A stretch of DNA of 44,413 nucleotides from the IMG/VR virus record IMGVR_UViG_3300020581_000017, positions 1 to 44,413 of that record. One strand, 5' to 3'. The stretch is from a virus. Positions 1-44,413 of the stretch are shown here, in pieces (position 1 is the stretch's first letter; the number at the start of each line of letters is the position of its first letter). Under the pieces are notes generated by a model that was not told where the DNA came from, searched no databases, and was given only the letters and a program-made list of their open reading frames with translations. A program made the translations under genes and the position numbers.

Positions 1-309
1 ATCTATCGCGAAGCTTGACGAGGAACCGCAAGAGATGTGTATCGCAGTAGGGTCAAAAGCCTTTAGACGTCCAGCCTCTACAGTTTCGAAACACTCTTGG
101 AGTTTCCGCCCGGTGACGAACTGCCATACCTCCAGCCCTCCCCTTGCGTACAAGCACGCTAGCGGGTCGTCCCGCAGCGATATTGACGCGGTGACGTGCA
201 TTCCCAAAACAAAGGGATTCGGCACACTGATTTCCGCAACCGTGCCGTTAAAGGGCTCGTCGCCTTCCGTCAGTCGGTTGTCGATTACTGGCGGTAACGG
301 CGCCCTCAT
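1..309 (-). CDS. Partial small phage protein, cut by the left edge
   Basis: ATG at 309 opens a frame of 103 codons that reaches base 1 with no stop. The ATG overlaps the TGA of the 41-codon gene upstream (ATGA at 306-309), so this is the last visible gene of the leftward operon that begins at 1031. The protein starts MRAPLPPVIDN and has a mixed, beta-looking composition; I do not recognise a family. If base 1 is joined to base 44413 the frame continues for nine codons (QIRSFFSLN) and ends at TAG 44386-44384, giving a 112-residue protein. That continuation is an inference about circularity. Confidence 0.7.
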   Translation of the reverse strand, partial: MRAPLPPVIDNRLTEGDEPFNGTVAEISVPNPFVLGMHVTASISLRDDPLACLYARGGLEVWQFVTGRKLQECFETVEAGRLKAFDPTAIHISCGSSSSFAID

Positions 310-431
310 TCGCGCAATTCCTCGATTTCTGCGGCGCAGTCGTCGAGAAGCTGGCGCAGCGCCACCTTCCAATCGGCCGGAAGGCATTCGATATCGAACT
401 CGTAAATCCGGTCGATAATGTCCTGCTCCAC
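306..431 (-). CDS. 41-aa acidic small protein, GTG start
   Basis: This short frame fills the space between two coupled genes. GTG at 431 lies two bases past the TGA of the FlbD-like gene, and the TGA at 306-308 overlaps the ATG of the next gene. An in-frame TGA shortly upstream of the GTG excludes a longer version. The product is acidic and predicted helical (begins VEQDIIDRIYEF, ends with a DDCAAEIEELRE helix). No family recognised. Its gap-free packing with both neighbours is the main evidence that it is translated. Confidence 0.6.
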   Translation of the reverse strand: MEQDIIDRIYEFDIECLPADWKVALRQLLDDCAAEIEELRE

Positions 432-432
432 C

Positions 433-600
433 TCAGGAAATCCCGTCGTAAAGGTCGAAAATCATTCCCGGAGTTTCGGCGACGACAAACGACTCGCTGC
501 CCGCGAAAACCACCGAATGGGAGGTCTTGTCCTGGATGGCATAGATGCGCCGGGGATTGACGAATAAGTCCTTGCCGGCAAGCGTGGTCAGAATAATCAT
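433..600 (-). CDS. FlbD-like small protein (55 aa)
   Basis: ATG at 600 overlaps the TGA of the upstream gene (ATGA at 597-600). An in-frame ATG at 621 exists but would overlap that gene by 25 bases, so 600 is preferred. The protein matches the FlbD pattern along its whole length: an MIxLTxLxGK start, a VNxxxI stretch, a central VV/G turn and a C-terminal FVVxETxxxI. FlbD-type proteins are short and found with flagellar genes. The role in a phage is unknown; it could be an unrelated small beta protein of the same shape. It lies in the operon 1031 to 1. Confidence 0.65.
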   Translation of the reverse strand: MIILTTLAGKDLFVNPRRIYAIQDKTSHSVVFAGSESFVVAETPGMIFDLYDGIS

Positions 601-1031
601 GCCTTGCATTGGTCGCTCCATAGTTGGGTGATTAGGGCCGAAACGCTGATTTCGCGCTCGGAAGCTGCTTGCTTGAGGCTGTTAAGGACGCTAGTGGGAA
701 GGCTTATGCATGTTACCGTTCGGTGCCCTTTAGGCTTCCAAACCTTAAGCGGAAGCAACACGTCCTCGGCCACCTTATAGACGCGCATCTTTTTGAGTAT
801 TTCTAGTGCGTCCATAGCTACCGGGTGACTCGGGAAATCAGATATAAAGGCTTCCAGGCTAAGTCCGTTGGCGTAGCGCCCGGGGTTCCGGTCGACCAAG
901 TCCGCAAAGGCCTTCATGAGCGTTAGTTGGCTGTATTCCTGCCCTTGAAGCCTCGACGTGCTGTAATAGAGGAAGGCAGGGTGCTGCCTTATTTCAGTTA
1001 CCGCGCACGCCGCTTTCGGGAACAGGTTCAT
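597..1031 (-). CDS. Protein with C-terminal ribbon-helix-helix-like segment
   Basis: First gene of the leftmost leftward operon. ATG at 1031 has an AAAGGA ribosome site seven bases upstream. The 144-residue protein has an uncharacterised N-terminal part. From about residue 103 a HRTVTCISLP strand is followed by helices (SVLNSLKQAASEREIS and VSALITQLWSD), the outline of a ribbon-helix-helix fold (MetJ/Arc type), usually DNA-binding. It lies directly beside the divergent control region 1062-1141, so it may act there, though that is inference. It overlaps the FlbD-like gene by four bases. Confidence 0.7.
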   Translation of the reverse strand: MNLFPKAACAVTEIRQHPAFLYYSTSRLQGQEYSQLTLMKAFADLVDRNPGRYANGLSLEAFISDFPSHPVAMDALEILKKMRVYKVAEDVLLPLKVWKPKGHRTVTCISLPTSVLNSLKQAASEREISVSALITQLWSDQCKA

Positions 1032-1061
1032 AAGTTTTCCTTTGTTGTATCCTTTTGTGCA

Positions 1062-1141
1062 CGGTCGCCCCCTATCGCGTCAACAAGCGCATTAAAAAGT
1101 TTTCTGACGCTTGACAAAGTAATGCTAACGACCATTTAAGG
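1062..1141. promoter_or_regulatory. Divergent control region 1, shares a 19-bp block with 14120-14138
   Basis: Non-coding region between a leftward operon (from 1031) and a rightward operon (from 1165). Bases 1078-1096 (CGTCAACAAGCGCATTAAA) are identical to 14120-14138. Similarity continues on both sides: a CCCCC run to the left, and to the right a TTGAC box (1111-1115; TTGACA at 1111-1116) and a CTAA-CC-TTTAAGG stretch (about 1125-1141), all in the same order as in the second region. GTCAA at 1079-1083 is a TTGAC box on the minus strand, so the site is built of outward-facing -35-like boxes. I do not see a convincing -10 on either strand at standard spacing. Confidence 0.65.
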
Positions 1142-1164
1142 AAGCCTCAACAGAGGAGAACGAA

Positions 1165-1437
1165 ATGCAAATTGTCTGCGAATGTTGTCAAACCGCGTTT
1201 GAATTCAAGGCTAAGGGCGGCACTAAGCGCCTGTTCTGTTCTCGGATATGCCGAAACAAGGTCCACAATGCGCGTCAGGAAGCCTATCGACTGAGCCTAA
1301 CGAGTGAAATTGACCTTGACCCCATCCCGCCCCCCGAGGTTGTCGCCGAGAAGCGCCACGCATACTCGCATTTTCAAAGCATCTTTGGGGACCCTTTGCC
1401 GGGACGGTCGGCCCTCGACCGCAAGGTGCGGCCATGA
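1165..1437 (+). CDS. Small zinc-finger protein
   Basis: First gene of the rightward early operon. ATG at 1165 follows an AGAGGAG ribosome site. The 90-residue product has a cysteine cluster near the N-terminus (CECCQ at 5-9 and CSRIC at 25-29), the arrangement of a C4 zinc knuckle found in many small phage proteins, then a proline-rich tail. Its TGA overlaps the next ATG (1434). The function is unknown; a zinc-stabilised protein-protein or nucleic-acid contact is likely by analogy only. Confidence 0.75.
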   Translation: MQIVCECCQTAFEFKAKGGTKRLFCSRICRNKVHNARQEAYRLSLTSEIDLDPIPPPEVVAEKRHAYSHFQSIFGDPLPGRSALDRKVRP

Positions 1438-1670
1438 TTTGCGAGACATGCCAGGGCACGGGCTTCGTGCCGCACAAGGCCCCATGGGAAACAGAAATGG
1501 GAACAATAGTCTGTATGGATTGCACCGGGTCCGGCGACGCTAACGGAATCCCAGAGTTCCTTATGCGTGAACGCCTTCCTGAGGTGGAAAAGGCGTTCGA
1601 AAAAACCTACTTTGAGAAGGTCGTCGAGCCACCTAAGTCCAAGTTCCGAGCAAGAAGAAAGGGATTCTAA
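1434..1670 (+). CDS. DnaJ-type zinc-finger small protein
   Basis: ATG overlaps the TGA of the preceding gene (ATGA at 1434-1437). The 78-residue protein has two halves of a DnaJ-like zinc finger, CETCQGTG at residues 3-10 and CMDCTGSG at 27-34, which together can bind one zinc. The C-terminal part is charged and helical and ends in basic residues (RARRKGF). Single CxxCxGxG modules of this kind are common in phage early genes, with no known enzymatic role. Confidence 0.75.
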   Translation: MICETCQGTGFVPHKAPWETEMGTIVCMDCTGSGDANGIPEFLMRERLPEVEKAFEKTYFEKVVEPPKSKFRARRKGF

Positions 1671-1671
1671 C

Positions 1672-1755
1672 ATGTTGACAGATATCGTTCTTTGGATTGT
1701 CGCCGCCCTCCTGGTGTCGAGCCTCATAGGCTTGGCCTATTTAATCGCCACATGA
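1672..1755 (+). CDS. 27-aa single-pass membrane peptide
   Basis: A tiny gene starting at the ATG just after the TAA of the upstream gene, with AAAGGG ahead of it. Apart from MLTD at the start, nearly the whole product is one hydrophobic segment ending LAYLIAT, so it should insert in the inner membrane. Its TGA overlaps the ATG of the exonuclease gene (ATGA at 1752-1755), which supports real translation. Function unknown. Confidence 0.6.
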   Translation: MLTDIVLWIVAALLVSSLIGLAYLIAT

Positions 1756-2387
1756 GGGAAATCGTTCTCGACACCGAAACAACCGGCTTTGATCCTGCGG
1801 AAGGCCACCGCATGGTCGAGGTCGGCTGTGTCGAGGTGTTGGACCGGGAGCGCCTCGGTGCCACATTTCACCGGCATATCAATCCGCAACGCCACGTGCC
1901 TCGTGAGGCCGTCGCGGTTCACGGGCTATCCCAAGCCCGGCTTTTCAGGGAACCCGCCTGGAAGGACGTTGAGCCCGATTTCTTGACCTTTATAGGCGAC
2001 TCGCCATGTGTCGCCCACAATGCCCGGTTCGACCGGTCTTTCATCGAGGCAGAGGTTGGCCGGCCGCTAATAAATGGATGGTTCGACACCATGAGTCTGG
2101 CGCCGACAAGCCTCGACCAATTGGCCAAAAAGTACAAAATAGAGGCCGACCGAAAGGTGCACGGCGCGCTAAAAGACGCAATCCTGTTGGCGCACGTCTA
2201 TATTCGCCTTAGGCGCCCCACCCAGGCGTCTTTTGGGCTATCCCGCGTCACTGAGGCGCCTATCGAACAAGCCCCTGTACGGCCTCGCCCGGCGCCTCTG
2301 CCCCCGCGGCTAACAAGTACTGAAAAAGAGGCGCACAAGGCGTTTATTAAGACGCTAGGTGTTAAAGCAATTTGGCTTGACTATTAA
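1752..2387 (+). CDS. DnaQ-like DEDDh 3'-5' exonuclease
   Basis: A 211-residue 3'-5' exonuclease of the DNA polymerase III epsilon family. The three Exo motifs are visible: DTETTGF (metal ligands D7 and E9), HNARFD near residue 90, and HGALKDA near residue 140, whose histidine and aspartate mark the DEDDh subclass. The C-terminal 55 residues are proline-rich and probably a flexible linker plus a short helix. The start is fixed by the ATGA overlap with the membrane peptide gene. No polymerase is encoded nearby, so it may degrade host DNA or RNA ends or proofread in trans. Confidence 0.9.
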   Translation: MREIVLDTETTGFDPAEGHRMVEVGCVEVLDRERLGATFHRHINPQRHVPREAVAVHGLSQARLFREPAWKDVEPDFLTFIGDSPCVAHNARFDRSFIEAEVGRPLINGWFDTMSLAPTSLDQLAKKYKIEADRKVHGALKDAILLAHVYIRLRRPTQASFGLSRVTEAPIEQAPVRPRPAPLPPRLTSTEKEAHKAFIKTLGVKAIWLDY

Positions 2388-2433
2388 GGAGCGCGGCCGT
2401 AAGGTGCGGCCGTCAACAAAAAAGGAGTTCCCC

Positions 2434-2667
2434 ATGTCATTCACTATCTACGACGACCGCCTGAACGTAGTCCCTAGCCAAATCGAGGCCAAGTCGTGGG
2501 ACGAAATGGAGCGTTGGGCGACCGAGCACGGCCTGACCGTTGGCAAGCGCCGCACCGAATGGTCGCGCGCCATTGCCCGCGTCACCGGAATCGAGGGCAA
2601 CGTGGTTGCTTACACCAATTGCTTTGCAATGGGCGGCATTCGCGCCACGCTAGTCGAGAAGGAGTGA
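2434..2667 (+). CDS. Hypothetical 77-aa early protein
   Basis: ATG at 2434 follows a strong AAAGGAG site. The frame remains open further upstream, but that part overlaps the exonuclease gene and lacks a ribosome site. The product begins MSFTIYDDRL and has a central helix (SWDEMERWATEH) followed by a basic strand-rich part. No recognised family. The 46 bases before it contain a short direct repeat of GCGGCCGT with no clear role. Confidence 0.65.
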   Translation: MSFTIYDDRLNVVPSQIEAKSWDEMERWATEHGLTVGKRRTEWSRAIARVTGIEGNVVAYTNCFAMGGIRATLVEKE

Positions 2668-2672
2668 CCACC

Positions 2673-2912
2673 ATGAGCCGCGGACCTAACAAGGTGACAA
2701 TAGCCAGAGAAGCCCAAAGGCAGCTTGCCGGCATCGTCGCGATGCTAACTGAGACCGGCAATTGGGATGTTGCAGGGGTTCGCTTTCACGCCAATTCGGC
2801 AAACAACTATATAGCCTCTACCCGCACCGTGGCCGACGAGGCCCTGCGCACCCTGCCCGAGGCTATCACTCGCAACGCCAAGTTTTTGCACGCACACGGA
2901 TGGAGGTTTTGA
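2673..2912 (+). CDS. Hypothetical 79-aa helical protein
   Basis: ATG at 2673 lies just after the TGA of the previous gene, with AAGGAG inside that gene's last codons as ribosome site. The product begins MSRGPNKVTIAREAQRQ and is mostly predicted helical, with an arginine- and asparagine-rich surface. No recognised domain. Its stop shares a base with the next start (TGATG at 2910-2914). Confidence 0.65.
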   Translation: MSRGPNKVTIAREAQRQLAGIVAMLTETGNWDVAGVRFHANSANNYIASTRTVADEALRTLPEAITRNAKFLHAHGWRF

Positions 2913-3184
2913 TGAAAACCGCCCTAATCCTCGCCCTTGTGGCGCTTCAAGGCCTCGACGTGGCGACCACAAATGCTTTCCTTTCGTCCGGCAACGCGGT
3001 CGAAGGTAACCCGATTATGGCTTTCGCCATGGAACACCTCGGCGCCAATTGGTGGCTTATCAAGCTCGCCGTGCTCGCCGTGGCCGTCCCCGTCTTGGCT
3101 TCGCGCAAGACGCGACTGCGGTACGTCGTCGGCATGGTCGCCCTGTACTCGGGCATAGTCGCCAATAACCTGATGGTGATGTGA
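2912..3184 (+). CDS. DUF5658-like small membrane protein
   Basis: A 90-residue membrane protein. It has an N-terminal hydrophobic helix containing the LQGLDVATTNAFL pattern, a GNAVEGNPIM loop, and two further hydrophobic segments (about 48-62 and 70-88). The D-x-x-TT plus G-x-EGNP arrangement is typical of DUF5658-type membrane proteins, whose function is unknown. The start overlaps the previous stop, and its own stop overlaps the next ATG at 3184. Confidence 0.7.
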   Translation: MKTALILALVALQGLDVATTNAFLSSGNAVEGNPIMAFAMEHLGANWWLIKLAVLAVAVPVLASRKTRLRYVVGMVALYSGIVANNLMVM

Positions 3185-3459
3185 TGAAAAGGCCCCCCGT
3201 CTTTGTTCCCGAACAATTTCAGGGAGAAATTGAAAAGCTGTCAAAGGCCTGCTTGATGGACATGGTTTGGGATTTAGCGCGCCGTAACGCCGGCCGTTAC
3301 ACGGATGACGCGACAATGAAGGAGGTGCGGAACACCGCTGAAATCGTCAACTTGTATCGCAACCGATGGTACCGCTGCGAAGATTGCGGCATCATAAGGC
3401 ATATCAGAGACTTGACGAGCGGATGTCCATTGTGCGGAGAAACGATGGTGCCCCTATGA
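3184..3459 (+). CDS. Small zinc-ribbon protein
   Basis: ATG at 3184 overlaps the TGA of the membrane gene. The 91-residue protein has an N-terminal helical part (EKLSKACLMDMVWDLARR) and a C-terminal zinc ribbon with CEDCG and CPLCG pairs separated by about 15 residues. It probably binds one zinc ion. The TGA overlaps the next ATG (3456). Function unknown; it belongs to the group of zinc-binding small proteins that fill this early operon. Confidence 0.7.
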   Translation: MKRPPVFVPEQFQGEIEKLSKACLMDMVWDLARRNAGRYTDDATMKEVRNTAEIVNLYRNRWYRCEDCGIIRHIRDLTSGCPLCGETMVPL

Positions 3460-3629
3460 ACAAAGGTGACCGAGTTTTCGACACCCGATGGACAGCGCTC
3501 GGCCTCGGGACCGTGCATACCCCAGGCCCTTGCCAGTCGTCCGTGAAATGGGACAACTACCGCGAACACGGTATCCCGCAATATGAGAACGTGCCGACCG
3601 AACACCTGCAATTAGACGATGGAGTCTGA
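3456..3629 (+). CDS. 57-aa SH3-like small protein
   Basis: The ATGA overlap at 3456-3459 sets the start. The product opens with NKGDRVFDTRW, then a GLGTV turn and a VKWDNY strand, which resembles the first strands of small SH3/KOW-like barrels. That is a pattern impression, not a confident family assignment. It is followed after two bases by the GTG of the HTH protein gene. Confidence 0.6.
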   Translation: MNKGDRVFDTRWTALGLGTVHTPGPCQSSVKWDNYREHGIPQYENVPTEHLQLDDGV

Positions 3630-3631
3630 CC

Positions 3632-4114
3632 GTGCTTACTTTCCGAGCCCTGCCAACCGCGGCGGAACTGATAGCCTCTGCGGCGAGGAGCGCGACTCCG
3701 ACCGAGGCGCGACGAGATGTTATGTTGGAATTGCGCGCGCGCGGCCTGTCGCTGCGGGCAGTCGGCCGCATTTTTGGGGTGCACCATCATTCCATCGCAC
3801 ACGCGCTTAGAAACCAATTGCCCGAGAAGCCTTGCGCCTGTTGCGGTGCGTTGTTTGCGCCAAAGAGTCGCAGTCAGAAATTCCATTCCATTAAATGCAA
3901 ATGGAAATGCGCTAAAAAGACTAAGTGGAAGCCAAAGCCCGATGTGGAGGTGACGCGCGAGTGCATGCAATGCGGCGACCAATTCACCAAGCTTCGGTCA
4001 AGTCGCGTGCGCAAGTGCGACCCGTGCCGGCGCAATGTTCGGATGGTGATACCTAAGACGGAAAAGAAGGCTCTAAGCGCATTTTCAATCGGATGGATGC
4101 CGGAAGGCATATAG
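3632..4114 (+). CDS. HTH and zinc-finger protein, probable regulator
   Basis: GTG at 3632 follows the previous TGA by two bases. The 160-residue protein has an N-terminal helix-turn-helix region (about 25-60: long first helix, then GLSLRAVGRIFGVHHHSIAHAL). The HHHSIAHAL recognition helix resembles those of homeodomain-like resolvase or DnaA-type HTH units. Behind it come cysteine clusters (CACCGALF, then IKCKWKC, CMQCGDQF, CDPCR), which look like two zinc fingers. A DNA-binding regulator is the best guess; its site is unknown. Confidence 0.7.
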   Translation: MLTFRALPTAAELIASAARSATPTEARRDVMLELRARGLSLRAVGRIFGVHHHSIAHALRNQLPEKPCACCGALFAPKSRSQKFHSIKCKWKCAKKTKWKPKPDVEVTRECMQCGDQFTKLRSSRVRKCDPCRRNVRMVIPKTEKKALSAFSIGWMPEGI

Positions 4115-4122
4115 GAGAAGCA

Positions 4123-4284
4123 ATGAAGAAATATCTAGTCTACGGGTCTGCCGATATCGAGGTGTCTGTCACTGCTTCGTCTGAGGCAGAAGCGAAGGCG
4201 CTTGCGCTTACCATGCATAACTCGGGTCAGGTCCAATGGTGCTGGCACGACCACAATGTTGAGGTGGCTGAATGTACATCCTAA
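4123..4284 (+). CDS. 53-aa DpnD/PcfM-like small protein
   Basis: ATG at 4123 has a GGAG site six bases upstream. The product has a beta strand start (KKYLVYGSADIEVSV), a helix (SSEAEAKALAL) and a final strand (VEVAEC). This order resembles small DpnD/PcfM-like proteins found in phages and plasmids; the match is by layout only. It overlaps the following gene by 13 bases. Confidence 0.6.
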   Translation: MKKYLVYGSADIEVSVTASSEAEAKALALTMHNSGQVQWCWHDHNVEVAECTS

Positions 4285-4433
4285 CTACCGGCATGTTCCA
4301 CGCCAGGGCTGGCTTGCCAGGATACTACACGCTTGATAAGCGGCTTGCCGCGCGGTACGAAACCAAAGAAGAGGCTGAACTGTTCCGCTCTGAATGGCCT
4401 AAAGGTCATCATTTGAAAGCGGCGAAAGAGTAA
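4272..4433 (+). CDS. 53-aa last gene of the early operon
   Basis: A short frame from ATG 4272 to TAA 4431-4433 that begins inside the end of the preceding gene. The product starts MYILTTGMFHARAGLPGYY and ends in a basic helical tail. No family recognised. It stops directly at the base of the terminator hairpin, as expected for the last gene of a unit, and the frame fills the otherwise empty space up to the terminator. Confidence 0.55.
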   Translation: MYILTTGMFHARAGLPGYYTLDKRLAARYETKEEAELFRSEWPKGHHLKAAKE

Positions 4434-4459
4434 AGGCCCCTTGAAGGGGCCTTTTTTTT
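4432..4459. terminator. Strong terminator between converging operons
   Basis: Perfect 9-bp stem (4432-4440 with 4446-4454, GGCCCC core) with a TTGAA loop, followed by eight or nine T on the plus strand. It ends the rightward early operon. On the minus strand the stem is followed only by TTT, so it would be weaker for the leftward replication operon, whose last stop lies at 4458. Confidence 0.9.
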
Positions 4460-6683
4460 ACGCCGTATACCAGATATCTTTTTTGTCACCTGAAACGTCA
4501 TACCACTTGATGCGCCCGCCCTCATATAGAAGCTCTAGCGTTTGGTCGATTTCCCGTTTTGACCGCACCGAGGGCCCGAGGTCGGCAATCAGGTCTTGCC
4601 GGGACAGCTTGCCACCCTTCGCCGCAATCATTTCAAGGATGCGGCCATAGACCTCGCTATGCGAAAGCTCTTTGTTCATTGATGCCGCTGCATCCGCAAT
4701 CGCGCGCTCGGTGCAATTTTTCGACACGTCGAGTGCCCATAGCATGTCGTGCGTGTCGACCGCGCACCCAGGCCCCCAGCGTCCGGCCGCCATGATGGTC
4801 GCCATCCGCACCGCGTTTTCGGCCGTCCTCGACAAGAACGGCGCTATGTCCGTATCCACCGCCATTCGCTCGCGCGTGAACTCGGCAAAATCGTCAAATG
4901 CCTTTTTTGCCTCTGGCGACTCCCATTCGATATAGAATGGCGGCGTCTCATAGTCCGGGCTTGCGAGGCCTGCTGTTTCGATTTCCGTGCCACCCCATAG
5001 GTAAAGCTCTTGCAACGCCGCGGCGAGGCCGGACGGAATTTCTATTTCGCCCGGTGTTACGGCGCGCACAAAGCGGTCAGAACGGAGGATAAGCAAGCGA
5101 TTTAGGAACCCGTTTTCAATGTCTGCGCCTCGGATTGAGGTATAGAATTCCTTGGGCGTAGACATGGCAAGGACGGAAACCGCAGGGCTGTTAACGGGCG
5201 TTGCCTTTTTCGCCGCGGAACTCGGCGGCAAGTACCTATCAAAAGACGTTGACCAGAGTTCCCGCAAGCCCTTTCCGATCGACTGCTCGAACCCGCTCGC
5301 CTTCCGCCCATTGACGCGGCGAAGAAAGCTCCCCCATTCGTCTTGGCGGAATAGAGCCAACGGATGCGCCTGCACGTCGTTCATCAGGCTTTGCATCGAC
5401 ACCCATTCGCCGGATGTCCCGACATGGTGGAGGGCGCCAGCAGCCTCGAATAGGGCGTCTGTTGCCTTCAGCGGCCGGTCTTTACCGCTCCCGGTCGGCG
5501 CCAGCCCGATGACGTATAGGTGTGTTGCGCTCTTGGTCGGCCCTTGCGCGCGCCGGCCGATAAGTGTCCCGACCGTGGCGAGCGCGGTTCCGAGCGCGAG
5601 GATACGGTTAGGAATGCGAGATGTCTCGGTGACCCAATTGATTATCTGGTTCACCACTCCATTGCAGTGGGTAAGCGCCTCAAGCTGCGCTTCAAATCCG
5701 ACCTCTTTCGGCTCATGCGGGACTATCTGAGTGACGGCGCTTATCTTGATGTACTTGTCGTGCTCCCATAGACGGTCCGTTAGGAACTTGCGCGCCTCGT
5801 CAAAATCACACCCGTTAGCCCGTATGACCAAGTCAATGGGCGTATATCCTTTCGGACCGTCGCCCTCGTCTACGATGCCGCGGGGGTGCAGCTTGAGATT
5901 CAGCTTGCGCTTCTCAAGAGGCTGGCCAGTGTTCGAGGCTCGCCAAGACGGCACGGCCTCATACCCTCCTCGGGCAGGTCTACACCCGAATAGGCCAAGC
6001 GCAGGAACCCACTTTGGCAGGTTCGCTAGCGCGTCGTTGTTCAAGGACCGGAATGGCGTTTCCGGGTCGTCGAAGGCTTGTCCGGGAACCCCGGCTTGTT
6101 GCGGCTTCTCTGCTTTCCAGCCGAAAGGCTTTAAAGCCTCGCCAATGGCCTCGACGTGCTCCATGGTGAGTTCCGGCAGGTCAGCGACGGCAGAGCATTC
6201 AAGCGCCTCGGACCCTATCCAACGGTACGGCTGACCCGTTCCTGGGTGCAAGGTCGGGGGGAGCAGCGTCTGCCTTCCAGGGCCTATCAGGTCGCATGCC
6301 CGCGCGCCCTCGACGTTCCAACTTTTCGACTCGATACCGCTCTCCCGGTAGAAAAGCGTCATTCCCTTGGCACCGACTTTTTTTACGTCCGAGGGCGGAA
6401 TGGCGGAAAGGATTGCGTCGATTATGTCAGAGTCGTCCGTGTCGATATCGACTCCAATCAACCCGCCCGAGGCGGGCCCGCAGACAACACCCACGCCAGC
6501 GTCGGAGTCGGACCACCGGTCGACCTCCTCCTCGGTCGGGGATTGAATTTCTGACCATTTATTAATCCCGACCCACTCGCCGCCGACAAGCTGCCCCGGG
6601 CGCTTGGTTCCCGGAATGATAGGAATGGCCGCATATCCGCGCTCAACTAGCTTAGGTCCAACGTTTGCGTAGGGTGCTGTCAT
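4458..6683 (-). CDS. PrimPol-type primase/helicase
   Basis: Replication protein of 741 residues. The N-terminal part (about 10-195) is a bifunctional primase-polymerase domain: GVDIDTDD (D79 and D81 as metal ligands) and a later LIGPGRQTLLPPT strand-turn with a H and RW pair. A linker rich in short helices leads to a C-terminal ATPase of the DUF3987/primase-helicase kind, with Walker A LAPTGSGKD near 393-401 and a Walker B-like LALFRQDEW about 50 residues later. It would prime and unwind phage DNA. It is the last gene of the leftward replication operon; its ATG overlaps the preceding TGA. Confidence 0.85.
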   Translation of the reverse strand: MTAPYANVGPKLVERGYAAIPIIPGTKRPGQLVGGEWVGINKWSEIQSPTEEEVDRWSDSDAGVGVVCGPASGGLIGVDIDTDDSDIIDAILSAIPPSDVKKVGAKGMTLFYRESGIESKSWNVEGARACDLIGPGRQTLLPPTLHPGTGQPYRWIGSEALECSAVADLPELTMEHVEAIGEALKPFGWKAEKPQQAGVPGQAFDDPETPFRSLNNDALANLPKWVPALGLFGCRPARGGYEAVPSWRASNTGQPLEKRKLNLKLHPRGIVDEGDGPKGYTPIDLVIRANGCDFDEARKFLTDRLWEHDKYIKISAVTQIVPHEPKEVGFEAQLEALTHCNGVVNQIINWVTETSRIPNRILALGTALATVGTLIGRRAQGPTKSATHLYVIGLAPTGSGKDRPLKATDALFEAAGALHHVGTSGEWVSMQSLMNDVQAHPLALFRQDEWGSFLRRVNGRKASGFEQSIGKGLRELWSTSFDRYLPPSSAAKKATPVNSPAVSVLAMSTPKEFYTSIRGADIENGFLNRLLILRSDRFVRAVTPGEIEIPSGLAAALQELYLWGGTEIETAGLASPDYETPPFYIEWESPEAKKAFDDFAEFTRERMAVDTDIAPFLSRTAENAVRMATIMAAGRWGPGCAVDTHDMLWALDVSKNCTERAIADAAASMNKELSHSEVYGRILEMIAAKGGKLSRQDLIADLGPSVRSKREIDQTLELLYEGGRIKWYDVSGDKKDIWYTA

Positions 6684-6970
6684 CGTGCGAAAAACCTCTT
6701 TGCTACGGATGGGAACTCGGTTTCAATCCAAGGCTTGTCTTTGCGTGTTATATTGTACAATGGCACGTGCTCTTCATGTAGCACCCCATTCAGCTCCGTA
6801 TAGCGCTGCGCAGCTAGGTCGCAGTCTTCGTGCGCCTTGTAGACTCCGAACCCGTCATAAGTGTTGACCTGCATTCTGTAGAATTGTCCCGCTTCGATGG
6901 TGCCGCCGCATTGGTCGCAGCGGTGTCGCCTGAACGCCTTGCGAATTTTGTCGCTTAGGATGTATGTCAT
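6680..6970 (-). CDS. Zinc-binding phage protein (CxxC)
   Basis: A 96-residue protein with CDQCGG followed by a HEDC pair about 27 residues on, a common phage zinc-binding arrangement (C-x2-C ... H-x2-C) around a beta hairpin (GQFYRMQVNTYDGFGVYKAHEDC). ATG at 6970 lies three bases after the MazG stop, with AAGG upstream; a TTG two codons earlier is possible. Function unknown. It sits between the MazG and primase genes. Confidence 0.7.
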   Translation of the reverse strand: MTYILSDKIRKAFRRHRCDQCGGTIEAGQFYRMQVNTYDGFGVYKAHEDCDLAAQRYTELNGVLHEEHVPLYNITRKDKPWIETEFPSVAKRFFAR

Positions 6971-6972
6971 TA

Positions 6973-7293
6973 TCAATCAATCCTTGTGTTCAGGCCAACT
7001 TTCGCCGAGGTCGTATTGAACTTTTCCTTCACCGCGTCGCCGAGGTCTATCCCGACGTGCATGGCAATCAAATCGGCGCATATGACCACGTCGGCCAGCT
7101 CTTCAGCGAGGTTGGATAGACTGGCGCGGCTTCCCGGGATTCCCATATATTCACGGGCTAGCTTCTTGATCACATTGCAAGCCTCGCCCACCTCGCCGGC
7201 CAATTCGTTGCCGCGGTATGTAAGCGAAATTCGGTCATCCGGGTCCCACTCCGCTTGACGGAACTCGTTTGCGACTCTGAGTCTGTTCAACAT
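6973..7293 (-). CDS. mazG: MazG-like nucleotide pyrophosphohydrolase
   Basis: A 106-residue all-helical protein of the MazG superfamily, which hydrolyses (d)NTPs or alarmones to monophosphates and pyrophosphate. The metal-binding glutamates are visible in ELAGEVGEACN (helix 2, ExxE) and AEELADVVICADL (EExxD). ATG at 7293 is preceded by GGAGGG nine bases away; an upstream ATG at 7386 would overlap the methyltransferase piece by over 90 bases and is rejected. Phage MazG proteins are thought to shape nucleotide pools or host stringent signalling. Confidence 0.85.
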   Translation of the reverse strand: MLNRLRVANEFRQAEWDPDDRISLTYRGNELAGEVGEACNVIKKLAREYMGIPGSRASLSNLAEELADVVICADLIAMHVGIDLGDAVKEKFNTTSAKVGLNTRID

Positions 7294-7294
7294 G

Positions 7295-8203
7295 TCATAA
7301 CCCTCCGAATAGCGGCCCAGCATCCTCAACAAGCCCCTTGGCCTTAAGGCTCGCGTTGCGTCTCTCTTCCGGCCCTCCGAGAACAAGGCTCATGCGGCGC
7401 CGTATATCGGCTTGGTATTCGGTCTCGCGCTCTATCAGAACCGCGTTGAAGCCCTCTCGGAATGCTGCCTCGCCCGTGGTTCCGGTTCCGGCAAATGGGT
7501 CGAGGACGGTCCCGCCCTTTGGCGTTACGAGCCGGCAAAGGTACTGCATGAGGTCGAGAGGCTTAACAGTTGGATGCTTGCTCCCGAGCCTGTCGTCTGC
7601 GCCGGCTTTGGCCGTGTAAAAGAACCGCGCGGGCGGTACGCCATCGCGTCGAGCGCCTGGAAGCATCGCAAATCCTGTTTCGTCGACATAGCGCCTGTCG
7701 GCCGAAGCTTCGCCGTCGCGTCCATTGCAGGACTTAAAAAAGCGCGCGGCAGAGCCGGAGTCTTTGTCTATCTCTTTTTGAACTGCTCCACTGCTAAATG
7801 TTCCGTTTGCGTATTCTGCGCCGCTTCGTCCGTGCGTACTCGTCTCCGGAAAAGCCTCGACCACCTCGTCGCTTCCGTCATGGATGACATTTGCGGGCCA
7901 GCGGCCTAGCGGCTGTTTATAATCATCCTTGCTGCGAAGATTGATGCCGCTGCCATACGTGTTGCCGTCGTCGCCCTTCTTGTCGTCGCTGTAGCGGCCA
8001 CCGTTAAGGTTTTCGTCCGTTCCAACTCGACACCCATCTATATTGAGCGCGCCGGTTCCATGTTCCAAAACATTCTCGGCAACCGTGCCTATGAGCGGCT
8101 TGCGCGCGAGGCATATTAAATCCATTGCCGGCTTCAAAGCCGTGCCTAGTCCGCTCAGGTTTAATGGTCGCCTTGGCTTACCGCAACACGAACAAATGGT
8201 CAT
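7295..8203 (-). CDS. DNA methyltransferase, C-terminal piece of a split gene
   Basis: This 302-residue frame holds the back half of a DNA methyltransferase: ALKPAMDLICLARKPL, an SAM-binding motif I (VLDPFAGTGTTGEAA, about 232-246), KHPTVKPLDLMQYL just before it, and a final helix region. It lacks the DPPY motif, which lies on the separate frame at 8771-9229. The ATG at 8203 overlaps the TGA of the inserted HNH gene (ATGA), with GAGAAAGGA upstream. DPPY before FxGxG is the beta-class order of N6-adenine or N4-cytosine enzymes. It starts with CSCCGKP, possibly half of a zinc site shared with the other piece. Confidence 0.85.
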   Translation of the reverse strand: MTICSCCGKPRRPLNLSGLGTALKPAMDLICLARKPLIGTVAENVLEHGTGALNIDGCRVGTDENLNGGRYSDDKKGDDGNTYGSGINLRSKDDYKQPLGRWPANVIHDGSDEVVEAFPETSTHGRSGAEYANGTFSSGAVQKEIDKDSGSAARFFKSCNGRDGEASADRRYVDETGFAMLPGARRDGVPPARFFYTAKAGADDRLGSKHPTVKPLDLMQYLCRLVTPKGGTVLDPFAGTGTTGEAAFREGFNAVLIERETEYQADIRRRMSLVLGGPEERRNASLKAKGLVEDAGPLFGGL

Positions 8204-8778
8204 ATCAGTCCTTTCTCGCGCACGAGCGACCACGCGTAGCCGCCAGAGTTAAAACGAAGGATGCTACCTTCCGCAGTCGCAACCCATTTGAATTGGGAGT
8301 CCGCCAGACGATGGCATGGCGGGCAAAGTGAAGTCAGATTGTTGTCGGAATTGGCGTCATCCGCATTATCAAACATCCTAAACGGGATAATGTGATGCAC
8401 ATGAAGCCCGCCCTCGGCGCCGCACTGACGACACGTCTTATCGCGGTCAAGAATTCGCCGTCGTGTAGAGTACCAGCGCGGCCCTCTTTTGTAGACGCCG
8501 CCCCCATGCTGCCAGTTAGGAGTGTTTTCGCCTACCCAATGCTGGTCCCGGCATTGTCGTGAGCAGTACTTGCCGGCTCCTTTGTTGCTGGCCTTGCTGA
8601 CTGAAAGAGAAAATGCGACGCCGCAGCATAGGCAGGTAAATTTGACGTCGCGTCGAGGCTTGGCCTTAGCCGATGCGTATTGACACGTTTTTGAGCAGTG
8701 TCGTCCGCGCCCATGCTTAATTCGTGACGGCTGTACGCGAAACGTATTGCCGCAATATTCGCAGGTTCTTTCAGTCAT
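8200..8778 (-). CDS. HNH endonuclease inserted in the methyltransferase gene
   Basis: A 192-residue protein with two N-terminal zinc knuckles (CEYCGNTF...CSKTC and CLCCGVAF...CSRQC), a linker with NWQHGGG, and a C-terminal HNH nuclease domain: CRQCGAEGGLHVHHIIPF, a DDANSDNNLTSLC stretch and CHRLADSQ. The HH pair, the later N and H, and the CxxC pairs supply the metal sites. This architecture is that of free-standing phage homing endonucleases. Its start overlaps the end of the methyltransferase front piece and its stop overlaps the start of the back piece, so all three are read in series. Confidence 0.88.
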   Translation of the reverse strand: MTERTCEYCGNTFRVQPSRIKHGRGRHCSKTCQYASAKAKPRRDVKFTCLCCGVAFSLSVSKASNKGAGKYCSRQCRDQHWVGENTPNWQHGGGVYKRGPRWYSTRRRILDRDKTCRQCGAEGGLHVHHIIPFRMFDNADDANSDNNLTSLCPPCHRLADSQFKWVATAEGSILRFNSGGYAWSLVREKGLI

Positions 8779-9229
8779 CGCATTGACACCATTCTGTTTT
8801 AGCTAAGTCTTTGGAAATATTTCTGCTTTTGGGAAAACCTGACCCAAAAAGCCAGGACATGGAGTGGCGAATTTCGAATCCTCCATCTTCGATAGCGCAC
8901 GCCAAGCGATGAAACGTTCTGTCGCCACCAAAGGCGCATATATGCGCCCCGGGCTTCATGACGCGAAGAACGCCGCCCCAGAATTCCGGGTTAAAGGCAA
9001 CCTCGCCGGTATCCCAATTAACTTGCATGAATCCGCTAGACGCTCTTGCGTAAACGGTTCCCGCTTTTGCCGGCGCGGCGCCCTTCTTTCCGAAACGCTT
9101 TGATATTGAGACAAGCGCATAGGGAGGGTCCGTCACCACACTATCAATCGAGTTGTCGGCTATTAGCGAAAGCTTTTCGCGCGAGTCGCCGCAATGAAGG
9201 GTAACGCGTCCGTTTGCTAACAATTCCAT
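8771..9229 (-). CDS. DNA methyltransferase, N-terminal piece of a split gene
   Basis: This 152-residue frame carries the front half of a DNA methyltransferase: a GDSREKL strand, catalytic DPPY (residues 34-37, within VVTDPPYAL), VLRVMKPGAHICAFGG and HSMSWLFGSGFPKSRNISKDL. It ends at EWCQCDD where the HNH gene begins, and the SAM-binding motif is missing from it. With the piece at 7295-8203 it accounts for a whole enzyme of normal length. ATG at 9229 follows the helicase TAA directly. Whether the two pieces assemble into an active enzyme is not known. Confidence 0.85.
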   Translation of the reverse strand: MELLANGRVTLHCGDSREKLSLIADNSIDSVVTDPPYALVSISKRFGKKGAAPAKAGTVYARASSGFMQVNWDTGEVAFNPEFWGGVLRVMKPGAHICAFGGDRTFHRLACAIEDGGFEIRHSMSWLFGSGFPKSRNISKDLAKTEWCQCDD

Positions 9230-10879
9230 TTATCTCGCCCTCAGTTTGTGGTCAATCTCGGTTCCGTCTTGAAGCCAATAGCCGCTAACCCGCATGTATT
9301 TCCCGTCCGGGATGACCATGATTTGCTCGGTATCGATTAGTTCTCTTTCATCCATTCGGCGCAGCATGTCCGAAACCGTCTTAGGCGCTGGCGCGTTTCC
9401 GCCCATTGCCCGCCACCATTGGCCGGCTTTGACGGCCGCGAAGCCGGTATGTTCCGGGCAAATGTACTCGCGGTACGAGGCGAACCCGCACATGTACTCA
9501 ACGCAAACGGAGTCGGGCTTGCCGTTCTTTCCGGTGTTTCGGTCGTGCATTCTCACCTTGACCGGGAGCCACTTTTTAACAATTTCTGACGTGAGAACCG
9601 GCGCTTCAAAATCGGCCGAACCGCTATGCTTAGGCTCCTCGTCGATTGGCCACTCGTGACCGCAGTTCGTGCATTGGTGAATTGCCGCGGGCATGTAGTA
9701 GTCGCACGACGGGCATATTTTGGTTGGCGCCTCGGCGTCTATTTCTCCGCCTTTTTTCTTGGTTCGGACGCGAACCGAGTCGACCGGACCGTGCGTCATG
9801 ATGTTGTTAGCGAAGTCGAGGACTAAACAGTTCTCCTTGTTATCCGCCTTGCGGGTGCCGCGGCCAAGCATTTGCACGTAGAGGCTTGTTGACATGGTCG
9901 GGCGGAGCAAAACGATTAGGTCGACGCTCGGCGCATCGAAGCCCGTCGTAAACACTTGGCATCCGACGAGGCAACGGATTTTCCCGGCTTTGTACGCCTT
10001 GAAAATGCGGTCGCGCTCACCGCTTGGCGTGGTCCCGATAACCATTTCCGCGTTTACGCCCAGGCGTCTCAAGTGCGCCAGAACGTTGCACGCGTGCTCG
10101 ACTCCAACGCAAAACACGAGCCAGGATTTACGGTCGGCACCTATCGAGACAATCTCCCGGCAAGCGCCGTCTACGATTATATCCTTGTTCGCCGCAGCCT
10201 CAAGCTCGCCGACCTTAAAGTCACCCGTACCGCCGAGTCGCCCGACGTTTGAGGTATCGATTTTGTGTTTGGCGCACCTCGACGCGAAGGGGCTTACCAG
10301 AGGACTCAAGTACCCATCCGCAATGCCTGCCGCGATATCGTAGGAATAGACGGTTTCCGTAAAGAGACTGTCGGCTCCCTCGTCGAGGCGGCCGCAGTCG
10401 AGCCGGTACGGCGTGGCAGTGAAACCGACCACGCGGAGGTCTTCGCAGAACAGCCGCGCCTTCTCAATGAACGTCAAATATTTGCCATTGCCGGACGTGG
10501 GAACGCGATGGCATTCGTCAATGATGATTAGGTCACGGCGACCGAATAGGTCGGCCCGCCTGTAGACGGAATCAATCGAACTGAAAACGATTTGACTATT
10601 CGTGTCGCGCCGGTTCAAGCCAGCGCAGTAAATCCCAAGCGGCGCCTTAGGCCATGCCTTAAGCAAGGCCTGGGCGTTTTGCGAGACCAGCTCCTTCACA
10701 TGGACTAACATTTGGATGCGAGCGCTAGGCATTGCGGCGAGCAGCCTTTGAGCAAGGCTCGCGATAACCAAGCTCTTGCCCGTGCCCGTCGCCATATCGA
10801 CGAGCGGATTGCATCCGTTTCTCCAAGCTCTGGCAATGGAGTCCACGGCCTCGGTCTGATAATTCCGGAGTTCAATCAA
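9230..10879 (-). CDS. SF2 DEAD/DEAH-type helicase
   Basis: A superfamily 2 helicase of 549 residues. Motifs in order: Q-like LRNYQTEAV at the start, Walker A MATGTGKS (about 29-36), DECH (motif II), TATPYR (motif III), then in the second lobe a VFTTGFDAP strand and LGRGTR (motif VI). A zinc ribbon follows (CPSCDYYM and CTNCGHEW), then a C-terminal extension. The likely start is TTG at 10879, which overlaps the stop of the 40-residue membrane gene; a further TTG at 10936 would read through that gene. Probable role: unwinding at replication or recombination forks. Confidence 0.88.
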   Translation of the reverse strand: MIELRNYQTEAVDSIARAWRNGCNPLVDMATGTGKSLVIASLAQRLLAAMPSARIQMLVHVKELVSQNAQALLKAWPKAPLGIYCAGLNRRDTNSQIVFSSIDSVYRRADLFGRRDLIIIDECHRVPTSGNGKYLTFIEKARLFCEDLRVVGFTATPYRLDCGRLDEGADSLFTETVYSYDIAAGIADGYLSPLVSPFASRCAKHKIDTSNVGRLGGTGDFKVGELEAAANKDIIVDGACREIVSIGADRKSWLVFCVGVEHACNVLAHLRRLGVNAEMVIGTTPSGERDRIFKAYKAGKIRCLVGCQVFTTGFDAPSVDLIVLLRPTMSTSLYVQMLGRGTRKADNKENCLVLDFANNIMTHGPVDSVRVRTKKKGGEIDAEAPTKICPSCDYYMPAAIHQCTNCGHEWPIDEEPKHSGSADFEAPVLTSEIVKKWLPVKVRMHDRNTGKNGKPDSVCVEYMCGFASYREYICPEHTGFAAVKAGQWWRAMGGNAPAPKTVSDMLRRMDERELIDTEQIMVIPDGKYMRVSGYWLQDGTEIDHKLRAR

Positions 10880-10998
10880 AACGTCATCACCGCGGTTAAG
10901 AGTGCGCAACAGGCCCAGTAGACGGCGCGTCGCCAATCGCCATAAAAAACGTATGTGCTGGCCGACGCGATGTTGATTGCCATGCCGACCGCCGGCAT
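10876..10998 (-). CDS. 40-aa small membrane protein
   Basis: A short gene fitted exactly between its neighbours: its ATG shares a base with the TAA of the upstream gene (TAATG at 10996-11000) and its TGA overlaps the TTG start of the helicase. The product has two hydrophobic stretches, MPAVGMAINIAS and VYWACCALLTAVMTF, around a short polar part (GDWRR), so it may cross the membrane once or twice. No family recognised. Confidence 0.6.
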   Translation of the reverse strand: MPAVGMAINIASASTYVFYGDWRRAVYWACCALLTAVMTF

Positions 10999-11417
10999 TA
11001 ACCAGCTAGGCATTTGAAAAGCTCGTTCTTGTCCAAGAATATGCCGGTCGCGACCTGGAACATTAGGTCGTAACGCGTCGGCTCTTTGTCGAGCAGGATG
11101 TAAACTGGGTTACCGCCTCGGGCGAACCAGCCCATTTCTACGGCGGCTGATTTTCCGAACGGCGCGACCACGATTGCAATATCGGACTCGTTAAGGTTTT
11201 TCATATCGAATTCGAAGGCGCACCGGGCGTGATGCCCGCGTATCGCCTCGACATATGGCCGGCCTCGCTCGCGCTCGTATTGATGCCAAATTTTGTCCGC
11301 GTATTTTCCTGCCGCGTGCCAATCGTCGAACACATCAAAACCCATTGCGCGTAGTTCCATCGCGAGCGGGCGAATGGTTTTGTTCTTGAGAGCGCCGATA
11401 ATGTAGATTTTCTTCAT
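10998..11417 (-). CDS. Nucleoside 2-deoxyribosyltransferase-like protein
   Basis: A 139-residue Rossmann-like protein. It begins KKIYIIGAL, has a helix with MGFDVFDDWHAAGK, then SDIAIVVAPFGKSAAVEMGW with the aspartate and glutamate expected at the active site of nucleoside 2-deoxyribosyltransferases, and a last strand NPVYILLD. Such enzymes swap bases on deoxynucleosides or hydrolyse the glycosidic bond; related proteins occur in phage nucleotide metabolism. The start overlaps the stop of the nuclease gene (ATGA at 11414-11417). Confidence 0.75.
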   Translation of the reverse strand: MKKIYIIGALKNKTIRPLAMELRAMGFDVFDDWHAAGKYADKIWHQYERERGRPYVEAIRGHHARCAFEFDMKNLNESDIAIVVAPFGKSAAVEMGWFARGGNPVYILLDKEPTRYDLMFQVATGIFLDKNELFKCLAG

Positions 11418-12328
11418 GCCTGGACTCCATTAACCCATTGAGTTCCGTCAACTAGCGCATACGCAATCCAATCGTCTCCGCTGTCGTTCTGCTCGCCCGG
11501 TACAACGTCCTTGTGGTATAGATGGTCGCGGCATCCGACCTTTTGCTGGTCAATCGGAAGCTCGCATTCGTGAAGCTCGCATTTCCAAACTGCGTCTTCG
11601 CCATCGGTTATGATTGGCGTAGAGGCCGTGCACGTGCGGCAGTTGCGCCGGCCGAATGCTTCCTTGTGGCAAACCGGCTTTGCGCGACAGAACCGACAAA
11701 CAAAAGCCTCTGGATTTTCGCTCGCGCGCTCTGGCGCTAGCGGTGCATTAATGATATTCGCTAGGCGACCTTCCATCCGCATGACGGCAACCGCGTCATA
11801 GGGAATGACCTCGGCGTATAGCTTGGATGTATTTTTATTCTTCGCGAGATACAGCGCGAACTTACGGCCTCGCAGGTGGCAGTAATATTGACACTGCCAG
11901 TAATGCGCGGGTTTGGATTTCTGAACGCCGTCCTTCTCTAGGGCTTTGAATGACCTGTCGTTGTGTGATTTGGCCTCGACCACGTGCACGACGTTATCAA
12001 TGAGCGCCTCTCCGTCGAGCTTTCCTCGCACGTGTCCTCCGAGGGCGAAAACCTTGAACTGTTTGCCTGTGTCTGTGTCCTCACGCGCAACAAGAATGCC
12101 TGCTCGTTCGAGGTCGTCGAGTATTTGCTTCTCAGCATAGTGGCCATCCTCGAATATGCGGAGTTTATCCGCGGTGAATGTTTCCTTTTCTGCTGCCCAG
12201 CGATGCTCGTACCATAGCGAACGGTCGCAATCGCTTCCGAGCGCACCGATTGATATGCCAACCGAGTCCCAGTTTTCGGAAGCTGCGACTTTGGCTTTGC
12301 TTATGAGGTCGAGAATTGACAAATGCAT
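11414..12328 (-). CDS. PD-(D/E)XK nuclease, Cas4/RecB-like
   Basis: A 304-residue nuclease. The core is GKLDGEAL (D, about 105) and VVEAKSHN (E-x-K, about 118-120), followed by a helix with AHYWQCQYYCHL (the QxxxY motif of RecB/Cas4 enzymes). A cysteine near the N-terminus (SDCDRSLWYEH) and a C-terminal cluster (CRFCRAKPVC) could hold an iron-sulfur cluster as in Cas4. More cysteines near the end look like an extra zinc ribbon. It probably trims DNA ends beside the Sak4/SSB system. ATG at 12328 is chosen; a TTG at 12367 is possible. Confidence 0.82.
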   Translation of the reverse strand: MHLSILDLISKAKVAASENWDSVGISIGALGSDCDRSLWYEHRWAAEKETFTADKLRIFEDGHYAEKQILDDLERAGILVAREDTDTGKQFKVFALGGHVRGKLDGEALIDNVVHVVEAKSHNDRSFKALEKDGVQKSKPAHYWQCQYYCHLRGRKFALYLAKNKNTSKLYAEVIPYDAVAVMRMEGRLANIINAPLAPERASENPEAFVCRFCRAKPVCHKEAFGRRNCRTCTASTPIITDGEDAVWKCELHECELPIDQQKVGCRDHLYHKDVVPGEQNDSGDDWIAYALVDGTQWVNGVQA

Positions 12329-12432
12329 TCTCCGAATAAGTGAAAGGGCGGGCTTCCGAGATTTCAACCTCGGATATCGCTTGCCCTAGCGTGTGCCAGC
12401 GGTTCCCGGTGCACCCGGCGCTAACGGCGCAA

Positions 12433-12966
12433 TTAGAAAGGCAGGTCGGTCGGCCGCACGATTTGGCGAGGCTGTGCAGCCGCCTGTTGCGGGTGGGGCA
12501 AACTTGCCCGAGGCTGCGGCTTGAAGGCCGAGGGCTTTTGAGTGGGAACAATCGAAGGCGCTACCATCTTCTGATAGGTCGGCCTCTGGCGCGGCGTACC
12601 GTCCTTGCCGGGCTTGGTCTTAAGCGTGACGTGAAAAAGCTTGTCGTGTAGCTCGGTCAAATCGGAAACTCCGACAAGCCCGGTAGCCTTGATGACCTGA
12701 CTCAACTCCTGCCGACCGTACAATTGCAGGTCTTCTCGCTCGTTAATCCAACAGGGATTTGAGAAGATGACTCGTCCGGCAAGCTCGCCCTCTTGGATGG
12801 TCAACTGAAGCGACGCGCGGATGTTGTTTTCGTTATTACGTTCCGGCTTAAGGGCCGACTCGGTAATGGCGACAAGATATTTGCCATCCGGCAAGTCGCC
12901 ATAATCTGGCTGGGGAACGTCAGCGACGTTGAAGGTTTCGCCTAAGTTTGTAGTCAAATTATACAA
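12433..12966 (-). CDS. DUF669-type ssDNA-binding protein
   Basis: A 177-residue protein of the DUF669 kind, which occurs next to phage RecA-like ATPases. The N-terminal part (LPDGKYLVAITES...LQLTIQEGELAGRVIF...PCWIN) is beta-rich and OB-like. The last third is a proline/glutamine-rich flexible tail ending DLPF, like the acidic tip of bacterial SSB that recruits partners. The start is TTG at 12966, preceded by AGGAGAAGG and overlapping the ATPase stop by eight bases. A gap of about 100 bases before the nuclease gene shows no clear element. Confidence 0.8.
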   Translation of the reverse strand: MYNLTTNLGETFNVADVPQPDYGDLPDGKYLVAITESALKPERNNENNIRASLQLTIQEGELAGRVIFSNPCWINEREDLQLYGRQELSQVIKATGLVGVSDLTELHDKLFHVTLKTKPGKDGTPRQRPTYQKMVAPSIVPTQKPSAFKPQPRASLPHPQQAAAQPRQIVRPTDLPF

Positions 12967-13735
12967 GTGCCTTCTCCTGGGTTACATTAGGGAAATATTG
13001 GGAAAGGGCCGCATACCCTTGGCCTAAAACGTACGGGGCTTCCGGCGGCATGTTGTAGCGATTGCCCGCGTTGTAGGACGGTCGGCCTTCCAGGTGCATC
13101 CAACGTTGCGCCGTGCCCGCGGCGACCTTGCGCTTGCCACCGAAGCCGGTTTTTTCCTCGGTTACTCCGGGCTTTTGATTGAGAAACAGAATGATATCCA
13201 TATCGTTCTGAATCATTGCGTGTGCCGTTTTGTGTAATCTGAAATCAAATCGGCTGTATGACGCGGACCTCGGGTCGTCGAAACGGTCCACCTCTTCATG
13301 ACCTATGAGAATGACGTTCATGCCCTTCTCTGTTCTAAGAAGGTTCAAGCCGACAAATAGCTGCGCCCAGAATACGGTTGCCGCGGCGTAGCCTTTGCCG
13401 TACTCGACTGCGGGAACGCTCGCCCACTTTTGCTCGACGCAAACGTGGTCCCAAATGAGGTTTTCGAGCCGGTCAATGGAGTCGATGACGACCGTTTTGA
13501 GGTCGTGCGTCTCGCGATACAGAACCCGAACCGCCTCAATCACGTCCTCCCACTTGTCGATTTTTCCGAACGACGTTATTTCGTCGAGGTTTTCGCCCTG
13601 CTCGGTTTGGATGAAGACGGCGCCTGGAAACTCGGACGCGAGCGTGGTCTTTCCCATTTTGGGCGGACCGTAAATCAGCGTCCGAGGCGGAAACGTTGCC
13701 TTGACCTTGCGCAGGGTTGATAGACTTACTGCCAT
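12959..13735 (-). CDS. Sak4-like RecA-fold recombination ATPase
   Basis: A 258-residue single-domain ATPase. Walker A is GPPKMGKTT (about 23-31), Walker B is VVIDSIDRL (about 83-91), and a third conserved strand reads NVILIGHEEV. These features and size fit phage nucleotide-binding proteins of the Sak4/AAA_24 group, which anneal or exchange strands together with an SSB partner (here DUF669). ATG at 13735 has AGGAG nine bases upstream, inside the end of the VRR-NUC frame, with which it overlaps by 200 bases. Confidence 0.83.
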   Translation of the reverse strand: MAVSLSTLRKVKATFPPRTLIYGPPKMGKTTLASEFPGAVFIQTEQGENLDEITSFGKIDKWEDVIEAVRVLYRETHDLKTVVIDSIDRLENLIWDHVCVEQKWASVPAVEYGKGYAAATVFWAQLFVGLNLLRTEKGMNVILIGHEEVDRFDDPRSASYSRFDFRLHKTAHAMIQNDMDIILFLNQKPGVTEEKTGFGGKRKVAAGTAQRWMHLEGRPSYNAGNRYNMPPEAPYVLGQGYAALSQYFPNVTQEKALV

Positions 13736-14087
13736 GCCTGATGACTCCTAGGTCTGTGAGGACGGTTCTGATTTGGTCGCATGTGCGGAGGATGTAATGG
13801 GGAATGCCGCGCACGTCGCAGTAGCAAGCGAACTTGCTTTGCTCGACCGATAGAGTTCCTTTTGCGCTTTTTAGTTCGATGTACGCCACAATGACGGTTG
13901 GCGAGTGGACTATGATGTCCGGGAACCCAGCCTGGGTGCCGCTAAGCTTCATGCGGATTGCCGTTGCGGCATGCCGGAACCCGCCGTTAGGGCTGTGATG
14001 GAAATAGGCGCCCTCGGCGCGCGCCGCCTTGTATAGGTCGTACGCGAAGCGCTGTAGCTGGTCTTCTGTGGGGGTTGCCTTGCTCAT
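13536..14087 (-). CDS. VRR-NUC nuclease with a long out-of-frame overlap
   Basis: First gene of the replication operon. Residues 1-125 form a VRR-NUC (PD-(D/E)XK) nuclease: helix QLQRFAYDLYKAAR, then GTQAGFPDIIV (catalytic D), VAYIELKSAKG (E-x-K) and QSKFACYCDVRG. The domain is complete near DLGVI, but no stop follows, so the frame runs 200 bases into the Sak4 gene, adding a basic tail that looks like a shadow translation. ATG 14087 is used; a GTG at 14117 lies in the control region. There is no clear ribosome site. It may resolve branched DNA. Confidence 0.8.
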   Translation of the reverse strand: MSKATPTEDQLQRFAYDLYKAARAEGAYFHHSPNGGFRHAATAIRMKLSGTQAGFPDIIVHSPTVIVAYIELKSAKGTLSVEQSKFACYCDVRGIPHYILRTCDQIRTVLTDLGVIRHGSKSINPAQGQGNVSASDADLRSAQNGKDHARVRVSRRRLHPNRAGRKPRRNNVVRKNRQVGGRD

Positions 14088-14103
14088 AGTTTTACTAAGT
14101 GGC

Positions 14104-14174
14104 CTATTGACCCCCACCCCGTCAACAAGCGCATTAAATTTTTTTCTTGACTATGAAACTAAGGGCCTTTAAGG
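14104..14174. promoter_or_regulatory. Divergent control region 2, homologous to region 1
   Basis: Non-coding region between the leftward replication operon (from 14087) and the rightward XRE regulator gene (from 14211). Bases 14120-14138 equal 1078-1096 exactly. The neighbouring CCCCC run, a TTGAC box (14147-14151) and the CTAAGGGCCTTTAAGG stretch (about 14159-14174) recur in the same order as in region 1, with a few bases fewer between them. GTCAA at 14121-14125 gives a minus-strand TTGAC. The arrangement fits an operator/promoter pair recognised by one regulator. Confidence 0.65.
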
Positions 14175-14210
14175 CTGTTAATGCTTCGGAGAAAGAAAAA
14201 GGACAAAGCC

Positions 14211-14684
14211 ATGACCGACTTGTCAATGAACTGGATTCCGCAGCCTGGGCTAGGGGACACTATACGGGCAACCCGAGAGTCTAAAGGCATATCGCAGGGT
14301 GACCTTGCAGACGCCGTCATGCGGCTGTCGGGGTTCGACGAGCACGACCGGCGACGGCGCAATGCGGTCCAGGTCGCATTGTCGGCCCTTGAACACGGCG
14401 TAAAGGGCAAGCGCCCAGAGAGATCCCAGTACCTTCCGGCAATAGAACGGGCGCTTGAGCTAGACCTGCATGCAGGCAGCGTGGTCAATGGCGCGGTGCA
14501 TAGTCCTCCCGTAGCGCTCGCACCGGCAGGTGGGGACAAGCCATTCGAGGCAGCCTTAAAGGCGCTTCATGCCCTGCGGCTAGATAGCCCGGATGCACTC
14601 GACGGCGCGCGAGGCGAAGAGATGCGTTGTGCGATACGGTTGATACAACTGTGTCACGACATAGCGGATGAATGGGCACCGTAA
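14211..14684 (+). CDS. XRE/Cro-CI-type transcription regulator
   Basis: A 157-residue regulator read opposite to its surroundings. The N-terminal HTH runs from about 10 to 80: LGDTIRATRESKGISQGDLADAV, then a helix with NAVQVALSALEHGVKG and PAIERALEL, the usual XRE helix order with an insertion (SGFDEHDRRRR). The C-terminal part is helical and could mediate dimer formation. ATG at 14211 is chosen because of AAAGGAC upstream; the in-frame ATG at 14181 has no site. A single-gene unit next to region 2 suggests it controls that region and possibly region 1. Confidence 0.8.
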   Translation: MTDLSMNWIPQPGLGDTIRATRESKGISQGDLADAVMRLSGFDEHDRRRRNAVQVALSALEHGVKGKRPERSQYLPAIERALELDLHAGSVVNGAVHSPPVALAPAGGDKPFEAALKALHALRLDSPDALDGARGEEMRCAIRLIQLCHDIADEWAP

Positions 14685-14697
14685 AAAAGGTACAAAA

Positions 14698-14728
14698 AAA
14701 GGGCCCCACAAGGGGCCCTTTAGTTTTT
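14698..14728. terminator. Bidirectional terminator
   Basis: Perfect 10-bp stem (14698-14707 with 14712-14721, AAAGGGCCCC) and ACAA loop. On the plus strand TTTAGTTTTT follows; on the minus strand a run of seven T follows. It ends both the XRE gene and the leftward CpaB-like gene. Confidence 0.9.
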
Positions 14729-14733
14729 GTGGG

Positions 14734-15270
14734 TCACGATTTAGTGACCTTGTATTGCGTTGGAACTCCCGCCCTTACTACCGTGACCGTAACTCTGCCG
14801 TCAGGCTTAGGAGTGAGCGCGGGGCCCTCTAATTCGGCGTCAGTTGCGGTCCCCGATGTCCCCGATGCATCGCTAGTGCCACTGGCGGCCAGCGATAGCT
14901 TGCCGACGCTCCCGGCGAGCAGAACCTTAGGCGCGGCGCTGGCCAGGACGGCTAGAGTAGCGGTTGTCTTGTCAATGGCGACGACCTTGACGTTGTTCAG
15001 TATCATTGCGGCATATCCCTTGCGGACCATGACCACGTCTACGCGGTCGCCCGGCTTTATCGCCCCCGCATTCTCGACCGCCACCATTAGAGCCCGTTCG
15101 CCGGCAGCGAGCCCTGTCGGGTCTCTGGCCCGAGTGGATAGGGCTAGTGCCGTCGCTTCGCGCCTAGCTGAATCGGTCTGCTCTTTCAACCACGTGCTCG
15201 TAAGCGAGGCAGCAAACAAGCCCATTACGACGGCCGCGGATATGGAAGCGATGGAACCCTTTTTCATCAT
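14734..15270 (-). CDS. CpaB/RcpC-like Tad-pilus assembly protein, trimmed
   Basis: A 178-residue protein with an N-terminal membrane anchor (about 5-28) and then the order of conserved pieces seen in CpaB/RcpC: GERALMVAVENAGAIKPGDR leading into VDVVMV, MILNNVKVVAID, a segment ending GKLSLAAS, and a last strand VTVVRAGVPTQYKV. CpaB sits in the inner membrane/periplasm of Tad (Flp) pilus systems. This copy is shorter than usual: the front half of the SAF domain is missing, and a Ser/Thr/Gly linker (SGTSDASGTSGTATD) is present. It lies downstream of a Flp pilin gene, separated by a hairpin. No ribosome site is obvious. Confidence 0.75.
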   Translation of the reverse strand: MMKKGSIASISAAVVMGLFAASLTSTWLKEQTDSARREATALALSTRARDPTGLAAGERALMVAVENAGAIKPGDRVDVVMVRKGYAAMILNNVKVVAIDKTTATLAVLASAAPKVLLAGSVGKLSLAASGTSDASGTSGTATDAELEGPALTPKPDGRVTVTVVRAGVPTQYKVTKS

Positions 15271-15298
15271 GTTGTCGATATAGGCATCAGGGCGGCAT

Positions 15299-15328
15299 AA
15301 AAAAAGAGGCCCCCGAGGGGGGGGCTTT
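15299..15328 (-). terminator. Terminator between Flp pilin and CpaB genes
   Basis: On the minus strand a GCCCCC/GGGGGC stem (15309-15314 with 15320-15325) is followed by CTC and a run of seven T (15299-15305). It would stop or reduce transcription coming from the pilin gene, giving less CpaB than pilin from the same transcript, unless CpaB has its own promoter. Confidence 0.7.
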
Positions 15329-15349
15329 AGTCTTTCTGGGGAGGATTGA

Positions 15350-15517
15350 TTAGGGCGCGGCTCCCGGTAGGCTTGTCGCCAGAGCCACCCATTTCATATT
15401 TATCCATTGCCCGACCGTGCCTATGACCGTGACGACGGTCACGAGCAAGATGCCAAGCAACACGGTGTATTCAAGAAGAGCCGCGCCGTCTTCGTCCTTC
15501 AGGAACTTTTTGACCAT
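15350..15517 (-). CDS. Flp/Fap-type IVb pilin
   Basis: A 55-residue prepilin. Short basic/acidic leader MVKKFLKDEDG, then A-A-L-L-E-Y: cleavage after G11 would place glutamate at +5 and tyrosine at +6, the signature of Flp pilins cut by a TadV/CpaA-type peptidase. A hydrophobic helix follows (TVLLGILLVTVVTVIG). Length and layout match Flp major pilins of Tad systems. ATG at 15517 follows GGAGAG by eight bases. No secretion ATPase, platform protein or prepilin peptidase is encoded here, so it would have to use host machinery. Confidence 0.88.
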   Translation of the reverse strand: MVKKFLKDEDGAALLEYTVLLGILLVTVVTVIGTVGQWINMKWVALATSLPGAAP

Positions 15518-15529
15518 TGGTGTTCTCTC

Positions 15530-15832
15530 CTACGCTACGAGTCTAAGCGGTGACAGAGCTTCTTTGATGCTATCTAGCAGGTCGGCAACATTGCCGCCCG
15601 AGTGTACCCACTCTTGGAACTCATATGGAGAGTCCACCAAGAATGCCAAGAGTGCCTTTGCGCTCGCGGCACATGTCGGCCGCGTCTCAAAAAGCTCGGC
15701 AATGCTATCAGATAGGTCTCGGCATGCCGATTCGTTTTCTATCTCGGCCGTCGCAAGCTCTTGCTTGGCCGCTTGGTATCGGTCGTCTGTTGCCCGGAAC
15801 CGGTCCGAGGCCGCCTGATATGTGCTGAACAA
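15530..15832 (-). CDS. Hypothetical 100-aa coiled-coil protein
   Basis: TTG at 15832 follows an AAGGAG site by eight bases; an ATG at 15838 is out of frame and too close to the site. The first half is a charged heptad-rich helix (RFRATDDRYQAAKQELATAE), likely a coiled coil. The second half has helices around SPYEFQEWVHSGGN. No signal or membrane segment and no family recognised. It lies just upstream of the Flp pilin gene, and its ribosome site is partly inside a 9-bp hairpin (15843-15865). Confidence 0.65.
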   Translation of the reverse strand: MFSTYQAASDRFRATDDRYQAAKQELATAEIENESACRDLSDSIAELFETRPTCAASAKALLAFLVDSPYEFQEWVHSGGNVADLLDSIKEALSPLRLVA

Positions 15833-15842
15833 CTTTCATTCT

Positions 15843-15865
15843 CCTTATGCATCCCCTGCATAAGG
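15843..15865 (-). promoter_or_regulatory. Hairpin covering the ribosome site of the 100-aa gene
   Basis: Perfect 9-bp inverted repeat CCTTATGCA/TGCATAAGG with a five-base loop. On the minus strand the 3' arm contains AAGG of the AAGGAG ribosome site, so the folded RNA would hide part of it. It could equally be a small operator dyad for the winged-helix protein encoded just upstream. Confidence 0.6.
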
Positions 15866-15881
15866 TGTCATACACCACAAT

Positions 15882-16301
15882 CTAGGCGGCATTGATATAT
15901 AACGGAAGTTTTAGTTTTGAATCCATTTTGGACAACGCTATCAGCTTGTTGCCCGCTTCAATTATCAGACTGATTGACTTGTTCAGCGCCTCTTCACCTG
16001 CGCTGTAGAAGCCCTCTGCCACGGCGTAGTGAGGGCCGTCTTTGAGCACGAACCCCCGTCCAACAAGGTAGCCTAGCTTTCGGACTACCTTGTTGCGCTT
16101 CATGCCTAGCAGCTTGGCGAGCCGCGCCGCCGTCACCTTCTGGCCCGAAAGCGTGGCGATACAGACGGCGCGCCCGACCCAAAAGTGTTCGACGAACTCC
16201 GCGGGCGACATGGTTCCGCAAAAGCCTTCCATCGCAATCTTGACGATGTCGCGGGAGGTCTCTGAGACAATAAGCCACTCGCGCTGTCTATGAATGTCCA
16301 T
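15882..16301 (-). CDS. Winged-helix regulator-like protein
   Basis: A 139-residue protein. Its middle (about 45-95) reads as a winged helix: AVCIATLSGQKVTAARLAKL, then LGMKRNKVVRKLGYLVGRGFV and a hairpin KDGPHYAVAEG. This is the MarR/phage-replication-regulator layout, a recognition helix followed by a beta wing. The C-terminus is helical. ATG at 16301 lies in the stem of a 9-bp inverted repeat, with its AAGGAAGGG site in the loop, which suggests translational control or self-regulation. It probably governs the pilin cassette. Confidence 0.7.
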   Translation of the reverse strand: MDIHRQREWLIVSETSRDIVKIAMEGFCGTMSPAEFVEHFWVGRAVCIATLSGQKVTAARLAKLLGMKRNKVVRKLGYLVGRGFVLKDGPHYAVAEGFYSAGEEALNKSISLIIEAGNKLIALSKMDSKLKLPLYINAA

Positions 16302-16332
16302 TGGCGGTCCCTTCCTTAGGTTGCCGCCAATG
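16299..16332 (-). promoter_or_regulatory. Hairpin over the start codon of the winged-helix gene
   Basis: Perfect 9-bp inverted repeat CATTGGCGG/CCGCCAATG (16299-16307 and 16324-16332) with a 16-base spacer. On the minus strand the ATG of the gene is in the 3' arm and the AAGGAAGGG ribosome site is in the loop. It may be an RNA switch or a dyad operator. Confidence 0.6.
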
Positions 16333-16340
16333 TATTACAC

Positions 16341-16520
16341 CTAACGTATGTTGTCATTATCTTTTCGTATAGTCTCCCTGACCGATTTCACAATCAGGGA
16401 CGCTACGCTGACGTGCTTCCGCCTCGCCTTCTTTCGTAGCTCGACCAGCAGGTCGTTCGGCATTCGGATTGATATTGTGGTCGTCTTGGATGATGTCCCG
16501 GGCATCGGTGCGGTAAACAT
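16341..16520 (-). CDS. Ribbon-helix-helix regulator (Arc/MetJ type)
   Basis: A 59-residue protein with a clear RHH fold: basic/Thr-rich strand TTTISIRMPNDLLVELRKK, then KARRKHVSVASLIVKSVRETIRK. The strand pairs in a dimer and contacts DNA. ATG at 16520 is used; a GTG at 16553 would add eleven residues. It is the first gene of the cassette after the late-operon terminator, so it likely acts on the cassette's own promoter, which I cannot place with confidence. Confidence 0.78.
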   Translation of the reverse strand: MFTAPMPGTSSKTTTISIRMPNDLLVELRKKARRKHVSVASLIVKSVRETIRKDNDNIR

Positions 16521-16564
16521 TACTGCGCTGTAATGAACAATGGTGCAACTCACCTTATCAAAAG

Positions 16565-16595
16565 AAAAAAAGCCCGCCGACCGAAGCCAACGGGC
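16565..16595 (-). terminator. Terminator ending the late operon
   Basis: On the minus strand GCCCGTTGGC, loop TTCG, GTCGGCGGGC (16595 down to 16572), with a few mismatched pairs in mid-stem, followed by seven T and then CTTTT. It lies right after the last lysis-region gene (stop at 16602) and separates the late genes from the pilin cassette. Confidence 0.85.
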
Positions 16596-16601
16596 ATGAA
16601 G

Positions 16602-16850
16602 TCACTTGTTCTTTTCAAACGCCCTGTCGAGCCGGTCTCCTAGGCGGTTGATGGCGTCGGTAATCCGGGACTCGGTCAGTTCCAACATTTTCGCCGTGAC
16701 GAATTCCTTAGCGGAATCAATCTTGTGCTGGCTTAAATCGCGCTCTACTGAATTGATGCGGCCATGCAGGGTCCGCACGTATGTCCCGACGAGTCCGCCG
16801 ATTGTGAGCACGACTGACACGCCGTAATAGATAGCTGTTACCTCAGGCAT
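16602..16850 (-). CDS. Membrane-anchored coiled-coil protein of the lysis region
   Basis: An 82-residue protein with one N-terminal membrane helix (about 7-26, YYGVSVVLTIGGLVGTYV) and a long charged helix to the end (HGRINSVERDLSQHKIDSAK and on), a likely coiled coil. It follows the endolysin gene by 12 bases. The layout resembles XhlA-like lysis helpers or an inner-membrane spanin without a known partner; the sequence alone does not decide between them. It is the last gene before the late terminator. Confidence 0.65.
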   Translation of the reverse strand: MPEVTAIYYGVSVVLTIGGLVGTYVRTLHGRINSVERDLSQHKIDSAKEFVTAKMLELTESRITDAINRLGDRLDRAFEKNK

Positions 16851-16862
16851 GGCCGCGGCACC

Positions 16863-17525
16863 CTACTTTGCTAGAGCTTCGACTTGCGACGCGAGCGCGC
16901 GCAAGGCGTTTGCGATGGCAGTCAGAGCTGATGACACGATCGGCTTAGGCGCGGGCGCATCCTGCACGACCGGCATTAGCCTTTGAATGATAGGCATGGT
17001 CCCGCACTGGGAGTCCGTCATGCCCTGGGCAAAGTGCCCGTCAGCGTCGTACTTTCCGACCTGCTGAAGGTTTGTCCACGCCCAACAGTAGGGGCTGTTT
17101 TCGTTGTGGAACTTTTCGTAACCTTCGCCATTGTACTCTTCAGACTCATAGGCGAGGCGCTCGACAGGCCAATCCTTAACCTTGTCGAGACCGCGCATAG
17201 TGAGCGCGTCAATGGCGCTTTCGAACCACTCAAAAGGCGGTTCGCCTTTGAGCGGTCGGCCGGCCGGCTGGTGGTGTGTGCGAGCCGACAGGGAGTCCCC
17301 GTTGTGCAGGTGGGTCTTAAAGTCGAGGTCGGATTCCCGATAGTGGAGCGCCGCGACGAACTGCCACGGGGTTCCGATGGCCGCCTCAACACGCTGATAG
17401 TCCGCCTTGCGGGCAAGGATGCGCTTGACGATGGAATCAAGCGCGGGCTCGTGCCTAGGCTCGACCACCATACGGGCGTACATCCCGCGGTAGCCGGCCT
17501 TAGTCGCCTCAAATGTGACGGCCAT
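16863..17525 (-). CDS. Endolysin, lysozyme-like
   Basis: A 220-residue endolysin. The core (about 35-180) contains GTPWQFVAALHYRESDLDF, with a catalytic glutamate in the RES motif, the HNGDSLSARTHHQPAGRP loop and a late tryptophan-rich part (SPYCWAWTNL). This lysozyme-like fold with a HNGD...ART loop is common in phages of alphaproteobacteria and cyanobacteria and cleaves peptidoglycan glycan strands. The last 45 residues are a proline/alanine linker and helix. The ATG overlaps the TAA of the holin-like gene (TAATG). Confidence 0.85.
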   Translation of the reverse strand: MAVTFEATKAGYRGMYARMVVEPRHEPALDSIVKRILARKADYQRVEAAIGTPWQFVAALHYRESDLDFKTHLHNGDSLSARTHHQPAGRPLKGEPPFEWFESAIDALTMRGLDKVKDWPVERLAYESEEYNGEGYEKFHNENSPYCWAWTNLQQVGKYDADGHFAQGMTDSQCGTMPIIQRLMPVVQDAPAPKPIVSSALTAIANALRALASQVEALAK

Positions 17526-17710
17526 TAGGGTTTAGCCTGCGGGAGCACAAACGCGACCAGCCCGCCGAGGCCTGTCCCGACCATCGCGATATCGTGTAGT
17601 ACGCCAGGGTCAAGCGTCAGACCAAAGGCGCTAAGCATTGCTGCGGCGCCGGCATAGGTGCTAGGCTCCTGCAATCGGCCGACGAGCCAAGAAAGTTTCA
17701 CTTTGTTCAT
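17525..17710 (-). CDS. Holin-like small membrane protein
   Basis: A 61-residue protein with two hydrophobic segments (about 19-31, YAGAAAMLSAFGL, and 38-57, LHDIAMVGTGLGGLVAFVLP) and a basic N-terminus (MNKVKLSWLVGRLQ). It lies immediately upstream of the endolysin gene and overlaps it, the standard holin position. A holin role in opening the inner membrane at lysis is inferred from topology and place, not from a family match. Confidence 0.7.
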   Translation of the reverse strand: MNKVKLSWLVGRLQEPSTYAGAAAMLSAFGLTLDPGVLHDIAMVGTGLGGLVAFVLPQAKP

Positions 17711-17723
17711 TTGTTAGGATTCC

Positions 17724-18644
17724 TTACATCGCTGCGGTGCGCGATTTCTCGATTAGGTTTGTCCCGTTGCCGCGGAACGAGATTACGAAGGTTGCACCGG
17801 ACGTGGTTCCCGTTGCCAGGACTCCGGTCGTTTTGAAGCCTGTACCAAAAGTAATGTTGTAAGAGCTTGTCCCGCTCGTGGTCACGATCAGGTCGAGGTT
17901 TGCGACGGGCGTCGAGTTCGCGTTTAGCGTCACCGCGCCTGTCGGGGTGATGGAGAAAACGTCACTCACAGCCGGGTCGAATGCTACGTTTCCTGTGGTC
18001 CCTAGCGTCGTCACAACGCTGTTGCGCGTTTGCGCTATGGACGGTAGCCCGGACAAATCGCTGAAAACCAGCGTGTCCCACGAGGCGTCAAAATCCGTGC
18101 CCGAGTTTTTCGTCAGAGCCTGCCCGACCGTCCCAGCCCGAGGCATTCCGCTCGACTGCCACGCAAGGGCGAAATCAGCCGAACTAGACTTGGCCAATAC
18201 TTGGTCGGTCGCTCCGCCTGTCGGAACGTCGCTGGGCACGACAAGGATGGTTTTGTAGTAGTTGTGCATTGCGCCGTCGTTTGCATTCGGGTCGAAAGTC
18301 GCATTGCTCGTGTGCGCCCATATGACAACGTAGACGGAGCTTAGGGACGAAACGTAAAACACGTCGTTTAGCGCATACGGCGTGTTCGCCACCCATGCGC
18401 CGCGGAAATTCAACGCCACTTGCGGAAGCGTGAATGTATACGTATTCGCATTGGTCATAGTGACCAAAATTGAATTGGTTGTCGGTTGCGTAATTGACGC
18501 AATGCCAACGCCAACCGTTAGGGCTTCTTGTGCGCGCATGCGGGCGAGCCACGCCCAGTTGTTTCCGTCGCATTCGGTATCGGTCAAAAGGCGATTGACG
18601 CCAGAGCCCCAGGCTCCGTTGTTTTTGAAAATCGGGTCGGCCAT
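17724..18644 (-). CDS. Tail fibre or receptor-binding protein
   Basis: A 306-residue tail protein. Residues about 78-125 form a small aromatic module (NFRGAWVANTPYALNDVFYV) like those in the 1081-residue tail protein, probably for carbohydrate contact. Then come repeats common in fibres (GGATDQVLAKSSSADFALAW and GTVGQALTKNSGTDFDASW), a DLSGLP joint, and a beta-rich C-terminus with VTTSGTSSYNITFGTGF. The last 110 residues resemble the protein at 43347-43820 in layout. It is the last virion gene before the lysis genes. Confidence 0.75.
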   Translation of the reverse strand: MADPIFKNNGAWGSGVNRLLTDTECDGNNWAWLARMRAQEALTVGVGIASITQPTTNSILVTMTNANTYTFTLPQVALNFRGAWVANTPYALNDVFYVSSLSSVYVVIWAHTSNATFDPNANDGAMHNYYKTILVVPSDVPTGGATDQVLAKSSSADFALAWQSSGMPRAGTVGQALTKNSGTDFDASWDTLVFSDLSGLPSIAQTRNSVVTTLGTTGNVAFDPAVSDVFSITPTGAVTLNANSTPVANLDLIVTTSGTSSYNITFGTGFKTTGVLATGTTSGATFVISFRGNGTNLIEKSRTAAM

Positions 18645-20038
18645 TATTGCGGTGTCCCTTGTGGTGCGGGCGGAAGCCCGGGGTCAGGAATGTATTTTTT
18701 GATTTTCCCGGAAGGTGAAAACTGCCCGGATAGATTTATCGAACCATCGGGGTTAATCCCAAGCGCGCCCGTGTTCTTGCCCTTAATCCAATTTCGCGAC
18801 CCGTGGAAAAGAACGTCAGGCTTTTTCCCGGTCGCCGTCACGCCAGGGGGCGGTGAGCCCGGCGCGGCCCCAGGCAACGCCTTAGTAGGGTCGACCGGCT
18901 TGCCGTCCGTTCCAATGAACGCGCGGCGGTTATTCACAACGCTTGTGTCGAGAGTGACTCCGGTAAACATCTGGAACTCGGCAAGCTCGACGTGGTGAAT
19001 GTTGCTGACCGTTTCCAGCACCGAGGGCAGCCCCATTGGCTGCCCTGCGATAGAGATAGAAGCGCCCGACAGGTTGTAAGATGGCGGAGTGTCCTGACCG
19101 GTAAATGTGTCGTCGAACTGATAGAACGTTGCGGCCGTATGGCCCGCCTCGCGGACTCCGGTTTGTTCCGTTGGCGTTGTGGTCGATGTTAAAAACGCGG
19201 ACCACGCAGGGGTTGTTATTATGTCATTCGGTCCTAACGTGGCGCCGAATGGAGTCGGAACGCGCGGGAGGTCGTCGCCAGTGTAGTTCACGTCGTCAAA
19301 CGCAAGCCACAGCTTACAAGTTGACGACAGCGACTGCCCCGCACCGTTAAGATTTCCGGTCGCGACAACGCTTCCGCTCAAATCGAATGACAACAAAACG
19401 TGGTGCCACTTGTCAGGCGATACGGCTATTGTTTGCGACGTGGCCGCGAAGGATTCGTTCTGATTGTTCACTAGGCTTGTTATGTCGCCGTAATCGGTCA
19501 CCACATTAGTTACTGCGCCGGCAATAACGAATGCCCCGTCAATTTCGGCGAGGTCTGTGCACCCTCCGATAACTGTTGGCACGCCCTCATATGCGTTAAC
19601 TGTTCCAGAGCTTCCGCTTATCGGTTCCCACGCTATGCCAGATTTAACGGCTTGGTCCTGGGTTTGCAGGCATACCCTTAAATTCGCCGTAGACGGAAAC
19701 CCGCTTTGACAATCTAGTCCGATATAGCATTGGTCTAGATTGTAATCCGCGTCCCTTGATGTCAGGGGGTATGTGACCGTCTTAGTACTCGTGTATTGAA
19801 GAAGAAGGTCGCACGTGAACGCCGTAGAGTAGACGTTTTCAGTGTATGAATATGAATAGGACGATACATCGTTCCGCGTTCTGAACGCGGAAAAAATCTG
19901 GCCAAACGTGACAATGGGAATAATCCCGTTTGAAGCTGCTGCGCTTTCAATCGACGACTGAGGCGCGCGGAACCAAACGGATATGACGGCCTTGCTAAAG
20001 TTAGGAATGTTGCTCGACGACTGTTCGATATAGCTCAT
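18644..20038 (-). CDS. Tail protein with LamG/ConA-like lectin fold
   Basis: A 464-residue virion protein. The central part reads like a concanavalin A/LamG jelly roll: VISVWFRAPQSS at the start, KWHHVLLSFDLSGSVVATG and CKLWLAFDDVNYTG in the middle, then HVELAEFQMFTG. Such domains bind sugars or decorate tails. A proline/glycine-rich C-terminal stretch (LPGAAPGSPPPGV) follows. A short Ser/Tyr run (SSYSYSYTENVYS) occurs near residue 60. It overlaps its neighbour by four bases and probably contacts the cell surface. Confidence 0.75.
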   Translation of the reverse strand: MSYIEQSSSNIPNFSKAVISVWFRAPQSSIESAAASNGIIPIVTFGQIFSAFRTRNDVSSYSYSYTENVYSTAFTCDLLLQYTSTKTVTYPLTSRDADYNLDQCYIGLDCQSGFPSTANLRVCLQTQDQAVKSGIAWEPISGSSGTVNAYEGVPTVIGGCTDLAEIDGAFVIAGAVTNVVTDYGDITSLVNNQNESFAATSQTIAVSPDKWHHVLLSFDLSGSVVATGNLNGAGQSLSSTCKLWLAFDDVNYTGDDLPRVPTPFGATLGPNDIITTPAWSAFLTSTTTPTEQTGVREAGHTAATFYQFDDTFTGQDTPPSYNLSGASISIAGQPMGLPSVLETVSNIHHVELAEFQMFTGVTLDTSVVNNRRAFIGTDGKPVDPTKALPGAAPGSPPPGVTATGKKPDVLFHGSRNWIKGKNTGALGINPDGSINLSGQFSPSGKIKKYIPDPGLPPAPQGTPQ

Positions 20039-20790
20039 GAGGCACCATCAAAAAACTCTACGGCCAATCCGTCACCCCAGTTTACGTTCACTATGTTCTG
20101 AAACGGGTCGAGGCGCACCGGGTCGGGATTGCCGTTGGTATCGACCGGCAAGGTGGCTCCTTGCGTGTCGTGAAATGTGATGTCGCCCCATGTCGGGCTA
20201 TATGGGTCGGTTTTGTCGCCCAGCGTAACGCCTGGGTCGTTGCCGCCTATGTGGTAGGTTCTAACTTGCGTGTAATTCCCACGCTGTTTCTTGGCGCCCT
20301 TCATCGCGAGAATATCGACAAGCTCAACGTCTACCCACGGCGTCGAGTTCGGGTCGTTCACGTTATCCTTGTTGTATCGGACTACGTGCGTCTTGCGGTG
20401 TCCCTCGTTGTTTTCGTCATAGGCTGGGTCGCTAGGTGCAAGCTGCGGCGCAGGGTCCTGATTGTGAAGATTCCACGACGAATGCCAGTCGGCATTTTTG
20501 ATAGTGAGTTTATCTATGCGCTCGACGGCAACCGTGTTCGTGTCGTCAGTCGTGAACTTTCCGCTAGCGTCAAGCGATTGATTGTTTACGGTGTGCGTAT
20601 GGACGGTACGCGCATTCAATGCGGCAGAGTTGTTAAACGTCCTCTTGTATCTCTGCGCTTTGTTCGGGTCTCCAAACGTTATGTCCACTATGACCGGGAT
20701 ATCAATGTAACTGATCGGGTTGTTCGGGTCCGGGTCGTTCGGGTCAATTAGGCGTTTTAGCTTAACCGTTCGCGCTATCTCGTTAGCCAT
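20035..20790 (-). CDS. Hypothetical tail-tip protein
   Basis: A 251-residue acidic beta-rich protein that begins MANEIARTVKLKRL and has an aspartate/asparagine/proline-rich stretch (DPNDPDPNNPISY). No enzymatic motif seen. ATG at 20790 is chosen over upstream codons because it overlaps the preceding stop by only eight bases. It lies between the LamG-like and the 73-residue gene, so it is probably part of the distal tail. Confidence 0.7.
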   Translation of the reverse strand: MANEIARTVKLKRLIDPNDPDPNNPISYIDIPVIVDITFGDPNKAQRYKRTFNNSAALNARTVHTHTVNNQSLDASGKFTTDDTNTVAVERIDKLTIKNADWHSSWNLHNQDPAPQLAPSDPAYDENNEGHRKTHVVRYNKDNVNDPNSTPWVDVELVDILAMKGAKKQRGNYTQVRTYHIGGNDPGVTLGDKTDPYSPTWGDITFHDTQGATLPVDTNGNPDPVRLDPFQNIVNVNWGDGLAVEFFDGAS

Positions 20791-21004
20791 CGAACGGAGT
20801 CCCATCCGCCTGCAACTCGGACTCCTTCGCGTCAGCGTAATTCGAATAGCTATACGAATACGAGTAGGAACCGCCAGAAACTTGCGCGCCACCCGCTACG
20901 ACAAGCGTCACGTTTGTTGAAGGCAACGGAACCGAGGCAACTCCCTTTATCGGCTCCGTTCCAATGTCTGCAAACGGGCGAACAATATTTTCAAGAGATG
21001 ACAT
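20783..21004 (-). CDS. Small virion protein with Ser-Tyr repeat
   Basis: A 73-residue protein. A regular beta segment (NVTLVVAGGAQVSGG) is followed by SYSYSYSYSNY and an acidic tail. The alternating Ser/Tyr run is unusual and could form a sticky beta strand. The start overlaps the stop of the 1081-residue gene, so both are read from one message. Similar short runs occur in the LamG-like protein and in the secreted protein at 34148. Confidence 0.65.
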   Translation of the reverse strand: MSSLENIVRPFADIGTEPIKGVASVPLPSTNVTLVVAGGAQVSGGSYSYSYSYSNYADAKESELQADGTPFDG

Positions 21005-24000
21005 TACGTTATCGCCAAGTCTGCTTGTTTCGGTATCGAAAGAGGTGTCACGTTAATATCGTACTCGGCAGCGAAGGGTCCGTTTTGAACCGGCAGCAGT
21101 GACAGCGTGTAGACCGATTGCGATTGCGAAATGGTCTTTTGGAATTGGGCAATCTGGTCTTGAGCTTTTGACGCCAGTGTCAAAACGCCGTCAGTGTAGT
21201 TGCCGTGAGGTCCGCCAATAGAACCACCGCTCGTCGCATTCGAGAACGTTATGAACGTCTCGCCTACAACGGCCGCGTCTTTCGTGAGGGGGAATAGTAA
21301 CCCGTCGTCAATTACCCCGTCCAGAGGAGCGGTGTATCCTACGTCGCTCGTTCCAAGTACCGAGGTGCTACCCGTATACGCCTGATAGCCCGTAGAATAA
21401 TTGGTCGAGTACTCAGGCGTTCCCGTCGCTGACGAGGCGGACCCACCATTACCGACCGCACACGCGAGCTTGATATTTCCGATAAGGGTTCCTCGGTCGC
21501 CGTCACCGGATAGGACCGACTCGACAACCTTGCCCGTGGCGCTTCCGCCCGACGTGCGCAGCCGATGGTCCGTGACGTTGACGGTATTTCGAAGGGTTAT
21601 CCCAATCGCCTTTTCGAACTGGCAATCAAAACTCACCTCGAACGGCCGCGCCCTTTGCATTATGTGCGCTCTGGCGCGGCAGACAAGGTTTTCGATTGAC
21701 CAGTGCCCGCGGTCTTGAGGAAAATAAGACCGGCGTGACAAGTCGCCAATCGGAGTCGGGTTCAACATCAGGCTATAATAAAGTTGCCCCGTGACCGGGT
21801 CGGACGCGAACTGGTCAAAGCTTGCAGCCGTTCGGTGACCAAGCGCAACGCGATACATGTTTCCGTTCGGCGCATAGACCATGTCGCCGGCAACAAGGGT
21901 TTCCCCACCCGCGACCCAGTTGCCGCGGAAATTCGGCACGTTTACGTAAAGCCGCGGGCCTTGGTGCGGGTCAGCGATCGGAGCGTACTTGAATTGACTC
22001 AAAAACGCGTCAACTGTGAACGGTCCTGCGCCAAACGACGAGCCGGTCATACCGGACACCACAACCTGATAATAGCCTGTTGACGGAGCCGCGGCGGTAG
22101 TCGTGTTTCCAGTCGGGTCGTATGAAACGCCTGAGTATTTCAGCGCTCCTAAGTAGCTCGCGGTATCGTAGAAATTGGTCCCAGCGTCAAACCACGTGTT
22201 GGGCTGCCAAGCGCCCGCCGTTCCTAACTGGTCGAAGGATGCAAGCGACACATGGTCGCGCAACACTTGCCACCCGAATGTCCCGTTGCCTGTCGTGAAA
22301 AGGTCGTACAAGTGGTATTGCGTATTGGGCGCCCACTCGCCGCGGAAAATTCCGTAAGGGCCTTCAATGCCGACCTTGCCCTCAAGATGGAGCTCTTCGC
22401 TATCCTGCGCAAAGTTCGCCGCAGTTCCGCCCGGGTCGGTAAACACGGGTTGCAGGTCTGCGCCGAGAATGAAACGAACGTTTTCGGTGCGCTGGCGCTT
22501 AGCCTCGTAGCGCAACGCGAGCATGGTCTTGACCTGCCACGCGAAGAACATTTGCTTCGTTATGGAGTAGCTTCCGCTAGATGCAATGCCCTGCGCCTCG
22601 TCGCCTTCAACCGCCTCGCTCTTCTCGTCGGTAGTCACCTCAAATATTGGAGCCGTTATGTTCCCACCTGGGCCAGATATGCTTAGGCTAGAGTTCCAAT
22701 TCATAACATCGTCGAAATGATGGGTTGTTTCTTTGTTTTCAAAACTCCAAGTATATGACAACGATTGCGTTACGGCCTGATTATCAACCGCCTGCGAGTG
22801 GGCAACAGTCCAGCCGGACCCAATGTCGGTTCCCATTTTTGGCCACGAACCCAATAGACCGGCGCCGCTGATGGAATTGAAAGACTTGTTTCCTATGTCG
22901 ATAATTCCAATTGCGTACTGCACCCAATCGACAGTAGAATTTACATAAACACTTTTTAGAGGGGGCTTTCCAATGGCCGTTTTGAAATTGTCATAAAGCA
23001 CGTCGCTTGTAGAAAGCGTGACTAAACCGGCCTCGCCCGTAATGTAGTCCGACGTTGTGACGGAGAGGGTTACCGGGTCAACATGCCATGCGGCCGAATA
23101 GCCTTCCAACACCTCGTCGGGGTCGAGCCTTCGTTCCTCGCGAACCCATACCGGGTCGTAGTATGGCCGCACCATCAGCGTCGAGGCAATCGCGCGCTTC
23201 TGGTTGAGCATGTCTAGCGGCTGCGCCGTAAAATGCAGCGTGATGGTCTCCGACTCCATGTCGGCAGGAATAGAGACCAAGCGGCCGAAGAACAGCGGGA
23301 CAACCGTTGTGTCTAAACGACGATACGAGAACCACGCCCATTGCTGCCGACCGCTCGCCAGCAGGCCTGTGAACGGGTTCGGAATCTCTATCTCAAGTAT
23401 CGCGCATTGGGACTCTTTCCACTCGCGCTTGAATTTTAGGATAGGCGTATCGACGCGTTGATGCTGCGGGCCGAACGTGGTCTCGCTTGGGTCGGCCCAG
23501 GCGAAAAAGAATGGTCCTGCGGTGTTCGAGGATCCGTGAACGGAAGCTTGGCCATCGGCATGTCCGGCCGCGCCGACCGTAGCCGCGCCACCGCCAGAGA
23601 CGGAAGCTTGCCCATCCGCCTCGCCCGCGCTCGGTCCCGCGGTGTGGCCAGCGACGCTCGCCTGTCCGTCAGCCTCGCCAGTGGCATGGGCCGCCGAACG
23701 GCCAACGCCAGCAACGCTTGCCGTGCCGTCTGCGGCGCCACCTGAGGCGCGTACGGTGCGGCTTGCGCCTGATACGGTAGCTTGCCCGTCAGCATGCCCA
23801 GCGCCGCTTGTAGCGCCGCCACCGCCAGATACAGAGGCTTGGCCGTCAGCCTCGCCTGCGCCCTTAAAGACAGACTTGCTGGCGCCCGAGACGCTAGCCG
23901 TGCCATCGGCGTGGCCTGTACCTGTTGCGGTAATCGAATAGCCCGCGCCAGAAACGTCGGCAGAGCCATCCGCCTCGCCTGCGCCCTTGGCAATAGAGGC

Positions 24001-24249
24001 TCCGACTCCGGCAACGCTCGCAGTTCCGTCAGCCTCGCCAGCGCCTAGTCGGCCGGTTAAGCCAGAGCCAGAGACGCTTGCCGTACCGTCAGCCGCGCCC
24101 GTGCCCTTTGCGATAGATGCGCCAACGCCAGATACGCTAGCCGCGCCGTCTGCTTCGCCTGCGCCAGTCGCAACGAGGTCAAGGACAGTGAGAACAGATG
24201 ACCTAATGCCCGCGCGACTTGACGGTATAGCATAGGTCTTCGTACTCAT
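21004..24249 (-). CDS. Large tail-tip protein with N-terminal ADG/SVSG repeats
   Basis: The largest protein of the window (1081 residues). Residues about 28-248 are 11 imperfect units of roughly 18-22 residues built on GxGxADGxASVSGxG. The rest is a tail-tip/host-contact protein: an early beta domain (PILKFKREWKESQ...EIEIPNPFTG), modules with FRGEWAPNTQYHLYDLF (near 632) and NFRGNWVAGGETL (near 771), and a late QRARPFEVSFDCQFEKAIGI stretch typical of tail tip proteins that build on a hub. It follows the 511-residue gene with a four-base overlap. The repeat array may act as a flexible stalk. Confidence 0.8.
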   Translation of the reverse strand: MSTKTYAIPSSRAGIRSSVLTVLDLVATGAGEADGAASVSGVGASIAKGTGAADGTASVSGSGLTGRLGAGEADGTASVAGVGASIAKGAGEADGSADVSGAGYSITATGTGHADGTASVSGASKSVFKGAGEADGQASVSGGGGATSGAGHADGQATVSGASRTVRASGGAADGTASVAGVGRSAAHATGEADGQASVAGHTAGPSAGEADGQASVSGGGAATVGAAGHADGQASVHGSSNTAGPFFFAWADPSETTFGPQHQRVDTPILKFKREWKESQCAILEIEIPNPFTGLLASGRQQWAWFSYRRLDTTVVPLFFGRLVSIPADMESETITLHFTAQPLDMLNQKRAIASTLMVRPYYDPVWVREERRLDPDEVLEGYSAAWHVDPVTLSVTTSDYITGEAGLVTLSTSDVLYDNFKTAIGKPPLKSVYVNSTVDWVQYAIGIIDIGNKSFNSISGAGLLGSWPKMGTDIGSGWTVAHSQAVDNQAVTQSLSYTWSFENKETTHHFDDVMNWNSSLSISGPGGNITAPIFEVTTDEKSEAVEGDEAQGIASSGSYSITKQMFFAWQVKTMLALRYEAKRQRTENVRFILGADLQPVFTDPGGTAANFAQDSEELHLEGKVGIEGPYGIFRGEWAPNTQYHLYDLFTTGNGTFGWQVLRDHVSLASFDQLGTAGAWQPNTWFDAGTNFYDTASYLGALKYSGVSYDPTGNTTTAAAPSTGYYQVVVSGMTGSSFGAGPFTVDAFLSQFKYAPIADPHQGPRLYVNVPNFRGNWVAGGETLVAGDMVYAPNGNMYRVALGHRTAASFDQFASDPVTGQLYYSLMLNPTPIGDLSRRSYFPQDRGHWSIENLVCRARAHIMQRARPFEVSFDCQFEKAIGITLRNTVNVTDHRLRTSGGSATGKVVESVLSGDGDRGTLIGNIKLACAVGNGGSASSATGTPEYSTNYSTGYQAYTGSTSVLGTSDVGYTAPLDGVIDDGLLFPLTKDAAVVGETFITFSNATSGGSIGGPHGNYTDGVLTLASKAQDQIAQFQKTISQSQSVYTLSLLPVQNGPFAAEYDINVTPLSIPKQADLAIT
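23510..24170 (-). repeat. Tandem imperfect repeats coding ADG/SVSG units
   Basis: About 11 tandem units of roughly 57-63 bases, each coding [A/G]-G-x-ADG-x-A-[ST]-V-[SA]-G. GCCGACGG- and SVSG-coding stretches recur many times, so the array should recombine easily and vary in copy number between relatives. Confidence 0.85.
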
Positions 24250-25781
24250 GTGATGGTGACCTGCGGGTTAACGTAGACCGTAGTCGATGCCTTGCCGAGC
24301 CGCACTTGCGCGCGCACTCGCCCAGCAGTGTGTGGCGTAAACGTGATTTGAAGCTTTTGATAAACCGGGGTCGAGGGCGAGCTTGTCCAAGTCGCGGTCG
24401 AGGTCGTGACTGCGGCCGATGCCGTCAAAGGCGTAGCAAGGCTGTCGGCAAAGCTCGTGACCGTCGAAGACGATGTGCCGTAATATTCAAGGCGCGAAAT
24501 TATGTCTACGTTGTTAAGCGACGCGGAGGACACGATTTCAACAGTCGCGGTCTTGGAACTGCCCGTCGAGGTGTTCTCAACATCGAACCAAAAGGACTCT
24601 AGAGGCATACACTGGAAATCGCTGCGAGACGATGACACCATTTTAAGCGAGTATCCGCCAACGTCGTCGGCCGCGCCGTTCGTGAGAACAATAGTGCGCT
24701 CGGTCGTCAAGCTGCCTGCGGCTTGGTACCGCTCGTTTAGGCCTTCCGTGGTCCCGTCGTAGCAGTTAACAAGCTCAATTTCTTCATATGGAAATGTGCT
24801 GGTACCGGGCGTTGCGTACCTCGTGACTCCGCTCGATATCTTGCAACTGTCGAGCAGCACTTTTGCCGATGGCGTAGAGGCCGTGTCAACCAGCGTGCCG
24901 GTGACAGCGCTCAAATCAACGCCGCGGCAAGTGATGCACGTATAGTTTGACGTGCTTGTGGTTCCAAAAAGCGAGGTTGGAAACGTCGCGCCGGCCAGAG
25001 CAGACGGCGTGTTCAGCCAAATAATTTCGAGCCCGCGAGTTGCGCCGGATATAGTCTGGCCTGCGTCGCTAAACTGGAGAGTTGTGTTGTCGAGAATTAG
25101 CTTGGTTCCGTTCGGGCTTGTGTATCGCAGAGTAGAGGAGCCGGGGCTGTTCAGGTACAACGCGCAATTTTTGAGGTAGTGCGATTTCGTCGCGTTCGTG
25201 TTGAAATAGAAATTTGTTCCGGCGCTATTGATTAGAGAAACACCATTCCAGTACAGATTGCAGTTAGCTTCGAACGTTGGCGCGCCAGTTGAGCCGGTGA
25301 TGCTGGCCCCGGACGTAACGTCGGCCGCTACCGGCGGAACTGAGCCCGCGCGGCTAACCGATATAATCTCGATGACTCCCCATGCGGTGGTGCCGCTGTT
25401 GAATGCGTACTGATTCCCAATCCCGGACTCGGCATGGTCGCTCGACAAAAATACGCGGTCGCCGACCGCCGTTCGGTCTGCGAAGGATGCATTCGTTATG
25501 CACCAAAGAGTCCCCGCGGGGGCCGACCAGTTGTAGGTCGATTGCCCACTGACGTTTGTCCAAGTCGCGCCGCTGTCTGTACGTGTGCCGTTATTTGCTT
25601 TGGCAGTGTTCCAAGATGGTTCGGAACCGCCCGACGTGCCTGCCGTTGTGCACCGAAACGCGTACTCTTGCCCGGTCGTAGGCGACACAGGCTTTATGAT
25701 ATTGCCAACGCTGTAGGCGTGGGTGGCCTGCCACGCTGGCAGTGCGGCGTAAGCAACAGAAGAAACGTACCAATCGGCCAT
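24246..25781 (-). CDS. Tail spike/fibre protein with beta-helix character
   Basis: A 511-residue virion protein. Residues about 15-70 form a carbohydrate-contact module (PAWQATHAYSVGNIIKP, CTTAGTSGGSEPSWN) frequent in phage tail proteins. The middle part has regular short strands with Asn/Ser ladders (NLYWNGVSLINS, YLKNCALYLNSPG, LILDNTTLQFSD), suggesting a right-handed beta helix as in tail spikes. The C-terminus is Ser/Thr-rich and beta-like. It overlaps the repeat protein gene by four bases. Enzymatic (depolymerase) activity is possible but not shown. Confidence 0.75.
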   Translation of the reverse strand: MADWYVSSVAYAALPAWQATHAYSVGNIIKPVSPTTGQEYAFRCTTAGTSGGSEPSWNTAKANNGTRTDSGATWTNVSGQSTYNWSAPAGTLWCITNASFADRTAVGDRVFLSSDHAESGIGNQYAFNSGTTAWGVIEIISVSRAGSVPPVAADVTSGASITGSTGAPTFEANCNLYWNGVSLINSAGTNFYFNTNATKSHYLKNCALYLNSPGSSTLRYTSPNGTKLILDNTTLQFSDAGQTISGATRGLEIIWLNTPSALAGATFPTSLFGTTSTSNYTCITCRGVDLSAVTGTLVDTASTPSAKVLLDSCKISSGVTRYATPGTSTFPYEEIELVNCYDGTTEGLNERYQAAGSLTTERTIVLTNGAADDVGGYSLKMVSSSRSDFQCMPLESFWFDVENTSTGSSKTATVEIVSSASLNNVDIISRLEYYGTSSSTVTSFADSLATPLTASAAVTTSTATWTSSPSTPVYQKLQITFTPHTAGRVRAQVRLGKASTTVYVNPQVTIT

Positions 25782-25811
25782 GATGCGAACGCCTTAATGT
25801 AAAAAGTAGAC

Positions 25812-25843
25812 AAAGAAAGCCCGCCCGGTTTGCACCGAGCGGG
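25812..25843 (-). terminator. Terminator-like hairpin after the signal-peptide tail gene
   Basis: On the minus strand a 10-bp stem with one mismatch (CCCGCTCGGT / ACCGGGCGGG; 25834-25843 with 25820-25829) is followed by CTTTCTTTG. The T run is imperfect, so it may only attenuate transcription between the tail gene at 25863 and the fibre genes. Confidence 0.65.
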
Positions 25844-25862
25844 TAGCAGAGCAAAGCAAGTC

Positions 25863-26354
25863 TTAGTTTTCTGTGATGCCGGTTGTCGTGGTCAGTTCCG
25901 GTGTCACGCCATTGGAGACAACGATATTCGGAGTCACCGGGCCACGGTATAAAATCTTGGCCGTACCGCTCGACGCGGTGCAAACCGAGAAATACGTTTC
26001 AGTCTCCGAGCCACCAGTGGCCGCCGGGAAAATGACTGTCGCCGCCGGATTGACCGTATTGGCCGACACTGTCCAACCGCCCGAGGTGCGCGCAACAGCG
26101 ACGCGGGCATAGGACGTGTAAGCTGCCTCGGAGGTCTGGCAGTTTCCGCCCGCGCCCGGGTCAGCGGTGTGCAGCGTAACATACAGGTTTGTCAGAGGGG
26201 AACTCGAAGCGTTATCGGCAATGTTTCCAATACCGGACGCGTTGAAAATGAGCTTTAGAACGTCGTTCTCAAACGTGCTGGCCTTGCCACCTGCTGCCAT
26301 CGCGGCAACGGGAGTCAGGGCCAAAATGGTAGCAAGTAGCAGTCTCTTAATCAT
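25863..26354 (-). CDS. Tail protein with an N-terminal signal peptide
   Basis: A 163-residue protein. Residues 1-20 are a clear signal peptide (MIKRLLLATILALTPVAAMA, cut after AMA). The remainder matches a phage minor tail protein family: STFENDVLKLIFN, IADNASSSPLTNLYVTLHT, then YARVAVARTSGGWTV and SETETYFSVCT. Family members I know lack a signal peptide, so export or a cleaved assembly form would be unusual. ATG at 26354 has AGAGG about ten bases upstream. It sits between the 144-residue tail gene and the fibre genes. Confidence 0.75.
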   Translation of the reverse strand: MIKRLLLATILALTPVAAMAAGGKASTFENDVLKLIFNASGIGNIADNASSSPLTNLYVTLHTADPGAGGNCQTSEAAYTSYARVAVARTSGGWTVSANTVNPAATVIFPAATGGSETETYFSVCTASSGTAKILYRGPVTPNIVVSNGVTPELTTTTGITEN

Positions 26355-26359
26355 AGTTG

Positions 26360-26794
26360 TTATACCTCTACTAGTTCGAGGGCCGAGACATACTCGTGCC
26401 CCCATTCATCAAAGTCAGTGGAGTAGTCCTGAATCAGGACCGTGAATTGCGGGCGATAGTGCACAAACCCGTTGCCGTCAGAAACACTTGTCCCGCTGAC
26501 GACGGCGCGCCCGGGAGCGCCTGTCTGCCCTGTCGGGTAAACAAGCTCTGCGGGCCATTGGACGGTTACTTGCCGTCCGGGCCAAATGGTGTCGAGCGCG
26601 GGACACTCGGCATCGTTGAATGAAACTTTCAAATTGTATTTTCGGAACTGCGCAAAGCTCAAGTCAACAGCGTCGCCGTTTACGGTGCGCCGTATCTGGG
26701 CAGCCTCTTTGACCGGCTTAAGCGAGGCTTTGAGAAACCGGCCGCTGTAGAGCGGAATGCCCATACCGGTTATGACGAGCAGCGTGTCGGTCAT
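26360..26794 (-). CDS. Minor tail protein
   Basis: A 144-residue beta-rich protein: GIPLYSGRFLKASLKPVKEA, an RRTVNGDAVDLS stretch, KYNLKVSFNDAECPALD, WPGRQVTVQWPAEL and FTVLIQDYSTDFDEW. The size and position (shortly after the tape measure) fit minor tail proteins that join the tube to the tip. ATG at 26794 has AAGGAA upstream. No enzymatic motif seen. Confidence 0.7.
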   Translation of the reverse strand: MTDTLLVITGMGIPLYSGRFLKASLKPVKEAAQIRRTVNGDAVDLSFAQFRKYNLKVSFNDAECPALDTIWPGRQVTVQWPAELVYPTGQTGAPGRAVVSGTSVSDGNGFVHYRPQFTVLIQDYSTDFDEWGHEYVSALELVEV

Positions 26795-26817
26795 ATTGAT
26801 TCCTTAGGAGGAGCGCA

Positions 26818-26883
26818 CCCCTGCCGCGCAATAGATAGCGGGCTCTGCGCTGCGAGGACTCGCCGTTAACGGCGCGGCAGGGG
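26818..26883. repeat. Long inverted repeat at the 3' end of the HNH gene
   Basis: Perfect 12-bp arms CCCCTGCCGCGC (26818-26829) and GCGCGGCAGGGG (26872-26883) with 42 bases between them. Nested near the right arm is the 14-bp palindrome CGCCGTTAACGGCG (26861-26874). The right arm codes the last residues of the HNH protein. Unlike a plain terminator there is no T run. Confidence 0.75.
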
Positions 26884-27183
26884 CAATGCGAAGCGCTTAG
26901 CGCGCTCTTGATTTGTCTTAGTCGTATGGCATGACCCGCAAAGGGCCTGCCCGTTTGTCATGTCGAGCGCCATACTCGGGTCGTCCTTAAGCTCGACAAT
27001 GTGGTCGGCGAAAAGCAACTTGCCGGTTTGCAGGCATTTGTCGCAGCGCCCGTTAGCCCGGAAAATCACCGCGGCCGACCACCGCTTGTGCTCTGGCGTA
27101 CGGTAGTGGCCATTGCGGTCGTCTACTTGCCGAACGGTGCGAAGGTCGAGGACCCCTCGACGAGGAAGCATCTTAACGGGCAT
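26866..27183 (-). CDS. HNH endonuclease in the tail region
   Basis: A 105-residue HNH protein: RWSAAVIFRANGRCDKCLQ, then DHIVELKDDPSMALDMTNGQALC, then GSCHTTKTNQERAKR. The CxxC pairs (CDKC and CGSC) hold structural zinc, and the H of DHIV, the N and the H of CHTT form the metal-binding core. In many HK97-type phages such a small HNH lies beside the terminase and helps DNA packaging; here it follows the tape measure gene. The ATG overlaps the tape measure stop by 11 bases. Packaging or homing roles are both possible. Confidence 0.85.
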   Translation of the reverse strand: MPVKMLPRRGVLDLRTVRQVDDRNGHYRTPEHKRWSAAVIFRANGRCDKCLQTGKLLFADHIVELKDDPSMALDMTNGQALCGSCHTTKTNQERAKRFALPLPRR

Positions 27184-29821
27184 GGGAAGGTCTTCGTCCG
27201 ATTGCGCCGACCTGTTGCATGACAGCGTGCCGGCTTAACTGGTCGACGGCGCCCTTGCTTCCTGAGAAGCCTGAGAAGGTTTTTCCGTCCAACACGAATG
27301 ACACCGGATGACCGCCGCCACCCGCATCAGCAAGCCCGCCCGAGGCGAAGCGACGAGCCTCGCCGTGATAGCCGCTAGCGCTCTCAAACGCGCCCACGAG
27401 CCCGCCAGTGGAGAATCCCTTGCCGGAATTCAGGGCGTGCATGAAGGGTACGCCTAGCCTCGACACCGTGGCGGCGTTAACCACGAATTCACCGTGCGAA
27501 AGTTGCGCCGGTATCGAGTCCGACGTACCGGTGCCGGGCCCGGAAATCAGGCCCCCAGCCGCGTGGCCGTCAGCCCCTGCCTCGCTTGCGTCGCCGCCCT
27601 CGCACCCGCATTTTGCAAGCGCCTCGGCGGCGCGATTTGCCGCGTTTGCCAACTGGTCTATCGCGCTTGAGGCGCGACCTATGTTCGACATTGCTTCGCC
27701 GATTGGCGCGACCTTAGTCCCCAATTCGCCGAGAGCCTCTGAAGCCTGTTCTGCTTTCGGCTTGATATCTTCTAGCGCCTTGCCCGCAGGTTCCGCGCGC
27801 GGCTTTATATCTCCAAGGGCGTGGGCCGCTTGTTCTGCCGCTGGCGCGAGCACTTTTTTTGACCCGTCTTGGTTCTGCTGTTGGAAGCCATGTCCGCTTT
27901 CGGCCTTTCCTTCCTCGTGGCCCTCGCCCTCTACGGGGTGTGTCCCCGTCAGGCCGCGATAGAAGGATTCTCCAAATTGTCTTAAAAATCCGCCAGCGCC
28001 GTGAATGAGCATATTTTCGGCGCCCTCTTTTGCCCGAAATTGGGTGTCTGCGCCGCGTCCTTCCGACTCAATCTTTGGTGTGCTTGGGAAAAAGCCGGTG
28101 TCGAGTTGACTAGTCGGCGTCTTGAATACGTTCCCAATTTCTTCCGAGTTTTGGTCAATCCTACGTCCGTACTGCGGCGATATTTCGTTAAAAAATCTCT
28201 TTATGTTTTGGTCGTCACCGTGCGCGGCCTTGTACCGATTAATTTCATCGAACATCGCATTTTCTTGCGATGTGTCGTCGGGCAGTGCGTTGTATTTTCT
28301 AAGCTTCGCTTTAGCGTCCTTGTATGCATCTTCGCCGCCCGGCTCGTCGAGTCCCTTAAAGCCTGAGAACAGGCGAAGCAAAGCCGGGCTATTTTCCTTT
28401 GTCTGACGCGCAAACTCATCTTTGCCGGCGACTATGCGGTCCTCCATAGTGTGCGCGCGGTCGACCGTCTTCTTGGCCTTGTCGGCTTCCTCTGACTGCT
28501 TGCGCTTCTCATCCTCTTCTTTGCGGTCTGCCCTATCTTGGTGTTCTTTGTCCTTGCGAGCGTCAGTCTTCTGCTTCTCAATGGCCCTTTGTAGATTTTC
28601 AATCGCCTTTTGAAGGTTGTTTTCAGCCTCGACTAGTTCGTGGTGCGACTCTTGCTCGCGCTGTTGTTGCGCCTTTTTCTCGGCAAGTTCCGCGCGGCGT
28701 TCGGCTTGGTCCTCCTTGGCGCGTTGTTGGTCCTTGTCTATCTTTTTCTTTTCTTTTTCGTAGTCCTTAGTCGATAGCTTTCCGCTTGCGTATCTATCGG
28801 CTAAGTCGTCTCGCCGTTCCTTAAAGTCTTCGGCGCTACGCTTCTCACTGCGATATTCGCTGCGCTCCGAGCGCGCTTCATCGGTCGCTCGGTCGGCCTC
28901 ATGTTGCTTCGCCTTCTCAACATTATACTCCGCGTTGGCGACTGCGTTTTGCGCATCTTTTACTTTTTGCGCTGCGTCAACTTGTCGTTCCGCCGACTCT
29001 TCTGCCGCATCCGCCTTTTCTTGTTCTGCATTTTTAATGCGTTCGGCTGACGATATTGCGGATTCGGCCTGCTCTGTTTCTGCGATTTGAACGGCTTCCG
29101 CAGCAGTGGAAACGCGTTCCTTCATGACCTCCCAGGACTCGACAACAGAGTCGGCCGCAAGCGATGCCTCTCGGAATCCCTTGCGAACGTCGCGGCCGAG
29201 TTCCGACATAGCCTTAAACCCTACCGCTGCGGCCTCGCCCGCAGCGGCCATACGCTGAGTGTCTTCAGCCGTTGCGCCGGCCGCATATTGCAGGTCGAGT
29301 ATTGCAGCGCCGGCTTCGTTGGCCTTGTATGTCAGGACTCCGACTGCGACCGCCGTAGCGGCGACGGCGGTTGCAACGCCAACCGCAACGGTGGCAAACC
29401 CGGCAAGAGCGCCGACGACCCTAGCAAACCCGCCAGCGCCGGCCGCCGCGCCTTGTCCGGCAGTTGCGGCCGCAGCGCCGGCCGCCTTTACCCCTGCCGC
29501 GGCCTCAGAACTGCCCGAGTGGATGCTACTAAATACGCTAACGAGCGCCTTGCCCGCAGTAACCGCGTGTTTAGATATCTCGTCAAAAATCTTTGCGCCT
29601 TCACCGAACTTTGTTCCGGTTATTGCGCCTATACCTTCTGATATCTTCTCGAAAACTGAAGTCGCTTGTTCTCCTAACTTTTCTAGGCCCTTGCCCATTT
29701 CGCCCTTGTTCAGGGCAGCTTCAAGCTTGCGAGCTGCGGCCTCGCCGGCAGGGCCGAGCTTGTTTAGGTCGGCGATTATATCTTTAACGCCTTTGATTGA
29801 TACTTTAGCTTCAAAGGCCAT
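27173..29821 (-). CDS. Tape measure protein
   Basis: An 882-residue tape measure protein. Its N-terminus holds MAFEAKVSIKGVKDIIADL, then alanine/glycine-rich hydrophobic helices (about 115-175) that could cross a membrane, a very long charged coiled coil (about 240-480, rich in E, K, R, Q and A), and glycine-rich segments near the end with SHGEFVVNAATVSRLGVPF, a motif common in tape measure C-termini. At 1.5 angstrom per residue this predicts a tail of about 130 nm. It follows the tail chaperone genes. Confidence 0.9.
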   Translation of the reverse strand: MAFEAKVSIKGVKDIIADLNKLGPAGEAAARKLEAALNKGEMGKGLEKLGEQATSVFEKISEGIGAITGTKFGEGAKIFDEISKHAVTAGKALVSVFSSIHSGSSEAAAGVKAAGAAAATAGQGAAAGAGGFARVVGALAGFATVAVGVATAVAATAVAVGVLTYKANEAGAAILDLQYAAGATAEDTQRMAAAGEAAAVGFKAMSELGRDVRKGFREASLAADSVVESWEVMKERVSTAAEAVQIAETEQAESAISSAERIKNAEQEKADAAEESAERQVDAAQKVKDAQNAVANAEYNVEKAKQHEADRATDEARSERSEYRSEKRSAEDFKERRDDLADRYASGKLSTKDYEKEKKKIDKDQQRAKEDQAERRAELAEKKAQQQREQESHHELVEAENNLQKAIENLQRAIEKQKTDARKDKEHQDRADRKEEDEKRKQSEEADKAKKTVDRAHTMEDRIVAGKDEFARQTKENSPALLRLFSGFKGLDEPGGEDAYKDAKAKLRKYNALPDDTSQENAMFDEINRYKAAHGDDQNIKRFFNEISPQYGRRIDQNSEEIGNVFKTPTSQLDTGFFPSTPKIESEGRGADTQFRAKEGAENMLIHGAGGFLRQFGESFYRGLTGTHPVEGEGHEEGKAESGHGFQQQNQDGSKKVLAPAAEQAAHALGDIKPRAEPAGKALEDIKPKAEQASEALGELGTKVAPIGEAMSNIGRASSAIDQLANAANRAAEALAKCGCEGGDASEAGADGHAAGGLISGPGTGTSDSIPAQLSHGEFVVNAATVSRLGVPFMHALNSGKGFSTGGLVGAFESASGYHGEARRFASGGLADAGGGGHPVSFVLDGKTFSGFSGSKGAVDQLSRHAVMQQVGAIGRRPSHAR

Positions 29822-30463
29822 TTACGAACCCATTCTTTTCGCGAAAAATTCAAGTACCTGCTCGGCACCCTTTTTAATTGCTTCCGTGACATTATATCGC
29901 ACGGGCATTTTGACGGAACTAATACCGATATACATCGGAACCAAGTCCCCGAACTCGTTACCAAACACCGCGGACCCGCGCTTCTTTCGTATTTTTACAG
30001 ACTTGGCAGTGGCCCGGACGATGCCACCCGAGCCAGGACCAAGTAGCATAGGTGGATGACCGGGCAAGTTGACAGATACAAGCTTCTGCCCGAGGCGCGC
30101 GACGAACTGTTTCGGCGTCAATTGATTGTTGCCGGTACCCTTGGGGACCGCATCGGTAGGTATCCATAGCAAGGGCTCACCATTAATCGACGTGCCCTTT
30201 TCGAAGACGGTCGATATTCTGATTTTATCGTAAACGGTGACGTAAACCCCGTCGCTGTCCTTTTTAAGATTTGTCATTTTGACGCCGCGTTGCCACCATC
30301 CGCCAAACCCGCCGCCAGCAATAGCTGCCTTGGCGTATTCAACCGCCGCCCTTCCTGCGTCCTTCACCGCGCCCTCTTCGGCTTCCTTAAATTTCTTAGT
30401 CTCCGCGTCGATTTCTTTTTTGAATGACCCATCTATTACACTACAAATAAGCGAAATGCTCAC
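29822..30463 (-). CDS. Hypothetical tail protein before the tape measure
   Basis: A 213-residue basic protein with an N-terminal helix (IDGSFKKEIDAETKKFKEAE) and a beta-rich rest (VYVTVYDKIRISTVFEKG, KLVSVNLPGHPPMLLG). Start GTG at 30463 overlaps the TGA of the upstream gene, with GGAG eight bases away. It stands between the tail chaperone pair and the tape measure gene, so a tail assembly or minor tail role is likely. I do not recognise a named family. Confidence 0.7.
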   Translation of the reverse strand: MSISLICSVIDGSFKKEIDAETKKFKEAEEGAVKDAGRAAVEYAKAAIAGGGFGGWWQRGVKMTNLKKDSDGVYVTVYDKIRISTVFEKGTSINGEPLLWIPTDAVPKGTGNNQLTPKQFVARLGQKLVSVNLPGHPPMLLGPGSGGIVRATAKSVKIRKKRGSAVFGNEFGDLVPMYIGISSVKMPVRYNVTEAIKKGAEQVLEFFAKRMGS

Positions 30464-30636
30464 CGGCCCCACTCCTTCACCGTGTTTTGCACGTCGCGCC
30501 ATTCACCACGCGCGCCCATGGCGGCGATTGAGAGTAATTGAGCATGTATGCGGCGGGATTCGGTGCGGTCGAGCTTGAGCATGAAGGCAGCTTGCCGCGG
30601 TGTGTAGTCGAGCGCGGCTTGCCCGTCAGTTTTCAT
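30460..30636 (-). CDS. Small tail-chaperone-like protein (T-like frame)
   Basis: A 58-residue frame in the -1 frame relative to the upstream gene: ATG at 30636 shares a base with that gene's TAA (TAATG). The product is helical (DYTPRQAAFMLKLDRTESRR, AMGARGEWRDVQNTVKEWGR). In lambda-like phages the second tail chaperone is made only as a frameshift fusion; here it may be read by re-initiation, by frameshift, or both. Its position between the chaperone and tape measure region supports this reading. Confidence 0.65.
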   Translation of the reverse strand: MKTDGQAALDYTPRQAAFMLKLDRTESRRIHAQLLSIAAMGARGEWRDVQNTVKEWGR

Positions 30637-31061
30637 TAGCTCGCGGAGACTGCGGGAGAGGACTCGGTCAAGGCTTCGCTCTTGGCCGGCACGGGCGAGA
30701 TGTCGAGCGTGCTTACTAGCTGGGCTATGCGCTCCGAGAAAGGGGCGAGGCCCTGCGGGAAAGTCTGAGTAAAGACGGCGCCTATGATGTCGATTTGAGC
30801 GGAAGCAGAAAGGTATTCGAATTCGTGCTCCGACTCGGCCGGCGCGTGGCACCCAGCCGCCATGATGGCATTGGCCGCCTCGGGTTCCTTTGCAAGGATA
30901 GAGGCGAATGCAAGCCCGCTACCCAGGAATAGCTCTGAGATTTTTGGAAAGCGCGCAATGATAGAAGCTAATTGGCGGAAGGACAGCCCGTAAACGTCGA
31001 GGACCTTTTCGCCGATTAACACTTTCTCGGGTTGCGGAATAAGCTCAGATAAGAAACTCAT
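30636..31061 (-). CDS. Tail assembly chaperone-like protein
   Basis: A 141-residue helical protein: FLSELIPQPEKVLIGEKVLDVYGL, then SFRQLASIIARFPKISELFLG, and acidic helices further on. The layout and place between the tail tube and tape measure genes match tail assembly chaperones, which guard the tape measure during tail building. ATG at 31061 has AAAGGAA upstream; an in-frame start at 31115 would run through a hairpin. The frame contains a possible slippery heptamer (30744-30738). Confidence 0.75.
   Translation of the reverse strand: MSFLSELIPQPEKVLIGEKVLDVYGLSFRQLASIIARFPKISELFLGSGLAFASILAKEPEAANAIMAAGCHAPAESEHEFEYLSASAQIDIIGAVFTQTFPQGLAPFSERIAQLVSTLDISPVPAKSEALTESSPAVSAS
30738..30744 (-). 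promoter_or_regulatory. Candidate -1 frameshift heptamer
   Basis: On the minus strand the heptamer C-CCT-TTC lies in the zero frame of the chaperone gene (codons GCC CCT TTC), the X-XXY-YYZ form used for -1 slippage. The -1 frame is open from here to the end of the 58-residue frame (30460). The heptamer is some 100 bases before the stop, further than in lambda. Confidence 0.35.
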
Positions 31062-31082
31062 GAAAAACGTTCCTTTCCCGTG

Positions 31083-31122
31083 AAAAACAGTTCCCCAAGG
31101 GCCGGAACGGCCCAAGGGGAAT
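31083..31122 (-). terminator. Hairpin after the tail tube gene
   Basis: Inverted repeat with two helical blocks (TTCCCC with GGGGAA and GGGCC with GGCCC, separated by an AA/AA internal loop) at 31091-31122, followed on the minus strand by CTGTTTTT. It lies just downstream of the major tail tube gene and would lower expression of the genes behind it. Confidence 0.7.
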
Positions 31123-31138
31123 AGATAGATAGGAACAA

Positions 31139-31669
31139 TTACGCGGTAGGCGTACCAGTGTAGACGTTGCCCTTGCCAATAAAATAATCAACGGTCGAGG
31201 GCGGAGTTGTCGGCGCGCCGTTAGCAGTCGTGAATTGCACGGTGCCGAAATTGGTACCTGCGGCATTCAAAAGGACGTCGCCGGAAATTTCCAACTCCCC
31301 CCAATCGTCGCCGATGAAATTAATCGCCTTGTTGCAGTTCAAGAAGACGTTAGGAAGGATGACGGTCAAATGCGCGCCGATGTCGTTTGTGCCAACCAGC
31401 TTAACCTGCCGTTGGATGTTAGACACAGCGCCGATATCAATCGTCATTGAGGTCGTGTCGGACGCGTCGAATGCGCCAAACAGGGCCATGATGATATTGT
31501 CCGGCACCCACTCGTCGAGCTTTAACATTAACTCGAACTCTTGCGCGGTTACGGCAATCTTGTCCATTTTCTTGGTGCCGGTCATGCTGGACCAATGCTT
31601 CTTGATTTCCGGCTTAGGTGTGATGATAAACGAAGGGCAGTTGCCCACGTGAACCCAGGTTGTAGTCAT
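31139..31669 (-). CDS. Major tail tube protein
   Basis: A 176-residue protein, beta-rich with the outline of siphophage tail tube proteins: WVHVGNCPSFIITPKPEIKKH, TGTKKMDKIAVTAQEFELML, IDIGAVSNIQRQVKLVGTND and GTVQFTTANG. Position before the chaperones and tape measure supports this. An attenuating hairpin follows it, as expected for a protein needed in many copies. The start ATG at 31669 is preceded by AGGAG. Confidence 0.82.
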   Translation of the reverse strand: MTTTWVHVGNCPSFIITPKPEIKKHWSSMTGTKKMDKIAVTAQEFELMLKLDEWVPDNIIMALFGAFDASDTTSMTIDIGAVSNIQRQVKLVGTNDIGAHLTVILPNVFLNCNKAINFIGDDWGELEISGDVLLNAAGTNFGTVQFTTANGAPTTPPSTVDYFIGKGNVYTGTPTA

Positions 31670-31680
31670 AATTTCTCCTA

Positions 31681-32166
31681 TTAAAGCTCAGTAGATTTGA
31701 GCGGATACGTGATTTGAAAATTAAGCGAGACTCTTCCGATTGTCGAGCGACCGGGAACTATCTCGCTTGCCATTCCCTGATAGAGTACTCGCCCGTTAGT
31801 TCCGTAAATTGACGCCAAAGTCGCATCGGTCAAAATCGCCTTCACAAGGCCGACCCTAATTGCGCTTAGCTTAGGGCCGAGATTATCCGCCCAAATATTC
31901 GTACCGCCAACCTGAACAATATTTCCAGGCGGCGCCATCGCGGTGACCATAATATAAGGTACCATATGCACACGATTAGGAATCTGTCCCGAACGTCCAA
32001 GAGCTTGGTCGCGGTCGTCAATCTCCTCGTCGCCCTCGAAAACAATCGCGGCAGGTAATAGCTTGTCGGGTGGGTCATAGTAATTCCTACCCGCAAGGGC
32101 GATAATAGGCTGCGCCGCGGCTATCGCCACAAGCTGATTAAGTAGCGCCTCGCGACGGTCGGTCAT
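31681..32166 (-). CDS. Tail terminator/completion-like protein
   Basis: A 161-residue protein: helix TDRREALLNQLVAIAAAQP, strand LPAAIVFEGDEEI, VHMVPYIMVTAM, then helix LSAIRVGLVKAILTDATL and strand VSLNFQITYP. A helix plus beta sheet with this order is the layout of tail terminator (gpU-like) proteins that stop tube growth and dock to the head. The position immediately before the tail tube gene in reading order agrees. ATGA-type overlap with the upstream gene. Confidence 0.7.
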   Translation of the reverse strand: MTDRREALLNQLVAIAAAQPIIALAGRNYYDPPDKLLPAAIVFEGDEEIDDRDQALGRSGQIPNRVHMVPYIMVTAMAPPGNIVQVGGTNIWADNLGPKLSAIRVGLVKAILTDATLASIYGTNGRVLYQGMASEIVPGRSTIGRVSLNFQITYPLKSTEL

Positions 32167-32627
32167 GCTGTAGCACCTCCGCCCGTCACGTTGGCCGAGC
32201 CATCGGCCTCGCCGCGCGGTGTCGCGTCGCCCGAGACGATTGACGAGCCATCGGATTGGCCGCCCGCCATGACCACCTCGGCGATAGTCAATATCAATTC
32301 AAGCTCGCCGTCGTCCTCCCCGTTAGGGGACGGTTTCGGCTCATAGCTTCGAATGCGCCACGAACGGTTGCTGAAAATAACCGATGCCATGTCGAGCGCG
32401 GTAATTGTCGCGTTGAGCGCGGCGAGCCCGCCTGCAAGCTCGGGCATTCGGACGCGACACATCGGGGTTACCGTTTCGACAATCATCCCGTGGCCGAGCT
32501 TCTCGGACGACCCTGCCGTGCGGTCGAGCACAAGGACGGAAACGTTTCCGGCAGGTGTCGTTATCAGTGCGTCGACTCCGTGAAACCCGTATATCGGGCC
32601 ATAAAGGAGTGTTTGATAATCAATCAT
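32163..32627 (-). CDS. Head-tail joining protein with C-terminal ADG-type tail
   Basis: A 154-residue protein. The first 115 residues look like a small barrel (VDALITTPAGNVSVLVLD, VETVTPMCRVRMPELAGG, ELELILTIAEVVM), suited to a head closure or joining role given its place before the tail terminator. The last 35 residues repeat the ADG pattern: QSDGSSIVSGDATPRG and EADGSANVTGGG, like the repeats at the front of the 1081-residue tail protein. It overlaps the glycosyltransferase gene by four bases. Confidence 0.65.
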   Translation of the reverse strand: MIDYQTLLYGPIYGFHGVDALITTPAGNVSVLVLDRTAGSSEKLGHGMIVETVTPMCRVRMPELAGGLAALNATITALDMASVIFSNRSWRIRSYEPKPSPNGEDDGELELILTIAEVVMAGGQSDGSSIVSGDATPRGEADGSANVTGGGATA

Positions 32628-33586
32628 GACGCGGTGTTCATTGACATAAAGGAAGCGACAACCGGCGAGGCGCTGGAGTCTTCGTCGCGCGCGAGCAGGT
32701 ACCTATTCCAATCGTTCTCAAGCTGAGGCTTGTTTCCGGCGAATTCAATAACACCGTATGAATTGCGCTTAAGATCCGTGTGCGGGTTGAACCCGTGCTT
32801 TACGAACATTTCCCAACGGCCTTGATAGGCGCGATTGGCTTTTGTTCCGTGGAAAGGATGTTCAATCGTCGACCATATGTGGCCCAGCTTGCCTCGGGCG
32901 GCGACGGCCGCACGGGCTTGCCAAGCAAGAATTGCGTCCATGTACTCTGAGCCGACCCTGCCATCCACCGATTTTTGTCCATATCCCACCATTGCTAGTG
33001 CCATGTGGTAGTCGCCAGAGCCCATCCCACCAAAATCAATAAGACCGCCCACAGCGTCAAGAAAATCTCGTCGCCATGCCCAGGCATATCCGGGGTGCGG
33101 GTAATCAATGGGTCCGCCTTCGAATTTCCAGAGCTTTCCGGTATTGACGACCGGAAAACCTGCGACATATTGCCGCCCGAAACTAACGTGATGCTGCAAA
33201 ATTTCATCGCGCGGACCGAGGTCGAGCGCGTCCGACCACATTTGCACGACTGGCCAGAGGTCGAGCGCTTTGACCGTCTTATCCATCCATGAGTCGTCGC
33301 GCCAAGTAACGTCGGCGTCGATAGTTGCAATCTTTGAAATATCGTGCGGAAGCGATGCAATGCCGATATTGAGCAGGTTTTCTTTCGACCACGCCGTCGT
33401 CGTCGCTCGAACTCCGATATGCTTAATTCTAGGTAACCCAGAAAGCTCAAAAGCTCGGTCACCGTGAGCACATTCGACTAGCGTCACAGCGGCACCATGT
33501 CCTACCCAAGACGTAATAGCCTTGGTGGCCAAATCGATGCGGCTGCGCCAGCCGTGCGGGTTGGAAACGCAAGTGACGACGTGCAT
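32624..33586 (-). CDS. Glycosyltransferase (GT-A fold)
   Basis: A 320-residue enzyme. It begins MHVVTCVSNPHGWRSRIDL and has IATIDADVTWRDDSW, whose D-A-D is the metal/nucleotide-sugar binding motif of GT-A glycosyltransferases, then YAWAWRRDFLDAVGG (the GGF/W-type loop) and GMGSGDYHM. ATG at 33586 has GGGGGA upstream; the frame extends further but without a site. It lies among head-tail genes, so it may glycosylate virion proteins or host surface sugars. Substrate unknown. Confidence 0.8.
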   Translation of the reverse strand: MHVVTCVSNPHGWRSRIDLATKAITSWVGHGAAVTLVECAHGDRAFELSGLPRIKHIGVRATTTAWSKENLLNIGIASLPHDISKIATIDADVTWRDDSWMDKTVKALDLWPVVQMWSDALDLGPRDEILQHHVSFGRQYVAGFPVVNTGKLWKFEGGPIDYPHPGYAWAWRRDFLDAVGGLIDFGGMGSGDYHMALAMVGYGQKSVDGRVGSEYMDAILAWQARAAVAARGKLGHIWSTIEHPFHGTKANRAYQGRWEMFVKHGFNPHTDLKRNSYGVIEFAGNKPQLENDWNRYLLARDEDSSASPVVASFMSMNTAS

Positions 33587-33597
33587 AGCGTCCCCCT

Positions 33598-33876
33598 TTA
33601 GGTAAGAGCTTCGATGCCGACAACCGTTGTGTTTGTGCTTAAAACGCGCGTCACGCGCACGTAGCGAGTTTCGCCCGCCGCGAAAGCCAACGTGCGAGGG
33701 TTGGCGCTTCCGCCACCGCGGGTCCAAACGACCATGTTACCGGCCGCGTTTGCGCGAAGCCCCTTGGCCGCGGTCGGCAGGTCGACCGAGTCGCTCTTGG
33801 TGACCGGGTAGGCGTCTTCTGCTGCCGAGGACGGCAGGAAATTAAAGATATCGTTCGGGTCGTTTGCATTCGCCAT
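33598..33876 (-). CDS. Spike-base-like protein, copy 2 (RcGTA Rcc01079-like)
   Basis: A 92-residue protein: NDPNDIFNFLPSSAAEDAYP, VTKSDSVDLPTAAKGLRANA, GNMVVWTRGG, then RTLAFAAGETRYVRVTRVLS and a last TTVVGIEAL. This order (V-T-x-S-D-S-x-D-L-P, a G-L turn, G-ETRY-VRVTRVL) matches small head-spike base proteins of the RcGTA type. It shares about half its residues with the next gene in the window, so it is a tandem duplicate. Its ATG overlaps the stop of copy 1. Confidence 0.75.
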   Translation of the reverse strand: MANANDPNDIFNFLPSSAAEDAYPVTKSDSVDLPTAAKGLRANAAGNMVVWTRGGGSANPRTLAFAAGETRYVRVTRVLSTNTTVVGIEALT

Positions 33877-34145
33877 CAGATTAAAGCCTCGATTGTTCCG
33901 GCAGTGGTGCCAGTATTGTAAACTCGGATAACGCGAATATGGCGCGTTTCTCCTGCGGCGAAATTCAGTAGACGCGACACGTTGCCGCGGGTTTTAACCG
34001 TAACAGTTCCGGCCGTGACTACGCGAAGACCTTTTGCCGCGGTCGGTAGGTCGTTATTGTCGTCGGGCGATACGGGCTGGACGTCCTCGGCAACCGAGGA
34101 AACCAGAAAGGTAACGCCGTCGTTAGGGTCGTTTACGTTTGCCAT
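33876..34145 (-). CDS. Spike-base-like protein, copy 1 (RcGTA Rcc01079-like)
   Basis: An 89-residue paralogue of the 33598 product: both begin MAN-NDPND, share SVAEDxxPV, DLPTAAKGLR, TRG, LNFAAGETRxxRVxRV and end TxxGTIEAL. The same spike-base assignment applies. The two copies may form a mixed fibre base or serve two different spikes. It directly follows a secreted-protein gene in reading order. Confidence 0.75.
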   Translation of the reverse strand: MANVNDPNDGVTFLVSSVAEDVQPVSPDDNNDLPTAAKGLRVVTAGTVTVKTRGNVSRLLNFAAGETRHIRVIRVYNTGTTAGTIEALI

Positions 34146-34147
34146 TT

Positions 34148-34474
34148 TCAGGGTGCCACGTAGGAGAAAAAGTAGGAATAGGAGTCAGTCGTCATGAGGC
34201 TCAAAGCGTCAGCCTGTCCGGCGCCCGACGTTGCAAATACTCTAAGGTACTGGGAAACTCGGAAAATGTTGGCTTCGTTTACAGCAAGCTGCTTGGCCAA
34301 GGATACGGCTTGCGCCTTCCCTGCGGGATTCGCGGGATAACAAAGATACGAGTCGGTGCGGTGCACCCACGTGTGCGAATAATAGTCGTAAGCTGCGCTT
34401 TCGCCGTAGGCGCACCACGCGTTAGCCGCTGTGCTAAACCCGAGCAAGGCGAGAACCAATGCAAATGTTTTCAT
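34148..34474 (-). CDS. Secreted small protein
   Basis: A 108-residue protein with a signal peptide (MKTFALVLALLGFSTAANA, cut near ANA-W). The mature part has two cysteines (WCAYGE and SYLCYP) that could form a disulfide, a helix AGKAQAVSLAKQLAVNEANI, and an end with SYSYFFSYV. ATG at 34474 has GGAG upstream; longer versions would begin inside the tRNA gene. The role is unknown: host envelope change, receptor masking or a virion component are all possible. Confidence 0.7.
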   Translation of the reverse strand: MKTFALVLALLGFSTAANAWCAYGESAAYDYYSHTWVHRTDSYLCYPANPAGKAQAVSLAKQLAVNEANIFRVSQYLRVFATSGAGQADALSLMTTDSYSYFFSYVAP

Positions 34475-34488
34475 TTTGTCTCCAATAA

Positions 34489-34564
34489 TGGTGCCGCCTG
34501 TAGGAGTCGAACCCACGACCTGAGCTTTACAAAAACCCTGCTCTACCAACTGAGCTAAAGCGGC
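34489..34564 (-). tRNA. tRNA-Thr (anticodon UGU)
   Basis: A 76-base cloverleaf on the minus strand. Acceptor GCCGCTT pairs with AGGCGGC (one G-T), D arm GCTC/GAGC with AGTTGGTA loop, anticodon stem GGGTT/AGCTC (two G-T pairs) with loop TTTGTAA giving anticodon TGT (Thr, ACA codons), T arm GTGGG/CCTAC with TTCGACT, discriminator A and an encoded CCA. The sequence lies between the connector gene and the secreted-protein gene. Confidence 0.92.
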
Positions 34565-34583
34565 TTAATGTGCCTTCAAGCTA

Positions 34584-35237
34584 TCAGAATACTGCCGACT
34601 GCCACGGTGCGAGTAGCGCTGCGATTTGCGGTGTCGGCCAACCGCCTCGCGTTACGTCGGAGTAAGTAATGCTCGCAACGTTGGGAATTTCGTGCGCCTT
34701 GATGTACGGGTCGCGCGAGCGGAAAAACCACAATTGCTTTACGGTTTCGATAGTGGCGCGTTGCACGTCGTCGTCAATATTGCCGACCGTGAATCCGCCA
34801 GTGTAGGGAATGACTAGCTTGCGGAAATGCCAGCGCAACGGCATGTCATTCCACAGCCAAACGATGCGGCCTATACTATGGTCGCACTCGAAATCAACGT
34901 TTTCGGTTAGCGCCTCGCCGTCACGCGTGAATAAAAGCTTACCGTTGCCGTCCTGAGTGAACGAAACAACAGGAGTCCGACGAAGCCAAATATAGTCAGG
35001 TAGATTATTAAGAGATGCACTATCGACAAAAGGATATGGTCTGAACGTTTCTGTGACAGTTTCCGCAACGAATTCCCTCCGACAATATTTGGCGACGAAC
35101 TTGGACGCTTGCGTGACCATAGTCGCCAGCACGGAGTCATTAGCCGTGTTGGCCATCCCGAGGTCCGCTTTTACGGCCGCAACCGTCGTCAGGTCTTTAG
35201 ATATGGCGGGCGTTGTGACGGTCAAAAACCGATACAT
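34584..35237 (-). CDS. Head-tail connector (gp6-like)
   Basis: A 217-residue protein: VAAVKADLGMANTANDSVLATM, then VTQASKFVAKYCRREFVAETV, the two-helix start of gp6/gp15-type connectors, a beta insertion (SLNNLPDYIWLRRTPV...GRIVWLWNDM) and helix DDVQRATIETVKQLWFFRSR. The position between the capsid and tail genes agrees. It probably forms the ring under the portal. The start at 35237 directly follows the 68-residue gene's end. Confidence 0.8.
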   Translation of the reverse strand: MYRFLTVTTPAISKDLTTVAAVKADLGMANTANDSVLATMVTQASKFVAKYCRREFVAETVTETFRPYPFVDSASLNNLPDYIWLRRTPVVSFTQDGNGKLLFTRDGEALTENVDFECDHSIGRIVWLWNDMPLRWHFRKLVIPYTGGFTVGNIDDDVQRATIETVKQLWFFRSRDPYIKAHEIPNVASITYSDVTRGGWPTPQIAALLAPWQSAVF

Positions 35238-35444
35238 TTAGGTGCGCTTTGCCCGAGGCGCCTTCTGGGCCTCTTCGCCGGAAACGACCACCTCGACCAC
35301 AGGTTCGACAGTGACCGCGCTACCTTCATGCACGAAATGCCCCATATCCGGTTCCATCTTGTGCACGGAGTCGGCAAAAAACTGCACAAGCTCTTTACGA
35401 TTGCCGCGGAGTAGCTGGCGCGTTTCACGGAACTTGATGAACAT
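35238..35444 (-). CDS. Hypothetical 68-aa protein
   Basis: A 68-residue protein starting MFIKFRETRQLLRGN. A helix (RKELVQFFADSVHKMEPD) is followed by beta strands (AVTVEPVVEVVVSG) and a basic end. It overlaps the glycosyltransferase gene by 20 bases and the connector gene follows directly. Not recognised; its length and place fit a small head protein. Confidence 0.6.
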   Translation of the reverse strand: MFIKFRETRQLLRGNRKELVQFFADSVHKMEPDMGHFVHEGSAVTVEPVVEVVVSGEEAQKAPRAKRT

Positions 35445-36084
35445 GTTCTGATAACCTTCCCTTGAATTCAGATTCGCCTACGTGTGACAGTTCGATATCC
35501 GGGCAAACCCAAACGCTACCGCCTAGCCCGCGCCAAGTACGGCAGAAATCGTAGTCCTCGCCTTCGTCGTCCGGCGAGTGGAAAATGTGATAGTACGGTA
35601 TAAGCCTTTGGTGTTCAGCATTGCGCCGTACAACGCCCATGCGCCCGCATTGCGGGTCGGAAGCGATAATCTTTTTGAAGACGCTTCGGTCTATCTTCAT
35701 GAAAGCCGCGCCTACCGCGGCGACCTCGACGTTTGCGCCCTCGGTGCGCCCGCCTTTAAGGGCCTTGTAGCAGTACGAGACCTTCTGGTCTCGGCGGCGG
35801 CCGACGCCAGCGACCACGTCCTTATCGGACTCGACGAGGCGCATAAAATCCTCGGTGCGCCAGCCCATATCATCGTCGATGAAGACTAGAGAGTCTTTCT
35901 TTGACGCTAGGAATAGGGCAACTAATTGATTTCGCGCTTTTGCGGCAACCGCGCAACCGACTACAAACTCATGGGTAAATTCAACACCGCGTCGTTGTAG
36001 TTCCAACGCGGTGTTGAGCAGTGATCGCGTGTATTGCCACGAAGGTTTTCTAGCGACCGGGGTGGCAATAAACACGCTATTCAT
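35425..36084 (-). CDS. Second glycosyltransferase (GT-A fold)
   Basis: A 219-residue enzyme: SVFIATPVARKPSWQYTRSL, helix RNQLVALFLASKKDSLVF and IDDDMGW, whose aspartates form the metal-binding DxD, then DVVAGVGRRRDQKVSY and AAVGAAFMKIDRSVF. It ends with a DYDFCRTWRGLGGSVWVCPD stretch, where a D-x-x-F/W-type loop binds the acceptor. Its layout resembles phage and bacterial GT2-like proteins. It lies between the 167-residue head gene and the connector region; the ATG overlaps the preceding stop. Substrate unknown. Confidence 0.8.
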   Translation of the reverse strand: MNSVFIATPVARKPSWQYTRSLLNTALELQRRGVEFTHEFVVGCAVAAKARNQLVALFLASKKDSLVFIDDDMGWRTEDFMRLVESDKDVVAGVGRRRDQKVSYCYKALKGGRTEGANVEVAAVGAAFMKIDRSVFKKIIASDPQCGRMGVVRRNAEHQRLIPYYHIFHSPDDEGEDYDFCRTWRGLGGSVWVCPDIELSHVGESEFKGRLSEHVHQVP

Positions 36085-36587
36085 TAGTTGGCCGAGGAGT
36101 CAACGGCCGCCGGCACAACCTTGCCGTACTTGGCGGACCACAGAATAATCTCGACGTTCAGAGTCGTCGCAACCGCGTTCCCGGTGCCGACGCGCAAGCA
36201 GTCGAAGCCGCCGTTCATGTCGAGCATATCGGGGGTAACCTCGATGATGTACTGCATTTCCTTGGAGTTCACCGCGGCAGTGGTGAAGGTGTTATTGGAA
36301 ACCGCAGTGGCAACAAGGACGTTAGACGCGCCAACATCGGCGTTCGCATACATCGATGTGAAGGCCACGGCCTTCTCGTCGCTGTTGGCGTTGGCAATGT
36401 CGGTCGTCTGCTTCAGGGTAATGGCCGAGCCGGTAACAGTCGTCGCGTTCAGAGCGGAAATGACGACAGTGGCGCGGTGATAGCCCTTCATAGAAACACG
36501 ACGGGGGGTCGTCGTGCTGGGAGTGGTGTTAGACAGTGTCTGAGCAATAACGGCCTGCTCGACAAACTGTGCATTTTCGGTAATCAT
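36084..36587 (-). CDS. Head decoration or minor head protein
   Basis: A 167-residue Ala/Thr-rich beta protein: QAVIAQTLSNTTPSTTTPRR, GYHRATVVISALNATTVTGS, AITLKQTTDIANANSD and MQYIIEVTPDMLDMNGG. No enzymatic motif. It is the first gene after the major capsid gene and the capsid hairpin, a usual place for a decoration or minor head protein. ATG at 36587 is preceded by AGGAG. Confidence 0.65.
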   Translation of the reverse strand: MITENAQFVEQAVIAQTLSNTTPSTTTPRRVSMKGYHRATVVISALNATTVTGSAITLKQTTDIANANSDEKAVAFTSMYANADVGASNVLVATAVSNNTFTTAAVNSKEMQYIIEVTPDMLDMNGGFDCLRVGTGNAVATTLNVEIILWSAKYGKVVPAAVDSSAN

Positions 36588-36619
36588 TTTGGGAAAATCT
36601 CCTATTCGGGGAAAAGGGG

Positions 36620-36642
36620 TTCCCCGCGGCTAGCGCGGGGAA
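36620..36642. terminator. Hairpin after the capsid gene (attenuator)
   Basis: Perfect 9-bp stem TTCCCCGCG/CGCGGGGAA with a five-base loop, directly downstream of the major capsid gene. On the minus strand it is followed by CCCCTTTTCCCC, not a proper T run, so it is more likely an RNA stabiliser or weak attenuator than a full terminator. Confidence 0.6.
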
Positions 36643-36648
36643 TTAAAA

Positions 36649-38067
36649 TTAGGACGTGCGTGCGTCGAGCGTCACGTAATGCGAAAGCGTCTTAGCGTTG
36701 CTGTCGCGCGGGCTGATAACCTGATTCCACCACGGTTGACCTGCCACTCGCAGAATGAAGCGGAAGGCCACTTGGTCGTAATCGAACCAAAGGTGGATGC
36801 TTGTCTCGGCGCGGAGTCCGCCGACCTTCTGAGCCGCAAGATAGGCCTTAAGGTCTGTCAGAATCACGTCGCCCTGATACCCGAGCGCGTTACATGCCTG
36901 AGTCACGATGACCGGCTTGCCGTACAGAGTCGCATAGGGTGCACCGCTCACGCCACCGGGCGGCATGTAGACCGGGAATTGCAGAGTTGTCGCGCCATTG
37001 GACGGGAAGCCCATAGCGTTAAGCTGCTGCTCAACATCCTGGTTGATAAGCCACACCGCATTTGCACGCGCCGGAGCGTATAAGCGCGAGTACATCTTCG
37101 ACACGTTGGCAAAGTTCACTGTGAACGTGGTCTGCGAGCTTTCCTTGGCAACGCTGACGAGCGCGGGGCTCTTCAGAATGCCCAAAGGCTGGCCAACGCC
37201 AGTTCCCTGCACAATCGCGTTGCTCACCTTGAAGTCGATTTTCTCGGGAGCCTTACGGTTGATGTAGGAACCAAGAGCCGCGGAGTCCTCAAGCAACTCG
37301 CTGGTCACCGGCACGAGGGCCGCCAGTTTGTTGAGTCGGATTGTGGTGTCTTGCAGGCTCGGCTTTGTCTGAGAGATTTGTGCGCCTTCGCCTTCCCAAT
37401 AAGCGAGAATGCCGCCCGAACTCTGCCAAGGAGTGGTTTCGTCGGTCGGGATTGTCAGGCTGTTTCCAGCAACGTCGATGAGGTCGGTGCGGGCCAGAAG
37501 GCTAGTCTCGCCCATGACCTTTTCCATAATCATGGTGCGGAACTCGGGCGGAACCGCAAAGCCACCGTCTGCGCCAACGCCTTCCGAGCCATAAGTGGTC
37601 GGAGCGTCGAGGACTAGACGGGGGTCAACGTGCGAGTGACCACCGGGAAGACCGGCCGAATACACGGACGCTGCGAAATGTCCGAGTGTCGGAAAGCCGC
37701 GGCGACGCGTGTCGCTCATGTCGATAGGTTGAGCGAACGGGCGCTTCTGTGTCGGAACAGCCGCCTTTGCAGTGGCAACGGCCGCCGCAACCGGGTCGGA
37801 TGTGTCAGCCGCAACAGTCGCTTCGGTCTGTCGGCCGGAACCAACATGCAGGCTCGCCATATTCGCCTGAATCATTTCGCGTCGGCTAATCTGGGCCTTT
37901 GTGGCGTCGATATCGGCGAAAATGGTATCAAGGTCGGAAGCCTCTTCTGCACTGAAGCCGCGCTTTGCAGCGTCGGCCGCAGCCTGAATCGTAACAGCCC
38001 GCTCGTTCAGCGTGACCAATGTGTCCCGCAAAAGCTGAAGGGGGTTGCCTTCGTTAAAAATTCTCAT
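36649..38067 (-). CDS. Major capsid protein, HK97 fold
   Basis: A 472-residue HK97-type capsid protein with a helical N-terminal scaffold-like (delta) region (about 1-130: LNERAVTIQAAADAAKRGFS, DLDTIFADIDATKAQISRRE). The fold itself starts near GGFAVPPEFRTMIMEKVM and runs through PTDETTPWQSSGGILAYW, RLNKLAALVPVTSELLEDSA, FKVSNAIVQGTGVGQPLGIL (E-loop/spine region) and ends with LWFDYDQVAFRFILRVAG. The delta region is probably removed by the ClpP-type protease encoded upstream. ATG at 38067 follows an AGAGG site. Confidence 0.92.
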   Translation of the reverse strand: MRIFNEGNPLQLLRDTLVTLNERAVTIQAAADAAKRGFSAEEASDLDTIFADIDATKAQISRREMIQANMASLHVGSGRQTEATVAADTSDPVAAAVATAKAAVPTQKRPFAQPIDMSDTRRRGFPTLGHFAASVYSAGLPGGHSHVDPRLVLDAPTTYGSEGVGADGGFAVPPEFRTMIMEKVMGETSLLARTDLIDVAGNSLTIPTDETTPWQSSGGILAYWEGEGAQISQTKPSLQDTTIRLNKLAALVPVTSELLEDSAALGSYINRKAPEKIDFKVSNAIVQGTGVGQPLGILKSPALVSVAKESSQTTFTVNFANVSKMYSRLYAPARANAVWLINQDVEQQLNAMGFPSNGATTLQFPVYMPPGGVSGAPYATLYGKPVIVTQACNALGYQGDVILTDLKAYLAAQKVGGLRAETSIHLWFDYDQVAFRFILRVAGQPWWNQVISPRDSNAKTLSHYVTLDARTS

Positions 38068-38149
38068 GAAAAATTTACCTCTTGGTATGAGTGGCGCGCG
38101 CTCGGCGAGCCGATGAAATTGCGTTGCCCAGGCGCGCGTTTAAGGGCCT

Positions 38150-38308
38150 TCAACTCGCTAAAGCGAGTATTTTGGAAATGCGCCGTTCACGACGGCGGTA
38201 TGAACGCTTTGTGCGGGCGCGCTGTCCCGCACGGAACTTATGAAACTTACGGCCGGTCTTAGTAAGGTCGTTGTATTCGTCGCCGCTTACCATCGGTATG
38301 CGGGTCAT
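38150..38308 (-). CDS. 52-aa basic small protein
   Basis: A short frame from ATG 38308 to TGA 38150, with its ATG overlapping the stop of the protease gene (ATGA at 38305-38308). The product is strongly basic (RARTKRSYRRRERRISK) after an acidic start (GDEYNDL). It fills most of the space between protease and capsid genes. It might bind DNA or RNA or serve as a small scaffold helper. The 82 bases between it and the capsid gene contain a CGGCTCG/CGAGC hairpin without T run. Confidence 0.55.
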   Translation of the reverse strand: MTRIPMVSGDEYNDLTKTGRKFHKFRAGQRARTKRSYRRRERRISKILALAS

Positions 38309-39015
38309 TTTGCTCGCTGCGCCGCTAAATTGATTTTCGTCAAATCGGCCTTAGCCGCCTCGACGCGTTGATATAGGCGCCTGTATCGCTCGTCGTCGAG
38401 TTTTACGGTCGCCTCAATGATGGGTTTCGGCACGTTCCGATATTTGAATTTCTGATTATTGAACACGCAAGCCATCGGCTTCATGTTGTCAGAAACCCGG
38501 TCGGCCAGCCCGTACTTGACGCAATCCTCGGAAAGCAGCCAAGTTTCCTTTTCCATCAGGTCGCGGATTGTGGCCATGTCGGTACTTGACCGCTTGACGT
38601 AAAGAGCGGCGATATTCTCGCTTTGAGCTTGAAGCACGTCGGCTTGCTTGCGCATTTCCGCCGCGTTACCCATGACCATGCCCCATGCATCGTGAATCAT
38701 CATGGTTGCATTGTCGGCGATTTCGATTTCGTCGCCCGCCATTGCAATGACGCTTGCAATCGAGGCTGCGAGGCCGTCAATGCACATCTTGACTTTGGCG
38801 GGGTGCGAGGCGAGCAGGTTGTAAATCGCAAGACCGTCAAACACGCTTCCGCCAGGGCTGTTGATGCGGCAGGTAATCTTATTGACTTTCCCTAGCGCCG
38901 CTAAATCCTGCCCAAAGGCTTTAGCGGTAATTCCGTCCTCGAAATATCCGGGCTCACCAATTGGTTCGTAAATGTAAATCTCGGCCTCGGTCCCTTTTGC
39001 AATGAACTTAATCAT
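38305..39015 (-). CDS. ClpP-type head maturation protease
   Basis: A 236-residue prohead protease of the S14/ClpP fold. Visible elements: RINSPGGSVFDGLAIYNLL, the nucleophile in GLAASIASVIAMAG (S85), the histidine in TMMIHDAWG (about 108), and DLMEKETWLLSEDCVKYGLA. It should cut the delta domain of the capsid protein and itself during head maturation. Position between portal and capsid genes agrees. Its start overlaps the previous gene's end. Confidence 0.92.
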   Translation of the reverse strand: MIKFIAKGTEAEIYIYEPIGEPGYFEDGITAKAFGQDLAALGKVNKITCRINSPGGSVFDGLAIYNLLASHPAKVKMCIDGLAASIASVIAMAGDEIEIADNATMMIHDAWGMVMGNAAEMRKQADVLQAQSENIAALYVKRSSTDMATIRDLMEKETWLLSEDCVKYGLADRVSDNMKPMACVFNNQKFKYRNVPKPIIEATVKLDDERYRRLYQRVEAAKADLTKINLAAQRAK

Positions 39016-39229
39016 GGGACTCGGTAACCTCGACCATTTCGAGCGGTGCAGTGGGCATCACGACGACGGGCTTGTGAGCCAGCATTTCGTCGAGGGTGCG
39101 AAACACGCCGTCGCCGCAAAGGACAACATGCGGATTGCCGCCAGTTGTTTCCCAAACAAGGTCGCTTATCTTGGCGACAAGCGAGCGTCCGTGGTGTTCG
39201 ATATGCAAAACGGTATTAAAATCGGCCAT
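39008..39229 (-). CDS. Hypothetical 73-aa protein between portal and protease
   Basis: A 73-residue protein: MADFNTVLHIEHHGRSLVAK, then KISDLVWETTGGNPHVVLC and helix GVFRTLDEMLAH followed by strand VVVMPTAPLEMVEV. Unknown family. Its position between portal and protease genes suggests a head assembly helper. It overlaps the protease gene by eight bases. Confidence 0.6.
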   Translation of the reverse strand: MADFNTVLHIEHHGRSLVAKISDLVWETTGGNPHVVLCGDGVFRTLDEMLAHKPVVVMPTAPLEMVEVTESHD

Positions 39230-39231
39230 TA

Positions 39232-40554
39232 TTATTTGTCCTCTGATTGTGTGCCGCGGTCCGGGTCGGCGCCTGCTGGTTCGTTGTCGCCCTCGCCGCC
39301 GCCATCATCAAATCCCGGCGGTTCAGCCTCGCCCGCGTCCGCGAGCAATTGCCAGTTCAGCGGCACGAAGCGCTTGTTTCCGCCCTCGGCATCGGGGATG
39401 GCGTTCATGCCTTCCATGTGAAGGATATCGTTTGCGGATAGGACTCCTCGGTCCCACATGGCAGAGTAAAAAGCCTGCCGTGCGACCATGTCGCCGCGCT
39501 GAAGAGCGCGCACGTCTATCCGTGTGTAGAAGCCTTTCGGATTGCGCGGTGAAATGAGCTTGTAATTTGCCTCTTGTTCGAAAAGGACGGTAAGCGGCAA
39601 AATCCCGTCTTGGACGAACTCGATGCCCTGGTGTTCGATATTGTTATTTGTGCTTCTGGTAAGATGCGCCACCTTATGCGGGGGCACGCCAAACCAACGG
39701 CAAATCTCCTCGATTTGGTGTTCACGCGATTGTGTGAACTGGCCCTTGTCGGGCTCAACCTCAAGCGGCTTGAATTTCATGCCGTTGTCAATGTACTTGA
39801 CGCGGAAAGCCTTATCCGGGCCTTGATGCCTCTCGTTAAAGCTTGCCTCTAGCGCGTCCTTCGCCTCAGGCGTTAGGTTCGATTTATCGCTTTCGATAAC
39901 TCCGCCAAGTTGGCAGTTATTGCCGAAGAAACTCGCGCCAAAACGTTCGATGGCCATCGCCAAGCCAATACTCTGCGCCGCATATCCAACAGTCCGATAA
40001 CCGGTAACGCCATCAAAACCGAGACCGTGAACATGGAACATATCCATCATGTCGAGGTCGGTTAACCCTGTCGTCTGGTTATTGACCTGATAATAAAGCC
40101 TATTCGTCTCAAAGTCGCGCTTGACGAACACTCGGTCCGGTTCAATCGGCCACAGCGCCACGGGTCGTCCGGCAACGTCGCGCTCTATTTCAGCGTAAGC
40201 ATTGCCCCAGGTCATAAGATTTCCGACCATCGTTTGCCGGAAAGTGAAGCTCGACATTTCCGGGTTGGGCCGGTTGTTCAAAATGCTGTCGAGGTCTCCA
40301 GTTGCTATGAGACTAGAGCCTGGCCCATTGTCCTTCATGACGCGCCAAGGAAGGTGCGCGACGCTTTTGGCTAGCACATTGACGCACGCCCAAACGACAG
40401 CGCTCTGTAGTGCGGTGTCGGGAGTGACTCGGATGCCGGCAATGGACGATTGCACGTAAACAATGCGCTGCGCACGGTTTGGCCAATGGCTTTGCGTTTC
40501 GCGATTGCCAAAATAGCCGGCCAAGGCGTTCCATGCCGTTTGAAAAACATTCAT
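39232..40554 (-). CDS. Portal protein, HK97 family
   Basis: A 440-residue portal. Recognisable stretches: ALQSAVVWACVNVLAKSVAH, PWRVMKDN, NRPNPEMSSFTFRQTMVGNL, WGNAYAEIERDVAGRPVALW and HQIEEICRWFGVPPHKVAHL, the standard order in HK97-type portals. It forms the dodecameric ring at the DNA entry vertex. The C-terminal 40 residues are acidic and glycine-rich. ATG at 40554 overlaps the stop of the small membrane gene. Confidence 0.92.
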   Translation of the reverse strand: MNVFQTAWNALAGYFGNRETQSHWPNRAQRIVYVQSSIAGIRVTPDTALQSAVVWACVNVLAKSVAHLPWRVMKDNGPGSSLIATGDLDSILNNRPNPEMSSFTFRQTMVGNLMTWGNAYAEIERDVAGRPVALWPIEPDRVFVKRDFETNRLYYQVNNQTTGLTDLDMMDMFHVHGLGFDGVTGYRTVGYAAQSIGLAMAIERFGASFFGNNCQLGGVIESDKSNLTPEAKDALEASFNERHQGPDKAFRVKYIDNGMKFKPLEVEPDKGQFTQSREHQIEEICRWFGVPPHKVAHLTRSTNNNIEHQGIEFVQDGILPLTVLFEQEANYKLISPRNPKGFYTRIDVRALQRGDMVARQAFYSAMWDRGVLSANDILHMEGMNAIPDAEGGNKRFVPLNWQLLADAGEAEPPGFDDGGGEGDNEPAGADPDRGTQSEDK

Positions 40555-40679
40555 CGGAAGGGCCTAAAAACCGGCGCCCAGGCCAAAAACATATTTCCGG
40601 CGAGTACCAGCGTGAAAGCCTCGGCGAGCGCTCCCGCGAAAAGCAGAACGGCGCCAGCTATTGCAAATAATTTGCTCAT
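40551..40679 (-). CDS. 42-aa membrane peptide between TerL and portal
   Basis: A short frame with its ATG overlapping the TerL stop (ATGA at 40676-40679) and its TGA overlapping the portal start. The product has a hydrophobic helix (LFAIAGAVLLFAGALA) and a second hydrophobic part (FTLVLAGNMFLAWAPVF), so one or two membrane spans. Function unknown. Confidence 0.55.
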   Translation of the reverse strand: MSKLFAIAGAVLLFAGALAEAFTLVLAGNMFLAWAPVFRPFR

Positions 40680-42400
40680 GTTTTGCCAAAAAACCTTTCA
40701 AGACGCGCCTTTTTTGCCTCGCGAAGCTCTACAGAATCCCTTGTTGACGCCACAGCCTCATAAACCGAGGGTCCGCCAGTAGGGTTAAGAGACATGAGGG
40801 CAGCGGCGTCGAACAGCGCCATAAGCGGGTCAATCTTGGCCTTGCCGGCCTGTTGCTTGGTTATCATTATGCCGTTGCCGCGGGGCTCGACTTTAGCGTT
40901 GCCCACGCACCAATTCATGAGGGCAGAGCCGTCGTGCTTGAATTCGCCGCCCGCAAGCTTGCGCTCAACCGTCTTTATAGCGCCAGTGAGCTTCCAACCC
41001 TGCGGAATCCCGACAATTCGGTCCTGATTAATGCCTCGGGCAACGATTGCCTCGACCACGTCACCAATTCCTGCGGGGTCTACACCGATTGCGTTTTCGT
41101 CCGGGAGTAGCCCGACCATGTCGAGTCGCTCTACAATGTCCGCCACGGCTGTTAGGTCGTCGCCTACGTGGTTTGATATAGTCAGGGTGCCGTCATCGGC
41201 AAATCCCCTCAACGCGCCGGCAACGTCCTTGCGCTTTTCTAGCGTGCTGTTGTGACACCACGCCCGCGACCACGCCAGCCAATTGCCCGTCCCGCGCTCT
41301 CGGCCTATGACCGAGAAGCCGAAAAGGTCGTCTAGCCCCCCTCCGTCAATGCCGACCGTGGCAATTTCGCAACGTTTTACGAGCGCTTCTAGCGTAATCG
41401 AACAATCCGCGCTCTCTTCCCAAAAACCAGCGCCCGACCACATGTCGGTCATGAGGCGCACGCCTACCTCTACGTTCAAGTGTTGGCTGGCCCAACGGCG
41501 AAGCTCCTCCTCGCCTTGGAACTCGGCGGTGCGCCAACCGTCTTTTAGCGTCTCAATAGTGACCGGCCGGCCTAAATTCGGGCTTACCATCCACCAATTG
41601 TCCGGGTTTTTCCAATCAACGTCCTCGGGAAACTCGTAAATCACCGGCAACATGCGCGATTGCAGCCGACCGTCGCGGATGGCTCGGGCCTTTTGAAGCT
41701 CGGACCGAAACACTCCCGCGGGAGCGCGCTCGCCCTGCGTCGTAATGAAAACCAGAAAGCCCTCGGGCTGCGATATCAATCCTCCGCGCAACTGGCCTAT
41801 AACGCGGTCGGCATCGTTTGTTTCTGCGACAACGTGCAATTCGTCGAGGAGGATTCCCGAACCGCGCGAACCCGTAACAATCGCAGGGTCGAAAGTCTTG
41901 ACCTGTAGAGTAGCGCCCGTTTTTCTATCAGTGACAAGGCGCGTATAATCCTTGCAGTGAATCCGTTTAGATAGGAACGGGTCAATCTCAATCATCCCTC
42001 GCGCTTGATTGTAGGCAAGTTCGGCAATCTTGATGCTCGGCGCGACAAATAGAAACTCCGCTCGCGGTCGCCTGTTCTGCAGAAGCGCCGTTAACATTAA
42101 CGCCGCAGAATATGTTGTCTTTGAACTCTTTTTAGGGACAACGCAAAAAAGCTCGCGGATGCTTCGTTCGCCCGTTTCCGGGTCATAGGACCCGAACAAA
42201 GCACGAACGATATCCCGGAACCATTGTCCAGAAGCATCGGCTAGTCTCGGGTTGCCGGCAACGTCGGGTAGCCTCAAGGCGTTAAAGGTTCGCTCGGCGG
42301 CCAGAGCCTCGTCCAAGTTCAAAGATAGATTTTCGGGTAGCAAGCTTTTCCCGGATTTTATTCGCTCTCGCCAATCGGTCCGGGATAAGTCGAGCTGCAT
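40676..42400 (-). CDS. terL: Terminase large subunit
   Basis: A 574-residue terminase large subunit. Walker A variant VVPKKSSKTT (about 87-96), Walker B GILLDELHV (about 175) with the catalytic glutamate, coupling motif VFITTQGERAPAG, and the nuclease part with GIDGGGLDDLFGFSVIGRE and IGVDPAGIGD aspartates. The order fits HK97-like terminases. ATG at 42400 lies five bases after the small subunit's stop with AAGG upstream; a GTG at 42424 is possible but overlaps. It pumps DNA into proheads and cuts it. Confidence 0.92.
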   Translation of the reverse strand: MQLDLSRTDWRERIKSGKSLLPENLSLNLDEALAAERTFNALRLPDVAGNPRLADASGQWFRDIVRALFGSYDPETGERSIRELFCVVPKKSSKTTYSAALMLTALLQNRRPRAEFLFVAPSIKIAELAYNQARGMIEIDPFLSKRIHCKDYTRLVTDRKTGATLQVKTFDPAIVTGSRGSGILLDELHVVAETNDADRVIGQLRGGLISQPEGFLVFITTQGERAPAGVFRSELQKARAIRDGRLQSRMLPVIYEFPEDVDWKNPDNWWMVSPNLGRPVTIETLKDGWRTAEFQGEEELRRWASQHLNVEVGVRLMTDMWSGAGFWEESADCSITLEALVKRCEIATVGIDGGGLDDLFGFSVIGRERGTGNWLAWSRAWCHNSTLEKRKDVAGALRGFADDGTLTISNHVGDDLTAVADIVERLDMVGLLPDENAIGVDPAGIGDVVEAIVARGINQDRIVGIPQGWKLTGAIKTVERKLAGGEFKHDGSALMNWCVGNAKVEPRGNGIMITKQQAGKAKIDPLMALFDAAALMSLNPTGGPSVYEAVASTRDSVELREAKKARLERFFGKT

Positions 42401-42405
42401 GGATT

Positions 42406-42669
42406 TTACCTTAGGTGTGACCACTCACTTTCGGTCGGCGGAGCGGTCCCCACCTCTTGGTCGAGGTCTTTTTTGCCTCTCTTTTGAATGACGGCCTTCT
42501 CGGCGCCCGCAGCGGCGACCGCGGCCTTTATGCGAATTTCGATATCAAGGTCTTGGTTGTTGTAGACGCGCGCCAGAAACTCCAGAGCGGTGCGTGATTT
42601 CTTGATGACCGCGGTCGTAGCCTCTTTCGGCTTGCGCCCCGAACCATCGCGAGCTCCACCCGCGGGCAT
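42406..42669 (-). CDS. terS: Terminase small subunit-like protein
   Basis: An 87-residue protein beginning GGARDGSGRKPKE, the start motif of many small terminase subunits, then helices (SRTALEFLARVYNNQDLDIE, KAAVAAAGAEKAVIQKRGKK). It is shorter than most TerS proteins, so it could lack part of the usual domain set, but it is directly upstream of TerL. It would recognise the packaging site. Confidence 0.75.
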   Translation of the reverse strand: MPAGGARDGSGRKPKEATTAVIKKSRTALEFLARVYNNQDLDIEIRIKAAVAAAGAEKAVIQKRGKKDLDQEVGTAPPTESEWSHLR

Positions 42670-43350
42670 TTAGGCACCCATCATAGGCATGCAGAAAAAA
42701 GTCATTCCAGAAGGTGGCAGTTGAATGGCGACCATAAGATATGCGCCCATATGAAACGTTGCCTGCGTGGCCACCTCGCTCCCGGTAGCCCCGGAAGCGC
42801 TCAACACTTTGTCGCACGCCAAATAGACGATAGTGCCGCTTTCCTGCGTAAGATTAACCCTTTGCGTCATATCGCCGGGCGCAGTGACGGCGTCAGCCTG
42901 ATTGAAAACCCATAGCGCAATTAATGTATCGCTTGCGCCTGTTGGCGAAATAGAAACTGCGGTGCAGTTTGTTGTCCCGCCTGAGTCGAAAGTCCCAGCG
43001 CCGGACGCGTCTATTGACGCGCCACCGCTATAATTCAAAAGTCCCCAGGCGCAAAAATTCGAACCGGTCCACGAGAATGTATAGCTACCGCTTTCTGATA
43101 CGCCGGCAATTTTGTAGAAGAATCCAGTGGTGAGTGAACCAGCCAGCTGTTGACTCCCAATCAGGGTCCATCCTGCGGGTGGCGTTATCGTCCCAACGTT
43201 TGCATAAACGGTAACGAAGCATAGTAGAAAATCACCTGCCGTAAACGTCCCATTAGAGCCGGTCGCGCTATCGGACCCTACATTGAGGGATGTGGCCGGG
43301 CCAAAAAATGAATTTGATGCCTCATTGTGCCAATTGAACGCAATGGTCAC
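42670..43350 (-). CDS. Beta-rich hypothetical virion protein
   Basis: A 226-residue Gly/Ser/Thr-rich protein: FNWHNEASNSFFGPATSLNV, FTAGDFLLCFVTVYANVGTI, PPAGWTLIGSQQLAG, SYTFSWTGSNFCAWGLLNYS and GGTTNCTAVSISPTGASDTL. This is the pattern of a beta-sandwich domain frequent in phage and environmental viral proteins; probably on the virion surface. Unusual place upstream of the terminase. It overlaps the next gene by four bases. Confidence 0.65.
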   Translation of the reverse strand: MTIAFNWHNEASNSFFGPATSLNVGSDSATGSNGTFTAGDFLLCFVTVYANVGTITPPAGWTLIGSQQLAGSLTTGFFYKIAGVSESGSYTFSWTGSNFCAWGLLNYSGGASIDASGAGTFDSGGTTNCTAVSISPTGASDTLIALWVFNQADAVTAPGDMTQRVNLTQESGTIVYLACDKVLSASGATGSEVATQATFHMGAYLMVAIQLPPSGMTFFCMPMMGA

Positions 43351-43820
43351 TGAAGCGCCCGGATGGCATAAGTCGCAATCGAGTTGATGCGCCTAATCGA
43401 GAGGATGAAATAATGCCCGTTCGTGGTGTCGAGCGCGTCGCCAATGTTGGCGCCGACCGTAAAGCCGGAAAACGTGATGGTCCCGGCAGAGCCGTTATTG
43501 GTGACTAGGAACTCAACCGCGCCGTCAGTCGCGGGAGCGGCTAGCGTGAAGGCGCCACCGTTAGTGAAATACTGATAATTGCCGTTAGTTAGGGCTGGCG
43601 TGAACGTGCCGCTGCTCTTGGTTCCAGCATTGTAGGGCGTAACGGCCCAACCGACAGTGACGGGAGAGGATAGGCCGGACAAGCTCTGAAAGGTGCCGTC
43701 GCCGGCAAGGGCCTTCGTCGCGTCTTTGCCGCCCGACGCGGCGACTAGGTCGGCCAGTGTCGAGACAACATGCGTTCCGTCGAGGGCATCTAGGCGCAGC
43801 AGTTTGGAAAGGTCGGCCAT
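43347..43820 (-). CDS. Fibre-like virion protein
   Basis: A 157-residue protein: MADLSKLLRLDALDGTHVV, GKDATKALAGDGTFQSLSGL, then beta-rich YFTNGGAFTLAAPATDGAVE, FLVTNNGSAGTITFSGFTVG and HYFILSIRRINSIATYAI. The ALAGDGTFQ-type joint and beta C-terminus are common in tail fibre ends and resemble the C-terminal part of the product at 17724. A fibre or fibre-tip role is likely. ATG at 43820 follows the membrane peptide's TAA by one base. Confidence 0.65.
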   Translation of the reverse strand: MADLSKLLRLDALDGTHVVSTLADLVAASGGKDATKALAGDGTFQSLSGLSSPVTVGWAVTPYNAGTKSSGTFTPALTNGNYQYFTNGGAFTLAAPATDGAVEFLVTNNGSAGTITFSGFTVGANIGDALDTTNGHYFILSIRRINSIATYAIRALQ

Positions 43821-43821
43821 G

Positions 43822-43908
43822 TTAGACCTTGAAAAGCCAAAAGAGGATGCCGGCAAGAGAAGCGCCGAGACCGACGAGGATAAGCCACGCAACCAAATCG
43901 GGACCCAT
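43822..43908 (-). CDS. 28-aa membrane peptide
   Basis: A short frame with GGAGAG six bases before the ATG at 43908. The product MGPDLVAWLILVGLGASLAG plus ILFWLFKV is a single membrane span. The TAA at 43822-43824 is one base before the next ATG. An upstream ATG at 43920 lacks a ribosome site. Confidence 0.55.
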   Translation of the reverse strand: MGPDLVAWLILVGLGASLAGILFWLFKV

Positions 43909-43960
43909 TGGACTCTCCATGAATTAAAACCGGCGGTAACATCGCGGCCGCCGGACCGCG

Positions 43961-44154
43961 TTATTCCAGAACTTTCAAGCCTCGCGCCCTGGCTACGGCG
44001 CCTCTGTCACGCTGCCAGGCCTCGTACTCCCGCGCTTTCCACCGCGCTACACGAGAAGCTTATTGCCGGGCAACGCCGCTTGCGGGGGTACCGTCCCCAC
44101 CCGCTGGAACTGCGCTAGACGCCCTATCGGGCCGCGCCTCACCGCTAGGCCCAT
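43961..44154 (-). other. Possible decayed small gene; non-coding or packaging region
   Basis: Between the membrane peptides there are about 300 bases without a clear gene. On the minus strand a 35-codon frame starts at ATG 44154 and ends at TAG 44047 (product ends PGNKLLV). In the -1 frame directly after it an open stretch codes ARWKAREYEAWQRDRGAVAR and ends at TAA 43961, without a start of its own. One base lost would explain the pair, as would chance. The GGGG...CCCC inverted segments near 44084-44104 and the place upstream of TerS also allow a packaging (cos) site here. Nothing decides this. Confidence 0.3.
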
Positions 44155-44216
44155 TCGCCGCGGTCGCTACAACCTAGTCGGAACGAATCCGTCTCTAGGG
44201 TGTTCAAAATCAATAT

Positions 44217-44354
44217 TTAACGCTTCGGCATCGCAAAAACGTCGTCAATCTTCTCTTTTTCAATGACTTTTGGCCGCTCTGGCCAGCCCGTCATAGCCGA
44301 AACCGACCAGAATGGCATCATGAGCAGCAGCGGCCACAAATAGATTAGAGGCAT
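44217..44354 (-). CDS. 45-aa secreted or membrane peptide
   Basis: ATG at 44354 is preceded by a strong GGAGGG site. The product starts with a hydrophobic helix (MPLIYLWPLLLMMPFW) followed by SVSAM and a charged second half (ERPKVIEKEKIDD). It may be a membrane-anchored peptide or have a signal-like start. If the molecule is circular, this is the next gene after the one at 1-309. Confidence 0.6.
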   Translation of the reverse strand: MPLIYLWPLLLMMPFWSVSAMTGWPERPKVIEKEKIDDVFAMPKR

Positions 44355-44383
44355 CAGTCCGACCCTCCAAAATTTGATTTTTT

Positions 44384-44413
44384 CTAGTTTAGTGAAAAAA
44401 AACTACGAATCTG
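44384..44413 (-). CDS. Probable 3' end of the gene that begins at 309
   Basis: Reading the minus strand from 44413 in the frame left open at base 1 gives nine codons (QIRSFFSLN) and TAG at 44386-44384. The next gene's GGAGGG follows after about 15 bases. This completes a 112-residue gene if the two ends of the window join. Confidence 0.5.
   Translation of the reverse strand, partial: QIRSFFSLN

Follow-up and report, generated by a model that had tools for sequence, protein, structure and literature searches.

What is the repeat array that opens the 1081-residue protein of this phage, which is known from environmental DNA only, and is it an integral part of the protein that carries it? We have addressed this using the window, i.e. 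the whole 44,413-nucleotide stretch of viral DNA that was analyzed, together with related viral contigs. The array comprises eleven units with the invariant core GxADGxAxVxG, and the features of the locus are collected in Table 1. Successive units are spaced by 20, 20, 20, 21, 20, 19, 20, 20, 18 and 20 residues, i.e. in the range 18 to 21 and mostly 20. The pattern G.ADG.A.V.G has exactly 11 matches in the array, compared with a mean of 0.0007 and a maximum of 1 in 20,000 shuffles of the segment. The original prediction of eleven ADG/SVSG repeats at the front of this protein is therefore upheld, and its consensus and extent (residues 28-248) were right to within ~10 residues. The profile search that was proposed with it was run with an HMM of the unit, built from the arrays with the window's own units included. 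This gave 11 matches in the hub array, as expected for the 20-residue AxGxAxVxG repeat of phage proteins, and revealed further units in other phage proteins.

Table 1. Positions of the repeat units, their carrier proteins and the neighboring gene in the window.
Feature	Coordinates	Strand	Basis or remark
511-aa gene, immediately upstream of the hub gene; within the block replaced in L003	24246..25781	minus	
Hub gene, 1081 aa (P0001)	21004..24249	minus	ORF; Foldseek of residues 245-1081
Leader, 27 residues, ahead of unit 1; without counterpart in L003	24169..24249	minus	
Eleven ADG units, residues 28-240	23530..24168	minus	Motif scan and shuffles
Units 1-3; no one-to-one partner in L003; border of exchanged block	23989..24168	minus	
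Units 4-11, corresponding one to one to L003 units 1-8	23530..23988	minus	dN/dS 0.12
Hub core, starting at GPFFFAW; gene start lies here in 11 distant relatives	21004..23517	minus	
Protein of neck / head-tail joining type, 154 aa	32163..32627	minus	Role inferred by position: between tail terminator-like and head genes
Two further ADG units, C-terminal tail of the neck protein	32166..32267	minus	Unit HMM, E = 1.2e-4

We consider first the protein that carries the array. No Pfam family matches it. An AlphaFold2 model of residues 245-1081, calculated with 13 sequences in the alignment, has a mean pLDDT of 60 with defined parts at 80-90, and is thus confident in parts only. Used as the query in Foldseek, this model retrieves the T5 tail-tip protein (7zhj_b, E = 1.2e-6), and also VgrG and gp27-like hubs, in agreement with the tail-tip domain that had been predicted to follow the repeats. 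Through these matches the protein displays the duplicated tail-tube domains of hubs of the T5 pb3 or gp27-VgrG type, and its gene is located after the tape-measure gene, as for a siphophage tail hub. The window also codes for tape-measure, major tail, portal, protease, capsid and terminase proteins. From this set of structural genes it follows that the phage is of siphovirus type and that the 1081-residue protein is its hub. As judged from the model, the residues after the repeats form a hub of the T5 pb3 or gp27-VgrG type. In T5 the tail tube is closed by pb3, a trimeric baseplate hub (PMC10038345).

Do other hubs of this kind possess the array? A profile search of viral contigs revealed 11 distant hub relatives (L078-L088), with best segments that are 30-42% identical; one further relative (L089) is incomplete and is not counted among the 11. 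ADG units are present in none of the 11. In nine of them the stop-free frame starts within ~30 residues ahead of GPFFFAW or its equivalent, and the extra sequence in L085 and L087 sits after GPFFFAW and is not ADG-like. In most of these relatives the gene corresponding to the window's 144-aa gene is followed directly, or with an overlap, by the hub gene. In the window a 180-aa gene, the 511-aa gene and the array lie between the core of the 144-aa gene and that of the hub. Since the hub begins at GPFFFAW in the 11 distant relatives, with no room for an arm, we conclude that the array is an accretion. Searches of GenBank phages by tblastn with the whole protein, the repeat region or the hub relative L078 gave no match, and here low-complexity filtering may hide repeats. 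A small HNH endonuclease gene (26866-27183, minus strand; PF01844, E = 8e-8) lies between the tape-measure and 144-aa genes of the window, unlike most relatives, in which those two genes are adjacent.

The nearest relative, L003, has a hub protein that is 85% identical to that of the window. It begins with a ~250-residue domain ending NPWDFWYP, followed by eight ADG units and then the hub. Units 4-11 of the window align one to one with units 1-8 of L003, and the odd spacings are retained. A ConA/LamG-like domain in L003 takes the place of the window leader and units 1-3. At the nucleotide level L003 contains nothing orthologous to the 511-aa gene, the leader or units 1-3, apart from short cross-matches between units, and for that reason the difference in unit number is tied to the replacement of a block that has one edge inside the array. 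The array marks the border of the exchanged block, with an outer part that is open to exchange and with inner units and a hub that are retained.

The units differ considerably at the level of DNA. Tandem Repeats Finder (TRF) reports no array at the hub repeat region of the window, and the mean nucleotide identity among the 14-residue cores of the units is 0.64. Codon identity at the invariant residues of unit pairs is 0.41, compared with 0.34 expected from codon usage. Near-identical DNA units, such as a slippage repeat requires, are therefore not found in this array, which is a repeat of the protein and not of the DNA. The units are old duplicates that have been held alike at the protein level, with synonymous codons nearly randomized. 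Comparison of the window with L003 gives dN/dS = 0.12 for the repeats, much as for the hub core (0.11), with dS ~0.9, and the orthologous motif residues are 92% identical. The repeats are under purifying selection, as is the hub core.

The same phage has a second site of this kind. A protein that is probably a neck protein, given the position and type of its gene, has two ADG units as its C-terminal end; no family match was found for this protein. Six relatives of this protein end about where the units would begin, and both units are kept in L107, which is 83% identical in DNA. As units are present on the hub and the neck protein, bordering the conserved core in each case, the phage has added one type of unit to two virion proteins. 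Adjoining the neck gene is an ORF of 367 residues (32624-33727, minus strand), which has no Pfam match and is glycosyltransferase-like by eye (DADV motif).

In other phages the units are located ahead of a DUF2460 tail domain. There are eight in L005, ~6 in L021, at least four in L006 and three in L008, where DUF2460 was assigned by Pfam in L005, L021 and L008 and by likeness in L006. Both L005 and L021 open with a domain that can be aligned with that of L003, giving the order domain, ADG units, DUF2460. L010, which ends at a contig edge, has a similar closing motif and then three units. The L003-type domain is mostly a free-standing protein of ~260-290 residues; it is fused to a hub or DUF2460 protein in L003, L005 and L021 only, and the window copy has none. 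We describe its concanavalin-like fold as probable, because the Laminin_G_3 signal is weak, being seen in two of 13 members with a best E = 3e-4. Two genes downstream of the hub in the window, a 464-residue protein (18644-20038, minus strand) gives a sub-threshold Laminin_G_3 signal (E = 0.049), and is possibly another ConA-like tail module.

The unit is a member of a broad family of phage repeats. When the pattern was relaxed to two copies of AxGxAxVxG at a distance of 20 residues, 67 stretches of viral contigs matched, many of which are long arrays. The 20-residue period is partly built into that pattern; for neighboring units found by the HMM, 144 of ~210 spacings are 20. Models from Pfam, NCBIfam and PHROG gave no match to the unit, so it has probably been overlooked in annotation. 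A sequence search of the PDB with the repeat gave no match, and a narrow search of the open-access literature found no account of a 20-residue repeat in phage tail proteins. The strict tandem ADG pattern has just two matches in 85k bacterial and archaeal genomes, in Micropruina and Cohnella. Both are short Gly-rich runs of other spacing, and were judged to be unrelated. RTX, YadA-head and collagen-type repeats were set aside, as they probably differ in spacing or signature residues. An AxGxAxVxG array lies upstream of a tail-terminator domain in L053 (2074-5145, plus strand) within one 1024-residue frame, apparently a fusion. One phage contig, L067, has three distinct reading frames that each contain AxGxAxVxG units, which suggests that a phage may have several decorated proteins.

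What structure might the units adopt? AlphaFold2 with 18 arrays predicts two strands per unit around an Asp-Gly turn, with a mean pLDDT of 63, blocks reaching ~79 and pTM = 0.59. A fold search of the PDB with this model gave no significant match (best E = 0.8), and two uncharacterized phage proteins in BFVD match it. AlphaFold2 is known to generate spurious beta-solenoids for perfect repeats (PMC11795689). The window repeats are imperfect, and their small and polar residues alternate over an even period. Such alternation fits beta structure, and for this reason we favor a beta fold. Yet the moderate confidence of the prediction, the lack of a PDB fold match and the bias of AlphaFold2 mean that the fold is something we infer. 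From the model a regular beta-rich stalk is plausible, whether as a stack of hairpins or as a solenoid. The stacked or beta-solenoid-like stalk of the original prediction thus gains two predicted strands per unit, but at moderate confidence and with no counterpart among PDB folds.

Could the array instead be a disordered, flexible linker rich in Gly, Ala and Ser, with a pattern that results from duplication and a beta prediction that is an artefact of AlphaFold2? The composition of small residues, pLDDT values mostly of 50-80 and the PDB result are all in keeping with this, as is the published bias. However, V, A, D and G keep their positions without exception in all 11 units despite nearly randomized codons, and both the core and the period of 20 residues reappear in phage proteins that are unrelated. 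Taken with the conservation of the orthologous motif residues at dS 0.9, this is a pattern that plain linkers rarely keep, and we regard a disordered linker as unlikely.

On balance we lean toward the array being a portable add-on module of the virion surface that is not intrinsic to the hub, with units of beta structure and a role as spacer or decoration, much as the accessory binding modules of other siphophages function. Each 20-residue unit would comprise a strand, an Asp-Gly turn and a second strand, forming a short two-stranded beta element with its small residues (G, A, A, V, G) directed inward and its polar residues (E/H, Q/T, S, S) outward. The units would stack to form an arm projecting from the N-terminus of the hub; a trimeric hub, as in T5, would have three such arms. 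In L003, L005 and L021 the arm could act as a spacer that keeps the LamG-like, probably sugar-binding, domain away from the tail tip, and the presence of that domain at the far end of the units lends support to this role. A spacer role is not evident in the window, because its copy has no LamG-like domain. The window arm, with its 27 residues at the far end, may be a bare stalk that is left after domain exchange, or might itself be a weak surface-binding decoration. The two units on the neck protein fit the latter. It counts against this reading that a large number of related arrays stand alone as proteins, and so have no domain to hold out.

A different possibility is that the units are themselves a weak adhesive, with a polar Ser/Thr/Gln-rich beta face that binds host glycans or surfaces with no need of a LamG-like domain. 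The bare arm of the window, the two bare units on the neck protein and the numerous stand-alone arrays could all be explained in this way. There is precedent in the 936 lactococcal phages, where binding modules are found on the neck, major tail protein and Dit, and two of these bound host cells (PMC6669499). But where the architecture is informative (L003, L005 and L021) an alternative binding domain is present, and we think an adhesive function of the units rather improbable.

The DNA repeats were also predicted to allow rapid length change, and here the data point the other way. Unit numbers do vary among arrays (11, 8, 8, 6 and 3), so they are not fixed in all relatives, and the DNA units of L005 are more alike, being detected by TRF with a codon identity of 0.65; but TRF finds no array in the window, the eight units shared with L003 still pair one to one at dS ~0.9, the three-unit difference accompanies the swap of the entire N-terminal block, and L002 (a second contig of the same phage, 100% identical, and the sole near-identical genome compared) likewise has 11 units, making a contingency tandem repeat that tunes the reach of the tail highly improbable. 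The array does not combine a unit number fixed in all relatives with disorder that lacks a conserved pattern. The L005 units (6296-6738) are a DNA-level tandem repeat with a period of 60 and 7.4 copies by TRF, younger-looking than the window array. Arrays of differing age therefore exist.

How does the array compare with known systems? The core of the window protein shares its fold with T5 pb3, the RcGTA hub and the gp27-VgrG hubs, and its gene is likewise placed after the tape-measure region. It differs in its N-terminal repeat arm, which is missing from all 11 hub relatives found. The other AxGxAxVxG phage repeat proteins (L026, L041, L062 and BFVD A0A6J7WEZ6, which matches the repeat model with E = 1.4e-5 and 30% identity) have the core pattern and the period in common with the window. 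However, they usually have A, S or T at position 1, which is D in the window, and they are mostly long arrays with no identified partner domain. Ig-like domains on phage structural proteins are promiscuous add-ons at protein ends. The window units are also add-ons at protein ends, but they differ in sequence and size, and the model indicates no Ig fold.

Descriptions of accessory binding modules in phages usually concern globular domains of the CBM or Ig-like kind. We tentatively suggest, as a possibility of lesser weight than the add-on module itself, that the AxGxAxVxG unit is an unrecognized brick used on hub, DUF2460, tail-terminator and neck proteins, its arms bearing carbohydrate-binding domains, or standing in for them, at several virion sites. 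If so, a short portable repeat at several virion sites would represent a building brick of another kind, and a repeat that tolerates replacement of its outer part would provide a natural junction for the exchange of surface-contact domains. The closest parallel is with the accessory CBMs of 936 lactococcal siphophages and with evolved Dit proteins (PMC6669499, PMC10688798). There too modules have been added to several virion proteins including the neck and tail tip, just as the relatives found here fuse a LamG-like domain to a hub or DUF2460 protein. Those modules are globular with demonstrated binding, whereas that of the window is a 20-residue unit known from its sequence, located at the N-terminus of the hub and the C-terminus of the neck protein.
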